64,000 bases of DNA from Alphaproteobacteria bacterium (GTDB lineage: Bacteria > Pseudomonadota > Alphaproteobacteria > UBA2966). The stretch lies in NCBI GenBank assembly GCA_018650465.1, contig JABIFY010000024.1, positions 1 through 64,000 of the forward strand. The letters are read 5' to 3'. The notes below the pieces were generated by a model, which was not told where the DNA came from, did no database searches, and was given only the letters and a program-made list of their open reading frames with translations. The translations under genes and the position numbers were made by a program. Below, in pieces: positions 1 through 64,000 of the stretch; the first letter of the stretch is position 1, and the number at the start of each line of letters is the position of its first letter.

Positions 1-1
1 C

Positions 2-1546
2 AAGGAAAAGGGTAACTACCTGCGTGAAGGCCGTTGGCAAATCATGATCCACCGCGAATCCTACAAACCTATTGTAGCTGAAGCCGCAAAAAAATCTGCC
101 GACAAGGTATATAACCGGGTCTGCGTTACTCATCTGCTAATGGACGAGGCGAAGGAAAATCGTGTTGCCGGGGCGGTTGGTTTCAACGTCCGGACAGGCG
201 ATTACCACGTCTTCAAATCCAAGACTGTGATCTGCGGTGCTGGTGGCGCGTCCAATATATTCAAACCACGTTCTGTTGGTGAAGGTGCCGGACGAGTGTG
301 GTATGCGCCATGGTCATCTGGCTCGGCATATGCGTTGATGATTAACGCTGGTGCGAAGATGACCCAAATGGAAAACCGGATTGTTCTGGCGCGCTTCAAA
401 GATGGTTATGGCCCGGTGGGTGCGTACTTCCTGCATCTCAAAACTTATACCCAAAATGCCTATGGGGAAGAATACGAATCCAAGTGGTTCCCCGATCTTC
501 AAAAAATGGTCGGCAAGGAATATCTGGATCCGGAAGTCTCACACCTGACCCATCGCCCGATCCCGACCTGTCTGCGCAACCATACCATGATCAGCGAGGT
601 CAATGCTGGACGAGGCCCGATCCATATGGTGACGATGCACTCATTCCAGGATCCACACCTGGAGGAAATTGGTTGGCACAACTTCCTGGGTATGACTGTT
701 GGACAGGCCGTCCTTTGGGCAGCGACCGATGTTGATCCGAAGAACGAGAACCCGGAACTGACCACTTCTGAGCCCTACGTGATGGGCTCCCACGCAACCG
801 GCTGTGGCGCGTGGTGTTCCGGACCGGAAGATCTGTCTCCGCCTGAGTATTTTTGGGGTTATAACCGCATGACCTCCATCGAGGGTCTCTTTGGTGCCGG
901 TGATGCGGTCGGTGGAACACCGCACGCATTTTCATCCGGTTCCTTCACCGAAGGCCGCCTGGCTGCGAAAGCCGCTTGCCGGTACATCGATGATGGCAAA
1001 GCAGACGGCATTCGCGTTTCAGAGGGCACGATTGAGAAGCTGAAAGAAGAAGTCTTCAGGCCGATGGAGCACTACAAACTTTATCGCAATGAAATTGTCG
1101 CGGGTACGGTCAATCCGCATTACCACAATCCGCGTCAATCGCTCGATCGTTTGCAAAAGCTGATGGACGAGTACGGCGGCGGCGTGAGTGTCAATTACAT
1201 GACGAATGACAAATTGCTGAGCATCGGTCTCAAGAAACTCAAGATTATGGAAGAAGACCTTGAGAAAATAGCTGCCAAAGACCTTCACGAATTGTTGCGT
1301 GCCTGGGAAGTTATACACCGCCATCGTGCCTCAGAATGCGTTCTGCAACATACATTGTTCCGCAAGGAAACGCGTTGGCCGGGCTATTATTACCGTGGCG
1401 ATGCAATGAAGCTGGACGATGAAAACTGGCATGTTCTTACTGTTTCTCGCCGAGACCCGGAGACAGGCGGCTATGCCATGGAAAAAGCGCCGTTGTACCA
1501 TTTGGTTGGGGAAGAAGAGGAAGCTGCTGCTGCTGCTGCCGAGTAG
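2..1546 (+). CDS. aprA: Adenylylsulfate (APS) reductase alpha subunit, 5'-truncated by window edge
   Basis: This is the C-terminal 514 residues of AprA, the FAD subunit that interconverts APS with sulfite plus AMP in the cytoplasm; with ATP sulfurylase it oxidises sulfite to sulfate in sulfur oxidisers. The frame is open from base 2, so the ATG at 44 is internal. AprA is usually about 620-660 residues, so the N-terminal part of the FAD domain is outside the window, where AprB would also be expected. A flavoprotein GAGGASN stretch and the fumarate-reductase-like segment ending in GAGDAVGG are visible. The protein ends in an unusual acidic and alanine tail (GEEEEAAAAAAE) encoded by a GCT/GCC run. 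The direction of the pathway (oxidative) is inferred; no dsr genes are in view. Confidence 0.96.
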   Translation, partial: KEKGNYLREGRWQIMIHRESYKPIVAEAAKKSADKVYNRVCVTHLLMDEAKENRVAGAVGFNVRTGDYHVFKSKTVICGAGGASNIFKPRSVGEGAGRVWYAPWSSGSAYALMINAGAKMTQMENRIVLARFKDGYGPVGAYFLHLKTYTQNAYGEEYESKWFPDLQKMVGKEYLDPEVSHLTHRPIPTCLRNHTMISEVNAGRGPIHMVTMHSFQDPHLEEIGWHNFLGMTVGQAVLWAATDVDPKNENPELTTSEPYVMGSHATGCGAWCSGPEDLSPPEYFWGYNRMTSIEGLFGAGDAVGGTPHAFSSGSFTEGRLAAKAACRYIDDGKADGIRVSEGTIEKLKEEVFRPMEHYKLYRNEIVAGTVNPHYHNPRQSLDRLQKLMDEYGGGVSVNYMTNDKLLSIGLKKLKIMEEDLEKIAAKDLHELLRAWEVIHRHRASECVLQHTLFRKETRWPGYYYRGDAMKLDDENWHVLTVSRRDPETGGYAMEKAPLYHLVGEEEEAAAAAAE

Positions 1547-1678
1547 TCGTCAGCAGCCTCGGCAAGCATTCACTTCGAACATTGGTAACAGGCGAAACAT
1601 AGAGATCTCAGCATTTGTCTGAGCACTCTTTGTTTTGGCGGTTGCGACAATCTGCGCTCGTTATGATGAAAGACTCTT

Positions 1679-2032
1679 ATGAACATTATCGACCTCCCGG
1701 ATGAGGATATTCTTACAGTTGCCGAACCAATGTGGTCGACCCTGGTCAGAGCCTCAAACGACGGAGACTATGGAAAATTCATTCGTGATTTTGACTACAG
1801 CCTGACGCAAGGTCTGAATGAAGTCGATATCGGACACCAGTTTGCGAACAGTGAACTGACCCGGAGTCTATCGGAAGTTTACGATTATCTTGGCATCATT
1901 CGCCGGGGCCAACACGTCACGGTTCTCTATCGCGTGCGTAGCACGAAGAAAGAGGGCGAGTGGCTCGGGCGCCTTGTCCTTGGACTGGACCAGGCAGAAG
2001 AAATCAAGATTTTCGGGGCGTCAGTATTTTGA
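1679..2032 (+). CDS. Hypothetical protein downstream of aprA
   Basis: A 117-residue soluble protein with no signal peptide or membrane segment. I do not recognise the family. Its composition and layout, a helical first half followed by strand-like stretches (HVTVLYRVRS and EWLGRLVLGLD), loosely suggest an NTF2-like fold, but this is a guess. The ATG at 1679 is preceded only by a weak GAAAG. It lies 132 nt after aprA and 22 nt before the FKBP gene, on the same strand, so it may belong to a sulfur-oxidation operon. The intervening 132 nt contain a weak 5-bp hairpin around 1607-1623 without a T-run. Confidence 0.7.
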   Translation: MNIIDLPDEDILTVAEPMWSTLVRASNDGDYGKFIRDFDYSLTQGLNEVDIGHQFANSELTRSLSEVYDYLGIIRRGQHVTVLYRVRSTKKEGEWLGRLVLGLDQAEEIKIFGASVF

Positions 2033-2054
2033 TCAATCCAGAGCAACAGTCAAA

Positions 2055-2564
2055 ATGAATGACACCATTCAGAAAAACAAGTACGTCGAACTGAAATACA
2101 AGGTGATCGACGAAAAGACAGGAACTGACCTCGTTGGCGTCGATTTTCCCATCGGATACGTACATGGTGCGAACGATATTCTGGCGCCGGCAATAATGGA
2201 AGAATTGGAGGGCAAGATCGTCGGTGACGTCATTAGTGTCCCCTTTGATGGTGATCAAATTTACGGCCCCAGGGACGAGTCACTTGTTTTTACAGACGAC
2301 ATCGGCAACGTTCCTGAAGAGTACCAGAGTTTGGGTGCCACAATTCTTTCTGAGAACGAGAAGGGCGAACAACGCAGTTTCATTGTTACCCGTATGGACG
2401 ATAAAACATTGACAGTTGATGGCAACAATCCACTTAGCGGCAGAAAGGTTGTTTTTAATCTGGATATTTTGACGGTCCGTGACGCCACGGCAGAGGAAAT
2501 TGATGCCGGCGGGCCGATCAATGCGGAGCCTGAAATTGGCAACTATTCCAAAGTTCCAATTTGA
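2055..2564 (+). CDS. SlyD-like FKBP-type peptidyl-prolyl cis-trans isomerase
   Basis: A 169-residue protein matching the SlyD layout: an FKBP core at both ends (N-terminal VELKYKVID; C-terminal NNPLSGRKVVFNLDILTVRDAT, split by the fold) with an insert-in-flap segment between. The family catalyses prolyl isomerisation and acts as a chaperone. The His/Cys-rich metal-binding tail of enterobacterial SlyD is absent. The ATG at 2055 (MNDTIQK) is chosen because it opens the FKBP core; the longer frame from 1890 overlaps the preceding gene and is unlikely. The position just after aprA suggests a role in maturation of sulfur-oxidation proteins, which is inference. Confidence 0.85.
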   Translation: MNDTIQKNKYVELKYKVIDEKTGTDLVGVDFPIGYVHGANDILAPAIMEELEGKIVGDVISVPFDGDQIYGPRDESLVFTDDIGNVPEEYQSLGATILSENEKGEQRSFIVTRMDDKTLTVDGNNPLSGRKVVFNLDILTVRDATAEEIDAGGPINAEPEIGNYSKVPI

Positions 2565-2677
2565 TTTCTTCAAGTAAAAAACAGCTTTCCTGTGACAGGG
2601 CTGTCTTGTAAAATTGTTCACCAAAAGATCGACGTAAACCGCAATAGTTTGAAACCAAAAAACAAGCGAGATTATTT

Positions 2678-2836
2678 ATGGGAAATGTAAACGCCAAAGA
2701 CCCGGTTCCTGATGGCAAGACCAAGTACTACACCACCATACAACAGCCTGAAAACGAAAAAGGCTTTGTTGGTTACCAAACAGAATGGGTGGAGTGGCAA
2801 AAAGAAGTTCCTTATGAGACGCCGAAAAAACCTTAA
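2678..2836 (+). CDS. Small hypothetical protein (52 aa)
   Basis: A short ORF, MGNVNAKDPVPDGKTKYY onward, ending KEVPYETPKKP. It is hydrophilic, rich in Lys, Pro, Tyr and Trp, with no membrane segment or cysteine. A purine-rich AAGCGAG lies about 8 nt before the ATG. It continues the aprA-side gene series with a 113-nt gap after the FKBP gene. No family was recognised. Its codon use resembles the neighbours, which favours a real gene over chance. Confidence 0.55.
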   Translation: MGNVNAKDPVPDGKTKYYTTIQQPENEKGFVGYQTEWVEWQKEVPYETPKKP

Positions 2837-2912
2837 AAATTAAAGGCTTACGCACGGCCTTGCCGGGAATTTTTTCGGAGGCTGCTGTGCGTCTGATCTG
2901 GACTTAACTTTT

Positions 2913-3713
2913 TCAGTTGCGACCAGCCAGCGACTTCAGGAACTCTGCTCGCTTCCCGGAATCCATGACGATGTTTTCTTCTGTTGGCGCACCGCCGAGG
3001 TACCATTCCTGGTCGCCGTCGTCATATTCGACGGCAGGACCATCTTCTCGGTGCAACAATCCCTGAACCCACCATTGCTGCATTATCTGGTCATCGATGA
3101 CGGCAGGTCCGTCTTCGCGATGACGCACACCGTTTAACCACCATTGCTGCACGCCGTCCGAGCGCATGATTGCCGGGCCGTCCTCACGGTGAGGAACGCC
3201 GTTTAGATGCCACTCCAGGGTTCCTCCCGATTCCATGATCGCGGGGCCATCTTCACGATGCAGTTTGCCGTGGCACCACCATTCTTTTGAGCCGTCGCTG
3301 TGGGTCACGGCGGGCCCGTCTTCGCGGTGCTGCTTGCCATGGAGAAACCAAACTTCGGTTCCATCAAGTCTGGTGACAGCGGGACCGTCTTCAAGATGCA
3401 GATCGCCGTTAAGGCGCCATTCTATCATGCCATCTTCAGATTCGGTTTTTTGCGGAGTTTGCTGAAGTTCGCCGTTCAGCCACCATTCTTTGGCTCCGTC
3501 ATGATGCTCCACTGCGGGGCCGTCTTCACGATGCTGTTTGCCGTGGAAAAACCAGACCTTCGTCCCATCGGGTTTTTCAACGGCAGGACCATCTTCACGG
3601 TGCAGAATACCGTCAAGGCGCCACTCGGTCGTTCCATTTCCGGTTATGGTTTTCGAGGGTGATTTGGACATTGGATTAAAGATCCGATTGTTTGATTCAG
3701 CACGAAGGTGCAC
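2913..3713 (-). CDS. EDGPA-repeat (MORN-variant-like) protein
   Basis: A 266-residue protein made almost entirely of about 23-residue repeats with the pattern W-x-L-x-G-x2-HREDGPA[VI], eight recognisable EDGPA copies plus one degenerate unit in the middle (around TESEDGM). This resembles variant MORN-type beta-hairpin repeats seen in scattered bacterial, phage and giant-virus proteins; function is unknown. No signal peptide. The frame opens at 3713, but the Met at 3671 (MSKSPSK) is an equally good start and would give 252 residues; neither has a strong ribosome site. It is transcribed toward the aprA-side genes, so it is not in their operon. Confidence 0.75.
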   Translation of the reverse strand: MHLRAESNNRIFNPMSKSPSKTITGNGTTEWRLDGILHREDGPAVEKPDGTKVWFFHGKQHREDGPAVEHHDGAKEWWLNGELQQTPQKTESEDGMIEWRLNGDLHLEDGPAVTRLDGTEVWFLHGKQHREDGPAVTHSDGSKEWWCHGKLHREDGPAIMESGGTLEWHLNGVPHREDGPAIMRSDGVQQWWLNGVRHREDGPAVIDDQIMQQWWVQGLLHREDGPAVEYDDGDQEWYLGGAPTEENIVMDSGKRAEFLKSLAGRN

Positions 3714-3811
3714 ATTTGTTATTCGCTTAGCTTTACTTCATATTTGCCAATGATACTACCATTACACTTGATAGATTGACGGGCAGTTCAAAGCAGAATT
3801 GGAGAACATTT

Positions 3812-3997
3812 GTGCCGGATATAGAAGTCAGAGATGCAGACGGAAAATTGCTGCAAACCTACACGATCATTGCTGCCGATTACGGGGCCTTGATAACGGA
3901 CGATGATCTGTTCGAAATGGCGAAGAATAACCTGATTGAAGATGAACTGGTCGGCGACAACCAGCTCGATGAATTGACCTTTAATCTGGCTGAATAA
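3812..3997 (+). CDS. Small acidic hypothetical protein
   Basis: A 61-residue protein from a GTG start at 3812, chosen because GGAG sits 8 nt upstream; an ATG-like alternative at 3776 would add 12 residues without a visible ribosome site. The sequence has DADGKLLQTYTIIAADYG and an acidic C-terminal half (DDDLFEMAKNNLIEDELVGD). No transmembrane segment or cysteine. No family recognised. It stands alone between the EDGPA-repeat gene (divergent) and the metallophosphoesterase (convergent). Confidence 0.55.
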   Translation: MPDIEVRDADGKLLQTYTIIAADYGALITDDDLFEMAKNNLIEDELVGDNQLDELTFNLAE

Positions 3998-4011
3998 CCG
4001 TCAGACGGCGC

Positions 4012-4776
4012 TCACGTCACAAAGCGTGTTTCACTAAAAAAACCATGGCCTGGATACAGGCTGTGAATTTGATAAGCGGGCGTGTCATCCATCGTATCCG
4101 GAAAGTCGAGACGGAGATCAACGGCGATACTAGGTACCGTCAATGCTCTGGTGTCGGCCAGATCGGACACGAAACTGCGGTGTGCATGGCCACAGAATAT
4201 CTGTGTGATTTGTGAGTGGTGTCGCAGTATATCAGCGAATTTATCAACGACATCACGGCTGCCAAACTGAAATGGTTCATTGGAGGTCAATACTTCAAAT
4301 GGTGGGTGGTGCATGAACAGCGCTGTGGGGGTATTTGGTTTCTCGTTCAGCATTTCATCCAGCACGCCAAGTCGATCATCACATAGTTCGCCCGCTCTGC
4401 TCCCTTCACAGACGGAATCGATGGCAACCAGGTAAATAGGGCCGACGTCTACAGCGTATTGTAAAAATATCGAATCGGGCTGAAAGTATCCATCTTGCGA
4501 GAATACTTTTTTTAGTTCTGCGCGTGAATCCCGGTTTCCCGGCGTGACATAGAACGGCATGTTCAATTCAGTCAGTATCTCCCGCGCCAATATGTATTCA
4601 GCATGGCTGCCATGTTGAGACATATCACCGGTATGGATCACCGCATCGGGTCCAGGGTTCAGACTGTTGATGTCCTGTACACACCGACGAAGCCACTCGA
4701 TGCGTTTAGGTGCACGAACATCGCCCGGTTCGACGTCCATGAGATGTGTATCACTGATCTGTGCGATAATAGTCAT
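4012..4776 (-). CDS. Calcineurin-like metallophosphoesterase, CpdA-type
   Basis: A 254-residue cytoplasmic phosphoesterase with every dinuclear-metal motif of the family: D9-x-H11, G50-D51, G80-N81-R-D83, a central HHPP and a C-terminal GHAHRSF. The motif order and size match the cyclic-nucleotide phosphodiesterase CpdA/GpdQ group; the substrate (cAMP or a phosphodiester) cannot be settled from sequence. The gene starts directly after the stop of the gamma-glutamylcyclotransferase-like gene, so the two are probably co-translated. Confidence 0.88.
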   Translation of the reverse strand: MTIIAQISDTHLMDVEPGDVRAPKRIEWLRRCVQDINSLNPGPDAVIHTGDMSQHGSHAEYILAREILTELNMPFYVTPGNRDSRAELKKVFSQDGYFQPDSIFLQYAVDVGPIYLVAIDSVCEGSRAGELCDDRLGVLDEMLNEKPNTPTALFMHHPPFEVLTSNEPFQFGSRDVVDKFADILRHHSQITQIFCGHAHRSFVSDLADTRALTVPSIAVDLRLDFPDTMDDTPAYQIHSLYPGHGFFSETRFVT

Positions 4777-5199
4777 TCAGGTTTTGGGGCGTTTTGAGGG
4801 AATAATATAGCGTTGATCCAGAGGATAGGTGTCTGTCAGTTCCTCGATAGCGCCGTCAATATTCTCGCGGTCGCGCACATAGACCCAGGCAGTTGTCACG
4901 GTATCGCCATCCAGGGCTTCGAATGAGCGCTCAACCCGGCGGTATCCGATTGCTATATGGGTCATTTCAAAGTGATCCAGAAATTCGACAGCCTCGTCGG
5001 TGGCCGTAAATATCTCGCCCGTAACCTGGTGACCAACGCCTGGTTCATCAATCAGATTGGGAGAGAGCCAGGGGCCGCCAATGACCAGTGGGTAGAGTTC
5101 GACAGTCCTGTATGCGCCGACAAAAGCCGTGCCACCCATGCCGGTATCAAAATTCGGATAGCCCCGCTTAAGGGTGCCATAGACAAAAATATTGTGCAT
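4777..5199 (-). CDS. Gamma-glutamylcyclotransferase-like (AIG2/GGCT fold) protein
   Basis: A 140-residue protein opening with MHNIFVYGTLKRGY, the YGTL-x2-G substrate-loop signature of the GGCT/AIG2 fold, followed by GEIFTATDEAVEFLDHFE in the region that carries the catalytic acid. The family removes gamma-glutamyl groups as 5-oxoproline or cleaves gamma-glutamylamines; the exact substrate is unknown. GAAGGC precedes the ATG. It lies 25 nt after the serine hydrolase gene and abuts the metallophosphoesterase, forming a three-gene leftward unit. Confidence 0.85.
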   Translation of the reverse strand: MHNIFVYGTLKRGYPNFDTGMGGTAFVGAYRTVELYPLVIGGPWLSPNLIDEPGVGHQVTGEIFTATDEAVEFLDHFEMTHIAIGYRRVERSFEALDGDTVTTAWVYVRDRENIDGAIEELTDTYPLDQRYIIPSKRPKT

Positions 5200-5224
5200 C
5201 AGTTTGCCTTCATCAATCTACTTA

Positions 5225-6457
5225 TCAATCTATCAGAGCTTGATAGGTCAGGACCCGTAATTCACGGCGCAGGGGATAGGCGGAGGAGGGCATCAACTGG
5301 GTCAGAAAAATGACCGTCATGTCTTCGACGGGATCGATCCAGAAGGCCGTGCTGGCAGCACCGCCCCAGGCATATTCACCTGGTGAGCCAATGACATTGG
5401 CCTTGGCCGGGTCGATCATGACGGAAAAGCCCAAACCAAAGCCGATGCCGTCATAGGATGTTTCAGCGAAGGTTTCCTGGCCCAGTTCGGCAAGATCGCC
5501 GGGCAGGTGGTTGACGGTCATATATTCAACCGTTTTTCGGCCCAGTAAGCGCACCCCGTCCAGTTCACCGTAATTCGACAGCATGCGCGTGAAACGAATG
5601 TAATCTGCGACCGTTGATGTCAGGCCACCGCCGCCCGAGAAAGTAACCACAGGCAAGGTGAACCGACTGCCTTCGACGGCTTCGATCAATTTGGTTTTTT
5701 GATCTTTCGTACAGGTGTAATTGGCGGCAAAGCGGTCAATATTTTCCGGTGCCACCTGAAAGGCTGTGTCCTTCATGCCCAGGGGACCAAGAATCTTTTG
5801 AGCGAAAAATTCATCCAGCGGCTGGCCGGAAAGAACCTCGACCAAATGTCCCAGAACATCTGTTGAGATGCTGTAGTTCCATTCACTGCCAGGTTGACAC
5901 AGCAGGGGTGCGTCACCCAGTTTTTCGATCATCTCGGACAGCGGTAAACCCGCGGTTTGAAAATCGATCTTTCGGGCGCGATAAATTGCGTCAACCGGAT
6001 GCGATTCCATCCAGCCGTATGTCAGGCCCGAAGTATGCGTCATCAGTTCGCGAATGGTGAAATCACGTTCCGCCGGAATAGTTTCAAAACTGTTTTCATC
6101 GCCGGAGACAAAAACCTCAAGATTGCCAAGGGCAGGCAGAAATTTTGAGACCGGATCGTCAAGCTGGAACAGCCCTTGTTCATACAGCATCATGGCCGCT
6201 ACGGTCGTGATCGGCTTGGTCATGGAATAGAAGCGGAAAATTGTCTCGGCATTCACCGGCTTCCCTTCTTCTATGTCCGCCATACCGCAATGCTTCAGAT
6301 ACACCAGCCGGTCACCGCGCATAACGGCAGTCAGGGCATTGGGCAGCATACCGCTGTCCACTTTTTCATTCATCCAGCGTGTGACATTTTCCAGGCGTTC
6401 AGACGAAAGTCCGACTTCTTCCGGTGTGCATTCGGGTTGCATGATCATCAATTCCAC
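5225..6457 (-). CDS. Serine hydrolase of the class C beta-lactamase / esterase family
   Basis: A 410-residue protein with the SxxK nucleophile motif S78-M-T-K81, a Y-S-I motif near residue 190 and a C-terminal GGAASTAF block that takes the place of the KTG box. There is no obvious signal peptide, so a cytoplasmic esterase or D-aminopeptidase-like role is more likely than drug resistance. Internal starts (Met4, Met6) are possible. It is the first gene of the leftward trio with the GGCT-like and phosphoesterase genes, and is divergent from the DMT exporter across 177 nt. Confidence 0.88.
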   Translation of the reverse strand: MELMIMQPECTPEEVGLSSERLENVTRWMNEKVDSGMLPNALTAVMRGDRLVYLKHCGMADIEEGKPVNAETIFRFYSMTKPITTVAAMMLYEQGLFQLDDPVSKFLPALGNLEVFVSGDENSFETIPAERDFTIRELMTHTSGLTYGWMESHPVDAIYRARKIDFQTAGLPLSEMIEKLGDAPLLCQPGSEWNYSISTDVLGHLVEVLSGQPLDEFFAQKILGPLGMKDTAFQVAPENIDRFAANYTCTKDQKTKLIEAVEGSRFTLPVVTFSGGGGLTSTVADYIRFTRMLSNYGELDGVRLLGRKTVEYMTVNHLPGDLAELGQETFAETSYDGIGFGLGFSVMIDPAKANVIGSPGEYAWGGAASTAFWIDPVEDMTVIFLTQLMPSSAYPLRRELRVLTYQALID

Positions 6458-6634
6458 AAAGTTTACGGTTCAGGGTGCGGCGAAGCTTAAACCGCCCGTC
6501 TGGCCAATCGCAACGGCATAACAAAAATAATCGCATGGCGAAAATAACACATGGCTGCCATGCGTTTGCTGATGCTGGTGATCTTGATTAATTGTGTTAG
6601 CATGCGAACTAATACACCAGAACCGGGAACCTGA

Positions 6635-7567
6635 ATGTCTCAATCCAGTGAACAAACAATCAAAAAACCTGAGATGATTGTTCGGCCCATGTCGAATATC
6701 CGGGGCATCGCCTGGATGGCTCTGGCAGGGATTTTGTTTGCTGCGATGACCGGCATTGTCCGCCATTTGGGTACGGACATGAACCCGATCCAGACCTCTT
6801 TTATTCGCTATGCTTTTGGCATTGTTCTGATGGTGCCGGTATTTTTGCGCCTGTCGCGGGCCGAGATGCGCAGCAACAACAAAAAACTGCACGCCTTTCG
6901 TGGGGTGATCCACGCGGGCGGCGTAATGCTCTGGTTTTTTGCCATGTCGCGCTTGCCCATTGCTGAAGTCACGGCCCTGGGGTTTTTGTCCCCAATCTTC
7001 ACAACAATTGGCGCCGCCATCTATTTCAAGGAAACCCTGCACGCCCGTCGGATCGGCGCTGTGCTGATGGGCTTTGGCGGTACCCTGATCATTCTGCGTC
7101 CCGGGATTGAAGTCATTGATATTGGCGCTGTTGCCCAATTACTGGCAGCCCCCATGTTTGCCATATCGTTTATGATGGCCAAGAAAATGACCCAGACGGA
7201 GCATCGCTCCAGCATTGTCGCCTATATGGCTCTCTTTGTGACCCTTGCCCTGTTGCCACCGGCGATGTTGGTTTGGCGCACACCAACCATGGAAGAAATT
7301 TTCTGGCTGTTCCTGATGGCTGCAGTGGCAACACTGGCGCATCTGGTGATGACCAAGGCCATGGAAGAGGCGGAACTGACCACGCTGCAACCGGTACATT
7401 TTTTGCAACTTGTCTGGGCCACGCTGATCGGCTATTTCCTGTTTGCGGAAGAGCCGGACATGTGGACCTGGATCGGCGGCGGTGTGGTGGTGGCGTCCGC
7501 CACCTATATCGCCCACCGGGAAGCCATCGCCACCGGTAAAGCCAAAGAAAAAGCCATCCCGGAATAG
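6635..7567 (+). CDS. DMT-superfamily (EamA) transporter
   Basis: A 310-residue membrane protein with about ten hydrophobic helices and two EamA halves (GIAWMALAGILFAAMTG at the start of the first; LAAPMFAISFMMAKKM at the start of the second). Such proteins export metabolites or amino acids; the substrate is unknown. The ATG follows a GGGAACC. It ends 31 nt before the nitroreductase gene on the same strand, so co-transcription is likely. Confidence 0.9.
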   Translation: MSQSSEQTIKKPEMIVRPMSNIRGIAWMALAGILFAAMTGIVRHLGTDMNPIQTSFIRYAFGIVLMVPVFLRLSRAEMRSNNKKLHAFRGVIHAGGVMLWFFAMSRLPIAEVTALGFLSPIFTTIGAAIYFKETLHARRIGAVLMGFGGTLIILRPGIEVIDIGAVAQLLAAPMFAISFMMAKKMTQTEHRSSIVAYMALFVTLALLPPAMLVWRTPTMEEIFWLFLMAAVATLAHLVMTKAMEEAELTTLQPVHFLQLVWATLIGYFLFAEEPDMWTWIGGGVVVASATYIAHREAIATGKAKEKAIPE

Positions 7568-7598
7568 AACAAAACCGAACCTGACGGAGCAAGACAAA

Positions 7599-8279
7599 AT
7601 GACAGCTGACAAACCAGTGTGGAAAGACCTGGAAGGGTATGAGGAATTTGACGCGGCAGAGATGACCCGCCGGTCGGCTGACTATCTGGCACAAATGAAA
7701 ATGCGGCGCACTGTGCGGGAGTATGATGATCGCCCGGTGCCGGAAGACGTTCTTCGCAACTGCCTGGAAACGGCAATTACAGCGCCTTCAGGGGCAAACC
7801 TTCAGCCCTGGCATTTCACGGTCATTACGGACCCGGCTGTCAAACACCGGATCCGCGTAGAAGCAGAAGTCGAGGAACAGGAATTTTATAGCGGCAAGGC
7901 CCCGCAGGAATGGCTGGATGCCCTTTCACCCCTGGGCACGGACGAACACAAAGCCTTTCTGGAGAAGGCCACGCTGATTGCTATTTTCGCTCAACGGCAT
8001 GGCGAGTTACCGGACGGCCGCCGGGTCAAACATTATTATGTGCCTGAATCCGTGGGCATCGCTACGGGCTTTCTGATCTCCGCCTTGCACAATGCCGGTC
8101 TGGTGACTCTCACCCACACCCCCAGTCCGATGAATTTCCTCAACGAGATTTGCGAACGGCCTGACTCTGAAAAGCCCTATCTATTGTTAGTCTGCGGTTA
8201 TCCGGAAACAGACTGCAAGGTGCCTGAATTTGGCGGCACCCGCATCGGTATCGATGAAAAGGTGACCTGGTTCAAATAG
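7599..8279 (+). CDS. Nitroreductase-family flavoprotein, iodotyrosine-deiodinase-like
   Basis: A 226-residue FMN protein. The ATG at 7599 is preceded by CGGAGC and fits the family; the longer frame from 7443 overlaps the exporter gene. The FMN-binding RRTVREYDDRPVPEDV opening, APSGANLQPWHF block and the EEQEFY...EWLDAL lid segment resemble the iodotyrosine deiodinase (reductive dehalogenase) branch more than classical NfsB/BluB. The family reductively removes halides from halotyrosines or reduces nitro groups with NAD(P)H-derived electrons. The specific substrate is not deducible. Confidence 0.85.
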   Translation: MTADKPVWKDLEGYEEFDAAEMTRRSADYLAQMKMRRTVREYDDRPVPEDVLRNCLETAITAPSGANLQPWHFTVITDPAVKHRIRVEAEVEEQEFYSGKAPQEWLDALSPLGTDEHKAFLEKATLIAIFAQRHGELPDGRRVKHYYVPESVGIATGFLISALHNAGLVTLTHTPSPMNFLNEICERPDSEKPYLLLVCGYPETDCKVPEFGGTRIGIDEKVTWFK

Positions 8280-8365
8280 GGGGAGCAAACCCTTGAATTC
8301 TGCCTGATTCACGCGCACATTGAGGGCTTGTATTAATAGCTGTGTGCATTACCGGGAGACTTCTA

Positions 8366-8824
8366 TTGCCTGCAATCAAAGTGAATGGCGAAGTGCGTGT
8401 TATCGACATTGAAGACGACACGCCCTTGCTTTGGGTTCTGCGTGATACGCTGGGCCTGGTTGGCACTAAATTCGGCTGTGGCATATCGGCCTGCGGAGCC
8501 TGTACGGTCCATGTAAATGGCGAGCCTGTTCGTTCGTGCAGCACAACAATCGCTGACGTGGCGGGCAAGGAAATTTCGACCATCGAAAGCCTTGAGCAGG
8601 CCGAACTGCATCCTGTGCAACAGGCCTGGATTGATCACCAGGTGCCTCAATGTGGTTATTGCCAGTCCGGCATGATCATGGCGACAACGGCTTTGTTGGC
8701 TGAAAAACCCGACCCCACCGATGATGACATTGACGCGGCAATTACCAACATCTGCCGTTGTGGCACCTATGCCCGCATTCGCAAAGCGATCCACGCCGCC
8801 GCCAAAACCATGCGGGAGGGTTGA
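8366..8824 (+). CDS. [2Fe-2S] subunit of aldehyde/isoquinoline oxidoreductase-type molybdenum hydroxylase
   Basis: A 152-residue iron-sulfur subunit (IorA/CoxS type). The plant-type ferredoxin cluster motif ([13 protein letters not shown] and the following Cys) precedes the second helical cluster domain (CGYCQSGM ... CRCGTYAR). A TTG start at 8366 is chosen: GGGA lies about 8 nt upstream and it gives the family length; the frame also extends to 8342. It transfers electrons from the molybdenum subunit encoded 3 nt downstream. There is no separate FAD subunit in view, as in IorAB-type enzymes that feed electrons to the respiratory chain. Confidence 0.9.
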
Positions 8825-8827
8825 GCC

Positions 8828-11086
8828 ATGGCTATGTCGCGACGCAAGTTTTTGCTGACAACCGCTGTTGCCGGGGGGGCCCTGGCCGTGGGTTATGTTG
8901 CCTTGAAGCCGGAAGAAGATACCCGCCTTGTCTTCCAGAAAACCGCCCGGGGTGGCGAGGTAGCCCTGAACGCCTGGATCAAAATCGATGCCACCGGTAC
9001 GGTTACTGTGGCAGCACCGCGGGCTGAAATGGGGCAGGGCATCTATACGGCCCTGGCCATGCTGGTGGCGGAAGAACTGGATGTGGACTGGAAATCCGTG
9101 CGGGTTGAAGACGCACCTGTGCATCCGGTTTATGCCAACCGCGAGATGCTGCGGGCGGCCTTGCCCTTTGAAGATGGCTATCACCAGGGCGAAAACACAT
9201 CCGGTGCGCAATTCATGGGCTGGCTGGCGGAAATGTTATCGGCGCAAGGGACCGGCGGCAGCACGAGTATTCGGGATGCCTGGGAGCCCATGCGTAATGC
9301 CGGGGCCTGCGCCCGCCACATGTTAGTCACAGCGGCGGCACAAAAATGGAATGTGCCTGCGGCTGACTGTCAGGCGGCAGACGGTGTGATTACCCACAAG
9401 GGCAGTGGCAAAACATTGACCTATGGTGATTTGGCGACTTCAGCATCATCCTTGATGCCGCCGGAAAACCCGCCGCTAAAGAATGCGGCAGACTATAAGC
9501 TGATCGGCAAGGCCGTACCGCGCCTCGATATTGCCGACAAGACCACGGGTCGTGCGATTTTTGGCGTTGATGTCAAAACCGATGGCATGTTGCATGCAGC
9601 TGTCAACGTGGCCCCGGTTATGGGTGGCAGCCTGAAAAGTTATGACAAGGACGCACTGGGCGGGATGCCCGGCGTGGTCGCTGTGGTCGCATTGCCCACC
9701 GGCATCGCAGTTGTGGCCGACAGCTGGTGGCATGCCAAAAAAGCAGCAGATTCTGCCGTGATTGAATTTAATGATGGTGGCAATGGCTCGCTCAGTTCTG
9801 AAGGTATTTACAAACTACTGGAAGAAAATATTCAGTCCGGCGATCCTTTCACCTATCGCAACGATGGCGATGCGGAAGAAGTATTTGAACATAACGGCGA
9901 TGATATTATCGCCAACTATCAGGTTCCCTATCTCGCCCACGCCTGTATGGAACCCATGAATTGCACCGCACGGGTTGTTGGCGATAACGTCGAAATCTGG
10001 ATGCCCAACCAGGCCCCGTTCCTGATGCGTTACCTGGCATCGCGTATTGTTGATACGGATGTCGAGAACGTCCAGGTCTATACCACCTATCTGGGCGGCG
10101 GTTTTGGCCGTCGGGCAGAAGGGGACCTGGCTGAACAGGCCGTGCGCATTGCCATGGCCGTGCCGGGCAAGACTGTGAAACTATTGTGGTCACGTGAAGA
10201 CGATATGCGCCACGACATGTATCGCCCGGCGGCGCGCTCAATGTTCCGGGCGCGCCTGGATGACAAGGGCCGCCCTTTCGCCTGGTTCAATCGTATTGCA
10301 GGCCAGGTGCCAACCAAATCCTTCACCCAGCGCATTTTCGATTTTGCGACCCTGGACATGCCGGACAACACCTCGTCCGAGGGCAGCGCCGACATGCCCT
10401 ATGCCATTCCCAATCTGCAAGTTCAGCATGTGCCCGTGACCTTGCCGGTGCCGGTGGGTTTCTGGCGCAGTGTTGGCCATTCCTACAATGCCTTTTTCAC
10501 GGAAAGTTTTATGGATGAACTGGCCGTTAAGGCCGGTCAGGACCCTTATAAATATCGACGCGATTTGTTGGCTGCACACCCTGATTACCTGGCCGTCCTG
10601 GACCGGGTGGCATCCGAAGCCGACTGGGACTTGCCCATGCATTCCGGTCGTGGACGCGGCATTGCCCTGCATGAAAGCTTTGGCTCACTGGTGGCCCAGG
10701 TGGCGGAAGTCTCGGTCCTGCCTGACGACACCATCCAGCTTGACCGTGTGATCTGCGTGGTGGATTGCGGTCGGGTGATTAACCCCGACACCGTCGTGGC
10801 CCAGATCGAAGGCGCGATTGTCTTTGGTCTCAGCGCGGCACTTTATGGCGACATCACCCTGACGGACGGCGCGGTCGATCAGGGCAACTTCCCCGACTAT
10901 GAAATGGTGCGCCTGAATAACATGCCAAAAATCGAAGTCCACCTCGCCCCCTCTGGCCGCCCCATTGGCGGCATCGGCGAAGTCGGCACACCACCTTTGG
11001 CTCCGGCCCTGGCCAATGCGATTTTCAACGCCACCGGCAAACGTGTGCGGGAACTACCCCTGTCGAAAGCAGGCCTGGTGGGCTGA
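8828..11086 (+). CDS. Molybdopterin-binding subunit, IorB-like (xanthine dehydrogenase family)
   Basis: A 752-residue protein with a twin-arginine leader (SRRKFLLTTAVAGGALAVGY), so the holoenzyme is probably folded in the cytoplasm and exported to the periplasm with its small partner. Family motifs include the glycine-rich YLGGGFGRR loop near the pterin and the C-terminal GGIGEVGTPP with the catalytic Glu. It oxidises aldehydes or N-heterocycles; the substrate is unknown. It follows the [2Fe-2S] gene after 3 nt. It ends just before a block of palindromic repeats. Confidence 0.92.
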   Translation: MAMSRRKFLLTTAVAGGALAVGYVALKPEEDTRLVFQKTARGGEVALNAWIKIDATGTVTVAAPRAEMGQGIYTALAMLVAEELDVDWKSVRVEDAPVHPVYANREMLRAALPFEDGYHQGENTSGAQFMGWLAEMLSAQGTGGSTSIRDAWEPMRNAGACARHMLVTAAAQKWNVPAADCQAADGVITHKGSGKTLTYGDLATSASSLMPPENPPLKNAADYKLIGKAVPRLDIADKTTGRAIFGVDVKTDGMLHAAVNVAPVMGGSLKSYDKDALGGMPGVVAVVALPTGIAVVADSWWHAKKAADSAVIEFNDGGNGSLSSEGIYKLLEENIQSGDPFTYRNDGDAEEVFEHNGDDIIANYQVPYLAHACMEPMNCTARVVGDNVEIWMPNQAPFLMRYLASRIVDTDVENVQVYTTYLGGGFGRRAEGDLAEQAVRIAMAVPGKTVKLLWSREDDMRHDMYRPAARSMFRARLDDKGRPFAWFNRIAGQVPTKSFTQRIFDFATLDMPDNTSSEGSADMPYAIPNLQVQHVPVTLPVPVGFWRSVGHSYNAFFTESFMDELAVKAGQDPYKYRRDLLAAHPDYLAVLDRVASEADWDLPMHSGRGRGIALHESFGSLVAQVAEVSVLPDDTIQLDRVICVVDCGRVINPDTVVAQIEGAIVFGLSAALYGDITLTDGAVDQGNFPDYEMVRLNNMPKIEVHLAPSGRPIGGIGEVGTPPLAPALANAIFNATGKRVRELPLSKAGLVG

Positions 11087-11105
11087 CTTAGCGGTAAACG
11101 CCCCG

Positions 11106-11321
11106 GAGACTCTGCCTCGGGGGCCGGAGTGACCGAGCGCACCCCACCCCAGTATTCGTCATGCCGCCCTTGATGCGGCATCCACGCCTGTGCTCAATGA
11201 CGCTGATTATGTTTGTAAATGCAAAGGCGTAGACCCCGCATCAAGTGCGGGGTGACGGAGTGTGTGTGGATGACCATACCTTTAATTTCGCACGTCACTC
11301 CGGCCCCCGAGCCGGAGTCTC
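11106..11321. repeat. Outer inverted repeat pair enclosing a REP-like element
   Basis: Two 28-nt segments, 11106-11133 and 11294-11321, are inverted copies of each other with 26 of 28 matches, both containing the core CTCGGGGGCCGGAGTGAC (or its complement). They enclose a smaller REP-like element at 11158-11256. The 216-nt unit is flanked by inverted termini like a miniature transposable element, but I see no obvious target duplication. Confidence 0.65.
11158..11256. repeat. REP/BIME-like palindromic element, copy 1
   Basis: Two 31-nt modules in inverted orientation (11158-11188 and 11226-11256) separated by 37 nt. Each module is itself a palindrome centred on CTTGATG or CATCAAG between GC-rich arms, beginning with GTCA and ending with ACGCC. 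Copies 2 and 3 at 15599 and 17858 share the plan. Confidence 0.7.
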
Positions 11322-11464
11322 AGCAGCCTATCCCCATGCACTGACCTAGCGGCTTAGATATTTCTTCGATCATTCTTTTGGCGCGCCCCTTAAAATAGCA
11401 TAGCTTATATTTTATTCTACTTATTAGAGAATAGAAAGCTTTGATATTTTTGAAATTCCATCCC

Positions 11465-11501
11465 AAATTGAAAACCGCGCCGATATGGCGAACAAACCCC
11501 A
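11465..11501 (+). repeat. Left copy of 37-nt direct repeat flanking the DsrC-like gene
   Basis: Matches 12114-12150 at 32 of 37 positions in the same orientation; the 3' 23 nt (core GCCGATATGGCG then ACAAACCCCA) differ at one base only. The copies are exactly 649 nt apart and bracket the whole rspA-type gene. Confidence 0.75.
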
Positions 11502-11651
11502 TTAAACCTGCCCGGCAGACGCTGGTGCAGTGAAAACGCATAAAGGGGACACGATTCCTTGTCGACGGGACAAGGGTCATTTCCCCATTATGCTTGTGCC
11601 GGGTTGTCGCCGCGGAGCTATGTCAGGTTCAACTCCATAACAAATCCCCGA

Positions 11652-11981
11652 TCAGTACCCGCCCTTGCGTTTGGTTTCGGGCAGGCCGGCAATCATGGCG
11701 GCTTGTTTGGAGGGCTGTTTGGGGAACAGGGTGTAAATATCTTTCGACTTGATTTTTTCGCCCCATTCGTCGGACATGGCCTTGACGATGGCGCGCTCGT
11801 TGGGCTGGTTGCCACCGTTTTCGGTGAATTCCTGACGCAAAAACCGGATGACGCTCATGTGCCGGTCGGTCAGTTCCGGGATGCCATCATTGATGGCCAG
11901 GGCCAGGGCGGCCTCTTCGGTCCAGGTGCCGGGGTCCACCAGGTGCCCGTTGTCGGCCAGGTCGAGATCGGATAGTTCCAT
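11652..11981 (-). CDS. DsrC/TusE-family protein lacking all cysteines (RspA type)
   Basis: A 109-residue cytoplasmic protein with the DsrC signature: GHLVDPGTWTEEAALALA at the start, ELTDRHMSVIRFLRQEF in the middle and YTLFPKQPSKQAAMIAGLP at the end. Canonical DsrC carries sulfur on two C-terminal cysteines; here the position before KIAGLP is Ala95 and the tail is PETKRKGGY, and the protein has no cysteine at all. That places it in the cysteine-free RspA group, which is thought to be regulatory rather than a sulfur carrier. GGGGAAA precedes the ATG. It is divergent from icd and stands alone between direct repeats. Confidence 0.88.
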   Translation of the reverse strand: MELSDLDLADNGHLVDPGTWTEEAALALAINDGIPELTDRHMSVIRFLRQEFTENGGNQPNERAIVKAMSDEWGEKIKSKDIYTLFPKQPSKQAAMIAGLPETKRKGGY

Positions 11982-12072
11982 GATTATTTCCCCAAAAGGT
12001 CGTATGTAAATTCAAATGATTCTAATTTTTTATATTAGGTAGTTTGAATGTTCATAAGTCAAGGAAAGCCTT

Positions 12073-12106
12073 GGGGTGGAGCGACGCTTTGTCGCTCCAA
12101 TTCCCC
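12073..12106. promoter_or_regulatory. Strong hairpin in rspA-icd divergent region
   Basis: A perfect 9-bp stem, TGGAGCGAC / GTCGCTCCA, with a GCTTT loop, further enclosed by GGGG and CCCC. There is no T-run and it lies between divergent genes, so it is more likely a regulatory or mRNA-leader structure than a terminator. Confidence 0.5.
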
Positions 12107-12113
12107 TGCTGAT

Positions 12114-12150
12114 AAATTGAATAATGTGCCGATATGGCGTACAAACCCCA
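12114..12150 (+). repeat. Right copy of 37-nt direct repeat flanking the DsrC-like gene
   Basis: Second copy of the repeat at 11465-11501, same orientation. It lies 79 nt before the icd start and 132 nt before the rspA-type start, so it may overlap control sequences of either gene. Confidence 0.75.
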
Positions 12151-12163
12151 CAGAAATTCATGA

Positions 12164-14455
<2,292 letters not shown>

Positions 14456-14481
14456 ACGCTGGTTCAGCTTTGAACGAATTG

Positions 14482-14515
14482 CGGCCCGCCGGGAAACTGG
14501 TGGGCCGTTTTTTTT
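14482..14515 (+). terminator. Rho-independent terminator of icd
   Basis: A GC-rich stem (CGGCCCGCC / GGTGGGCCG, one mispair) with a GGAAACT-type loop, followed by an eight-T run. It lies 27 nt after the icd stop. Confidence 0.85.
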
Positions 14516-14650
14516 GGATATTTCGGGCCTCCAACCCAACCTCTTGTTGCGACAAAATGCCCTGTTGTATTTAACCTCCAACAGACCAGATTCAGGGTGC
14601 AGACACAGAGTTCTGGTACCGCTCACGGATTTGAATTTGAGGAGAAAATC

Positions 14651-15475
14651 ATGGCACTGCGGGACATTCTATTACATATGAGTGACGATGACCTGGCCCA
14701 ATCGAGGCTTGATGTGGCGCTGAAACTTGCGCAAATGCATGAGGCCCATCTGACGGCGTTGTATGTTGTCCGGACGGTCGAAATTCCCACCTATGTTCGC
14801 GCCTATATCGACGAAGAAATCTTGCAAGCCGGGCAAAACAGGCAGCTTGAACTGGCAAAGGATGCTGAAAAGGCGTTTTTGGACCAGACCAGCCGCAACG
14901 GTATTTCTGCCGAGTGGCGTGTCGCCATCGGCGAGGACCGCGAGTTGATGAACCTGCATGGCCGCTACGCCGATCTTGCCGTTGTCAGTCAAAGGCATTT
15001 TGCCACAGATGTTTCCAGCAACAGCGACAATCTGGCCGAGGAACTGGTGCAGTCTTCTGCATGTCCTGTGTTGACGGTTCCCTATGTCGGGAAATGGCCA
15101 CAGCCAGGACGCCGGGTGCTGATCGGCTGGAACGGACGACGCGAAGCAGTGCGTGCCGTTCATGACGCCATGCCATTCCTCGAAAAAGCCGAAGAGGCCA
15201 TCGTCTATACTGTTAATCCCGATGACGGCGATCATATTTCGGGCGCTGATCTGTGCACTCATCTGGCCCGACACGGCGTCAACGCTCTGGCAAAATCTAC
15301 TGTGTCAAAGGATGTCGACGCCGGAGACCTGTTCCTTTCGGCAGCCTTCGACATGGATATCGATCTCGTCGTTATGGGTGCCTACGGACATTCACGGCTG
15401 CGCGAACAGGTCATGGGCGGCGCCACTCGCAGCGTACTTGATCACATGACGGTGCCGGTTTTGATGTCTCACTAG
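14651..15475 (+). CDS. Universal stress protein, tandem UspA domains
   Basis: A 274-residue protein with two Usp-type halves: the first opens MALRDILLHMSDD, the second RRVLIGWNGRREAVRAV. The second half keeps the nucleotide loop G-x2-G-x9-G(G)A in VMGAYGHSRLREQVMGGATRS, so ATP binding is plausible there; the first half lacks it. GAGGAGA lies just upstream of the ATG at 14651. It is single-gene between the icd terminator and a repeat element. Confidence 0.92.
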   Translation: MALRDILLHMSDDDLAQSRLDVALKLAQMHEAHLTALYVVRTVEIPTYVRAYIDEEILQAGQNRQLELAKDAEKAFLDQTSRNGISAEWRVAIGEDRELMNLHGRYADLAVVSQRHFATDVSSNSDNLAEELVQSSACPVLTVPYVGKWPQPGRRVLIGWNGRREAVRAVHDAMPFLEKAEEAIVYTVNPDDGDHISGADLCTHLARHGVNALAKSTVSKDVDAGDLFLSAAFDMDIDLVVMGAYGHSRLREQVMGGATRSVLDHMTVPVLMSH

Positions 15476-15598
15476 AGCGTTTTCATTGACCCTGTTTTTT
15501 TTGAAATTGCCCTGATTATGAATTAGGGAAGAGCGGGCAGGGTCAGATGGTTTTCTGGCGGGCCGTTTTTATGGAGTGAATTCGCCACCATAGATACC

Positions 15599-15695
15599 GT
15601 CACCCCGGGCTTGATCCGGGGTCTACGCCTATGTCTTATGATCTACGCATCTCTATTGGTTTGCCGCATGGACCCCGCATCAAGTGCGGGGTGAC
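15599..15695. repeat. REP/BIME-like palindromic element, copy 2
   Basis: Inverted modules at 15599-15629 (starts GTCACCCCGGGCTTGATCC) and about 15666-15695 (ends AGTGCGGGGTGAC). It lies between a universal stress gene and the 3' end of sat, where it could act as a bidirectional mRNA end structure. Confidence 0.7.
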
Positions 15696-15720
15696 AAGGT
15701 GCAGTGCGGAGAACGGCAAT

Positions 15721-16893
15721 CTATCCCTGCGTCGCGTAATAGGCCTTTAAAACTTTCAAGACTTCCGGGCGACTAAACGTCAGCGGGACTTCTTCGTCGT
15801 TGGCGAACATTTCGCGCAGGCGGGTGCCGGAAATCGCCAGGCGGTATTTTTCATCGTGCGGGCAGGTGCGGTTGGTCGCCAAGCCGTCGCACTTTTCGCA
15901 ATGGAACGTAATGTCGATCTTCAGGGCCTGGGTCTCCAGGGCATCCGCCGGGATTTCATCAAAGATATGATGAGCATCAAATGGGCCGTAATAGGAGCCC
16001 ACACCAGCATGATCGCGACCCACGACCAGATGAGAACAGCCAAAGTTCTGGCGGAACAGGGCGTGCAGCAGGGCCTCGCGTGGACCGGCATAACGCATCT
16101 CGATGGGATATCCTGCCTGGACCACGGTGCCAGGAACAAAATAGTTTTCGACCAGGGCATCGATGGCATCAACCCGCACATCAGCCGGGATATCGCCGGG
16201 CTTCAGGGCGCCCAACACCTGGTGGATCAACAGACCGTCGCAAATTTCTACAGCGATTTTGGCGAGGAATTCATGGCTGCGATGCATGGGGTTGCGGGTC
16301 TGGAAGGCGGCAACTTTTGACCAGCCTTTTTCAATGAACAGGGCACGGGTTTCCGCCGGGCGCATATAAAGGCCTGAATATGTCGTGGGGAAATGGCCTT
16401 CTGACAGGGCGGTGACGCGCCCGGCCAGATTGATCTCGCCCTGTTCCATGACCTTCTGGGCCCCTGGGTGAGCTGGATCATCAGTACGAAACACGGAAGT
16501 GCATTCCAGCTTGCGGTCGATGCTGTATTTCTCGGCGACCGTCAGCACGCCCATGATCTCGCCGGTTTCGCCGTCGGTTAAGGCCACATCCTGGCCTTGC
16601 GTGATGCTGTCGGTGACGTCACGCGAGGCAGACAAGGTGATGGGGATGGGCCAGAAGGTGCCGTCGGCCAGTTTCATATCCGTGCAGCAGCCGCGCCAGT
16701 CAGCCTCAGTCATGAAACCATCCAGCGGCGTGTAGGCCCCCATGGCAAACATCACCAGATCGGAAACTTCCCGGCTGGTCATGGGCACGGCGGTCAGGGA
16801 TTTGGCGCGCTGCAAATCAGCGGCTCGTTCTGTTTCAGGAGCCAACAAGGGCTTAAGGGCACCGCCCCCGTGTGGGTTTACCAACTGTGACAT
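15721..16893 (-). CDS. sat: Sulfate adenylyltransferase (ATP sulfurylase), dissimilatory type
   Basis: A 390-residue Sat, which in sulfur oxidisers turns APS plus pyrophosphate into ATP and sulfate, the step after AprBA. Active-site motifs are [10 protein letters not shown] (198-207), GRDHAG (292-297) and ISGTRLREM (355-362). A zinc knuckle (C332, C335, C344, H346) is present, typical of the homo-oligomeric dissimilatory and archaeal enzymes. No APS-kinase domain is attached. The Met at 16893 follows GGGAGG; the frame extends to 16932. It is about 14 kb from aprA and stands alone on its strand. Confidence 0.96.
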
Positions 16894-17139
16894 CAACGCA
16901 TCCTCCCCAGGACAAAAAGTATCATGATCCAACTACTCAGGTGATTGTATTAAGTTTTTCTAATATGGCAAGGCGGTGCCGGCTTTTGTGAATGATTTTG
17001 AGGTGGAAAATATAGTTACAGGTTGAGCCAAAGAACAGGATACTGAACTTGCTCCCCGTTGCCTTCGCTTGACTTCGTGGCCTGTTAGCTCAATTTGTTT
17101 AACAACAATATTTATTGGGACTGCGCGAGGGTAATTGAG

Positions 17140-17535
17140 ATGGACGTTGGTACAGCAATCCGAACCAGGCCTTCGGGTGTCGTAACCGTCAATGCTGACG
17201 ATACGATACAGGTTTTGGCCAGTGTGTTGCTTGAACATCATATCGGCGCCGTACCGGTTGTGGACGGCAGGGGCGGGATCGTCGGCATGATTTCAGAACG
17301 CGATCTGGTGCGCGGCCTGGCGACAAAGGGTGGTGACATCATCAACATGACCGTCCGAAATTTGATGACCGCAGATGTCGTCGCCTGCAATTCCTCCGAC
17401 CCTCTGTCTGTCATCAAGGAGATGATGACCGAAGGTCGTTTTCGACACATGCCGGTTATTGAAGAAGGCGAATTGGTCGGTGTGGTAACGATCCGCGACG
17501 TCGTTGAGCACTTGGTTGAAGAGCCAGCGGGCTGA
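17140..17535 (+). CDS. CBS-domain pair protein
   Basis: A 131-residue protein consisting of two CBS domains (residues about 8-62 and 73-128) with the HHIGAVPVVD and FRHMPVIEEG signatures. Such stand-alone pairs bind adenine nucleotides and regulate partner proteins. The ATG at 17140 is preceded by GAGGG; the frame opens at 17095. It is divergent from sat across 246 nt and immediately precedes the ferredoxin-like gene. Confidence 0.88.
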   Translation: MDVGTAIRTRPSGVVTVNADDTIQVLASVLLEHHIGAVPVVDGRGGIVGMISERDLVRGLATKGGDIINMTVRNLMTADVVACNSSDPLSVIKEMMTEGRFRHMPVIEEGELVGVVTIRDVVEHLVEEPAG

Positions 17536-17539
17536 AGAT

Positions 17540-17845
17540 TTGAAAATCATCGAAGCCAACCGGACGTCTGAAAGCGCTGCGCTGACAACCATCGTTATTT
17601 GTGTAAACGAACGCTTTGGCGTGTCCTCGGTGAGTTGTGGTGGATCAGATAGCGCCGCTATTGCCGACGCCATGGACAAAGAGCTGAAGACCAGAAACCT
17701 GGTCGTCGAAATCGACCGCATTCATTGCCTCGGTCTTTGTGCCAGCGGCCCCAATGTCCGGTTTTTCCCAGGCGGAGACTGGTTCACGGAGGTGTCGGTC
17801 GATGATGTTCCCGAAATGCTGAACCGGCTTGAGGCGAGCCTTTAA
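17540..17845 (+). CDS. Thioredoxin-fold (2Fe-2S) ferredoxin-like protein
   Basis: About 101 residues with the thioredoxin-like [2Fe-2S] ferredoxin layout: an early Cys in VICVNERFG, a second Cys in VSCGG and the C-L-G-L-C pair followed by SGPNVRFFPGGDWF. These small proteins carry electrons or sense redox state. No ATG is available; TTG codons at 17540 (MKIIEAN) and 17504 are candidate starts, so the 5' end is uncertain. The gene follows the CBS gene with only a few nucleotides between. Confidence 0.8.
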   Translation: MKIIEANRTSESAALTTIVICVNERFGVSSVSCGGSDSAAIADAMDKELKTRNLVVEIDRIHCLGLCASGPNVRFFPGGDWFTEVSVDDVPEMLNRLEASL

Positions 17846-17857
17846 TTTATCTCTCCC

Positions 17858-17948
17858 GTCACCCCGCACTTGATGCGGGGTCTACGCGTTAGGATCAGGC
17901 ACACTCGATCTGGCGTAGGCGTAGATTCCGGGTCAAGCCCGGAATGAC
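17858..17948. repeat. REP/BIME-like palindromic element, copy 3
   Basis: Inverted modules at 17858-17888 (GTCACCCCGCACTTGATGCG start) and 17918-17948 (ends AAGCCCGGAATGAC). The right module overlaps the 3' end of the PAP2 gene, including its stop codon at 17933-17935. Confidence 0.7.
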
Positions 17949-19069
17949 TCAGGTCGCGCCTCCTGCTCCACCTGACAAAAACGGTTGCTCAGCCAGATGC
18001 AAAAAAGTGCCAGGGCGATGCCGGCTGGCAGGTCTATCAGATAATGCCATTTGCTGGCCACGGCTTCGATCAATATCCAGCCATACATAACCAGATAGGC
18101 CGGCAATAACGGCGTGCGGTACTTCGCGGCATAATGCACAAATATATATGAAGCACCGGCGTGCAGCGACGGCATGGCCGCCAGACCAGCGGACAGATAG
18201 CGGTCGCCATAAGCGGCAATCCAGTCCGGACCCTGTTGCAGGATCAAGCCGCGAATTTCCCACATGGCTTGTTCATTTATCAAGGCCACCAGATTTTGAC
18301 CGTTGCCATAGAGAAACGGCCCGGCTGCCGGGGCGATTAAATAGCTCAACGGCCCCAATGCTTCGATAAACAGGATGGCCAGAAACACATTCCTCAAGGC
18401 CTCACGATTACGAAACAGGTGCCAGGCAAAGGAGATGAAAAACATGAAGGCGAAGGTCAACAAGTACCAGGAATCCACATGATCCCCGGTACGCATTGCA
18501 ACCCAATCTCTGGCTTCAAAGGCCAGGTCCAGGATCGGTGCCAGGGCCTCATCAATGCATTGATAAAATTGATCATAGCGCCGCGGGTTGATCAGGGGGC
18601 CCCACAGCTTGATATTGAAGTGCAGCCACATTACAGCTGAAAAGGTGACGAAATACAGCAGGGCCTGAATGGCGTGGTGTTTGTTTCTGGCGGCGATGTC
18701 CGCATCACCCTCGCCACGCATTTGACGGCGTTTATAGACCAGAAAACTGATCCCTAGCCATATTGCGCCCATGCCCAGCGGGAAGGAATATCGCAGGCCG
18801 ATAAAGCCGGTGTTTTCGGGATCCGGTACAATAAACGGCGCACCTGTTTGAAAGGAAAATACAATCGCAAAGGCCAGCAGGATCAGGGCCGTGGCAACTT
18901 CCGGATAGCGAAAGGCAAAAAACCCCTTGCGGCCTGGATAAAACAGGAAATCTGACATCTGGTTCCGAATACTGGGCTGGCTGCTGGCATTAATACGCTT
19001 GGGCCAGTATCCATAGGGAAGTTCATTCTGGCAAGGCGTTGCGGGCTTTCCCACATATTTCGACGCCAC
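17933..19069 (-). CDS. PAP2-superfamily membrane phosphatase/phosphotransferase
   Basis: Up to 378 residues with several membrane helices. The phosphatase motifs C2 (AAMPSLHAGAS) and C3 (SKWHYLIDLPAG) are intact, as in the inositol phosphotransferase-like branch that acts on lipid phosphates at the membrane. A GTG start at 19069 gives the full frame; the Met at 18958 (MSDFLFYPGRK) is a good alternative and removes a non-hydrophobic 37-residue leader. The last five residues and the stop are supplied by REP-like copy 3, suggesting the original 3' end was altered by the repeat. Confidence 0.85.
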   Translation of the reverse strand: MASKYVGKPATPCQNELPYGYWPKRINASSQPSIRNQMSDFLFYPGRKGFFAFRYPEVATALILLAFAIVFSFQTGAPFIVPDPENTGFIGLRYSFPLGMGAIWLGISFLVYKRRQMRGEGDADIAARNKHHAIQALLYFVTFSAVMWLHFNIKLWGPLINPRRYDQFYQCIDEALAPILDLAFEARDWVAMRTGDHVDSWYLLTFAFMFFISFAWHLFRNREALRNVFLAILFIEALGPLSYLIAPAAGPFLYGNGQNLVALINEQAMWEIRGLILQQGPDWIAAYGDRYLSAGLAAMPSLHAGASYIFVHYAAKYRTPLLPAYLVMYGWILIEAVASKWHYLIDLPAGIALALFCIWLSNRFCQVEQEARPESFRA

Positions 19070-19139
19070 TCAATCATTGACATTTGCTGCCCCGAGGGGA
19101 AAGCTTAAGGCAACCGAAACCCCCACATCGGACAAGCTG

Positions 19140-19991
19140 ATGCAACAGACAAAATTTCTTTCCGTCGATGAACTGGTCACCATGGTACCGGATGATTGCA
19201 ATCTCGCGATCATCAAGGATGATTCCAGCGCCCCCTCCGAAGCCGTTCGGGCGTTAATCCGGCGCGGCGTCAAAGGGCTGCATTTGCTGACCGTGCCGAC
19301 CGGGGGTTATCCGTCTGATTTGTTGATCGGGGCGGACTGCGTTGCCTCTGTTGAAACATCGGGTGTCAGTCTGGCCGAATTTGGCCCGGCTCCGCGATTT
19401 GGCAAGGCGGTGAAATCCGGTAAAATTGTTATTCGTGATGCCACCTGTCCCGCAGTCTATGCGGCTTTGCAAGCTGGAGAAAAAGGCCTGCCCTTCATTC
19501 CCCTGCGCGGTGTCCTGGGGTCGGACGTGGCGAAAAACCGCGACGACTGGAAAGTGATCGACAATCCTTTTGCCAAAGATGGCGACAGCGACCCGGTCTT
19601 GCTGTTGGCCGCCATTCGCCCTGACGTGGCCTTGATCCACGCGGAGAAGGCAGATCGTTTTGGCAATGTCTGGGTAGGCCGGGAAAAGGAAATGGCCACG
19701 GTTGCCCATGCTGCTCATTGCACACTGGTCACAGTCGAAGAAATCGTTGACGAGGACCTGATGGCCTCAACCACAACAGCAGCAGGGACCCTGTCTAATA
19801 TGTATGTGGATGCCATTGCACAAGCCAAAAACGGGGCCTGGCCGGTGGGCTTGGGCGATCTCTATGGCCGGGATGGCGCGCATCTACAACTTTATGCAGC
19901 CGCAGCCCGCGATGATGATGCTTTCGAAGATTATTTGCAGCAATTCGTCATGACCGCACCCGTGGCTGATAAAATCAAGGCGACTGCGTGA
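19140..19991 (+). CDS. CoA-transferase family alpha subunit (GctA/IpdA-like)
   Basis: A 283-residue class I CoA-transferase-fold subunit (KFLSVDELVTMVPDDCNLAI start; PADRFGNVW-like block in EKADRFGNVWVG). The Met at 19140 gives the family start; the frame opens at 19077 with a TTG and neither has a clear ribosome site. It overlaps the beta subunit gene by 4 nt, so the two form a heterodimer. The family includes glutaconate CoA-transferase and the ring-cleaving hydrolase IpdAB of steroid degradation. Confidence 0.85.
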   Translation: MQQTKFLSVDELVTMVPDDCNLAIIKDDSSAPSEAVRALIRRGVKGLHLLTVPTGGYPSDLLIGADCVASVETSGVSLAEFGPAPRFGKAVKSGKIVIRDATCPAVYAALQAGEKGLPFIPLRGVLGSDVAKNRDDWKVIDNPFAKDGDSDPVLLLAAIRPDVALIHAEKADRFGNVWVGREKEMATVAHAAHCTLVTVEEIVDEDLMASTTTAAGTLSNMYVDAIAQAKNGAWPVGLGDLYGRDGAHLQLYAAAARDDDAFEDYLQQFVMTAPVADKIKATA

Positions 19992-20710
19992 CTTGTAAAA
20001 CTGAAGAGTTATTGATCTCGCTGATCGCCCCTCACCTGGCAGAGTGCCGTCATATATGTGTTGGGGTGTCGTCACCGATTCCGGGTGCTGCGGCCCAGCT
20101 GGCGCGCTGTAAAAGCAACGACAGGATTGTCGTAAATTTGCTGGGGGATTTCCGCCACAACAGTTTTACATCCGGCGGTCAGGAAATTTTCGATATGGCG
20201 GGGCAGGGACGTATTGATGCGTTCTTCCTGGGCGGTGGCCAAATCGATGGCCAGGCCAATATCAACCTGGTGGGAACGGGAACCTATCCGCAAACCGATG
20301 TGCGCTGGTCCGGCAGTTTTGGCTCGGCCTATCTTTATTACCTGGTGCCGAATGTCATCCTGTTTCGCGAGGAGCACAGCCCACGTGTGTTTGTGCCCAA
20401 GGTCGATTTTGTCAGTGCCCCTGGCTTAAGCCCGCCTGAACATCATCGTGTCGGCGGCCCCAAATGCCTGATCACCGGCAAGGCGGAATTTTCCTTTGAT
20501 CCCATTGCCGGGCGTTTTACCCTGGTCAGTGTTCATCCGGGTTATACAGTAGATGACATTGTGCAAAGCACAGGCTTTGATTTTGATATGCCGGATGATG
20601 TGCCACAGTCAAAAGAACCAGACGCGGAAACCCTGGCACTGATCCGGGGGCCCGTCGCCGAACAAATCAGGGGTCTTTATCCGGTCTTTGCCGACAAGGT
20701 ATTTGCCTGA
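19988..20710 (+). CDS. CoA-transferase family beta subunit (GctB/IpdB-like)
   Basis: A 240-residue partner of the preceding subunit with the GGGQIDGQANINLVGTG loop and EHHRVGGPKCLITGKAEF block. I cannot find the E-x-G or S-E-N-G catalytic glutamate motif expected early in true CoA-transferases, which leaves open an IpdB-like hydrolase role rather than CoA transfer. It starts in an ATGA-type overlap with the alpha subunit. Confidence 0.83.
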   Translation: MTCKTEELLISLIAPHLAECRHICVGVSSPIPGAAAQLARCKSNDRIVVNLLGDFRHNSFTSGGQEIFDMAGQGRIDAFFLGGGQIDGQANINLVGTGTYPQTDVRWSGSFGSAYLYYLVPNVILFREEHSPRVFVPKVDFVSAPGLSPPEHHRVGGPKCLITGKAEFSFDPIAGRFTLVSVHPGYTVDDIVQSTGFDFDMPDDVPQSKEPDAETLALIRGPVAEQIRGLYPVFADKVFA

Positions 20711-20730
20711 CGGCTGTTCAATATAGTGCC

Positions 20731-21729
20731 CTATTCAATATCCGTAATCAGGTGAAACAGACAGTCGCCGCGCTGCACGCGTCCGGGCATGCGTTGACAC
20801 ACGGCCAGGCCATCGCGTTTGAAATGGGCGATTGTGGGGGCGACCCAGGGTGTTTCCGGGTGATGGATGGCCCCGGCGGGCTGGTCTTTTTTGACCTCTG
20901 TGCAGATTTCCACATAGGGCTCGAACAGGCCTTCGTCACGGGCATATACAAAATGTTCGTCCGTGGTCATTTCCATCAACCGGATACCGCGTGGGGCATC
21001 TGGTTTGTAGCCGGGCAAAAGGCCAACAAAGTTCAGATAGCGGCGCACACCCCGGTCAACTTCAGCCAGAATTTTTGGTGATACTGTACCGGCACCGCCA
21101 GCTTCGGTGCCCATGGCGCGCACGCCTTTACGCTGGGCAGCAGCGGAGGAGGTTCTAGGGTCGGCACCGGCTCCTGCGGCCATCAAGATGCCGTAAGGCG
21201 CGTCAAAGACTTCCTGGAGTTTTGCCATGAAGATGTCTTCTTCCGGCGTTTCTGCCTTGGGTCGCAGGGCCGTGGTTGGATAGACCAGCGATGATCCACC
21301 GGCATGCATATCCAGCAGATAATCACACATGGGCAGCAGAGTGTTTTCGATATAATCCGCCATGATCTGGGTCGGGGTGCCGTCTTTGGCGCCCGGAAAG
21401 GCCCTGTTGAGGTTGCCTTCATCAACCGGAGAGGTTCTCATTCCAGCCAGGGCAGCCGGGTAGTTCGCCATGGGCAACATGATCAGGCGCCCCAGGATAT
21501 CGCTGGCTTCCAGCTCCTGGGTTAATTTGCAGATCGTCACCTGGCCTTCATATTCGTCCCCATGATTGCCGGACATCAACAGCACAGTAGGACCTTCGCC
21601 ATTTTTCAGCATGACGATGGGAATGGGCATCCAGCCATAGGCGCTGCGGTGGACAGAATGGGGCAACCGCAGGAAGCCGGTCTGTTTGCCATCTTTTTCG
21701 TAATCTATTTCGCTGAAAATGAAGGACAT
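20731..21729 (-). CDS. Succinylglutamate desuccinylase/aspartoacylase-family deacylase, DoeB-like
   Basis: A 332-residue zinc carboxypeptidase-fold enzyme. Zinc ligands are visible in GNHGDEYEG and in DMHAGG, and the catalytic Glu region in MGTEAGGAG. The closest family I recognise is the N-acetyl-diaminobutyrate deacetylase (ectoine breakdown) group, but no other ectoine gene is nearby, so the substrate is open. The Met at 21729 follows GAGAG; the frame extends to 21765. Convergent with the CoA-transferase-like pair. Confidence 0.85.
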   Translation of the reverse strand: MSFIFSEIDYEKDGKQTGFLRLPHSVHRSAYGWMPIPIVMLKNGEGPTVLLMSGNHGDEYEGQVTICKLTQELEASDILGRLIMLPMANYPAALAGMRTSPVDEGNLNRAFPGAKDGTPTQIMADYIENTLLPMCDYLLDMHAGGSSLVYPTTALRPKAETPEEDIFMAKLQEVFDAPYGILMAAGAGADPRTSSAAAQRKGVRAMGTEAGGAGTVSPKILAEVDRGVRRYLNFVGLLPGYKPDAPRGIRLMEMTTDEHFVYARDEGLFEPYVEICTEVKKDQPAGAIHHPETPWVAPTIAHFKRDGLAVCQRMPGRVQRGDCLFHLITDIE

Positions 21730-21840
21730 GCAATCTCTCAAAAAAAAAGGGGAGGGACGCGACACTGCATCCCTCCCGATTATTGTAGCTTCTGACCCGT
21801 ATGGCCAGAGCCCGGCTTATTTTTTCAACCGGAGCCCCGC

Positions 21841-23577
21841 TTATTTCTTCAACCAAAGAAAGTCCACTGGATGTTGTCGTTTGCCGGCATCTTCAGCGAT
21901 AATCAGGCCACCGGTTGCCGTGGCCAGGATGTTGTCCGGGCTGGCGATGCCATTGAGATCACAGCCTTTTTTCTTGCCGAGGAACTTGCCGACGACATAG
22001 GGATCAAGACGCTTGATGTCATAATCAGCTGTCAGCATACCTTTGTAGACGGCTCCGCAAGGCTCCTTGTCGAGGGCGATCTGGCCTTTGGCTGTTTTGT
22101 CCTTGATGCCGGATGTCCAGTTGATGTCACCCCAGGCTGCATCCATGCTTTCTGTGATGCTGGAGGCTGCCAGATAAACGGCTTTGCCATCAGCGGCAAC
22201 GCCTTCCATCTTGTTCCAGTCATTGGCAGCGCCCAGGGCCGCGGCGGCCTTGCGGCTTTCGAGGAAGGCTGGACGGTTATCTTTGTAACTGCCTACCTTG
22301 CCATCGCCATTCAGGTCTTTGCCTGATTTGCCTTCGGCCCAGTTGTTGACGTCGGCATCGGATATAAAGTTGGTTTGACCTTCGACATAATCCTTGTGGG
22401 AAATGCCTTCGTATTCGTCGATCCACTTGCCGATCTGGGCGTTGTTGCCGTGGGCAAGTTCAATCCAGCTGACGTCGAAACCGGTTGTATGTGGATCGCT
22501 GCCACTGTCCTGCTTGAGGCTGGCGGCATACAAGGTGCCCGCACTCAGATCGCCAGCAGTATCAGCAACAAACTTGAAGAATACGCCGCCGGAGTTGGAG
22601 TTGTATTTTTCGTTGGTGTATTTTGCGGAGTCATCGTCCGACTGATAGAGCGTTTTGCCATCGGCCATGATCATGACATTTTCGTGGCTGAAACGACCGT
22701 GGGCATAATGCCGGACCATAGTTGGGTTGGCGCTGGCTGCGTTATTCATTTCGATGTTGTAGCCATAGCGATAAGGATTAGAGGTCTTGCCGAGATAACG
22801 ATCCATCTTCTTGGGCTGATGATAGTTCACGTCATTACCGCCCTTGTAACCAGGACGTTCGTCGTCGTCGTGATCGTTGGGATGGTTCCACAGCCCGGTA
22901 TTATAGAAATAATATTCCTCGGACATGATCGGGGTGCCCCAGGGTGAGATTGTACCGAAGCACAACACCCAGCCACCACCAATTGGCCTGAGATCAAGCA
23001 TCTTTGACTGGCTGAGGTCTGTTGACCAGCGCCCGTTGCTGCGCTTCAATTTCAGCTGGCTAACGCCAGAAACGCCCAGGCGACCGGCGCCTTCAAAGGC
23101 CGTGTAGAGATAGGCTTCGGTTGAACTGAGCGGGATAAAGGCGTTGAAATCTACGTCGTTACTGACCCACATTTGTTTGCCAGTGGCGTCATGCACAGCA
23201 CCCAACTGTTTGCCGTCACCCATCATCTCACCGGAAGTGCCCAGTTTGATATATTCACCTTGCGCGACATGGACACGACCGCGGTCATCCTTGCCGGGAA
23301 TGGCAACATTGCCGCCGGTATAATTGTTAATGTTCAAGCCAGCGATATAGCCAATAACTGCTGCGGGACCATTGTCCTTGACCGTGGCCTTGCCCGCCGG
23401 ATGCTGGGCATTGAAAAACAGTTCACCCAGGCCGTTGATGGCGATGCCGGCCACTTCTGCACCGGCGGGGACTGTGGCGATGCGCACCAGGCCGTCGTCG
23501 GCCTGCGCGGCAGCGTTTGCACCCAACGCAAGTGCAAGTGTCATGGCACTTGCACCAAGGGTTTTCCTTAATGACAT
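21841..23577 (-). CDS. PhoX-family alkaline phosphatase (DUF839), exported
   Basis: A 578-residue protein with an N-terminal signal peptide (LGASAMTLALALGANAAAQA) and the PhoX-type signature GTISPWGTPIMSEE. PhoX enzymes are calcium/iron-dependent periplasmic phosphomonoesterases induced by phosphate starvation. A calcium-loop-like DLNGDGKVG is also present. The signal sequence lacks a clear twin arginine, unlike many PhoX proteins. The promoter region holds a Pho-box-like direct repeat and a long AT-rich dyad. Confidence 0.8.
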   Translation of the reverse strand: MSLRKTLGASAMTLALALGANAAAQADDGLVRIATVPAGAEVAGIAINGLGELFFNAQHPAGKATVKDNGPAAVIGYIAGLNINNYTGGNVAIPGKDDRGRVHVAQGEYIKLGTSGEMMGDGKQLGAVHDATGKQMWVSNDVDFNAFIPLSSTEAYLYTAFEGAGRLGVSGVSQLKLKRSNGRWSTDLSQSKMLDLRPIGGGWVLCFGTISPWGTPIMSEEYYFYNTGLWNHPNDHDDDERPGYKGGNDVNYHQPKKMDRYLGKTSNPYRYGYNIEMNNAASANPTMVRHYAHGRFSHENVMIMADGKTLYQSDDDSAKYTNEKYNSNSGGVFFKFVADTAGDLSAGTLYAASLKQDSGSDPHTTGFDVSWIELAHGNNAQIGKWIDEYEGISHKDYVEGQTNFISDADVNNWAEGKSGKDLNGDGKVGSYKDNRPAFLESRKAAAALGAANDWNKMEGVAADGKAVYLAASSITESMDAAWGDINWTSGIKDKTAKGQIALDKEPCGAVYKGMLTADYDIKRLDPYVVGKFLGKKKGCDLNGIASPDNILATATGGLIIAEDAGKRQHPVDFLWLKK

Positions 23578-23606
23578 GTTATCTCTCCCGTTGACCTGAA
23601 ATTTTG

Positions 23607-23624
23607 CTGTCAGGCGTCTGTAAT
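23607..23624 (+). promoter_or_regulatory. Candidate Pho-box-like direct repeat
   Basis: CTGTCAG-GCGT-CTGTAAT: two 7-mers with 11-bp spacing, close to the PhoB consensus CTGTCAT-N4-CTGTCAT. It sits 30 nt before the PhoX start but reads on the plus strand, opposite to phoX, which weakens the call. Confidence 0.35.
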
Positions 23625-23680
23625 TTGAAACTTATTGCCCCAATGCGGGAAGGATGAACCTGTTTATTGCGGCATTCAAG

Positions 23681-23709
23681 TAAAAATTTTCGCTATCCGA
23701 AAAATTTTA
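23681..23709. promoter_or_regulatory. AT-rich dyad between phoX and phyH
   Basis: TAAAAATTTTCG and CGAAAAATTTTA are inverted arms (11 of 12 pairs) around a CTATC spacer. It lies centrally between divergent genes and could be a regulator site or a hairpin. Confidence 0.45.
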
Positions 23710-23791
23710 CAAAATAGCCAGGGCATTGAACTGGTTTTGCCTGGTGTGGTTTAATCTCAGGGTTCAAACAGTTCTGATTACAGGGATCAAA

Positions 23792-24550
23792 ATGCTTACC
23801 GACAGCCAGCTGGGCACCTATCAGGAAGAAGGCTATATCGTGCCTGAATTCCGCGTTTCAGAAGACATGCTTGAGGATATCCGGGCCCGTCACAGCCGAC
23901 TTGTGGCTGCAAAACCGGAATATGCTGATTATTGTCCTGCCTTGCTGGATCATGACATGGGCTTTGCAGAATATAGCCAGCAGCCTGAAATCCTTGATAT
24001 GGTTGAACAGATTATTGGTCCGGATTTTGCCCTCTGGAACACAAGCTTTTTTGCCAAACCGGCCTTGAAAGGTACAACAACACCCTGGCACCAGGATGGT
24101 GAATATTGGCCGATCCGGCCCCTGGCAACCTGTACCGTCTGGCTGGCAGTGGATGCTTCAACAGCTGAGAACGGCTGCCTTCGGGTTATCAAGGGCTCAC
24201 ACAAGGATGGGACCTTGAAGGCGCACCGGACCAACGACGGCCCCGGCCTGGCGCTGACGCGTGAATTGTTGGAAAGCGAATATGACATTAACAAAGCTGA
24301 AGATATCGAGCTGGAAGCCGGGCAGATGTCGCTGCACGATATCTTTTTGCTGCATGGATCAGAGCCCAATCACTCACCGAATTCCCGCCGCGGCATGACC
24401 ATGCGGTTTATGCCGACGACGTCCTTGTTTGATCGCGAAATTGCGGCTGAACAGGCAGAGAAATTCGGCTTTGTCAGCCACAATAATCGCCAGGTATTGC
24501 TGATGCGCGGTACTGACCAGCACGGACAAAACGAGTTTTATTCTCAATAA
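23792..24550 (+). CDS. Phytanoyl-CoA dioxygenase (PhyH) family protein
   Basis: A 252-residue Fe(II)/2-oxoglutarate oxygenase. The iron-binding H100-x-D102 lies in WHQDGEYW, and the distal His with the 2-oxoglutarate Arg are in the HGSEPNHSPNSRRG segment. The family hydroxylates diverse substrates; none can be assigned. The ATG at 23792 (MLTDSQLG) is the family start; the longer frame from 23726 adds an unrelated hydrophobic stretch. It is divergent from phoX and convergent with the glycosyltransferase. Confidence 0.87.
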   Translation: MLTDSQLGTYQEEGYIVPEFRVSEDMLEDIRARHSRLVAAKPEYADYCPALLDHDMGFAEYSQQPEILDMVEQIIGPDFALWNTSFFAKPALKGTTTPWHQDGEYWPIRPLATCTVWLAVDASTAENGCLRVIKGSHKDGTLKAHRTNDGPGLALTRELLESEYDINKAEDIELEAGQMSLHDIFLLHGSEPNHSPNSRRGMTMRFMPTTSLFDREIAAEQAEKFGFVSHNNRQVLLMRGTDQHGQNEFYSQ

Positions 24551-24553
24551 TTT

Positions 24554-25567
24554 TTAGTGGTTCTCTGTGCTGCCCTTCGGCATGGTCCTGTAAGCGTCGC
24601 GACCGTCGATCTTGACCGGAATCCGCACCGGACTGGTGCGCCGAAAGATATCCCGCGACCAGAACAACCGTTTGATGGCTTGGTCACGGGATGTGGGCAA
24701 GCGCGACAATAGATAGGTCAAAAAATAAGGTGAAAACAAGGAATGTCCGGCCCGGCGTGAGGCCCATTTCCAGGCCCGCCCGGTGCCGCGCGTTAACATG
24801 CGACGCATTACAGCCGGATCGAGATCAGGGGTTTCGTCAATAAAATATGCCAGCTCCGCATTCAGGTCATGCAGGATTTGTGCTTCATCGTCAGACACCC
24901 GACCTGTCGCTTCGCCTGCACCTGGTGCCCAGACAATGTCGGTGGGCACATAAGCGAATGTTGTACGGTGGCCGGCCCTTAGATAAAGCGAATAGTCCTG
25001 GGCAAAAACCCGAATATCCACACCCCCGATCTCTTGGGCAAATTTTCGCTCAATCAACAGACAGGAAGGATTGAAGGTCATCTTTTCGGCAAAATGAACC
25101 AGCGGACTGGTGTCGTGTTCTGCCTCAACAGACAAAGGTGGCGCTGCCGTTTTCGGGATGACGGGTTGCGCGTCTTTCCCGTGTTGGGCAACTTTCCAGG
25201 GCACCAGGGCAATATTGCCAAAGGCAAAACGGGTGCCGAATTTTTCCGCTGCATCCAACAAGGCCCGTGTGGCGTCTTCATGCAAAACATCGTCGCCATC
25301 CATGATCTTGATCCATTGGCCTGTGGCGGCAAAGATACCGGCGTTGGTCGCCGGGGCAGGGCCACTGTTAACCTGGCTGATTACCCGGGCTGCTGGCCAG
25401 TCCGAAACTATGTCTTGTAATACGGCGGGCGAATCATCTGTGGAACCATCGTCTACAAAAATGGCTTCGACCTCGCCAAGACCTTTCTGGCTCTTTAAGG
25501 CAGCGGCGACGGCCGGCAGGAATTCAGCCTTGTTGTAAACGGTGATTACATAAGAAATCTGGGGCAT
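24554..25567 (-). CDS. Family 2 glycosyltransferase
   Basis: A 337-residue GT-A enzyme beginning MPQISYVITVYNKAEFLP, with the nucleotide-binding DDGSTDDS and metal-binding MDGDD motifs. The Met at 25567 is chosen because it begins the GT2 fold; the frame runs to 25645 but would overlap the upstream gene. It follows the ankyrin/KPV gene by 22 nt on the same strand, so the two may be co-transcribed. Acceptor unknown. Confidence 0.88.
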   Translation of the reverse strand: MPQISYVITVYNKAEFLPAVAAALKSQKGLGEVEAIFVDDGSTDDSPAVLQDIVSDWPAARVISQVNSGPAPATNAGIFAATGQWIKIMDGDDVLHEDATRALLDAAEKFGTRFAFGNIALVPWKVAQHGKDAQPVIPKTAAPPLSVEAEHDTSPLVHFAEKMTFNPSCLLIERKFAQEIGGVDIRVFAQDYSLYLRAGHRTTFAYVPTDIVWAPGAGEATGRVSDDEAQILHDLNAELAYFIDETPDLDPAVMRRMLTRGTGRAWKWASRRAGHSLFSPYFLTYLLSRLPTSRDQAIKRLFWSRDIFRRTSPVRIPVKIDGRDAYRTMPKGSTENH

Positions 25568-25589
25568 GGAAACTCGGTTAGAAAGGAAT

Positions 25590-26891
25590 CTATTTTTTAC
25601 TGCGAAGGGAAATAAAGCCGAGCATAAAGTCGGCAGAAGAAACATGTTTGAAAATTGGATCGGCTCCTTTTTTCATGACCCGAATGACACCGTGTTGTTC
25701 GTCCGGCAAATCGGACCAACGCAGACTGTCCAGCTCACGAACTTCCAGGCTATCAGGCCAGCTGCCCTTCAGGCCGCTCCAGGTGGCAATGCGGTTCTCC
25801 CTGGTGAGATAAACTTGCACGGTTTCGCTCTTTTTCAAGGATCCGGACTGGCCTGCGCCTGATAACTGGTTGCCGAGATAATTTACAATTGGCACATATC
25901 CAGCCCGTTTAAACAAAACATGGATCTGTTTCAACTGCCCGCCTTCATACATCACAAGGGATTGCGCGCCATCGTAATAAACCGTGTCGACATTGAACCA
26001 GGTAGCAAGTTGTTTTGGCCATTTCAAGGACTGCAGGCAAACCCGGATGCCGCCTGGCTTGTCCAGACAACGCATTCTGGCATTGCTTTTTAGTGGGATG
26101 GGATTGCCGAAAAAATAGAATTCGCCAGGTTTGACAGGTTTGACAGGTTTGACAGGTTTGACTGGTTTGACAGGTTTGAAAGGTTTGGCTTTTGCCACTG
26201 AAGCAGGCGCGATGTTGGCCACCTTGGAAGTTGGTTTTGGCGGAACCTTCGTGACAGTTGGCTTTGAAACAGATTTCACAACAGGTTTCGCAACAGATTT
26301 CACGACTGGTTTCACAGCAGGTTTCACAATAGGCGTTGCAACAGCGACCGCCTTCAGCGCATCTGCCTGTTCTCTGATTTCTGCGGATTGTTTTTTTCTG
26401 ATGGCGGCTACAACGGGTTTGTTCAGATCAGACGCATTTGGCGATGCTTTGGGTTTTATCGTCTTTCGCGGGACAGGTTTGGGTTTGGCTGACGCCTTTG
26501 GTTTGGCTAACGCCAGGGGTTTGACGGGCGGCGGCAGTTTGGCCGGGGCAGGGGCTGCAACTTGGGGCGCCACAATCCGAACCCGGCGTTTTGGTGCCCT
26601 CGGACGCATGCTCAGAATATAATGGGCGACTTCCATATTGTTCAGATCCACCGCCACATCGTGGGCGCGCTGGCCAAGTGAATTGCGGGCCCGCAGATTG
26701 GCGCCGGCATAAATCGCCCGTTTGACCATTTCCAGATCGTTTTTTTCAGCCCCCTTGAACAGTTCGATCGTTGCCCGTGATCCACTGTCCTGAGCGATAG
26801 CCCGCGGTATCGTGCTTAAACAAAAGGTAATCAGGATTACCAATATAACGACCGTGATCGGGTTTGAGCTGTCTGATTTGTATGTCGACAT
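25590..26891 (-). CDS. Exported or anchored ankyrin-repeat protein with KPV-rich linker
   Basis: A 433-residue protein. Order: N-terminal hydrophobic signal or anchor (VVILVILITFCLSTIPRAIA), two ankyrin-like repeats (TIELFKGAEKNDLEMVKRAI onward), a long Lys/Pro/Val/Ala linker ending in tandem KPV units, and a C-terminal domain with two Cys (RMRCLDKPGG, VCLQSLKW) of unknown type. The layout suggests a periplasm-spanning envelope protein. The Met at 26891 is preferred over the frame start at 26927. The linker DNA is a 9-bp tandem array prone to slippage. Confidence 0.75.
   Translation of the reverse strand: MSTYKSDSSNPITVVILVILITFCLSTIPRAIAQDSGSRATIELFKGAEKNDLEMVKRAIYAGANLRARNSLGQRAHDVAVDLNNMEVAHYILSMRPRAPKRRVRIVAPQVAAPAPAKLPPPVKPLALAKPKASAKPKPVPRKTIKPKASPNASDLNKPVVAAIRKKQSAEIREQADALKAVAVATPIVKPAVKPVVKSVAKPVVKSVSKPTVTKVPPKPTSKVANIAPASVAKAKPFKPVKPVKPVKPVKPVKPGEFYFFGNPIPLKSNARMRCLDKPGGIRVCLQSLKWPKQLATWFNVDTVYYDGAQSLVMYEGGQLKQIHVLFKRAGYVPIVNYLGNQLSGAGQSGSLKKSETVQVYLTRENRIATWSGLKGSWPDSLEVRELDSLRWSDLPDEQHGVIRVMKKGADPIFKHVSSADFMLGFISLRSKK
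26126..26188 (-). repeat. 9-bp tandem repeat coding KPV units
   Basis: Seven consecutive 9-bp units of CAGGTTTGA (plus-strand reading): units 1-4 and 6 are identical, unit 5 has one change and unit 7 two. On the coding strand each unit encodes Lys-Pro-Val in frame, so gain or loss of a unit would change linker length without a frameshift. Confidence 0.9.
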
Positions 26892-27002
26892 GGGTTGTAG
26901 TTTAGGCTGCCTGCACGTCGCCGACAATAACCCCGGTCATCGGGTGTCCAAGTTTAAGACAAGACAACGCCATATATCGACGAGAATGTGAAGCAGGAGA
27001 TT

Positions 27003-27434
27003 TCAGGAGCGAATATTTTCGCGTAACCATTCGCAAAGGCCAAGGGCGGTCGCCTTTGTTTCTTCATTATCTGACGACTGTAATTCGCCCAGCTTGCGTG
27101 CCAGGTCGACCAGGATTTGCTCGTAATGATCAGCCGTGCGTTGCTCGACCATCAGATCCGTGCGCAATTTTCTGACCTCCGCCGCCAGCTCCTGCACGGT
27201 CCTGTTTTCAACATCGTGGCGGTCAGTTTTTTGCCCGTTCTCGCGGATATAGCGCACCCGGTCGAGAATTTCCGATTCACACAAGCTGATTGCCGGAGCG
27301 ATGGCTTTGACCGCCTCGAAATCCACATTGCCTTCAAAAGTCGGAATCTCGGCCGCCCGAAGTTGCTCATTCAACTCCGATCGCTTGATCCCGAGTAATT
27401 TCGACGCCTTGGCGACACTGATCAGGTTTTCCAT
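27003..27434 (-). CDS. Small putative DNA-binding protein with coiled coil
   Basis: A 143-residue protein. The first ~50 residues (ISVAKASKLLGIKRSELNEQL ... FEGNVDFEAVKAI) resemble the winged-helix module of excisionase or MerR-like proteins, followed by a long charged helix (about residues 70-125) likely to form a coiled coil. No enzyme motif. Function unknown. It is isolated, with 111 nt before the ankyrin gene and 147 nt after the stress-protein operon. Confidence 0.65.
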   Translation of the reverse strand: MENLISVAKASKLLGIKRSELNEQLRAAEIPTFEGNVDFEAVKAIAPAISLCESEILDRVRYIRENGQKTDRHDVENRTVQELAAEVRKLRTDLMVEQRTADHYEQILVDLARKLGELQSSDNEETKATALGLCEWLRENIRS

Positions 27435-27581
27435 AGCAAATTCGCTCCAACTGAAGCCAAAGTGTACCCGATTTGCCGCTTAATGCATCCAAAAAGCTAC
27501 AAAATGCCCGCAAAATTCCGCTCCACCAGGGGGCTGTTCATGAAAAATCTGAGCTGTCAGGAAATCGGAAATCCGTAACGT

Positions 27582-28427
27582 TCAGCCTTTGTCGCCGATC
27601 ACCAGTACGGGGACGTCGAACGTTGAGGCGATAGTTTCCATACCGGTTTCGATGAGGGCAGGAAGGCTGTTGGGCAACACCAGCAGTTCAATTGGCACAC
27701 GGTGGAGAACAGATTGCAGGCTGTGGAGTTGACTGTCCGGCAGGGTCTCAAAGTCAATTTCAAGACCCTTGCCCCGTGCCAGTTCTTCTACCCGGCCCCG
27801 CCCGTCGGATGATCTTGTCAACAGAACAAGCAGCCGTCCCCCGTCCCGAGAGGATACCTGGATGGAAACTTCAAGCGCCCGCTCAGCGAGACTACTCCCA
27901 TCATACAGACAGGCAACCGAGCCATGATACCGTCGGGATCCAGCGACCAAAACAGCCGTAGATCCCTGCAGTAACTGACGAGACATCGAGCTCAGTCGTT
28001 GGCCTTGTCCGAGGCGGCCACTGCTACGCCCCATGACGATCAGATCCACATCCATCGCCGCCGCCAAAGTGCGTGTCATCACGTCACCGCGATCCACCCG
28101 GAAGGTCCAGTCCAGGCCCTGTTCCGATGTTTCTGCCACCAGAGAAGCCCGGGCGCGACGGGCGGCAAGGCGAAGCTGGCGTTCCATGTCTGCCCGGTCA
28201 AAGCTTGACGCCGTCGCCGTGACGCTATGCACAACCTGACAGCAAGACAGTTCTCCCGCACGGAGCAGATTGTCATCTTCGATAAACAAACCTTCCAGTC
28301 TGGCCCGCATTCTTGATGCCAGACGCACCGCAATTTTTAATGCCGCCAGGCTTTCATCGGAGGTATCCAGGGGAATAAGGATCCTCGGTTTCTCCGGATC
28401 AAGAGAAGCCTTGCCCGGTCTGAACAT
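27582..28427 (-). CDS. Universal stress protein (two Usp-like halves)
   Basis: A 281-residue protein opening with RILIPLDTSDESLAALKIAVRLA, a Usp start. The nucleotide loop is degenerate (MGRSSGRLGQGQRLSSMSRQ), so ATP binding is doubtful. The second half (VACLYDGSSLAERALEV) is more divergent. Its start codon overlaps the Lon stop by one nucleotide, making it the last gene of the seven-gene operon. Confidence 0.85.
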   Translation of the reverse strand: MFRPGKASLDPEKPRILIPLDTSDESLAALKIAVRLASRMRARLEGLFIEDDNLLRAGELSCCQVVHSVTATASSFDRADMERQLRLAARRARASLVAETSEQGLDWTFRVDRGDVMTRTLAAAMDVDLIVMGRSSGRLGQGQRLSSMSRQLLQGSTAVLVAGSRRYHGSVACLYDGSSLAERALEVSIQVSSRDGGRLLVLLTRSSDGRGRVEELARGKGLEIDFETLPDSQLHSLQSVLHRVPIELLVLPNSLPALIETGMETIASTFDVPVLVIGDKG

Positions 28428-30853
28428 CAGTCATCCGCCTTCTTGCCGTCGCTCATTTTATCATGACTATCATCATGGCTTGCATTATGGCTTTCAGGCG
28501 GCCTGCTGTAATTTCTCAGATCATCGGCCATATCCCGCAGGCGGGTTTCAACCAGGGCATTTACCGTGCCCTCCGGGAAGACGCCTTTGTCATCAGCAAC
28601 GCCGCTCTGAACGCCGGTCAAGATTTCCACGCCCTGATCAATGGTCTCAACGGCATATATGGCAAAGTCGCCGTTTGTGCAGGCCTCAACCACATCAGCC
28701 CGTAGCATCAAGTGGCAAATGTTTGAGGCCGGGATCAACACACCCTGTCCCGGGCTGAAGCCACGCGCCTTGCAGATATCAAAAAAGCCTTCGATCTTTT
28801 CATTGACGCCACCGATGGGCTGGACTTCGCCTTTCTGGTTGACCGATCCGGTCACGGCAAAACATTGTTTGATCGGCAGCCCCGACAGCGCCGACAGCAG
28901 GCAGTAAAGCTCAGCTGAGGAGGCTGAATCGCCATCAATGCCCCCGTAGGATTGTTCGAAGACCAGACTGGCCGACAATGAAAGGGGACGGTCGAGGGCA
29001 TAGAGCCCGGAGAGAAAGGAGGACAGAATCAACACACCCTTGGAATGCAGGGGACCACCCAGTTCTACTTCTCGCTCAATATCGACGACCTGGCCTTTGC
29101 CCATGCGGACCCGGGCCGTAATCCGCGACGGCCCGCCAAAGGAATAACCACCCAGCGACATCACCGACAAGGCATTTATCTGCCCGACTCTTGACCCATC
29201 TGTATCAATAAGTTTGATGCCACGTGTAATCATTTCGTGGCTGCGTTCCCGCAGGCTGTCGACGCGCCGTATGCGCGTATCGATGGCCGTCTGCACGTCT
29301 TCGGCTGTCACAGTCCTGTCGCTGCTTTTCTCGGACCAATAATCCGCTTCACGAGCGCTGAATTCAATCAGGCGGGCGACAGCACCGGCATCAAATGCCT
29401 TCAGTTTTTCCTTCGTCGCAAGTCCGGCGATAACGTTGGCGTAGGTCGCCGTGCTTTCTTCGTCCCGGTCCATATCCGGGCCATAGTCGACAGAGACTTT
29501 GAACAAGTCGGCAAACTCCGGATCAAGCTGGTGCAGCATGTAATAAAGCCGGGGCGCGCCAATCAGAACAATTTTCAGGTCGAGGGGAATGGCTTCCGGC
29601 TCCAGAGAAACCGTACTGACCAGGCTGAGCACCTGACCGAGGGATTCGATTTTAACGAAGCCAGATATCAAGGCCCGCTTTAGTCCCTCATAGGCGTAGG
29701 GCTGGGTTAAAAGTTTGTAGGCGTCAATCAATAAATAACCGCCATTGGCCCGATGCAGAGCGCCGCCCTTGATCATGCTGAAATTGGTGATCAGCGCGCC
29801 CATCTCGGCGATATGTTCGATCCGGCCAACCAGGTTTGCATAAGTCGGCATATCTTCGTAAACCACCGGCGCGCCTGTACAAAGGGCATTATCCACAAGC
29901 AAATTGACCTCATACCGCTGGGCCAGGTCCGCTTCTGCATGTCCGGCGGCAGCCACGACCATGGCTTGCTGTCCGGCGTTCTCTGTACCACGGGCAATAA
30001 ATATGTCGGCGTTTTCGATGACGTCGGTTTTCAGGGCCGCAAGGTAGTTGACGACAGCGGGGAAAAGTTTGAAATCCGATTCAAGGGCATCCAACAAGTG
30101 TCCAACGGCATAGCGTGTGACCTCGCGGTTCAGCTCACGAATATCTTCCCGCCGCTCCTTGTCCCATTGCGGCAGTTGGCGAATGATTTCCTGGAGGTCG
30201 GATTGCAGTAACTCCAGATCAGCCTCCAGCTTGTTGCGTTCGGCTTCAGGCAGTTTGGCGAACGCCTCCGGGTTGATGACTTCGTCCCCTTTGACGGGTG
30301 CCAACGCCAGTCCAACGGGTGTTTTTAACAAGGTGATGTTTTTTTGCCCGGCCCGTTCCTGCAGTTCCGCAAAGACAACTTCCTGGCGTTCCTTGAAGGT
30401 CTCTTCTATGGCTTCCCGCCGGGTGCGGTAGTCTTCAGCTTCAAAGGCGGACGGGATCGCGGATTTCAGTTCGTCCACAAGTCGGGCTACGGCATCCCGC
30501 AGTCGAAGCCCCTGACCCGGTGGCAATTCGATCGCCGTCGGGCGGTGGGCATCAACAAAGTTGTTGACCAGGCACCAGTCAGAGGGCACCGGTTCGGCTG
30601 CGGCGCGTTGGTCCAGGATTTCGCGGATCGTGGAGTGACGGCCCGTTCCTTCCGGGCCATGCACAAACAGATTGTAGGCAGGGCGCCGAATACCGAGCCC
30701 AAAACGCGTCGCTTCCATGGCCCGCGCCTGACCGAGAACCCCTTGGGTGTTTTTGACCTCATCGGTCGTTGCAAAAGGCAGCGATTGCGGATCACAACGA
30801 CTGTAAAGTTGATCCGGAGACAGAGGGCTCGAAGTTTTTGCACCGATTATCAT
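28427..30853 (-). CDS. Lon-like ATP-dependent protease (LonH/YcbZ-type, S16)
   Basis: An 808-residue protein: N-terminal AAA-type region with the family's arginine-variant P-loop (GPEGTGRHST) and a GGYLLIDAYKLL Walker-B-like strand, then a C-terminal S16 protease domain with catalytic Ser643 (DGDSASS) and Lys686 (GGVNEKIEG). Cleaves proteins in the cytoplasm; COG1067-type enzymes lack the Lon substrate-recognition N-domain. The Met at 30853 follows AAGAGAT and starts the family sequence; the frame from 31000 intrudes into the ATPase gene. The tail is Asp/His/Lys-rich. Confidence 0.9.
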   Translation of the reverse strand: MIIGAKTSSPLSPDQLYSRCDPQSLPFATTDEVKNTQGVLGQARAMEATRFGLGIRRPAYNLFVHGPEGTGRHSTIREILDQRAAAEPVPSDWCLVNNFVDAHRPTAIELPPGQGLRLRDAVARLVDELKSAIPSAFEAEDYRTRREAIEETFKERQEVVFAELQERAGQKNITLLKTPVGLALAPVKGDEVINPEAFAKLPEAERNKLEADLELLQSDLQEIIRQLPQWDKERREDIRELNREVTRYAVGHLLDALESDFKLFPAVVNYLAALKTDVIENADIFIARGTENAGQQAMVVAAAGHAEADLAQRYEVNLLVDNALCTGAPVVYEDMPTYANLVGRIEHIAEMGALITNFSMIKGGALHRANGGYLLIDAYKLLTQPYAYEGLKRALISGFVKIESLGQVLSLVSTVSLEPEAIPLDLKIVLIGAPRLYYMLHQLDPEFADLFKVSVDYGPDMDRDEESTATYANVIAGLATKEKLKAFDAGAVARLIEFSAREADYWSEKSSDRTVTAEDVQTAIDTRIRRVDSLRERSHEMITRGIKLIDTDGSRVGQINALSVMSLGGYSFGGPSRITARVRMGKGQVVDIEREVELGGPLHSKGVLILSSFLSGLYALDRPLSLSASLVFEQSYGGIDGDSASSAELYCLLSALSGLPIKQCFAVTGSVNQKGEVQPIGGVNEKIEGFFDICKARGFSPGQGVLIPASNICHLMLRADVVEACTNGDFAIYAVETIDQGVEILTGVQSGVADDKGVFPEGTVNALVETRLRDMADDLRNYSRPPESHNASHDDSHDKMSDGKKADD

Positions 30854-30866
30854 TTTGATCTCTTGG

Positions 30867-33599
30867 TTATTTCGCCTGAGCCTGTGTGATGGCTTTAAAT
30901 CGTCGGGCAACGGCCTTCTCCAGTTCCACCAGGGAAAACAGCAGCAGGCCAAAAAGGAAAACTGCGATCCAGTCAAAGGCATCGATTGGCGTGACGCCAA
31001 ACAGGGTTTGCATGACCGGCAGATAGGTAAACACTAATTGAAACAGGACGACCAAGGCAACCGCGATCAGTACTGGTTTACTGTCGGTTAACCCGCTTCT
31101 GTTCCAGGAGTTACCGGCAATGCGTCGGCAGCTGAACAGATAGCCGATTTCACCCATGACCAATGCGTTGACCGCCACCGTCCGGGCTGTCTCCAGGCCA
31201 GCTCCCAGGGTCCGTTGCCATTCGAACAATCCAAATGCCCCGGCCAGCAGCAGGATAGACACGTAAATTGTTCGCCAGGTCATCAGAGGGGACAGAATAG
31301 AGGCATCCGGCGTTCGGGGTGGACGTGACATCACATCGATCTCAGACTGTTCAAAAGCCAGGGCCAGACCCAGTGTGACTGCCGTAACCATATTTACCCA
31401 GAGTATTTGCACCGGTGTGATCGGATACTCCTGGGCCAGCATGACAGCGGCGAGGATCGTCAGGGCCTGACCGCCACTGACGGGCAGAAGAAATAAAATG
31501 CTTTTGCGCAGATTGTCATAGACTGTGCGGCCTTCTTCCACTGCATGCATGATCGAAGAAAAGTTATCGTCTGTGAGCACCATCTCGGCGGCTTCGCGGG
31601 CGGCGTCTGTTCCCTTGCGGCCCATGGCGATGCCAATATCGGCGCGTTTCAGAGCTGGCGCATCGTTCACGCCATCACCGGTCATGGCGACGATATGTCC
31701 CTGGGCCTGCAGCACCTCAACAAGCCGCAATTTGTGGGCCGGGCTGGTGCGGGCAAAAACGTCGGCGTCTCTGGCGGCGATGCTGAAGTCCCCATCGGAC
31801 ATTTTATCCAGATCGCTGCCAGACAGCACTTGATGATCATGGCCAAGCCCGAACTGACTGCCAATGGCTCTGGCCGTTGTCGCATGATCCCCGGTAATCA
31901 TCTTGACCAGGGTGCCTGACGCCAGGCACTGGTTGACCGCTTGAATGGCCTCGCTCCGAGGCGGATCAATCAGGCCGAACATGGCAATCAGTGTCAGGTC
32001 ATGTTCCACATCGTCGAAGCGCAGATGCAAATGATCGGGGTCTGTCGCCCGACTGGCGATGGCCAAAACCCGTTGCGCCCCGGAGGCCATCATTTCGATT
32101 TGTCCGAGCCAATAATCCCGATCAAGAGCATCTTCTGATTCGTTGCTGCGCTGGAAGATACACATTTCAAGGATACGTTCCGGCGCACCTTTGACGTAGA
32201 TCAGACCATGACCTTCGTGATCGTGATTCAGGGTCGCCATGAATTTGTGCACGGATTCAAACGGGATCAAATCCGTTCTGGGCCGTAATGCCTGTTCAAG
32301 CTGGACATCCAATCCGGCTTTCATGCCCACCGCCATCAGCGCCCCGTCCGTGGGGTTGCCTTGTAGATGCCAGTGTCCGTCCATATCAACCAGTTCGGCA
32401 TCGTTGCACAAAACGGCCGCCCGGGCTGCCGTGACCAGATCCGAATGCCGATTGGCCAGAACCGGTTCATCATTCAAATGGAATTCACCAACCGGCGCGT
32501 AACCACTGCCGGTAACCGTATAGCTATCGCGGGCGGTGACGACAGTCTGCACCATCAATTCGTTATGGGTGAGGGTGCCGGTTTTATCAGAGCAAATCAC
32601 GGTAACCGAGCCCAGGGTTTCTACTGCCGGCAACCGGCGGATGATGGCATTGCGCCGCGCCATGCGGGTCACACCGATGGCCAGGGTAATCGTCATGACC
32701 GCAGGCAGTCCTTCAGGGATTGCAGCTACCGCCAGCCCGACCACGGCCATGAACATCTCGTCGAGCCGATATCCCTGGAGTAGATGGCCATAGAGGAAGG
32801 TGGCCACAGAGATCGCCAGAATGGCCAGTGAGAGCCAGCGACTGAATATGTCGATCTTGCGCAGCAACGGTGTGGCCAGTGCCTGCACCCCGGAAATCAT
32901 CGAACTGACCTTGCCGATTTCGGTTCGCTCGGCCGTTTCGACAACAACGCCGGTGCCCTTGCCGTAGGTAACAACCGTTCCGGCAAAAGCCATACAACGC
33001 CGGTCGCCCGGACCGCAGGATGGATCAACCGGTTCAGTCGCCTTTTCCACTGCTTCTGATTCGCCGGTCAGGGCTGATTCTTGTATCTGCAGGCTTTTTA
33101 CGTCAAACAGACGCAGGTCCGCGGGAACTCGATCACCCGACTGCACCAGGACAATGTCACCCGGCACCAGGTCTTCCGCCGGGACCGTCAGGATCTTGCC
33201 GCCCCGGCGCACCCGGGACTGCGGCGACAGCATATTCTGGATGGCCTCCAGTGCGCGCTCCGATTTGCCCTCCTGGACAAAGCCGACGATGGCGTTGATA
33301 ACAACCACGCCGACAATCACACCGGTGTCGACCCACTGTTCCAGCAAGGCTGTTACCACAGCCGACCCGATCAGCACATAAAGCAGCATGTTATTGAACT
33401 GCGCCAGAAACCGAACAACTGGCCCGCTGCGTTTTGCCGGTTTGAGAAGGTTGGGTCCATGCACAGACAAACGCGCCAGCACCACCTCTGCGCCAAGGCC
33501 CATATCATCGCTGCCCAATTCATCCCGAACATCCTTGACCGTACGACTATGCCATCCGGCAGGCTGCATTCCAGAATTCGACTCAGGCTCCGTCATCAA
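30867..33599 (-). CDS. P2-type cation-transporting ATPase (Ca2+/Mn2+-like)
   Basis: A 910-residue inner-membrane pump with TGES in the actuator domain, the phosphorylation motif [10 protein letters not shown] near residue 340 and the hinge motif [20 protein letters not shown]. Helix 4 has [12 protein letters not shown] as in calcium pumps, while helix 6 has [15 protein letters not shown] rather than the SERCA acidic pair, so the ion is uncertain. The ATG follows AAAGGTGC. It lies 6 nt after porB and 13 nt before lon. Confidence 0.92.
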
Positions 33600-33605
33600 G
33601 CACCT

Positions 33606-34547
33606 TTAATCTCCCCGACTACTGGATTTGGCCTCTTCAATTTCACGCCAATAGTCATCAACAGATGCCTGGATTTCAGCCAGTTGAACTTCGTCACGCC
33701 GGGGTTCAAACAAGTGCGCAAACCGGCGCTGGGTTTTCAGATAGTCTTCCACCGGCAAGCGCGGATGCGGCACGCGCGTATGGACCAGCTTTCCGTTCTG
33801 CCATTTTTTCAGGGGCCAGATCCCGGTCTTGACGGCCAGCCTGCCAATTTCTGCCGACTGTGAAGGCTCGAACCCCCAACCGGTCGGACAGGGGGCCAGG
33901 GCGATAATCATGCGGGGGCCTTCCAGGGCGCGTGCTTCTTCAATCTTGCGCGCCAGGTCCAATGGTTCGCTGGCGACAACCGTCGCCACATAGGTCGGCT
34001 TGTTGGCGGCCCAGATCGAAAACAGGTCCTTTTTATATCCTGCCACAGCGGAGGAGGCCGGATCGGTTGCCGTGCGGGCACCATGCGGCGACCCGGCAGA
34101 GGTTTGCTGACCGGTGTTGCCATAACCTTCGTTATCGTAACAAAGATAGATAAAATCGAGCCCGCGATCGATTGCCGCTGACGTTGCCGACAGACCCATG
34201 CCGTAGGCCGAGCCATCGCCAGTCAGGACAACAACCTGCAGGTCTTCGTCCTTACTTATTTCACCCTTGGCCAGGCGGATGTCCAGAGCGTCACGGACCC
34301 CTTGCGCCCCCGCAGGGGCCGATGCCATGGCGGTATACAACCAGGAACCCCGAAACGGTGTGAATGGATAAACCGACAGCATGGTCATGCAGCCAGCGGC
34401 GTTAACAAAAACAGTGTCTTCCCCCAGCACATCATAAACTTCACGGACGGCCCCCAGTCCACCGCACCCGGCGCACATGGCGGTTCCGGCGCCGAGCAAA
34501 TGCGCCGTTGGCAAATCACGAGCCCTGTTAAAGGTGGTATCATTCAT
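33606..34547 (-). CDS. porB: 2-oxoacid:ferredoxin oxidoreductase beta subunit (TPP-binding)
   Basis: A 313-residue subunit with the thiamine diphosphate motif GDGSAYGMGLSATSAAIDRG ending in the YDNEGYGNTG block, and CAGCGG as a cluster-ligand start. Together with the alpha and gamma-delta subunits it oxidises pyruvate (or a related 2-oxoacid) to acyl-CoA plus CO2 and reduces ferredoxin. Overlaps porA by 8 nt. Confidence 0.92.
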   Translation of the reverse strand: MNDTTFNRARDLPTAHLLGAGTAMCAGCGGLGAVREVYDVLGEDTVFVNAAGCMTMLSVYPFTPFRGSWLYTAMASAPAGAQGVRDALDIRLAKGEISKDEDLQVVVLTGDGSAYGMGLSATSAAIDRGLDFIYLCYDNEGYGNTGQQTSAGSPHGARTATDPASSAVAGYKKDLFSIWAANKPTYVATVVASEPLDLARKIEEARALEGPRMIIALAPCPTGWGFEPSQSAEIGRLAVKTGIWPLKKWQNGKLVHTRVPHPRLPVEDYLKTQRRFAHLFEPRRDEVQLAEIQASVDDYWREIEEAKSSSRGD

Positions 34548-35790
34548 GGCTTGTTACCTCCTCTGTCCTTTCTATATGCGCAATGGCCTGAAGCTTGCGC
34601 ATTTCGCTCAACTCCGCTTGGGCATAAAGCAATCTTGGGGGTGGCGTCTTGCCATCACCTGCCGCGGCCGTGGTTTCCTCGACAATGCGATAGAACTCAG
34701 CCGGTCCGATATCCCGCCCGCCCAGTCCACCGATGTAGCTGCAAACGACCGCCGGGGCATTGGTCGACCCGAAAAGGGTGGAGCGGACTTCCATATGCAA
34801 CACCCCGCCCCGACCCGGGGCCAGGTTCTGATCAATCACGGCGACACCTTTTTTACCAATCAGCGCCTTGCGCAATTCCTCCTCCGGGAAGGGGCGCAAT
34901 AGCACCGGACGGACGAGGCCTACCTTGTGACCAGCCTTTCGCAGTTGGTCGACGGCGTCCCGAGCTTTGGTGCTGAAGGAGCCGATCATGACAATCACCA
35001 CTTCGGCGTCATCGGCCTTATAACAATCCACTGCACGATAACGGCGGCCAAAAGCCTGTTCAAATTCGGCGGCGGCATTGTCAAAAACCGGCAAGGCCTC
35101 CAGTGCCGCCAGGTGCGCTTCGTAACGAAAATAGGAATAAGGTCCGCTGCCAAGGACTGCGACGGCCCGACTGGTGGGATGCCCGGCCCGGAACTCGCCA
35201 TCTGCATGGTGGAAGGGCGGCAGGAATTTTGCCACGGCCTGCTCATCTGGCAGAACCACCGGTTCACGCGTGAAGGACAGGTAGAATCCATCCAGATTGA
35301 CCAGGACGGGCAGGCGCACAGCGCGGTCTTCAGACACGCGGTAGGCCATCAACATCAGGTCGACAACTTCCTGACAGGTCGCCGCATGAAACTGCAAAAA
35401 CCCACAATCCCGTGCTGCCATGACGTCGTTGTGGTCGGCTTCCAGGGTAATCGGTGACGCCAGGCCGCGCGAAACGTTGGCCAATACAAATGGCACTCGC
35501 CAACCGGCAACGGTGTAAAGCATTTCCATGCCATGCAACAAACCCTGGCTGGACGTGGCGGAAAAAACACGCACGCCGGTTGATGCCGCCGCGCCGGCTG
35601 CGGTGATCATGGAATGTTCGGATTCGAACATAACCATTTTACAGGGCACTTTCCCTTCGCTGGACCAGCGTGCCATGGTCTCAATAATTTCGGTTTGCGG
35701 TGTGATCGGGAAAGCCGGCAGGTAATCGACGCCAGCAAGCCTGGCACCCCAGGCAGCAGCAGCGTTTCCGGTTAACAATTTTGCCGTCAT
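34540..35790 (-). CDS. porA: 2-oxoacid:ferredoxin oxidoreductase alpha subunit
   Basis: A 416-residue alpha subunit with the PorA signature LPAFPITPQTEIIE, the ESEHSMITAAGAAASTG active-site loop and the TSSQGLLHGMEML block. The Met at 35790 (MTAKLLTGN) is preceded by GGGAGAT and overlaps the gamma-delta gene by 4 nt; the frame extends to 35886. The substrate is most likely pyruvate by similarity, which sequence alone does not prove. Confidence 0.93.
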   Translation of the reverse strand: MTAKLLTGNAAAAWGARLAGVDYLPAFPITPQTEIIETMARWSSEGKVPCKMVMFESEHSMITAAGAAASTGVRVFSATSSQGLLHGMEMLYTVAGWRVPFVLANVSRGLASPITLEADHNDVMAARDCGFLQFHAATCQEVVDLMLMAYRVSEDRAVRLPVLVNLDGFYLSFTREPVVLPDEQAVAKFLPPFHHADGEFRAGHPTSRAVAVLGSGPYSYFRYEAHLAALEALPVFDNAAAEFEQAFGRRYRAVDCYKADDAEVVIVMIGSFSTKARDAVDQLRKAGHKVGLVRPVLLRPFPEEELRKALIGKKGVAVIDQNLAPGRGGVLHMEVRSTLFGSTNAPAVVCSYIGGLGGRDIGPAEFYRIVEETTAAAGDGKTPPPRLLYAQAELSEMRKLQAIAHIERTEEVTSHE

Positions 35791-36719
35791 GCCCCATCTC
35801 CCTTTGCTGTCCGGTATTCTTCTTCGGCCACAGCGACCAGTGCATGGGCCGGACATTGCGCCACACAGATCATGCAGCCCTTGCAATGTTCATAATCGAT
35901 TTCCGGGTAACCGGCATCGTCCACTGCGATAACACCATCAGGACAGTAACTGCCGCAGACCCAGTGACATCTTTTGCACTTGTCCCTTTCAAGTAACGGT
36001 CGCAGGGTTCGCCACAAGCCGGTGCGCACCTGGACACTGGTCAGTGCTGCATAAATATTTGGTGCTGCCACGGCGGAAGCCTCGGCAGACAAATCAACCC
36101 AGTCGGGTCGAACGGAAGAGGCGACGTCGTAGGCCGCACCTTCAACCACCGACCCCGTCTGAAGGCCAATGGCATCAAAGGCTGCCAGCGCCGTTTCCAG
36201 ATTGGCTTCCAGCGCCAAGGCACCAAAGCCTGATGTTTCTTCCGTGACGGCTTCTGTCAGTACAACGCGGGAAACCTTGCCAATCAGAGCCGCTGCTGCC
36301 CCGGCGCATTGCGCGGATGTATCCGGAATGTGTGTGTCGTCATCATCTGTATCTATGCCAGGCAGGATCACCACCGGATTATTGATGTGTAGACGATGCC
36401 GCCAGGTATCAGCATCGGTATCACTGGCTATGGCCAACACAGTGTCAGTCCGTAACCCGGCCATGACCCCGGCTGCCGGGATGCCAACAAGGGAATCATC
36501 TGCGACCAAAACAAGGTCCGGATTTGTGATGATACCGCGTTCGAGGATGGGCTCTCGTGCCGCCCGGACAAAGGCAAACATCGGTGCGCCACGTCTTTCG
36601 GCTCCATACCGGGGTGCATCCTGAACCTGGAAACCACCCCTGAACAATGCCGTTCCCAAAATCCGGCTGGCTGTCTTCATGCCCTGGCCGCCGCGTCCGT
36701 GAAAGCGAATACGATACAT
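35787..36719 (-). CDS. 2-oxoacid:ferredoxin oxidoreductase gamma-delta fusion
   Basis: A 310-residue fusion. Residues 1-200 are the gamma domain (FHGRGGQGMKTASRILG start; RYGAERRGAP). The C-terminal 60 residues are a two-[4Fe-4S] ferredoxin domain. The second cluster is canonical (CKGCMICVAQCP); the first reads CKRCHWVCGSYCP, with three rather than two residues between the second and third cysteines. It passes electrons from the TPP centre to ferredoxin. It lies 20 nt after the dehydrogenase gene. Confidence 0.92.
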   Translation of the reverse strand: MYRIRFHGRGGQGMKTASRILGTALFRGGFQVQDAPRYGAERRGAPMFAFVRAAREPILERGIITNPDLVLVADDSLVGIPAAGVMAGLRTDTVLAIASDTDADTWRHRLHINNPVVILPGIDTDDDDTHIPDTSAQCAGAAAALIGKVSRVVLTEAVTEETSGFGALALEANLETALAAFDAIGLQTGSVVEGAAYDVASSVRPDWVDLSAEASAVAAPNIYAALTSVQVRTGLWRTLRPLLERDKCKRCHWVCGSYCPDGVIAVDDAGYPEIDYEHCKGCMICVAQCPAHALVAVAEEEYRTAKGDGA

Positions 36720-36739
36720 GTGTGCGCCTCTCTTTCAGT

Positions 36740-37873
36740 TCAGACCGCACCTTGCGAAATTGACCAGCGCCGATTGGCCATCGCGGCCCTGACCCGCTCC
36801 ATAGCCATATTGCTCGCTGACTCACGGGGCAAAACACCATCCGCTTTTGATCGTTTAAGAACCTCATCGGTATTTCTCGAAATACGGTCAGCGATAGCTT
36901 CAAAGGCCGCAGCCTCGCTGACGCCGTGGTATTCCATCGCCCCGCAGATGACGCCACCGGCATTGGCAATGAAGTCCGGCAAGGAAATTACGCCCCGGGC
37001 ATGCAGTGTTGCCTCTGCTTCAGCGGTCAAGGCGATGTTCGCCCCCTGAGCCACGATTCTTGTTTTCAGGCGATCTACATTGTCGGCAGTAATCACGTCT
37101 GGTCGGGCTGCGGGCACCCAGATTTCGCAGGCCACATCGATAACAGAATCACGATCTGCCTTGCTGCCGCCGCTGAATGTCGAAACCTCTTCGCCACCCT
37201 GTTTATGCAAAATCAGCTTTTCAACATCCAGGCCTTCGGCATTTTCAATGGCGCCCTGCGAATCAGAAGCGGCGATCAAAACAGCCCCTTTTTCCTGTAG
37301 AAAGCGGGCGGCAAAAATACCGACCGCGCCAAAGCCCTGAACCACAACCCGCGCGCCATCCAGATCAAATCCTGCATAAGGCAACGCCGCTTCCACGGCG
37401 TGCAAGAGCCCGTATCCTGTTGCCCCCAAATCATCCAGTGGAATACCACCAATTTCCCGAGGCAGGCCAACGGCGCGACCTATTTCGTCATGAATCCAGG
37501 CCATACAGGTTTCGTTGGTGCCCATGTCGGGGCCGAAAATGTAACCACTCTCACCGGCCAGGGCCGCAGCAAAGGCGCGAATGATTTTTTCTTTCTGTTC
37601 GCGCGGCATCCTGGGGTCACCCAGAATGACCGACTTGCCACCACCATGAGGCAGGCCTGCAGCGGCATTTTTCAGGGTCATGGCCCGGGCCAGCCGAAAA
37701 CATTCCGCTACGGTGACATCAGGGGCCATGCGCGTGCCGCCGATGGAGGGTCCGGCCGCCGTGTTATCCACAACCAGAACACCGTTCAGACCAACACCCG
37801 GTTCGTAAACATGGATGATTTTTTGAGGGCCAAATTCATCCTGGATATCAAGCTCAAGCGTACCAAGCGGCAT
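36740..37873 (-). CDS. Glu/Leu/Phe/Val-type amino-acid dehydrogenase
   Basis: A 377-residue dehydrogenase with the catalytic PHGGGKSVI lysine loop, the FGPDMGTNE substrate segment and a Rossmann GFGAVG motif. It reversibly deaminates glutamate or a branched-chain amino acid using NAD(P). The length is nearer leucine/short glutamate dehydrogenases than hexameric GDH. The ATG at 37873 has AGGAGG 7 nt upstream; the ATG at 37879 would be only 1 nt from it. First gene of the seven-gene leftward operon. Confidence 0.9.
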   Translation of the reverse strand: MPLGTLELDIQDEFGPQKIIHVYEPGVGLNGVLVVDNTAAGPSIGGTRMAPDVTVAECFRLARAMTLKNAAAGLPHGGGKSVILGDPRMPREQKEKIIRAFAAALAGESGYIFGPDMGTNETCMAWIHDEIGRAVGLPREIGGIPLDDLGATGYGLLHAVEAALPYAGFDLDGARVVVQGFGAVGIFAARFLQEKGAVLIAASDSQGAIENAEGLDVEKLILHKQGGEEVSTFSGGSKADRDSVIDVACEIWVPAARPDVITADNVDRLKTRIVAQGANIALTAEAEATLHARGVISLPDFIANAGGVICGAMEYHGVSEAAAFEAIADRISRNTDEVLKRSKADGVLPRESASNMAMERVRAAMANRRWSISQGAV

Positions 37874-38271
37874 GATCATACCTCCTTGAATAGATGACCC
37901 GTCATGAGAACGGGAAATTGCCTACCCTTAAGAGTATAGGTATTTTTTGGCCGGGATGGTTCCACAAAAAATGCGGCATGACGACGCATTGAAACAGGTG
38001 GCATTGTCAGGGAGAACACCCCACTGACCATTTCGATTTGCTCTGGCCCCGCCTGTGCCGGGCTTCTACCCCCCAGTCCTGCAAGCCATCGTCCCCATGG
38101 ACCTGAAACCGGGCATACCCTAACATTTACGCTGAACCACATAAGCAGGACTGAGCAGTTGATTCAGGCTCGTGAATCAGCACTAATATTGAACCAGCAT
38201 TTTCACCTCTCAGGCAAGATTCCCCAACAAAGAATAAATGCAGGAACAGCCTGAAAACAAAGGTATACAGA
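37874..38271. promoter_or_regulatory. Divergent control region between dehydrogenase operon and usp
   Basis: A 398-nt non-coding region between divergent genes. It holds the dyad at 38160-38179 and an AT-rich stretch near 37915-37950 whose complement contains TATACT, a possible -10 for the leftward operon. I see no riboswitch or additional gene. It would be the place for the master regulator of both units to bind. Confidence 0.55.
38160..38179. promoter_or_regulatory. Perfect 7-bp inverted repeat, candidate operator
   Basis: TGATTCA-GGCTCG-TGAATCA, a perfect dyad with a 6-nt spacer, 93-112 nt upstream of the usp start at 38272 and about 290 nt from the leftward operon. It does not match the FNR consensus TTGAT-N4-ATCAA. 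Confidence 0.5.
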
Positions 38272-38811
38272 ATGATACGTACTATACTTGTCGCAACGGA
38301 CGGTTCTGACCACGCAAAAAAAGCTTTGACTCTGGCAAGTGACCTTGGCGCCAAATACGGCGCAAAGTTGATTTTGTTGCATGTGCCTTTGTTTAACGTC
38401 GGGTCGGAAACCCTGCATGCAGTTGCAACCCGAAGCGGTCTTCCAAAAAAACTCCGGGATCTGCTGGATAATTACGAAATCGATTTTCAATTGGGTGTTG
38501 CCACAGCAGGCATGGGGACTGCCGGAGGTGCTGGTTTCGCGCCGCCACCCAGGGAACTTGTCGCGGCAATTGGCCAACAGATTATTGCGCGCGCTGAAAA
38601 AATAACATCCAAGGCTGGCGTGAAAAAAGTAACGTCAATGATTACTGAAGGCGACCCGGCAGACGTAATTCTCAATACGGCAGCGAAATGCAAGGCTGAC
38701 ATGATCATTCTGGGCAGTCGCGGCCTGAGTGATTTCAAGGGACTGCTGTTTGGCAGTGTTTCACACAAGGTCAGTGGCCAGGCTGATTGCACCTGTGTGA
38801 CAGTGAAATAA
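38272..38811 (+). CDS. Universal stress protein, single UspA domain, ATP-binding type
   Basis: A 179-residue UspA protein (MIRTILVATDGSDHAKKAL start) with the intact nucleotide loop G-x2-G-x9-GS in LGSRGLSDFKGLLFGSVS. An approximately 30-residue insertion in the middle (GVATAGMGTAGGAGFAPP) is unusual. A weak AAAGG precedes the ATG. Divergent from the seven-gene operon and 141 nt before the symporter gene, which may be in its transcript. Confidence 0.92.
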   Translation: MIRTILVATDGSDHAKKALTLASDLGAKYGAKLILLHVPLFNVGSETLHAVATRSGLPKKLRDLLDNYEIDFQLGVATAGMGTAGGAGFAPPPRELVAAIGQQIIARAEKITSKAGVKKVTSMITEGDPADVILNTAAKCKADMIILGSRGLSDFKGLLFGSVSHKVSGQADCTCVTVK

Positions 38812-38952
38812 AATGGCTGCCAGAAGCCGGCAACGCTATCAGGAGAAGCCATATTCTTCATTCCCTGGACCAACCTGCTCATTGGAAAAAATGAAAATCA
38901 ATCAACCACCTAATGGTGATCGATCTGGCGTACATCGTCTCCTGGTCTTTTA

Positions 38953-40404
38953 ATGATGTTGAAACAATCCAAAGATTCCACGAAGAATTCTCTGCGTCCT
39001 GTCACGGTGCTCGCCGGAACCGTTCTGGGAATGGGCGTCATCATGTCGCCTGTACCGGAAGGTTTTTCGCCGGAGGCCTGGAAGGTGCTCGGTGTCGCTC
39101 TCTGGATGGCTTTTTGGTGGCTGACTGAAGCCTTGCCGGTTTCCGTGACCGCTCTCTTGCCTCTGATCGTCTTCCCGGTCCTGGGCCTTTCTGATTTCAA
39201 GACTTCTGCCGCACCGTACGCCCATCCGCTGATTTTTCTGTTCATGGGCGGCTTCATGATAGCCAAGGCCATCGAAGCCTGGAATCTGCACAAACGCATC
39301 GCCCTCCTGATCGTGCGGGCCTTCGGCACAAGGCCCGATTATCTGATCGCCGGCTTCATGCTGGCCACGGCCACATTGAGCATGTGGGTCAGTAATACGG
39401 CGACCACAGTCATGATGTTGCCCATCGCTATTTCCATCATCAGTGTGCTGACCGATAAGATGGATCAGCAGACTGCCGATAAAACGGCGACGGCCCTGCT
39501 GCTGGGGGTCGCCTATTCCGCCAGTATCGGCGGCGTCGGCACCTTGGTGGGATCCCCGCCCAATGCCCTGCTGGCAGCCTTCGCCCAGGAACGGTTCGGC
39601 GTCGAAGTGGGGTTCGCCAAATGGATGGCCATCGGCTTACCCGTCGTTCTGATCATGCTTCCGCTGGCTTGGCTGTTACTGACCCGGGTCACTTGCCCCG
39701 TGTCGCGCCGCCCCATTCCCGGCGCCGATGAAGTCATCAGGGACGAATTAAAAGCCCTGGGACCCATGACCATCGAGGAAAAACGTGTGCTGGCCATTTT
39801 CGTCCTCACGGCTTTGAGTTGGATTTTCCGACCCTTGATCACTATGGCCTTTCCCGGCATGGGCCTGACCGATTCCGGCATCGCCCTGATCGGCGCTCTG
39901 TCACTTTTCATTATTCCCACCACCAAGGGAATTGGAACCAGCCTTTTGACCTGGAACCGGGCCGTCTCTCTGCCCTGGGGCGTGCTGCTGCTTTTTGGTG
40001 GAGGCTTAAGCCTTGCCGAGGCCATTTCCAGGAGTGGGTTGGCGGATATCGTCGGCCGGGGTCTGGTTGGGTTGGAAGGCTTTCCGACCATCGTCCTGGT
40101 GGTCGCTGTGGCGACCCTGATCGTATTCTTGACCGAGATCACCTCCAACACGGCGACCACAGCGGTTTTCCTGCCCATCGTCGCCACGGTAGCGGTGAGC
40201 GCAGGCATTGCTCCCCTCGAACTCATCATCCCCGTGGCCCTGGCGGCCTCCTGCGCCTTCATGATGCCCGTAGCGACGCCGCCAAACGCCATCATTTTCT
40301 CCAGCGAAAAACTGACGGTGGCCCAGATGGCCAAGGCCGGTTTTCTGCTCAATCTGATTGCCATTTCTGTGATTGTTTTCATTACCTGGGCCTTGGTAAT
40401 CTGA
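38953..40404 (+). CDS. DASS-family sodium/dicarboxylate symporter (SLC13)
   Basis: A 483-residue membrane protein with about 11-12 helices and both family SNT motifs (VSNTATTVMMLP and TSNTATTAVFLP), which bind sodium and the substrate carboxylates. It imports succinate, malate, sulfate or similar anions; in this setting C4 acids are most likely. Two adjacent ATG codons occur at the start and no strong ribosome site is visible. A terminator-like hairpin follows. Confidence 0.92.
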   Translation: MMLKQSKDSTKNSLRPVTVLAGTVLGMGVIMSPVPEGFSPEAWKVLGVALWMAFWWLTEALPVSVTALLPLIVFPVLGLSDFKTSAAPYAHPLIFLFMGGFMIAKAIEAWNLHKRIALLIVRAFGTRPDYLIAGFMLATATLSMWVSNTATTVMMLPIAISIISVLTDKMDQQTADKTATALLLGVAYSASIGGVGTLVGSPPNALLAAFAQERFGVEVGFAKWMAIGLPVVLIMLPLAWLLLTRVTCPVSRRPIPGADEVIRDELKALGPMTIEEKRVLAIFVLTALSWIFRPLITMAFPGMGLTDSGIALIGALSLFIIPTTKGIGTSLLTWNRAVSLPWGVLLLFGGGLSLAEAISRSGLADIVGRGLVGLEGFPTIVLVVAVATLIVFLTEITSNTATTAVFLPIVATVAVSAGIAPLELIIPVALAASCAFMMPVATPPNAIIFSSEKLTVAQMAKAGFLLNLIAISVIVFITWALVI

Positions 40405-40484
40405 CTTCTTCCAATATCGATGATGCCGCCCGGCAAATTCAGGTTGGCGAACTAGCTTGCGCCCGAAAGATATATTCGGAAATA

Positions 40485-40521
40485 CCCGACAATTGGCGAA
40501 CATCAAAGTCGGGCCTTTTTT
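40485..40521 (+). terminator. Probable terminator after the DASS symporter
   Basis: CCCGAC and GTCGGG form a 6-bp stem with a 17-nt loop, followed by CC and six T. The loop is long, so confidence is moderate. Confidence 0.5.
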
Positions 40522-40651
40522 GTGATTTTCATTTGAGCCCTGAAAGTGGTTGAAAAAGTTCGCATATACGTAATTATTTTCGATCTATTTCCTTTTTGTC
40601 CTGCTTGGTGGAAGATCAACCAGGATAAAATAAAATCAGGGAGAAAACGAT

Positions 40652-41689
40652 ATGGGAATTATGACGGGTTTCAAGGCGACTGCCTTGGTGTTGGGGGCGA
40701 GCGCCTTTGTATCTGGGTCCGCAATCGCTGCGATGGTGGATGGACCTGCAGTGAAGTGGAATCATTCGGTCTGGGGAAAGAAGCGAGCCTTTACAGCGTC
40801 TGCTGAAAAGCTTGCCGAGATTCTCAAGGAGAAGACCGGCGGTAAATTCATCTACAAAATTCATTATGGTGCAGCGCTTTCCAAGTCGAAAGAAAACCTG
40901 GATGGAATCAAGCTTGGTGCATTCCAGGCAGCAACCTTCTGTAACTTTTATAGCCCTGGCAAGAATCCGGCTTATATGATCTTTTCTTTGCCGTTCCTGC
41001 CCATGACAGACTGGAAAAGCTCTCTGGCTGTGCGCAAGGCTCTTTTGAAGCACCCGGCATTGGTTGCAGACATGGATCGCTGGAATGCCATGGCCTATAC
41101 CACGACTTTGCTGCCAACCTATCAATTGATGGGTAAGGGTGCCCCACCCATGAAGATAGCTGACTGGGATGGCAAGCGTGTCCGTGCCGGTGGCGGCATT
41201 GGAACGGCCATGGAATTGTTGGGCTCGACCCGTACGACCATGCCAGCCCCCGAAGTTTATACAGCAATCCAGCGCGGCACGATTGATGCGGTGTCGTTCC
41301 CGTTCACCTATGCCTTCGCAGCCTACAAGATTGACGAAGTCTCGCAGTGGTACACCGGCAACCTGTCACCGGGAACGGCGGAATGCCCGATCATCTTCAA
41401 CAAAGATGCCTATGCCAAACTGCCAGCACAGTATCAAAAACTGTTGCAGGATTCGATTGACGAGGTCGATCAGGCTTCAATTGCTGCCTACAAGAAGCAT
41501 GACCTGAAAAACCTGCCGAACTTCAAAGCAAACCTGAAGGAAATCGTTTATCCGGCTGACGAATTGGCCAAGTTCCACGCCAAGGCTGGCAAGCCTGTCT
41601 GGGATGAGTGGGTTGCAAAGAACAAGGGCAAATTTGATGCTGCCAGTGTTCTCAAGACTGTCTTTGATGTTGCTGCAAGCGTAAAGTAA
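40652..41689 (+). CDS. TRAP transporter solute-binding protein (DctP family)
   Basis: A 345-residue periplasmic receptor with a signal peptide (KATALVLGASAFVSGSAIAA) and DctP-type features including the AGGGIGTAMELLGSTRTTMPAPEVYTA-type region (residues about 170-195) that holds the substrate-carboxylate arginine. It delivers an organic acid to the DctQM membrane part encoded downstream. AGGGAG lies upstream of the ATG. Ligand unknown. Confidence 0.93.
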   Translation: MGIMTGFKATALVLGASAFVSGSAIAAMVDGPAVKWNHSVWGKKRAFTASAEKLAEILKEKTGGKFIYKIHYGAALSKSKENLDGIKLGAFQAATFCNFYSPGKNPAYMIFSLPFLPMTDWKSSLAVRKALLKHPALVADMDRWNAMAYTTTLLPTYQLMGKGAPPMKIADWDGKRVRAGGGIGTAMELLGSTRTTMPAPEVYTAIQRGTIDAVSFPFTYAFAAYKIDEVSQWYTGNLSPGTAECPIIFNKDAYAKLPAQYQKLLQDSIDEVDQASIAAYKKHDLKNLPNFKANLKEIVYPADELAKFHAKAGKPVWDEWVAKNKGKFDAASVLKTVFDVAASVK

Positions 41690-41700
41690 GTGTTCTGAAT

Positions 41701-41732
41701 GGGCCGCTCCTGCGGGAGTGGCCCATTTTTTT
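41701..41732 (+). terminator. Hairpin with T-run between dctP and dctQ
   Basis: GGGCCGCTCC / GGGAGTGGCCC, a 10-bp stem with one G-T pair and a TGC loop, followed by seven T. It lies inside the TRAP operon and probably attenuates, making the binding protein more abundant than the permease. Confidence 0.8.
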
Positions 41733-41750
41733 CCAAGGGGGGTTCCGGCG

Positions 41751-42368
41751 ATGACGGACGCGGGCAATGACACATCTGTTGGTATGTTGGTGGCTTTTGA
41801 TCGCTGGCTGATCCCGGTGGAAAACCTGTTCAATCTGATTGCCGGTCTGTTTATTTTTGGCTTGATGATCCTCGGGATATTTCAGGTTGTGGGTCGGCAG
41901 GTCTTCAATATTCCTGTCGCCGGCTATATCGATTGGGTTGAGGTTTCCATGGCGGTTTTTGCCTTTATGGGCGCCGCCTATTGCCAACGCACCGGCACCC
42001 ATGTGCGCATGGAATTGTTTCTGACAAAAGTTCGTCTGCGCACACGATGGAGTATGGAGATTATGGGCACGGTCGGTGCCCTGATCATCATCAGCGTTCT
42101 CATTATCTATGGCTATGACCATACCATGCGCGCCTTTACCATTGGCGACAGTACAATTGATTCTGAATTGCCCATGTGGCCGTCCAAAGCGGTGGTGCCA
42201 ATCGCCTTTTCACTTTTGTGGCTCAGGCTTTTTGTCCAGCTTCTTGGCTTTATGAGATTGTTTCGAAATCCTGAAGCCAAACCCGTTGCCGTGCCGATCG
42301 TCGAATCCGTGGAAGAGCAGGCTGTCCATGAAATTGAAGACGCCCTCGTGGACGAGGAGCTCAAATAA
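41751..42368 (+). CDS. TRAP transporter small membrane subunit (DctQ family)
   Basis: A 205-residue protein with four predicted helices and the DctQ-type WVEVSMAVFAFMGAAYCQRTGTHVRME block. The ATG at 41751 follows GGGGGG at a good distance; the frame extends to 41718 across the terminator. It ends in a TAATG overlap with the large subunit. The C-terminal tail is acidic (VEEQAVHEIEDALVDEEL). Confidence 0.9.
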   Translation: MTDAGNDTSVGMLVAFDRWLIPVENLFNLIAGLFIFGLMILGIFQVVGRQVFNIPVAGYIDWVEVSMAVFAFMGAAYCQRTGTHVRMELFLTKVRLRTRWSMEIMGTVGALIIISVLIIYGYDHTMRAFTIGDSTIDSELPMWPSKAVVPIAFSLLWLRLFVQLLGFMRLFRNPEAKPVAVPIVESVEEQAVHEIEDALVDEELK

Positions 42369-43672
42369 TGGATGAAAGCGATATTGGTCTTATCGGCGTC
42401 GGCGTTCTTGTCTTCCTTGTATTTACGGGCATGCGCGTTGTTTATGCAGCATCATTAGTCGGGTTAGGGGGGCTTGTTGCCATCGTTGGCTGGGATGCAG
42501 GGGCCGGTATCATCGGCACCATCCCGCACTCCAAATCAGTTTCCTACACCCTGAGCGTTCTGCCGATGTTCATTCTTATCGGCTTTCTGGCTTTCCATGC
42601 CGGTTTCACCAACGCCATTTTCGACGCTGCACGCAAGTGGATTGGCTGGGTGCCTGGTGGACTAGCCGTCGCGTCTGTCTTTGCGGCAGCAGGCTTTGCC
42701 GCTGTCTCCGGTGCCAGCACAGCCACGGCCGCAGTTTTCAGCCGCATTGCCATCCCCGAAATGCTGAAATATGGCTATGACCGGAAACTTGCCGCAGGTG
42801 TTGTTGCTGCGGGCGGCACACTGGCCTCGCTGATTCCACCAAGCGCTATTCTGGTGATCTATGCGGTGATCGTTGAACAATCAGTTGGGGCCTTGCTGCT
42901 GGCAGGTTTTATTCCCGGTGTTTTCTCTGCCCTGATCTATGTTGTTATGATTATCGGCATGGCCAAGAAGAACCCGGAATCAGCACCTGCCGTAGGTGGT
43001 TACAGTTGGGGAGAACGGTTTCGGGCGATCCCCGGAACGTTGCCAATCGTCTTCGTTATTGGCATTATTTTTTCATCTCTATATCTTGGCTGGGCCACGC
43101 CAACCGAAGCTGGCGCATTGGGGGCAGGCGTTGTTTTCGTCGTTGCCCTGCTGCACGGCATGCGCTGGAAATCCTTTCAGGAAGCCCTGCTGGATACGGC
43201 AAAACTGACAGCGATGATCTTTTCGATTATCTGGGGTGTGTTGGCTTTCGTGCGCTTTCTGGGTTTTGCCGGACTGCCTGAAGCCTTTGCCACCTGGGTC
43301 GTTGGTCTACCGCTGCCACCCATGTTGATCATGATCGGTATTCTGCTTTTCTATGCCGTATTAGGCATGTTCATGGACGCCATCGGCATGCTGTTGTTGA
43401 CCTTGCCCGTGGTCTACCCGGCTGTTATTGCCTTGGGATTTGATCCCATCTGGTTTGGCATCATTGTGGTTAAGATGGCAGAGATTTGTCTGATTACACC
43501 GCCCATTGGCCTGAACTGTTATGTCGTCAATGGCGTGCGACCGGACATACCCCTGCAAGATGTCTTCAAGGGGATTGCGCCGTTTTTCGTAGCCGATGTC
43601 GTAACTGTGGGGCTGTTGCTGGCCTTCCCCGGCATTATCCTCTGGCTACCAAACCTCGTGATGGGAAGCTGA
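42368..43672 (+). CDS. TRAP transporter large membrane subunit (DctM family)
   Basis: A 434-residue channel subunit with about 12 helices and the conserved GFAAVSGASTATAAVFSRIAIPEM and LIPPSAILVIYAV regions of DctM. It couples sodium flow to solute import with DctP and DctQ. One-nucleotide overlap with dctQ. A hairpin with T-run follows the stop. Confidence 0.93.
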   Translation: MDESDIGLIGVGVLVFLVFTGMRVVYAASLVGLGGLVAIVGWDAGAGIIGTIPHSKSVSYTLSVLPMFILIGFLAFHAGFTNAIFDAARKWIGWVPGGLAVASVFAAAGFAAVSGASTATAAVFSRIAIPEMLKYGYDRKLAAGVVAAGGTLASLIPPSAILVIYAVIVEQSVGALLLAGFIPGVFSALIYVVMIIGMAKKNPESAPAVGGYSWGERFRAIPGTLPIVFVIGIIFSSLYLGWATPTEAGALGAGVVFVVALLHGMRWKSFQEALLDTAKLTAMIFSIIWGVLAFVRFLGFAGLPEAFATWVVGLPLPPMLIMIGILLFYAVLGMFMDAIGMLLLTLPVVYPAVIALGFDPIWFGIIVVKMAEICLITPPIGLNCYVVNGVRPDIPLQDVFKGIAPFFVADVVTVGLLLAFPGIILWLPNLVMGS

Positions 43673-43711
43673 TCACCTCTCTGTTTTCCGGCCAGACAGA
43701 TCAGCGTTTTT
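43668..43711 (+). terminator. Probable terminator after dctM
   Basis: GCTGATC and GATCAGC form a perfect 7-bp stem with a 24-nt loop, then GTTTTT. The stem begins inside the last dctM codons. Confidence 0.55.
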
Positions 43712-44542
43712 GCTGCAAAACGCAATTTCCCAAGTTACAATTTGTGGAAAACCGTTTTTCTACTTTTGCAGAAAAAAACAAGATTAATGCTGATGCATAA
43801 TTATCCGGTGGGTCGACATGGGGACAACCATGTGACGGCTCTAAGAGATTTGGGCCTGCCAGAAAAATGATGTCTCTTACTTGGCTATTGGTGGACCACT
43901 TTCAAAGTACCGATTTGCGTCCGCTTTCATGCGCTATCGGACCTTCTGGGCGATGATGTCTGTTTTGAGGGGATTAGCAGATCAAATTGCAAGGCCGTGA
44001 CCCGGTCTGCTTATGACCCGAAGCGGTCGAACAGGGTGTCGTCCATGACTTCGCCGCGATCCTGGTCAATCCCTACGATCCAGACTCGACGGTAGACGCG
44101 ATCCACCAAGGATTTCACATGCCGTGGGCCGAACGGCAGGCTCGATGGGATACCATGATCAAGGTCTTGCGTCGAAACGACGTTACGGCTTGGCGCAGAC
44201 GTTTTCTGGAGAACCTGATTGCGTAACTTCGACGCGTCAGCCCCAAATGTTCCGGAAAGCTTTTGACGGAACCGGAGGGAGGGGTTCGCCAGTCTTCCAT
44301 CTGAACCAAAGTGGATTTTGTTGAAACAACTATGTTTCGAATAATTAACCGCAATATAAGTTTCTCGCGCTTCCCGGCGATCAAAACTGTCGACGCCAGC
44401 GACTACATGCCACATGGCCAAGCTCGGTTTCCTCGCTACATATTGTTGTTTCAGAGACTTGTAAATCGCTCAGTCACGGGAGGCGGTAAAGATAATCGCC
44501 CAATGGCCCTTATGGACGTCGAACCGAATAACGGAGAAGTTG
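43712..44542 (+). other. Degenerate intergenic region between TRAP operon and usp-ATPase pair
   Basis: Apart from the otsA remnant at 44017-44226, nothing convincing is coded here. Open frames on both strands (e.g. minus 44011-44421, plus 44311-44565) have no recognisable product. A short frame near 43796-43869 reads HNYPVGRHGDNHVTAL, which looks protein-like but was not placed. The region probably once held more genes. Confidence 0.6.
44017..44226 (+). pseudogene. Trehalose-6-phosphate synthase (OtsA, GT20) C-terminal remnant
   Basis: A 69-codon open stretch, preceded in frame by TGA at 44014, that reads HDFAAILVNPYDPDSTVDAI, then MPWAERQARWDTM, then RRNDVTAWRRRFLENLIA and stop. This corresponds closely to the end of OtsA (ALIVNPYD ... 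MSLAER ... NDINHW in the E. coli enzyme). The remaining ~400 residues of a GT20 enzyme are missing and there is no start codon context, so it is a dead fragment. Confidence 0.8.
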
Positions 44543-45385
44543 ATGCCCGTTTTCCTGACTTATGATGGTTCCGTCAACGCCGACTGGATAGCCCACTATG
44601 CCTTGCGTATGGCCGCTCATACGGAGGAGAGAAATCTCAACCTGGTGTATGTCGAGGACGCCGCCGTGCCATCACATCTGTTGTTGGCCGGGCTTAAGGC
44701 CATTAAAAACCGGGCCGATAAACTCGGAATCACGGTTATCAACAAAATTTTACCCATGCGACGGGGTGTTCTCGGCGGACTGACTGAATATTTGCCACCA
44801 GGACCGGAGACCTTCGTGGTCTGCGGCACACGCGCCAGGAAAGGCCGTCGCGGCTTCTTTCGCGGCACGATCTCCCAGCGTCTGATGCAACTGCAGCTTT
44901 ACAATGTTCTGGCCTTGCGGGTTGTCCAACCGGGTTTGCTGGGGCAACCACAAACCGTGTTGGCACCGGTGGCCGGCCGATTGGAGGGCGTGCTCTTCGG
45001 CCTGCAGATTCTGCGGTTGCTGGCTCCGGATATCAACCGCCTGCATCTTTTACAAGTCATTGAACGGAAGCGGAGCATATTGTCCCAGCTGCCATCCTCC
45101 AAGGGGAAGTCGCTGCGCAAGGAAGCCCTCAGCCAATTGCGTGGCATTAAAACCCAAATCAAGGAAGAACTCGAATTGCCCGCCGGGGCCATCGAACTGC
45201 TTGTCCGCATCGCAGACGATTGGACCCGGGAAACTATCCTGCAGGCCAACTACCTGCATAGCGAACTTGTCTTCGTCGAAGCTTCCCGACCAGGCCTGGC
45301 CCAACGTTTTCTGCCCGGCGGACCCGTCGAAACTCTGCTGGCGAACGCCAACTGTGACGTTGCCGTCTTCCGGGGCGTCGGCTGA
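44543..45385 (+). CDS. Universal stress protein-like protein coupled to P-type ATPase
   Basis: A 280-residue protein with a Usp-like first half (MPVFLTYDGSVNADWIAHYALRMA) and a second half starting near residue 135. The nucleotide loop is altered (GTRARKGRRGFFRGTIS keeps the spacing but has Ala for the second Gly). ACGGAGAAG precedes the ATG at 44543. Its stop lies one nucleotide before the ATPase start, so the two products are probably made together, suggesting a regulatory or accessory role for the pump. Confidence 0.82.
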   Translation: MPVFLTYDGSVNADWIAHYALRMAAHTEERNLNLVYVEDAAVPSHLLLAGLKAIKNRADKLGITVINKILPMRRGVLGGLTEYLPPGPETFVVCGTRARKGRRGFFRGTISQRLMQLQLYNVLALRVVQPGLLGQPQTVLAPVAGRLEGVLFGLQILRLLAPDINRLHLLQVIERKRSILSQLPSSKGKSLRKEALSQLRGIKTQIKEELELPAGAIELLVRIADDWTRETILQANYLHSELVFVEASRPGLAQRFLPGGPVETLLANANCDVAVFRGVG

Positions 45386-45386
45386 A

Positions 45387-48077
45387 ATGCCCGGACAAAT
45401 CCATAATGCTCCAACCGAAGCCGTTTATTCGTTACTTCATTCACGGTCTGAGGGCCTGACCTGTTCCGAAGTGGCTGCCCGTATGGCGGAGATCGGCGGC
45501 AACACGCTTGAAGCCCCAAAAGGTATCTGGTGGCTGCAGAGCCTGGGCCGCCAATTCAGCAATTTCTTTAGTCTGCTGCTCGATTTTTCGGCATTGATCT
45601 GTTTCGTCGCCGACCGCATACAGCCGGGTGAGCAGATGTACATCCTTGGTTGGGCGCTGCTCGGTGTTTCAGTGCTCAACGCCATGTTTAGTTTTGTTCA
45701 GGAATTCCGGGCTGAGCGGGCGATGGTCGAACTACGTAAAATGCTGCCACAGCAAGTCAATGTCCGGCGCGACGGCGCGGACAGCGCGGTGGATGCCGCA
45801 GAGTTGGTGCCGGGGGACGTGATTGCACTACGGGAAGGCGACAAGGTACCGGCCGATGCGCGCCTTGTCGAAGTTCACGATCTGACCGTTAACAACGCCC
45901 CCCTTACAGGCGAGGCAAGACCGCTGGTACTTGAAGCCAGCGGGGTTGAAGGTTTACTCACCGACAGCCACAACATCGCCTTTGCCGGCTGCACAGTGCT
46001 CCGCGGTTCGGGTCGGGCGGTCGTCTTTGCCACGGGTTACCGAACCCAGTTCGGCCGTATCGCCAAGCTCTCTCAGAGTGTCAGGCATAATGCCTCGCCT
46101 CTGCAGCAGGAAATCGATCACATGGTCCGGATCCTCACCATCGTCGCGGTGACCATGGGACTGGTTTTCTTCGCTTACGGTGTCATCGCCGAGCGATCAC
46201 TGTGGGTCAGTCTTGTCTTCATGATGGGCATAATCGTTGCGAACGTGCCCGAAGGCCTGCTGCCTACCTTCACGTTGTCGCTGGCCATGGGTAGCCTGAG
46301 GATGGCCCGACGCAATGTACTCGTGAAAGAGTTGAACGCGGTCGAAGCAATGGGATCTGTGCACGTCATATGCACCGATAAAACCGGAACCCTGACACTC
46401 AACCGATTGACCGTGACACGACTGGCGCAGCCGGGCGGTGAGGACTATCCGGCTGGCACGGAGCGGCGGGAATTCCTCGACTTGGCGACCGCGACAACTG
46501 ATATCAGTTTCAATGAAAATGGCCTCAGCGGGGACCCCCTCGATGTTGCAATTGCGGAGCGGTTAACCTCAGAGGGTGGTAATCCCGCTGAAATATTGGG
46601 CCGGACAATTCAGCGCTTTGCGTTCGACGCAAACCGCCGTAGCGCTGGCGGCATCTTACAACGCGATGATCAATCGGTTCTCGTGGTAAAGGGTGCCTGG
46701 GAATCCCTGCGTCCTATTCTATCTGCCGTTTGCGTCACCCCGGGCGGCGATCCACAGCCGGTCAACGCAGAGCAACTGGCGGCCGCTGATGCCACAGTTC
46801 ACAAACTCGCCTCGCTTGGTCAGCGGGTAATTGCCGTGGCCCATCGACCGCTTAATGATGCGGACAAAACCCAAAAGGCTGACGAGCTGGAGCAGAATCT
46901 CGTGCTCGAAGGCTTCATCGGCTTTGAGGATCCGATCCGACCCGAAGTTCCGGATGCGACCTCACGATGCCGGGAGGCTGGAATCGGCATGATCATTGTC
47001 ACCGGCGACCACCCGGAGACAGCAGAGGCCGTCGCCCGCCAAGCCGGTATCCTACCGCCTGGCGACGGTGGGCCGGCCACTGTTACAGGTGATCAACTGG
47101 CCGATATGCACGAACGAGAACTCATCGAACGGCTTGAGAACGGCGCCGCTGTCTTCGCCCGCACCAACCCCGAGCAGAAGATGAAGATCGTCACTGCGCT
47201 ACATCAGATGGGGCGAGTCGTCGCTGTGACTGGTGACGGCGTCAATGATGCACCGGCGCTCAAGGCCGCCGATGTTGGCATCGCCATGGGGCGTGACGGC
47301 ACCGACGTTGCGCGTGAAGCGGCCCAGGTAATCCTGCTGGATGACAATTTCGCCTCCATCGTTGCCGGAATCGAGGAAGGCCGCACGATTTTTTCCAATA
47401 TTCAGAAATTTACCAATTATGTGCTGGTCAGCAACGGGCCGGAAATTCTGCCCTACCTGATCTACATGTTGTTTCCGGTGCCGCTTGCATTGACGGTTAT
47501 TCAGATTCTCACTATTGACCTCGGAACCGACATTATTCCGTCGATGGCTCTGGGTCAGGAAAAACCGCGCCGGGGGATCATGCGTCAGCCTCCGCGCAAA
47601 CGCCATGAAAGGCTTATGTCGTGGCGGCTGATAGCCCACAGCTATTTGTTCCTTGGACTCATCGAAGCCATGTTTTCACTCAGCCTTTTTTTCTGGGTGC
47701 TTGTAGCTGGCGGTTGGACATGGGGCCAAGAGCTGGGTTCGGACGACATCCTCTATCGCGCGGCGACCGGCATAACACTTGCCTCCATACTGCTGATGCA
47801 GATCGGTAATCTATTGGGTCGCCGCTCGCGCTACGGAAGCGGTCTGGACCGCTCTATTTTTTCGAACCCATTGATGCTCATTGGCATTTTGGTTGAAGCA
47901 GCAATTTCCTGGGCAATCCTTTATTATCCACCGTTCAGCCAGATCATCGGTACTGGTCCAGTCGACCTGCATATCTATCTCGTCGCCTGGCTCGGTTGCC
48001 CTCTGGTCTTCCTCGCCGATTTGGGCCGTAAACGCCTGGCCAAGGCGTGGCTGACCCATGACCAGGCTGGCGCATAG
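45387..48077 (+). CDS. P-type ATPase with Na,K-ATPase-like (P2C) signatures
   Basis: An 896-residue pump. Motifs: LTGEA in the actuator domain, CTDKTGTLTLN phosphorylation site, [20 protein letters not shown] hinge. Helix 4 reads VANVPEGLLPTFTLS, helix 5 VSNGPEILPYLIY and helix 6 TIDLGTDIIPSMALGQE. These match animal Na,K-ATPase motifs (NVPEGLL, SNIPEITP, DLGTDMVPA) better than calcium pumps, so Na+ or K+/H+ exchange is suggested. The real start is ATG 45387; the open frame upstream to 44904 overlaps usp out of frame. No beta subunit is seen. Confidence 0.9.
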   Translation: MPGQIHNAPTEAVYSLLHSRSEGLTCSEVAARMAEIGGNTLEAPKGIWWLQSLGRQFSNFFSLLLDFSALICFVADRIQPGEQMYILGWALLGVSVLNAMFSFVQEFRAERAMVELRKMLPQQVNVRRDGADSAVDAAELVPGDVIALREGDKVPADARLVEVHDLTVNNAPLTGEARPLVLEASGVEGLLTDSHNIAFAGCTVLRGSGRAVVFATGYRTQFGRIAKLSQSVRHNASPLQQEIDHMVRILTIVAVTMGLVFFAYGVIAERSLWVSLVFMMGIIVANVPEGLLPTFTLSLAMGSLRMARRNVLVKELNAVEAMGSVHVICTDKTGTLTLNRLTVTRLAQPGGEDYPAGTERREFLDLATATTDISFNENGLSGDPLDVAIAERLTSEGGNPAEILGRTIQRFAFDANRRSAGGILQRDDQSVLVVKGAWESLRPILSAVCVTPGGDPQPVNAEQLAAADATVHKLASLGQRVIAVAHRPLNDADKTQKADELEQNLVLEGFIGFEDPIRPEVPDATSRCREAGIGMIIVTGDHPETAEAVARQAGILPPGDGGPATVTGDQLADMHERELIERLENGAAVFARTNPEQKMKIVTALHQMGRVVAVTGDGVNDAPALKAADVGIAMGRDGTDVAREAAQVILLDDNFASIVAGIEEGRTIFSNIQKFTNYVLVSNGPEILPYLIYMLFPVPLALTVIQILTIDLGTDIIPSMALGQEKPRRGIMRQPPRKRHERLMSWRLIAHSYLFLGLIEAMFSLSLFFWVLVAGGWTWGQELGSDDILYRAATGITLASILLMQIGNLLGRRSRYGSGLDRSIFSNPLMLIGILVEAAISWAILYYPPFSQIIGTGPVDLHIYLVAWLGCPLVFLADLGRKRLAKAWLTHDQAGA

Positions 48078-48087
48078 ATTATGGCTG

Positions 48088-48176
48088 CCAATCCCGCGCC
48101 ACGTCCGTTTCTCGCTATCAACGGACACTTTGAATAAAAAAGTCTGCTTTGGGGGGCGAAGCGGACGTGGATTGGT
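48088..48176. repeat. Inverted repeat between ATPase and broken MFS gene
   Basis: CCACGTCCG at 48099-48107 pairs with CGGACGTGG at 48162-48170, flanked by CCAATCC and ATTGG. The convergent setting fits an mRNA end structure or an old insertion footprint. Confidence 0.5.
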
Positions 48177-48213
48177 TCCGTTGAAAACTTCGGTTGTTGA
48201 TCCTTCTTGGAAA

Positions 48214-49222
48214 TCAGTCGTGACTTGATCCTGTGACAGGGTCTTGGCCTTCACGGGATTTGGCAACTCGTTTGAAATGATCAGGATGCTTTGCGTATTC
48301 CACGATATTTTCAAAGTGATCAAGGTGCATTTGATGCATGAAGCCGTGAACACTGGCGGGCCGTAGAGCCTCGTCATGATCAGGTTTCTTTACCAACATG
48401 ATGCAGGCCGCGCCCGCTAAGCAAGCAAAGCCGCAGATGGAAAACGCCAGGGGAAAGTTGCCCATATCACCAAGCACGCCCCCCAGCAACGGCCCGGCAA
48501 CGCCCCCTACACCGTAGGACAGAAAAACAAACGGATAGTTCTGGCCGATCAGATCATTACCAAAAACATCGGCTGTTAATGTTGGAAACAATGCGAAGTT
48601 ACCACCAAAATTGAATCCGATCAGCATGGCACCAAAATACAAAAGATATTCATTTCCGGCCATGCTGGTAAATGAGAACAAGATAACAGCTTGGGTAATT
48701 GTCATGGCCGCAACGGATTTTCGTCGCCCAATTATATCGCTCAGTGTTCCCCACACGATGCGACCTACCCCGTTGGCAAGACTGAAGAATACGGCCATGG
48801 CGGTGCCCGCAATGGCACTTGCTTCCAGTACCCCATACCCGTTTGTTTGCAGGGCTTCCATCGGGTAAAGCTTCATCAGGCCAATGGACATTAGTCCGGC
48901 TCCGGCACTGACGGTAAAGGTCAAAAAAATCAGATAAAACTGAGGCGTACGCAACATTTCCAAAACCGTGTAGTTCTGGGTTCCTTTCGTCGCGGCTGGC
49001 GAGTTTTCGATAAAGCCTTCCGGTTTCCAACCCTTTGGCGGCATCACCATCCATATGCTCCCCGCAAGTATGAGGGTTGAGAAAGCCCCGCCATAGATGA
49101 GAAATGTCATTGATAAACCGTAAAGCTCAATTAGATGACCCCAGGCCAATACCAGCGCCACCGATCAAGCCAACGCCAAGACAAACAGACCAAAATTCGG
49201 TGCCGCCAAAAAGACCCGCGAT
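48214..49222 (-). pseudogene. OxlT-like MFS transporter, truncated and internally deleted
   Basis: The open frame 48214-49161 encodes the last ~315 residues of an oxalate/formate-antiporter-like MFS protein (LYGLSMTFLIYGG onward). Upstream, in another frame, 49139-49222 reads AGLFGGTEFWSVCLGVGLIG and then GAGIGLG, a typical TM3-TM4 segment of the same family. About 50 residues between the two pieces are missing and the frame shifts, and the first ~90 residues are replaced by the RepA fragment. The product is unlikely to function. Confidence 0.82.
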
Positions 49223-49685
49223 TATCGTTGTAGACCCCCTGCTGTCCTATCTGGTGGGGGATGAGGACAACAGCGCCAATGTCAGTGGGTTTTTTGATGT
49301 TCTAATGGCATATGCTGCGCGCTCCTGGTGCACAGTGCTGCTGGTGCACCATCTGACAAAAAAAGCGAAGCCAACCTCCCTGAAGCATGTTCACAACATG
49401 ATACGCGGCTCAGCCGTACTGAGACACCGCTCCAGGATGGTGCTGGGGCTGATAAGTCCGTGCACGGGCGTTCGGGTGTCAGGCATTACAAAAAACAACT
49501 TTCTGGAAAACGATGTCTCATGGGCGGAAATCCAAATCAAACTGGAGAAGGGGTGTCCTGTTGCAATATCTGAAAATCAGAGACCCCGGAACAAGAAACC
49601 TGCCCGCCAACAAGGTCACAGTAGTCTGCTTGAGGCAATTATTGACTTGATTGCCGACGGAAACCGGGTGACCAGACCCGCGTGA
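49216..49685 (+). pseudogene. RepA/AAA_25-type ATPase fragment, 5'-truncated
   Basis: From about 49216 the plus strand encodes RPAIIVVDPLLSYLVGDEDN (Walker B strand), then LLVHHLTKKAKP and NMIRGSAVLRHRSRMVLGL, as in the second half of RepA/primase-type hexameric ATPases of phages and plasmids. The Walker A half is missing; the open frame continues upstream to 49104 only through antisense MFS sequence. It ends in a GTGA overlap with the Sel1 pseudogene, so both came in together. Confidence 0.75.
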
Positions 49686-50188
49686 CGGCTCAGCTAGGAA
49701 ATGCTGAGTCACAATATTTGGCGGCCAGAGATAAACATTGGGACCTTGAATATGCCATGCCGTTGTATCGGGAAGCGGCAGAACAGGGACATGCTGGGGC
49801 ACTCTAACAACTGGGTACAATATTCTATGAGGGCAAGCCTGATCACATCGCCAGGGACCCCGTTGAAGCAGTCAGGTGGCTGCACAAGGCCGCCGAAAAG
49901 GAACATCCGGCAGCTCAAACCGTACTTGGTGTCATGTACGAAAAAGGTGATGGTGTAGAGAAAGACATCGAAGTGGCAGTTGGTTGGAATCGCAGGGCAA
50001 CCGACGGAAGGGGCGTTTCAGCACAATTTCAGATGGGCGTCAGATACACCGAAGGAAGTGGTGTCAGACAGGATCATGCAGAGGCGGCGCGATGGTATCG
50101 CAAGGCAACCGACAGCGGACATCATGAAGCTTCTGTTCGTCTCGGCAACCTGTTATTCAGTGTTTTTCTTCTTGCTGTTTTTACCTGA
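49682..50188 (+). pseudogene. Sel1-repeat protein gene, interrupted
   Basis: One frame reads through four Sel1-type repeats (AMPLYREAAEQGHAGAL, AVRWLHKAAEKEHPAAQTVL, VGWNRRATDGRGVSAQFQMG, AARWYRKATDSGHHEASVRL) but is stopped by TAA at 49805-49807. A GTG at 49682 could be the original start. After about 50150 the frame runs antisense into the flotillin gene (LLFSVFLLAVFT), so the natural 3' end is also lost. Sel1 repeats mediate protein contacts. Confidence 0.78.
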
Positions 50189-51778
50189 TGACCCCGGACC
50201 TTTGACCAGACCATCTTCGATGCTAATACCAAGTTCTTCGCCGATTTTTTTCAGCGCCGGTAGCTGTACTGCCATTTCCATGATGGAGTCGATAGCCTGG
50301 TTGACGACAGGTTTGTTACCATCACTGCCACTACCGCCACTGTTACCAAGGCCAGAAATGTTGTGGACCTTGATGCTGTCAATCTTTTCAGCTGGTTTGA
50401 CCATTTCGGCTACGACTTTGGGCAGGGCTTCCAGCCGGGCCAGTTCCATTTTCATATCAACAATTTTCTCGCTCTGAGTATTCTCAGCCTCATTCAGAGC
50501 CTGCCGGGCTTCGGCCTCAGCCATCATGATCTTGCGTTTGGCATCCGCGTCGAGTTCAGCCGCCTGGGCACGGTCAGTGGCGGCATCCTTGTCTGCCTTT
50601 GCCGCAATGCGGATTTTGTCCGCAGCCGTCTCCGCTTCACTGCGTGCCGTCATGCCGGCGATCTCCAGCCGCCGTTTCGCATCAGCGATCTGCCGGGCCG
50701 ACTGCACCGCCTCTGAGGATTTGACGGCGGCGGCACGCACATCGTCCGCTTCTGCCTGGGCACGACTTTCTTCCTGAGACTTGCCGGCCAGAGAAATTTG
50801 GCGATCCATATTGGAAATTTCGATATCGCGCTCACGTGCGATCTCGGATGTCTCCAGATCCTTGTCCTTGGCGATTTCAGCCTGTCTTGTCGCTTGTTCA
50901 CGGGCGATATCAGAAGCACGAATTTGTTGTTCCATCTGAATGCGGGCCTGGGCTGCTTCCCGTTCTGCCGTCGCTTTCTGCCGGGCAACTTCGGCCAGCT
51001 GCGCAGCCTTCAAGGTTTCGATCTCGCGGACCTGGGAAATTTCGGCTTCCCGTTCTTCCAGATCAATTTGCAATTTGCGCTTACTGGCTTCCATGGCTGC
51101 GCGGCGCACGGAAACTTCGGAATCGGATTCGATTTCAGCTCGTTCCTTTTTGGATTTGGCAATCACTTCGGCCAACTTGCGCATACCCACCGCATTGAAA
51201 GCGTTGTTTTCATCCAGATTGTCAAAGGGTGTCTGATCCAGCGCAGACAGCGAAACAGATTCCAGATTGAGGCCGTTTATGGCCAGCGAATCTGACAGGC
51301 TGTCCCTGACTTCAGCAACAAAGGCACCACGGTTTTCATGCAGCTCATCCATGCTCATACGTGCCGAGACTGAACGCAAGGCGTCCACCAGTTTGCCTTC
51401 AATCAGTTCCAGCAACTGATCGGCGTGGAAGGTCCGGCGACCAAGGGTCTGGACCGCTCGGGCAATATCCTCTTCCTCGGAGCGAACAGAGACATAAAAT
51501 TCCACACCCACATCGACGCGCAAGCGGTCTTTGGTGATAAGGGCAGCTTCACCCGTCCGGTTAACTTCCAGGCGCAGCGTCTGCATGTTGACGCGGGAAA
51601 TCTCGTGGAAATAGGGGAGCGCCAGGGTTCCCCCGTCCATGACAACCTTGCGACCGCCAACACCTGTACGCACCAGGCTGACTTCGCGGGTTCCCCGTTC
51701 ATAGAACCAGGCCAGAACAACGATGATCACGGCCAGGATAATAATAATGGCGATGGTCCAGAGAATAGTATTTGTCAT
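50153..51778 (-). CDS. Flotillin-family (SPFH/YqiK-like) membrane protein
   Basis: A 541-residue protein: N-terminal membrane helix (ILWTIAIIIILAVIIVVLAW), SPFH/band-7 domain (about 30-210), a very long Ala/Glu-rich coiled coil (about 210-460, with many AEA/REA heptads) and a Gly/Ser-rich then Lys-rich tail. Flotillins form membrane scaffolds. It follows the SDR gene by 54 nt on the same strand, so it may be the last gene of the nine-gene operon or have its own promoter. Confidence 0.9.
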   Translation of the reverse strand: MTNTILWTIAIIIILAVIIVVLAWFYERGTREVSLVRTGVGGRKVVMDGGTLALPYFHEISRVNMQTLRLEVNRTGEAALITKDRLRVDVGVEFYVSVRSEEEDIARAVQTLGRRTFHADQLLELIEGKLVDALRSVSARMSMDELHENRGAFVAEVRDSLSDSLAINGLNLESVSLSALDQTPFDNLDENNAFNAVGMRKLAEVIAKSKKERAEIESDSEVSVRRAAMEASKRKLQIDLEEREAEISQVREIETLKAAQLAEVARQKATAEREAAQARIQMEQQIRASDIAREQATRQAEIAKDKDLETSEIARERDIEISNMDRQISLAGKSQEESRAQAEADDVRAAAVKSSEAVQSARQIADAKRRLEIAGMTARSEAETAADKIRIAAKADKDAATDRAQAAELDADAKRKIMMAEAEARQALNEAENTQSEKIVDMKMELARLEALPKVVAEMVKPAEKIDSIKVHNISGLGNSGGSGSDGNKPVVNQAIDSIMEMAVQLPALKKIGEELGISIEDGLVKGPGSSGKNSKKKNTE

Positions 51779-51832
51779 CTTCTTTTCCTCAGAGCTAGAG
51801 CCTGTGGTGTCGTTAAATAATTCATGTGCGGA

Positions 51833-52654
51833 TTACAAATCGTGCATGCCGCACAGGATGTTGGAGGACATGCCCCCGTCGGCCGGAATGTTGGTGCCGC
51901 GAATCCATGTTGTCATGTCAGATAGCAAAAAGGCCACGACAGGCGCGATGTCCTCAGGTGTGGCGGGGCGATCCATTACACGGCGGTCTTCTTCGGCCCG
52001 CTCCCCCAGGGTTTCCAGGAAGTCCTTCAAGATGGGCGTGTCCACAGGTCCCGGGCTGACGGCATTCATGCGAATACCGCGATCTCGCCATGTCCAGCGA
52101 TGTTGCATGGTCCAAACGATCAGAGCTTCCTTGGAGAAGAAATAGGACCGGCCTTTTTCTTCTGCGATGCCGTGGCGTTGCACAAATTCTGCGACCTCAT
52201 CAAAATCCAGATCAGCACTTTCCTTGATTTGCGCGATACTGTTGGGCCAGCCGAACCCGGCCAGCGAGGCAAGATTTACGATGGAGGCGCCATCTGCAAG
52301 TTTGGGGATCATGCCTTCGGTAAAATATTTCAGCCCCACCAGATTAACCTTGATGACGGTCTCTGCCAGAGCCGTCGGTGGCAGTCCGGCAATATTCGCA
52401 ATACCGTCTGTGTCCTTGGGCAAGGCCAGGATAAGGGCCTGGATAGCGCGCTTGTCCGAAAGGTCGGCGATGTACAACTCGTCCACATGCTCAGTGGTCT
52501 TGTTGACATCAATGCCAATAACATCGCCGCCCAGTTTCTTGACAGTGCGTGCTGTTTCAAGACCAATGCCGGAAGAACAACCCGTAACAATGATGGTCTT
52601 GCCCTTGAGTATCTTTTTGGCTTTCCAGTCTGGACCGTTTTGCAATTCGTTCAT
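51833..52654 (-). CDS. Short-chain dehydrogenase, coniferyl-alcohol-dehydrogenase-like
   Basis: A 273-residue SDR with the cofactor motif TGCSSGIG, structural NIAG (ANIAGLPP), NLAS and the catalytic Y-x3-K (YFFSKEAL). The block TWRDRGIRMNAVSPGPVDTP and the distal DFLETLGERAEED fit the CalA-type coniferyl alcohol dehydrogenase group. It would oxidise a phenylpropenol to its aldehyde with NAD+. Located 10 nt after an aldehyde dehydrogenase gene that could take the next step. Confidence 0.87.
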   Translation of the reverse strand: MNELQNGPDWKAKKILKGKTIIVTGCSSGIGLETARTVKKLGGDVIGIDVNKTTEHVDELYIADLSDKRAIQALILALPKDTDGIANIAGLPPTALAETVIKVNLVGLKYFTEGMIPKLADGASIVNLASLAGFGWPNSIAQIKESADLDFDEVAEFVQRHGIAEEKGRSYFFSKEALIVWTMQHRWTWRDRGIRMNAVSPGPVDTPILKDFLETLGERAEEDRRVMDRPATPEDIAPVVAFLLSDMTTWIRGTNIPADGGMSSNILCGMHDL

Positions 52655-52664
52655 CGATTAATCC

Positions 52665-54122
52665 TCAAAATACCGGCGGGTAGGGACGCCCACCGCGGTC
52701 CATTGTGATCCAGCGTGTTTCAGTAAAGTTCTCCATTGCCCAACGTCCACCATAGCGCCCGACACCGGACGACTTCACACCGCCAAAGGGGGCATGTGGT
52801 TCATCATTCACCGGTGAGCAGTTGATATGGCACATGCCGGTCTCAAGTCGTTCGGCGATGGCGAGGCCCCGGTTTTCATCGCGGGTAATCACGCCCGACG
52901 ACAATCCGTATTCCGTATCATTGGCAATGGTGATGGCTTCTTCGTCGGTGCGGAAGGGAATAACCGGCACGACCGGGCCAAAGGTTTCCTCGCGGTAAAC
53001 TTTCATGTCCGGCGTCACTCCCGTCAAAATGGTCGGGCTAACAAACCGGCCCTCAACACCACCACCAACAACTGCGGTGGCACCACGCGCCAGGGCATCA
53101 TCGATCTGATCCTTGACCTTGGCGGCCTGTTTGTCGTTGATCAACGGGCCAATGACATTGCTGTGGTCACTGGTCGGACCGACTTTCAATTTTGCGGCTC
53201 TGGCTGTGAAGCCTTCCATAAACTCGTCATAGATATTTTCGTGAACCAGCAGTTTTTCCACGGACATGCAGATCTGGCCCTGGTGCATAAAGCTGCCAAA
53301 ACTGGCCGATGAGGTGGCACGCTCCATATCGGCGTCATCGCAGATGATCAGCGCATCCTTGCCGCCCAGTTCAATGCAGCATTTTTTCAGGTGCGCGCCC
53401 GCTTTGGCCGCGATCTGGCGTCCGACGGCGGTTGAACCGGTGAAGACGATACCCTTCACAAGCGGATGTTCAATCAGTTCATCGCCGACCTCTGGTACAT
53501 TGTCGCGAGAGCAGGTGACAACATTGAGCACACCAGGCGGCAGCCCGGCTTCCTCGGCGATTTCAGCGAACAGCAGACCACCACAATATGGAGTTTCTTC
53601 GGATGGTTTGAGCACGATTGTGTTCCCGGCTGCCAGGGCAAAGGCCATCGGGCGACTGGTCAGAACCAGTGGTACATTCCACGGGCTGATCACCGATACC
53701 ACACCAAGCGGTCTGCGTGTGGCCATGGAAATCTTGTTGTGTTCTGACGGCAACATTTCACCAATTGAGCCATAACAGGCGGCCGAAGCAGCGTGCCAGG
53801 CATCGGCGGTCAAGCCAACTTCGAACATGCCCTTGCCAAACCAGCCTCCGCCTTCGGCCATGATAGCCTCACAGATTTCCGGGCGGCGCTTTTCCAGAAT
53901 GTCGGCAAACTTTGTCATCATGCGGGCACGGTGCGTGAACGGCTCGGATGACCATCCAGGCAAAGCTGCCTGGGCCGCGTCGATGGCCTGGCGAACTTCC
54001 CGGCGGCCCCCGTCAGGGACATCTGCCCAGACAGAACCATCAGATGGATTAAAGGACGGAAACCCTTTGTTGATGGGCTGCCATTGACCATTGATGTACA
54101 GACCTTTGAATTGTTTAACCAT
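52665..54122 (-). CDS. Aldehyde dehydrogenase, aromatic-aldehyde type
   Basis: A 485-residue NAD(P)-dependent ALDH with the Rossmann FTGSTAVGR, the catalytic Glu in ELGGKDALI and the nucleophile Cys in HQGQICMS. Resembles vanillin/benzaldehyde dehydrogenases. It lies one nucleotide after livF and 10 nt before the SDR gene. Probable role: oxidation of an aromatic aldehyde such as coniferaldehyde (inference from neighbours). Confidence 0.92.
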   Translation of the reverse strand: MVKQFKGLYINGQWQPINKGFPSFNPSDGSVWADVPDGGRREVRQAIDAAQAALPGWSSEPFTHRARMMTKFADILEKRRPEICEAIMAEGGGWFGKGMFEVGLTADAWHAASAACYGSIGEMLPSEHNKISMATRRPLGVVSVISPWNVPLVLTSRPMAFALAAGNTIVLKPSEETPYCGGLLFAEIAEEAGLPPGVLNVVTCSRDNVPEVGDELIEHPLVKGIVFTGSTAVGRQIAAKAGAHLKKCCIELGGKDALIICDDADMERATSSASFGSFMHQGQICMSVEKLLVHENIYDEFMEGFTARAAKLKVGPTSDHSNVIGPLINDKQAAKVKDQIDDALARGATAVVGGGVEGRFVSPTILTGVTPDMKVYREETFGPVVPVIPFRTDEEAITIANDTEYGLSSGVITRDENRGLAIAERLETGMCHINCSPVNDEPHAPFGGVKSSGVGRYGGRWAMENFTETRWITMDRGGRPYPPVF

Positions 54123-54123
54123 G

Positions 54124-55326
54124 TCAGTCCCCCTTCACGCGAGTCAGTTTGCCGCTTTTGCGACGATAGATTTTGACGTCCGGTTCCTTTTTCCAGACCT
54201 CGATATCGGGCAAGTTGGCGAATGTGTCTGGTTGTCGCATTGGCTTTCTTGCCAGCACTTCAGGCTTGGAAGCCTCTGATCTCTGCTCGGGTGTCGGGAG
54301 GCGGGCATCTGCCGCGGCCTTCTCCATTTCCGACAGAACCGTGGCCAGTTCGTTGCCTGGTCCGAGATAGGTTTTGGGAACGGTCTTGCGCTCAGCCTTG
54401 TATCCCTGTCGGGCCTCTCTGGCTTCGACGATATGCTCGGATTGCAGGTTTGCGGCGTGGCGCACCAGTTCATCGATGCCACCGGCAACGATATCGTCGG
54501 TTCGGTTCCGGGCCAGACCAGTGCCTGCGGAAATAAACGACAAGGCTTGTTTTTCTGCTGCGCCTGCTTCTGCATGGTGATCGTGCAAGGCTGTTGGGCG
54601 CGCCGCTGGCGCATCGGAAGCAACCCCGAGATAGGCTTTTTGTACCGCCGGATCATTGGCCAGACTGGCGGCATCATCTTCACCAATAATATGGGCGTTT
54701 TCCAGAAGGTATCCACGATCGGCAATGGCCAAGCTCTGTTTGGCATTCTGTTCCACCAGCAAGATGCCAAGGCCGGTTTTACGAACCTCTGCAAGGTTGT
54801 GGAACAATTCTTTGCACAGTAAGGGAGACAAACCGAGCGACGGTTCATCCAGCATCAAAATGGCCGGGGCTGACATCATGGCCCGCCCGATGGCGACCAT
54901 CTGCTGCTCCCCACCACTCATGGTACGAACGGTTTGGGCTTTTCGCTCAGCCAGTTTCGGGAACAGGGACAGGACCCGATCCATATTCTGCTGTTGGTCC
55001 GCCCGTGCCCGCGCCGCGTAGGCACCCAGGACAAGATTTTCCTGCACCGTCATGTCGGCGAAGACACCGCGTCCTTCGGGCACAAGGGCAATCCCCTGTT
55101 CGACAATTTCGTGCGGCGGCATCCTGGAAATCGGCACACCATCCATCAACACGTCGCCGGAAACATCCCCTTCGCTCATGCCCCCTATGGCCCGCAACAG
55201 GGAGCTTTTACCGGCACCATTGGCGCCCAGGATGACGACGATTTCGCCCTTGCCAACGGATAAAGACACATCTGCCAGGGCGCGGTGTTGGCCGTAGGAA
55301 ACGCCAAGTTTGCGAACCTCAAGCAT
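54124..55326 (-). CDS. livF: Branched-chain-type ABC transporter ATPase LivF with C-terminal extension
   Basis: A 400-residue protein. Residues 1-235 are a normal LivF ATPase: Walker A GANGAGKSS, signature MSGGEQQM, Walker B ILMLDEPS, switch His replaced by LLVEQN. LivF is normally about 235-240 residues; here about 160 extra residues follow, Ala/Glu/Lys/Pro-rich with no known domain, including RKPMRQPDTFANLPDIEVWK. The extension has normal codon use and stays in frame to the next gene's start. Overlaps livG by 8 nt. Confidence 0.93.
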   Translation of the reverse strand: MLEVRKLGVSYGQHRALADVSLSVGKGEIVVILGANGAGKSSLLRAIGGMSEGDVSGDVLMDGVPISRMPPHEIVEQGIALVPEGRGVFADMTVQENLVLGAYAARARADQQQNMDRVLSLFPKLAERKAQTVRTMSGGEQQMVAIGRAMMSAPAILMLDEPSLGLSPLLCKELFHNLAEVRKTGLGILLVEQNAKQSLAIADRGYLLENAHIIGEDDAASLANDPAVQKAYLGVASDAPAARPTALHDHHAEAGAAEKQALSFISAGTGLARNRTDDIVAGGIDELVRHAANLQSEHIVEAREARQGYKAERKTVPKTYLGPGNELATVLSEMEKAAADARLPTPEQRSEASKPEVLARKPMRQPDTFANLPDIEVWKKEPDVKIYRRKSGKLTRVKGD

Positions 55327-56056
55327 CGTCGTCTCCGAGGTAAGCGCGAATTACTTCGGGGTCGGACAGGACTTTCGCTGGCGAGCCTTGAGCGATTTTT
55401 TGACCAGTATTCATGACAACGCAATTGTCGCAAAGGCTGCGAATGGCATCCATGACATGTTCAACCAAAATGACCGTGCGGCCTTCGGACCTGAGAGTTT
55501 TGATCAGCTCGATGCCCGTGGTCAGTTCCGTGGGGTTCAATCCGGCGAGCCATTCATCCAGCAACAGAATTTCCGGCTCGGAAGCCAGACAGCGGGCAAG
55601 TTCCAGGCGTTTCTGGTCGATGTAGGTCAAACTGGAAACAGGCGCGTTGGCCAGACTGTCGATCCCCACCTTGTTCAACATCTGATGGGCAAAATCCTCG
55701 GCTTCATATCCCCAGCGACGCTTGTGACCAAAGACGGCCCCGGCCATGACATTTTCAATCACGGTCAAGGTGGGCAACATTTTGACCAACTGGAAAGTTC
55801 GGGAGACGCCACGGCGGTTTATGTCCTGGGCCGACAGTCCGGAGATGCGGGAACCTTGCAGGGTGATTTGACCAGCGGTCAGTTTCAGGGCGCCAGAAAT
55901 CAGGTTCATCATGGTTGTTTTGCCGGAACCATTAGGGCCAATGATGCCGACGACTTCATGTTCATGCACATCGAAATCAACATGATCTACTGCCGTCAGG
56001 CCACCAAACTGTTTGGTCACGCCGCGAACGCTCAGCACGGTTTTTCCGGAAGCCAT
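55319..56056 (-). CDS. livG: Branched-chain-type ABC transporter ATPase LivG
   Basis: A 245-residue ATPase with Walker A GPNGSGKTT, signature-like block LTYIDQKRLELARCLAS and Walker B ILLLDEWLAGLNP. LivG-type signature sequences are naturally divergent, but here the usual LSxGQ reads SLTYIDQ. The ATG at 56056 follows GGGAGG and starts 1 nt after the livM stop. Powers uptake with LivF. Confidence 0.93.
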   Translation of the reverse strand: MASGKTVLSVRGVTKQFGGLTAVDHVDFDVHEHEVVGIIGPNGSGKTTMMNLISGALKLTAGQITLQGSRISGLSAQDINRRGVSRTFQLVKMLPTLTVIENVMAGAVFGHKRRWGYEAEDFAHQMLNKVGIDSLANAPVSSLTYIDQKRLELARCLASEPEILLLDEWLAGLNPTELTTGIELIKTLRSEGRTVILVEHVMDAIRSLCDNCVVMNTGQKIAQGSPAKVLSDPEVIRAYLGDDDA

Positions 56057-56057
56057 C

Positions 56058-56987
56058 TCAGTTGCCTCCCTTGCGGAATTTTGCGAACGACTGTTCCAGC
56101 CGCCCGACCACACCATGCGGCACCAGGTAGACGATCAACAGGAAGGCAATACCCAGCACCAGAATGGTCTGGCTGGGGTAGTTGGCTTCGATGACTTCCA
56201 GCAGGATTGTAAAGGGAATGACTCCAACCAAGGGCCCCCAAAGGCGCTTGGTTCCACCCAGCAATGCCATGATCACAACTTCGAAAGACAGCAAGGGTGA
56301 AAAGGCGATGTTGGGTTCAATATATGTCCAACGGGGCGCCAACAAGGCACCGACCAGGGCCGCGACCATGCCCGATACCATGAATAACAAAATCTTTGAG
56401 CGCGCCGTGTTGATCCCACAATGGGCGGCGACGGTTTCGTCATTGCCGATAATGCGCATGGCAAAACCGAGGCGGGATCGTCCGATCCACCAGCCAATCA
56501 GGAAGACAAAGCCGGCCAGCGCCAGAAGCTCCCAATAGATGTGCTCCTCAGTCAGGTCAGTCAGGACATACAGGCCCCGACTGCCCCCAAGATTGTTTTG
56601 CAGCCAGCTCACTAACTGGCGGATCATCTCTGCCAGACCCAAGGTAAAGATGACAAAATAGACGCCTGAAAGACGCAGGGTCGCGAGACCAACCAGAGCT
56701 GCCATGACGGCACCGGCAACAGCCGAGATCAACAGCAAGACAACATAGGGGACCATTTCAATTCCCGTTGCTACGATCATAGTGCCGAGGCCGTAGAAGG
56801 CTGCAGTTGCCAGGGAGATATAATGCGTTGGTCCGGAGAACAGGGCCCAGCTGGTACTGAGCACCACATACATGGCGATGGTCACGCCAATCGAAATGTA
56901 ATATCCGTTGCCACTGAAGGGCAGCAGCGCCGCCAGGCCGAACAGGATGACGGCGATCACAAGTGTTCTGGTTTCCCGCGACGTCAT
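56058..56987 (-). CDS. livM: Branched-chain-type ABC transporter permease LivM
   Basis: A 309-residue permease with about 8-10 helices and the LivM loop RSRLGFAMRIIGNDETVAAHCGIN that contacts the ATPase. Overlaps livH by 4 nt. Transport of an aromatic acid or aldehyde is suggested by the neighbouring dehydrogenases. Confidence 0.92.
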   Translation of the reverse strand: MTSRETRTLVIAVILFGLAALLPFSGNGYYISIGVTIAMYVVLSTSWALFSGPTHYISLATAAFYGLGTMIVATGIEMVPYVVLLLISAVAGAVMAALVGLATLRLSGVYFVIFTLGLAEMIRQLVSWLQNNLGGSRGLYVLTDLTEEHIYWELLALAGFVFLIGWWIGRSRLGFAMRIIGNDETVAAHCGINTARSKILLFMVSGMVAALVGALLAPRWTYIEPNIAFSPLLSFEVVIMALLGGTKRLWGPLVGVIPFTILLEVIEANYPSQTILVLGIAFLLIVYLVPHGVVGRLEQSFAKFRKGGN

Positions 56988-57850
56988 GACGTCGGTTTCC
57001 CGAATAATCCCTGGGGCCGGAATAGCAGCACCAGAATGAAAATCAAGTAGGCCGCCGCCAAGGTCAGGCCCGGATCAATCAGCGTAGCAACTGCAGTTTC
57101 GGCCAGCCCCAGGATCAAGGCCGCGACAATGACGCCACGCACATCACCAACGCCGCCCATGATCACGATGATCAAGGCCTTCATGGTGAACAAAACACCG
57201 ATGGAGGCATCCAGAGTTAGGAACGTACTGATCAAACTGCCGCCCACAGCCGTAAGCGATCCCCCCAGGGCAAAGGCCAGGGCCGACACACGAAGGACGT
57301 TGATGCCAACAAGGCCTGCAGCTTGCGGGTTCACGGCAACGGCACGTACAGCTGTGCCGGGGCGAGACCAGTAGAGCCATAGATAGAGAAGCCCGCAAAT
57401 GATAACGGCGGCAGCGAAAGCAATGATTCGGTTCAGGGCAAAAGTACTGCCAATAATCAGAATTCCGTCGCCAAGATAGTCGTAAGAAAAATATTCAGCG
57501 CCGAAGGTTGCGACCATGATCCCGACAAAGGCGAAGCCCATGCCGAAGGTCGCGAGGATGCTGTCGACTTCAAGCTGTCCCTGGTTTTTGGCTCGTTTGA
57601 TCAGCGGCATCAAAATGATGCGATAGATTATCCAGTTGACCAGAAAGGCAAGTGGCGCCACAAACAATATGGCCAGAATCGGGCTGACCTGGCCTGCGGT
57701 GTATGTCCAGAAAGCGGCAAAGGCACCCGCCACCAACATCTCGCCATTGGCCAGGTTCATGATCCGGGCGACGCCATATTGCAGATTTAGCCCCATCGCA
57801 ATCAGCGCATAGGTACCGCCCAACAAAATGCCTGTAATCAAAATATCCAT
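56984..57850 (-). CDS. livH: Branched-chain-type ABC transporter permease LivH
   Basis: A 288-residue permease with about 8 helices; typical LivH start (ILITGILLGGTYALIAMGLNLQYG) and the ATPase-contact loop TAVRAVAVNPQAAGLVGIN. It follows the binding-protein gene by 63 nt and pairs with LivM. Confidence 0.93.
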   Translation of the reverse strand: MDILITGILLGGTYALIAMGLNLQYGVARIMNLANGEMLVAGAFAAFWTYTAGQVSPILAILFVAPLAFLVNWIIYRIILMPLIKRAKNQGQLEVDSILATFGMGFAFVGIMVATFGAEYFSYDYLGDGILIIGSTFALNRIIAFAAAVIICGLLYLWLYWSRPGTAVRAVAVNPQAAGLVGINVLRVSALAFALGGSLTAVGGSLISTFLTLDASIGVLFTMKALIIVIMGGVGDVRGVIVAALILGLAETAVATLIDPGLTLAAAYLIFILVLLFRPQGLFGKPTS

Positions 57851-57913
57851 TAATCTAGTTCAGCAAGGAATTCCCCGGTGGCGCATTTGCTCCACCGGAG
57901 AAACCCGTTTCGC

Positions 57914-59128
57914 CTATTTCCAGCCCTTTTTTAAAATGACCGGTTTTGCATTTGGCATGCCCTTCGAGGCGACGCCATAGAACTCACCGCCTTGCCACTG
58001 GCCAACTGTCCAGTAGCGGTGACTGACCTGGTCGACAAAATCGATGTCGCCCATAATCGTCTTGAAGGTGTTGTCTTTGATGAATTGCGTGACTGCCTTG
58101 CGATCAACTGACCCCACGCCTTCAATTGCTTGTTCCAGCACTTGCAAGCTGACATAGGTATTTGCACTTGCCCAGCCATCAGCAGGTTTGCCTGTCACTT
58201 CCATGTGCGCTTTGCGATAGGCTTTCATTGCAGGCGTGGTTGGGTCGACGCCACCTGCACCGAGATTACCTTCGATGGATTTACCGAAGACCTTGCCATA
58301 GGCCGGGAAACATGTGGCGACAGCGGTATAAAATGCCTTCACGTCCAGGTTCTGGGTGATGGCTTGCTTGGTCAAACCAAAGGTATCCGGCGGGTAGGAC
58401 CAGGCGACAAAGGCGTCAGGCTTGCTTGCCTTGGCGCCCTTCATGATCGGCGACAGGTCCTGGGTGCCCAGCGGATAGGACTTGTCATAAACAATTTCAA
58501 ACCCGGCCTTTTTGAAAATCGGGCGGGCTGTTTCTGCAAGCTCAATACCAAAGGCATCCGCGACATTGACCATGGCGATCTTGCTGCCCATTTTACCGTC
58601 TGCCCGCATCTTGCTCAGGATATCGGATACGGCACTGGCGAATGACGTGGTCGAACCGAGCGTAAAGAAGATGCCGGGATACCGCTTGGTCAGTTCCGGT
58701 ATTTTATCGGAAATGGCGCTGACGGCAATTTGCGGGTAACCATGCTTGGCATAAATCGGCGCCGAGGCAAGATTGAAGCCGGTGCCGTAGGGTGCCACGA
58801 TAAAGTCAACCTTATCCTGTGTGGCCAGACGCTGGGCTGCCTTGATATGTACACCTGGATTGGTTTGATCATCATATTCAATCAACTCAATCATTTTTCG
58901 GCCGTCCTTCAGTTTCAGGCCACCCCGGGCATTCACTTCATGGACCCAGAGATGAATGTTCGGCCAATGGGTCACTGTTGAGCCACCGGCCAGAGGGCCT
59001 GTCTTCGGTGCGACGGCACCAATCTTAACGGTGTCACCTGCCTGGGCTGTACCAACGGTCAGGGATCCGGCGATCAGGGATGCTGCGGCAAGTTTTAATG
59101 CTGTTCTGCGTTTCACGATTTCCTCCAT
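57914..59128 (-). CDS. Periplasmic substrate-binding protein of the Liv-type transporter
   Basis: A 404-residue receptor with a twin-arginine-like leader (VKRRTALKLAAASLIAGSLT) and a type I periplasmic-binding fold (VKIGAVAPKTGPLAGG start; YDDQTNPGVHIKAAQRL). GAGG lies before the ATG. Substrate not deducible; the operon suggests an aromatic compound. Confidence 0.92.
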   Translation of the reverse strand: MEEIVKRRTALKLAAASLIAGSLTVGTAQAGDTVKIGAVAPKTGPLAGGSTVTHWPNIHLWVHEVNARGGLKLKDGRKMIELIEYDDQTNPGVHIKAAQRLATQDKVDFIVAPYGTGFNLASAPIYAKHGYPQIAVSAISDKIPELTKRYPGIFFTLGSTTSFASAVSDILSKMRADGKMGSKIAMVNVADAFGIELAETARPIFKKAGFEIVYDKSYPLGTQDLSPIMKGAKASKPDAFVAWSYPPDTFGLTKQAITQNLDVKAFYTAVATCFPAYGKVFGKSIEGNLGAGGVDPTTPAMKAYRKAHMEVTGKPADGWASANTYVSLQVLEQAIEGVGSVDRKAVTQFIKDNTFKTIMGDIDFVDQVSHRYWTVGQWQGGEFYGVASKGMPNAKPVILKKGWK

Positions 59129-59190
59129 TTTCTCTGTTGCTATGAATTATTGGTTTGCGTAAACGTTACCGGTATTGGCTCCGGCTTGAA

Positions 59191-60642
59191 CTAAATCGGG
59201 TACTCATGCGGTTTGTTATGAATGGATATCCAGCGTAATTCTGTAAACTCGGCGACCCCTGCGTCCCCGCCAAAGCGGCCATAGCCACTGGCTTTCATGC
59301 CGCCGAACGGCATTTGGGGTTCGTCAAAAACGGTTGGCCCATTGATGTGGCAGATGCCGGAATCGATTTGCCGGGCGACATCCAGGGCTCTATCCGTGTC
59401 CGCGCCAAAGACGGCGGCTGCCAATCCGAATTCACTGTCATTGGCAACGGATACAGCTTCTTCGACCCCGTCGACGCGTATGACGACGGCAACTGGACCA
59501 AAAGATTCTTCAGAATAAATGCGCATGGCCGGGGTGACGCCATCCAGCAAGGCGGGCTGCATGACGATATCATCTAGCTCAAATCCGGTGACCAGTCTGG
59601 CTCCTTTGGCAACGGCGTCTTCGACCAGAGTTTTGACCCTGATCGCCGCCTCCCTGCTGATCATTGCACCCAACGGATAGTTGCCGGTGCGTGGGTCTCC
59701 TGCTTTCAAGGGCGCCATTTTTTTTGCAAACTGTTGCAGAAACTCATCGGCAATGGATTGGTCAACAATAATACGTTCGGTGGAAATACAGATCTGACCC
59801 TGATTGAGAAAGGCCCCAAAAGCTGCAGCGTTGACCGCTTCGGCGATGATTGCATCGTCCAGAACCAGCAAGGGCGCCTTGCCACTCAATTCCAGCACTA
59901 CAGGTTTAAGGTATCGTGCACAGTGGGCAGCGACACTTCTGCCCACCCGGGTGGAGCCTGTGAAATTTACCCGTCTGACGGCTTCATGGGCGATCAGGGC
60001 TTCAACAATTTCCGGCGCCTTTTCGGGCGCGTTTGTCACCAGGTTCAGCACACCGTCAGGTAAACCAGCCTCGGAAAATATTTCGACAATTAGACTGTGG
60101 GTTCCGGGGCAAAGTTCAGAGGCCTTCAGAACGGCAGCGTTGCCACAAGCCAAAGGTACCGCCACGGCACGAACGCCTAATACCACAGGTGCATTCCAAG
60201 GCGCTATGCCCAGCACAACGCCAGCTGGCTGGCGGACAGTCAGACCCGTAACGCCTGCATGACTCGAGGGAATTTCTGTGTCAACCAGGTAGTCAGTCAT
60301 TGTTGCTGCATCGCGTAGAATATTGCCGGCCAACTGACAATTGAATTGGGCCCAAACTTCGGAAGCTCCGATCTCATCGGCCATGATCGCCGCGAATTCG
60401 GCACTGCGTTGGTTCAGAATCCCCGCTGCTCTCAGCAATACTGCGCTGCGTTCCTCAGGGGAGGAGCACGACCAACCGGGAAATGCTGCAGCCGCGACAT
60501 TAGCAGCCTTAACGGCGTCCTCGATGGATGCGGCAGCTGCTGTTGTCGTGACAATGTCGGTCACCGGGTCGCGACGCTCGAACGTTGCGTGGCCCTGCGC
60601 AGGCACAGAATTTCCACCAATAAACAGCCCGGTTTCCAGCAC
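59191..60642 (-). CDS. Aldehyde dehydrogenase, vanillin-dehydrogenase-like
   Basis: A 483-residue ALDH with NFTGSTRVGR, catalytic Glu in ELSGKAPLL and catalytic Cys in NQGQICIS. The ELSGK form replaces the usual ELGGK. First gene of the operon that continues with the transporter; divergent from the AraC regulator across 134 nt. A second ALDH lies downstream (52665), so two aldehydes of one pathway may be handled. Confidence 0.9.
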   Translation of the reverse strand: MLETGLFIGGNSVPAQGHATFERRDPVTDIVTTTAAAASIEDAVKAANVAAAAFPGWSCSSPEERSAVLLRAAGILNQRSAEFAAIMADEIGASEVWAQFNCQLAGNILRDAATMTDYLVDTEIPSSHAGVTGLTVRQPAGVVLGIAPWNAPVVLGVRAVAVPLACGNAAVLKASELCPGTHSLIVEIFSEAGLPDGVLNLVTNAPEKAPEIVEALIAHEAVRRVNFTGSTRVGRSVAAHCARYLKPVVLELSGKAPLLVLDDAIIAEAVNAAAFGAFLNQGQICISTERIIVDQSIADEFLQQFAKKMAPLKAGDPRTGNYPLGAMISREAAIRVKTLVEDAVAKGARLVTGFELDDIVMQPALLDGVTPAMRIYSEESFGPVAVVIRVDGVEEAVSVANDSEFGLAAAVFGADTDRALDVARQIDSGICHINGPTVFDEPQMPFGGMKASGYGRFGGDAGVAEFTELRWISIHNKPHEYPI

Positions 60643-60776
60643 CAGATATCCCCCTGTTTTGTTATTCCTTCTGCGCCTTCCATCTTTGAACGTGGAATAT
60701 TCGCAGCATCGCCATTGGTACTTTTAAATTTGTCTGGCTACAGAGAACAGGAAATCAAACATTTCGCGTCTATTAA

Positions 60777-61748
60777 ATGGATGTAAATGGTCCATTTTTA
60801 CCAAAAATTGGGTATAATAACGATCTGATGTCGAATCTTTTTGAAAACTCCCCTGTATATTCCACTTTCATGCCCCAGCTTCGAGCTGAAAGGGTTCGCT
60901 GCGGTTTACGTGACAAGATCCTGGGCCTGGCAAGCAACGCCCACGAAAAACACTGGCAGGCCATTCTGTTGACAACCGGCACTGGTGTGATCGAGACTCC
61001 GGATGAAATCATACCTTTGGAGGCACCCTGCCTGGCCTGGTTGCCCTGGCGCGCTGACCGAAAGGTCAGGGTCCGAGCCGGCGGGGTGGGCTTTCATATA
61101 TCTGTTGGCGAAGAAGTTCTTGTCGGCGCGATAGGCAATAGCCCTGAATCGATAGATATGCGTTATCTGGCTGATCGCCGTGTTCTGGCTTCACTTGAAG
61201 AGGAGGCGGCCGTAATCGAGGATGCGACACATGCTTTTGATCTAGTGGTGCGGGAATTACATCACCCACGTTATGGTTCGTGGAATATGGTGGTTGCCCA
61301 GATCAGGGCGGTACTGGTTTTTCTTTGGCGATTGTCCGGCGTTGAAGATGTCGCCCTGCAATCACGCGGCGAACCTTCAAGGATCTTGCAGAACTTTCGG
61401 CAACTTGTTGAAACCCGTTTTCGCGAACGCTGGCCTGTTGGTGCCTACGCAGAAGCTTTGAAAATATCCCATGATCGCCTGCACGATATCTGTCGACGCG
61501 AACTTGGCAAAACACCAATTCAGTTAATCCACGAACGTGTGTTACACGAAGCACGCCTGCGGCTTGAACGGTCTGTTCTGACAGTCGAACAAGTTGCAGC
61601 TTCCGTGGGCTTCAAAGACGTAGGACATTTCAGCCGTTTCTTCAAATCGAAAACGGGATTGCCCCCGGGTAAGTTCCGCAAAACAGTCAGCCGTTCTACC
61701 GAGGACGGCAGCGAAGTTCCGGAAAGCACATACGCAGACTGGCCCTAG
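60777..61748 (+). CDS. AraC-family transcriptional regulator
   Basis: Up to 323 residues: N-terminal cupin-like effector domain (TGTGVIETPDEIIPLEAP), C-terminal double helix-turn-helix (YAEALKISHDRLHDICRREL and VEQVAASVGFKDVGHFSRFF). A TATAAT at 60813-60818 lies between the frame start at 60777 and the Met at 60828 (MSNLFENSP), so the shorter start with a very short leader is possible. Divergent from the aldehyde dehydrogenase/transporter operon, its likely target. Confidence 0.9.
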   Translation: MDVNGPFLPKIGYNNDLMSNLFENSPVYSTFMPQLRAERVRCGLRDKILGLASNAHEKHWQAILLTTGTGVIETPDEIIPLEAPCLAWLPWRADRKVRVRAGGVGFHISVGEEVLVGAIGNSPESIDMRYLADRRVLASLEEEAAVIEDATHAFDLVVRELHHPRYGSWNMVVAQIRAVLVFLWRLSGVEDVALQSRGEPSRILQNFRQLVETRFRERWPVGAYAEALKISHDRLHDICRRELGKTPIQLIHERVLHEARLRLERSVLTVEQVAASVGFKDVGHFSRFFKSKTGLPPGKFRKTVSRSTEDGSEVPESTYADWP

Positions 61749-61957
61749 AAAAACTACCTACTGTCGGGATCTGGCTGAACAGGGTCAACATTCATTTCCC
61801 CAAGAGTAGATGCCGTTGCTCCATGTTTCATGTGGCTACAACAGCAACATATTGCCAAACAGGAAAGTCTGCATTACGCAATAGACGGCACCATTAACAC
61901 ACCGCCGCAAACTTCCGGTATACAGGAGTAAAGCAGACATTGGTGTAAATATTATTG

Positions 61958-63655
61958 TTATCGTAAAACATTGTTTAATATGCATTTTGCTGGGGTTTTG
62001 TATCTATACGAGAAGAGCAAATAAAGTTGGTTGCGGGCCCCCGCAACCACCGACAGTTGACAGCCGGTCCCATCAAGGGCCGGCTGTTGATCGTTGGAGG
62101 TGTCGGCTTCGCTGATAGCCAGTATTCCTGCCAGATCGCCGTAGAGCTCGGCCCTCATCGCACATGTCTCGTCGCCGGGTTTCAGGACAACTCTATCGAC
62201 CAGACTGCGAATAATCTCGCCCGCTTCAGTCTTGATCGCATCATCATTGAGGGCCTCAACAAGATTGCCGAGCTTGTCGGCAAAGAGTTTTGGCAGATCG
62301 GAATGAATCCGGAGAGGCGCCGGGGTTGGCCGGGCCAGCTCCTTTTCGATTTCTGACTTTCTGTTTTCCAGTCCGGACATCCGGTCCTTCATCGAGGCAG
62401 AGTACATCCCGTCTTCGATGGCCTTCATCATGCCGGTTATCTTGCGCTCGACGGCCCTGAGATCACTTTTCAGTTTTTTGTGCGCGTTCTCAACGCCAGA
62501 AGTGAGCACCTTAATCTCAGCGTTGTAGGTGCCGACAAAGGTGTCGATCAGTTCCGGCCTCAACAACCGTCCAGCCAGACCGGACAGGATCCTCTGTTCG
62601 ATAGCCTGGCGTGTGATGGTCTGCCTGTTCTCACAGGTGCCTTTGGAACGGCGGGTCGCACAGCCGTATCGGTCTTTGCCCATGATGGTGTAACTGCCAC
62701 CGCATTCTCCGCACTTGAGAAGACCACTGAAGATGTACTTCTGGCGGTGAGCCCGGTTGAGAGCGTTTCCGTCCTGGTCACGACCTATTTCGATCCGAAC
62801 TTCCTGTTGTCGTTCCTTGACCCGGTGCCAGAGGTCGTCATCGACGATACGTAACTCCGGAACCTCGACCACCTCCCATTTATCCGGAGGATTGGGACGG
62901 GCCAACCGCTTTCCGGTCGCCGGGTCTTTTACAAATGAACACCGGTTCCATTCTATCCTGCCAACGTAGGTGGCATTGTTGAGGATACCGGTGCCGCGCT
63001 CGAACTGACCCCGGATTGTCGTGTCGCCCCAAGGGCGACCTTCAGGACCCGGAACATGTTCTTCGTTGAGGACTTTGGCAATCTTGCGAGGACTTTTGCC
63101 CCGGGCAAAATCCTCGAAGATCCTGTTTACGATCACCGCTTCGGCGGTGTTGATGCACCGCTTGCCGCGGTCGTCATCAGACGAGCCAACGACAACGTCA
63201 TATCCGTACGCCTTGCCTCCCGCCATGCGACCTTGCCGGACCCGGCCGAGTTGTCCCCGTTTGGTTTTGTCCCGAAGGTCACTGAGGGTAAGCTGCGCCA
63301 TGGTGCCCAGAAGACCGATGTGCATCGGGGTGATCTCACCAACATTGACCGCATGTATCTTGATGTTTCTGAAGGTCAGCCGATCATGAAGGTCGGCGAT
63401 GTCCGAGAGTTTGCGACCGAGACGATCAAGGGATTCACACACCAGGACGTCAAATAAACTTCGTTCCGCGTCAGACAGCATTTGCTGATAACCTGGACGG
63501 AACTTGCTGGCACCACTTGTGGCGGCATCATCGTAAGTGTCCGTGAGGTCCCAGTGCTGGTTTCCAATAAACCTCCGGCAAACTTCGACCTGGTCATCAA
63601 TGGACGCCTCTCTCTGGTTGTCGGAGGAATATCTGGCATAGATAACTGCTTTCAT
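61958..63655 (-). CDS. Large serine recombinase
   Basis: A 565-residue recombinase: N-terminal resolvase domain with nucleophile Ser10 in YARYSSDNQ and the DRLGRKLSDI region, then a recombinase domain, a zinc ribbon (CGECGGSYTIMG and ATRRSKGTCENR) and a long coiled coil near residues 400-450. Such enzymes integrate and excise phages or conjugative elements, or invert DNA. Its ATG overlaps the stop of the upstream tyrosine recombinase (ATGA), so they are one transcription unit. Confidence 0.92.
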   Translation of the reverse strand: MKAVIYARYSSDNQREASIDDQVEVCRRFIGNQHWDLTDTYDDAATSGASKFRPGYQQMLSDAERSLFDVLVCESLDRLGRKLSDIADLHDRLTFRNIKIHAVNVGEITPMHIGLLGTMAQLTLSDLRDKTKRGQLGRVRQGRMAGGKAYGYDVVVGSSDDDRGKRCINTAEAVIVNRIFEDFARGKSPRKIAKVLNEEHVPGPEGRPWGDTTIRGQFERGTGILNNATYVGRIEWNRCSFVKDPATGKRLARPNPPDKWEVVEVPELRIVDDDLWHRVKERQQEVRIEIGRDQDGNALNRAHRQKYIFSGLLKCGECGGSYTIMGKDRYGCATRRSKGTCENRQTITRQAIEQRILSGLAGRLLRPELIDTFVGTYNAEIKVLTSGVENAHKKLKSDLRAVERKITGMMKAIEDGMYSASMKDRMSGLENRKSEIEKELARPTPAPLRIHSDLPKLFADKLGNLVEALNDDAIKTEAGEIIRSLVDRVVLKPGDETCAMRAELYGDLAGILAISEADTSNDQQPALDGTGCQLSVVAGARNQLYLLFSYRYKTPAKCILNNVLR

Positions 63656-64000
63656 GACCAGCCTCCATCTGATTCAAGATCGCTCATGACCTGGTGGTAG
63701 ACATCCGCCGCCGCAATCATCTGCGACTGATTGTAGTGACGGATCGAGGTATTGATTGAGGCGTGGCCCAGAATGCGGCCGATAGCCAGAATGTGTTCCG
63801 GATCCTCTGTGGCAAAGGTTGTGGCAGCGCAATCCCTGAACAGATGTGGATTAACATGCTTGCCGTACAGCTCTTCCGTCAGACTGCAGGTATTACAGTA
63901 GACGGACTGTTTGCTCATGGGAGTCCCCCGGGCCGAGATCCAGATATCCGGTGTTTCCCTCCCCCGAAGCAGGAGGGGGCGGTATTCGTCCAGATATGTC
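63652..64000 (-). CDS. Tyrosine recombinase/integrase, C-terminal part, runs off window
   Basis: The frame is open to the window end, so the ATG at 63918 is internal: upstream codons read YLDEYRPLLLRG, then TPDIWISARGTPM. The catalytic domain retains HLFRDCAATTFA (H-x2-R) and LGHASINTSIRHYN with the nucleophile Tyr. The first catalytic Arg and the N-terminal domains are outside the window. Stop overlaps the serine recombinase start by 4 nt. Confidence 0.88.
   Translation of the reverse strand, partial: TYLDEYRPLLLRGRETPDIWISARGTPMSKQSVYCNTCSLTEELYGKHVNPHLFRDCAATTFATEDPEHILAIGRILGHASINTSIRHYNQSQMIAAADVYHQVMSDLESDGGWS

Follow-up and report, generated by a model that had tools for sequence, protein, structure and literature searches.

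A tandem Usp gene paired with a P2C-type ATPase gene in an alphaproteobacterium and related loci

Organization of the locus

The window (the whole 64,000-nucleotide stretch of alphaproteobacterial DNA analysed here) carries on its forward strand two tightly packed genes. The upstream gene (44543-45385, +; ATG at 44543, TGA at 45385 in the list of reading frames) encodes a tandem Usp protein of 280 AA, recognized by its Pfam match, its AlphaFold model and a Foldseek search. The downstream gene (45387-48077, +; ATG at 45387, stop ending at 48077) encodes a P-type ATPase of 896 AA, assigned to the P2C type by profiles, trees and a structural model. They are separated by a single base, A45386 (45386-45386, +), in agreement with the preliminary description, which placed the ATPase start one nucleotide past the Usp gene. 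Stoichiometric production of the two proteins, which had been deduced from this spacing, does not follow, since a one-base gap allows translational coupling at most. Promoter and terminator scans gave no excess over shuffled sequence, and the window yielded no tRNA and no Rfam match.

Other transport genes occur nearby. A complete DctP-DctQ-DctM operon for a TRAP transporter (40652-43672, +) lies upstream of the Usp gene, with 870 bases between them. Another Usp gene (38272-38811, +) adjoins a gene for a Na+:sulfate/citrate-type symporter (38953-40404).

The reverse strand carries a second ATPase neighbourhood (27582-33599, -), in which a P2 ATPase gene (30867-33599, -) is followed on the same strand by a LonB-like protease gene and a Usp gene (27582-28427) of a different type from the pump-linked one. 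This ATPase is SPCA/LMCA-like by sequence. It keeps IPEGL in M4 and lacks the usual M5 and M6 cation ligands, its M6 reading VNMVTAVT. Column counts suggest that the M6 change is shared by L062, L063, L065 and L066. Its substrate may be something other than a simple cation.

Classification of the ATPase

The ATPase shows P2 domains in Pfam. Among NCBIfam subfamilies TIGR01106 (Na,H/K alpha) scores best with 573 bits, ahead of PMR1 (481), SERCA (411) and PMCA (380), yet this score is under the curated cut-off of 946 bits. No prokaryote genome searched and none of the 14 control genomes passes that cut-off, which therefore seems tuned to the animal branch rather than to the clade. Among PDB sequences Na,K alpha3 is the best match (495 bits), followed by the Listeria Ca2+ pump LMCA1 (380) and SERCA (331). 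By these two sets of scores the resemblance to Na,K-ATPase lies well above chance, in line with the preliminary description, which found the helix motifs closer to animal Na,K-ATPase than to SERCA or PMCA.

Relatives were gathered from named genome records and species genomes, and two trees were built: a quick one of 58 rows with SH-aLRT support and a careful one of 26 rows with bootstraps. The P2A group is represented in them by LMCA1 and SPCA1, with SERCA, PMCA and ENA rows absent. In both, the ATPase falls into one clade (100/100 in the careful tree, SH-aLRT of 100 in the quick tree) with P2C-like proteins of other bacteria and the Na,K-ATPase of animals. Outside this clade lie LMCA1 and SPCA1, the P2A-like paralog of the window and two SERCA-like proteins from archaea. 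With LMCA1 and SPCA1 standing for P2A, the phylogeny thus places the pump with Na,K-ATPase and not with P2A (100/100), and the grouping that would have told against the preliminary description did not appear.

Within P2C, the window ATPase belongs to a subclade with a long stem (100/100), here called subclade U, whose members are 53-70% identical to it. The sister of the animal Na,K pumps is another bacterial group (L016, L017, L060; 100/98) and not subclade U. In the present sampling the animal pumps have as sisters bacterial P2C pumps that retain D926 and T774 (L016, L017, L019, L060 and L061), of which L016 and L060 share about 47% identity with human Na,K alpha1.

Structural comparison gives the same picture. 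The AlphaFold model of the ATPase has a pLDDT of 84.9, and its best 49 Foldseek matches consist entirely of Na,K or H,K pumps, SERCA first appearing at rank 50. The TM-score to the E1.3Na+ state is 0.85. Trees, ion-site residues and folds concur: within the sampling used, the window ATPase is of P2C type.

Ion-binding sites of the pump

Ion-site columns were numbered by alignment to human Na,K alpha1, and 27 members of subclade U were compared. The motifs NVPEGLL, NGPEILP and DLGTDIIP, highlighted in the preliminary description, are present in M4, M5 (AA 683-689) and M6 (AA 711-718) respectively. NVPEGLL (AA 286-292; 46242-46262, +) contains E289, the equivalent of E327. It is followed by the DKTGT phosphorylation motif (AA 331-335; 46377-46391, +) with the catalytic D331, and by the N-domain motif KGAWE (46689-46703, +), in which K435 corresponds to K501. 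The Trp of this last motif replaces the usual Pro in all 27 subclade members. The M5 segment YVLVSNGPE (47418-47444, +) keeps the equivalents of Y771, S775, N776 and E779 and has Val in place of T772 and T774. DLGTD in M6 (47517-47531, +) supplies those of D804 and D808, while QIGN in M8 (47799-47810, +) keeps Q923 and has Asn in place of D926.

All site I and II ligands (E327, N776, E779, D804 and D808) are therefore kept, as E289, N683, E686, D711 and D715. Across the subclade E327, Y771, S775, N776, E779, D804 and Q923 are found in 27/27 members, D808 and E954 in 26/27. The D804 position is Asn in all nine P2A-like rows. Site III of the window ATPase retains Y771, Q923 and E954 and shows T774 to V and D926 to N replacements. 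The first position is V or A throughout subclade U (27/27), whereas 18 of the 20 other bacterial P2C proteins compared keep T. The second is N in 27/27, but also in 15 of those 20 proteins, so that this change is not peculiar to the subclade. T772 is V in all members. The likeness to Na,K-ATPase that the preliminary description saw in the helix motifs thus needs correction for the ion site, which is not identical to that of Na,K-ATPase: at site III the T774 and D926 side chains are replaced in all 27 sequences.

Judged from these residues, subclade U resembles Na,K-ATPase at sites I and II and departs from it at site III. Since the site III side chains differ from those of Na,K-ATPase, the transported ion and the stoichiometry could differ too, and we infer from the changed site an altered, possibly reduced, stoichiometry. 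Gastric H,K pumps carry a Lys (K791) where the Na,K type has S775. This position is Ser in 27/27 members, which favours chemistry of the Na,K type.

Some P2C-like pumps depart further from this pattern. The Usp-linked pump at L053:1474-4212 has a changed core site (D808 to N, with M5 SNAPEIVAVM). Two actinobacterial pumps, L089:4959-7685 and L090:4001-6547, have a different site (M5 YIFAHxTPE, M6 D(L/V)GTE). No Usp of the pump-linked type occurs in the stretches read around these two.

The Usp protein and its putative nucleotide site

The Usp protein matches PF00582 with 35.9 bits (cut-off 24; 1.4e-8), as do the Usp proteins of 27/27 relatives. Its AlphaFold model (pLDDT 91.6) shows two Usp domains in a single chain. 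The nearest structures in Foldseek are the tandem Usp proteins Rv2623 and TTHA0350 (with ATP); regulatory domains of KCC/NKCC transporters come next.

As criterion for an ATP-binding Usp, the motif G-2X-G-9X-G-(S/T) together with the Asp of DGS was used. The DGS motif (AA 8-10; 44564-44572, +), part of the putative nucleotide site, is invariant in the 27 aligned sequences. The N-domain carries a near-canonical motif, G95-TR-A98-(9X)-G108-T109 (44825-44869, +), in which the second Gly is replaced. G95 and T109 are invariant in the alignment, the second Gly occurs in none of the sequences and the third is variable. The corresponding motif of the C-domain is degenerate. An inter-domain motif, RVVQPGLLGQP (AA 126-136; 44918-44950, +), was found by alignment. 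Its P130, G131 and G134 are invariant, and VVQPGLLG is a mark of the pump-linked Usp family.

Known Usp proteins tolerate loss of the second Gly: this residue is present in just half of the solved structures, and AF0826 binds dAMP without it (PMC3673472). TTHA0350 binds two ATP despite a degenerate second domain (PMC3673472). Nucleotide binding by the window Usp through its near-canonical N-domain site is therefore plausible, which leaves the nucleotide-sensing partner of the preliminary description a candidate.

Distribution of the Usp-pump pair

Subclade U was found in 29 genomes, 28 of which have readable DNA upstream of the pump. In 27 of these 28 a homologous Usp gene lies directly upstream, and a pairing unique to the source strain, the outcome that would have told against the preliminary description, is rejected. 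With gene starts in the relatives chosen by script, most of the distances from Usp stop to ATPase start are -4, -1 or 0 to +5 nt, and the two genes of the relatives mostly overlap, by 4 or 1 nt. The paired genomes are Rhodospirillaceae-related, of the order Chromatiales, or Myxococcota. They include the named records of a Rhodospirillaceae genome, Allochromatium and Sandaracinus. The other carriers come from the orders to which Allochromatium and the Rhodospirillaceae genome belong and from the phylum of Sandaracinus. The one further genome sampled from the source genus yielded no pump of this kind at the cut-off applied, indicating a patchy presence.

This association is specific to the subclade. 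Twenty more distant bacterial P2C loci have no such Usp upstream, profile search included. In tblastn searches the pump-linked Usp type is present in exactly one copy, adjoining the pump, in 12/12 paired genomes tested, and is absent from seven P2C genomes without the pair. The sole exception is G1056 (L038), which has a pump of subclade U and no detectable Usp of the linked type in its genome. No further gene family is conserved beside the pair in related loci, and no plasmid homologues of the Usp were found.

Pairwise distances of Usp and ATPase are correlated (r=0.82; 0 of 2000 permutations as high). This fits joint inheritance and can be explained by shared descent alone, so that it is no proof of interaction. 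A docking patch for the Usp was sought on the ATPase: the 17 subclade-specific positions scatter over all domains and form no cluster.

The novelty that the preliminary description saw in a nucleotide-sensing partner for a bacterial P2C pump does not extend to the pump, as prokaryotic P2C pumps are known (PMC9609216, PMC10654040): 44 prokaryotic alpha subunits have been analysed (PMC9609216), and archaeal P2C pumps have been discussed, their role being listed as an open question (PMC10654040). No characterisation of any prokaryotic P2C pump, and no report of a Usp linked to one, was found in the open-licence literature. What appears to be unreported is the Usp-linked subclade, bacterial P2C pumps themselves being already known.

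Proposed function and alternative interpretations

The reading we favour, with moderate confidence, is that of a P2C pump that exports Na+, works without a beta subunit and has a Usp as its own regulator. The ATPase would act as a single-subunit (beta-less) pump of the inner membrane, driven by ATP and most likely moving Na+ out in exchange for K+ (or H+). The Usp would probably be coupled to it translationally and would most likely serve as its dedicated cytosolic regulator, tuning activity to the nucleotide/energy or osmotic state. This role is proposed by analogy with TeaD, the C-terminal domain of KCC/NKCC, Rv2623-Rv1747 and UspC-Kdp. We infer that the exported ion is Na+, that the Usp binds the pump physically and that nucleotide is required. 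A stronger proposal, which we hold only tentatively and rather doubt, is that the sodium pump of these bacteria has the tandem Usp as a stable cytosolic subunit gated by nucleotide, coupling it to the energy or osmotic state. If true, the Usp would do on the cytosolic side what beta/FXYD subunits do for animal pumps, and would parallel, by convergence, the Usp-like domain that regulates KCC/NKCC transporters.

Alternatives exist for each partner. An identity of the ATPase as an ordinary Ca2+ pump of PacL/SERCA type, resembling Na,K motifs by chance, could draw on the fold common to all P2 pumps and on the PMR1 and SERCA profile scores of 411-481 bits. However, the protein has the P2C-type D804 (Asn in P2A-like proteins), Q923, E954 and P778-E779; trees and Foldseek disagree with such an identity and the P2A-like paralog of the window separates cleanly from it. 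Trees, ion-site residues and folds all being against it, this identity is rejected, within the sampling used, as very improbable. A pump within the P2C clade that moves another ion or works with another stoichiometry (e.g. H+ out/K+ in, or two Na+ per cycle), site III having been dismantled, deserves more weight, although we judge it somewhat unlikely. The replacement of T774 and D926 in 27/27 members and of T772 in all speaks for it, but sites I and II are intact, the Lys of gastric H,K pumps is missing at the S775 position, and the Asn at D926 is shared with 15 of 20 other bacterial P2C proteins.

As for the Usp, it might be an independent stress-survival protein sharing a transcript with the pump, the two being merely co-expressed under salt or hypoxic stress. 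Usp proteins and P-type ATPases can belong to common stress regulons, the window has two further Usp genes (those at 27582-28427 and 38272-38811) as well as the second ATPase-Usp neighbourhood, and G1056 carries the pump without the Usp. Yet one Usp type is tied to one pump subclade in several bacterial groups, with start and stop overlapping or abutting, is found nowhere else in the tested genomes and has no other conserved neighbour beside it, which makes independence unlikely. The TRAP operon on the same strand suggests a different target, since the transporter that the Usp protein TeaD regulates is of the TRAP kind. Against this, 870 bases separate DctM from the Usp gene, the ATPase follows the Usp at every related pair and no TRAP gene family recurs beside the pair. 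Regulation of the TRAP transporter in the manner of TeaD rather than of the pump is rejected, the gap and the TRAP-less related loci making it scarcely credible.

The Usp-linked subclade gives a handle on when prokaryotic P2C pumps switch on and offers a simple two-gene test system. If the Usp binds the pump, P-type ATPases would be regulated in a way new for them, and ion transporters that have recruited Usp-fold regulators would include, besides TRAP and SLC12, one more kind. The changes at site III provide a natural experiment on the evolution of the third Na+ site.

Comparison with known systems

Animal Na,K-ATPases export three Na+ and import two K+ per ATP and are sensitive to ouabain. 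The window pump shares a clade with Na,K/H,K-ATPase alpha subunits (P2C; 100/100), is about 40% identical to human alpha1 over aligned columns, and has in common with Na,K alpha the ligands E327, N776, E779, D804 and D808, Q923, E954 and the E1.3Na+ fold (TM 0.85). Unlike Na,K alpha, it has V at T774 and T772 and N at D926, is shorter (896 AA), has TWGQ in the M7-M8 loop in place of the SYGQ assembly motif and has an attached Usp gene. Prokaryotic alpha subunits lack the SYGQ motif (PMC9609216). A PF00287 search for beta subunits gave no match in seven genomes, the control being equally silent. The prokaryotic P2C pumps without a Usp gene, those of the 20 Usp-less loci and of the archaeal and bacterial sets in PMC10654040 and PMC9609216, belong to the same clade (39-45% identity) and share NVPEGLL and mostly DLGTD. 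They differ by an M5 that usually retains T774 (YILTSNIPE), by KGAPE or KGALE instead of KGAWE and by the absence of an upstream Usp.

Rv2623 (3cis) and TTHA0350 (3ab8, with ATP) also have two Usp domains per chain and are the best fold matches of the window Usp. Identity is about 15-18%, however, and the window protein lacks the second Gly in its N-domain and has a degenerate C-domain motif; no linked P-type pump is described for either. The C-terminal domain of KCC/NKCC, the next Foldseek group, has a tandem Usp-like fold and regulates a cation transporter, and ATP is bound in KCC1 (PMC8280820). In contrast to the window Usp, it is fused to a secondary chloride cotransporter, and no sequence-level kinship has been shown. 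TeaD is likewise a Usp tied to a membrane transporter: as described in PMC8280820, it regulates TeaABC, its deletion potentiates transport and ATP binding promotes oligomerisation. TeaABC is a secondary TRAP transporter, while the Usp of the window is a tandem one and accompanies a P-type pump. Rv2623-Rv1747 and UspC-Kdp are further precedents (PMC5549992).
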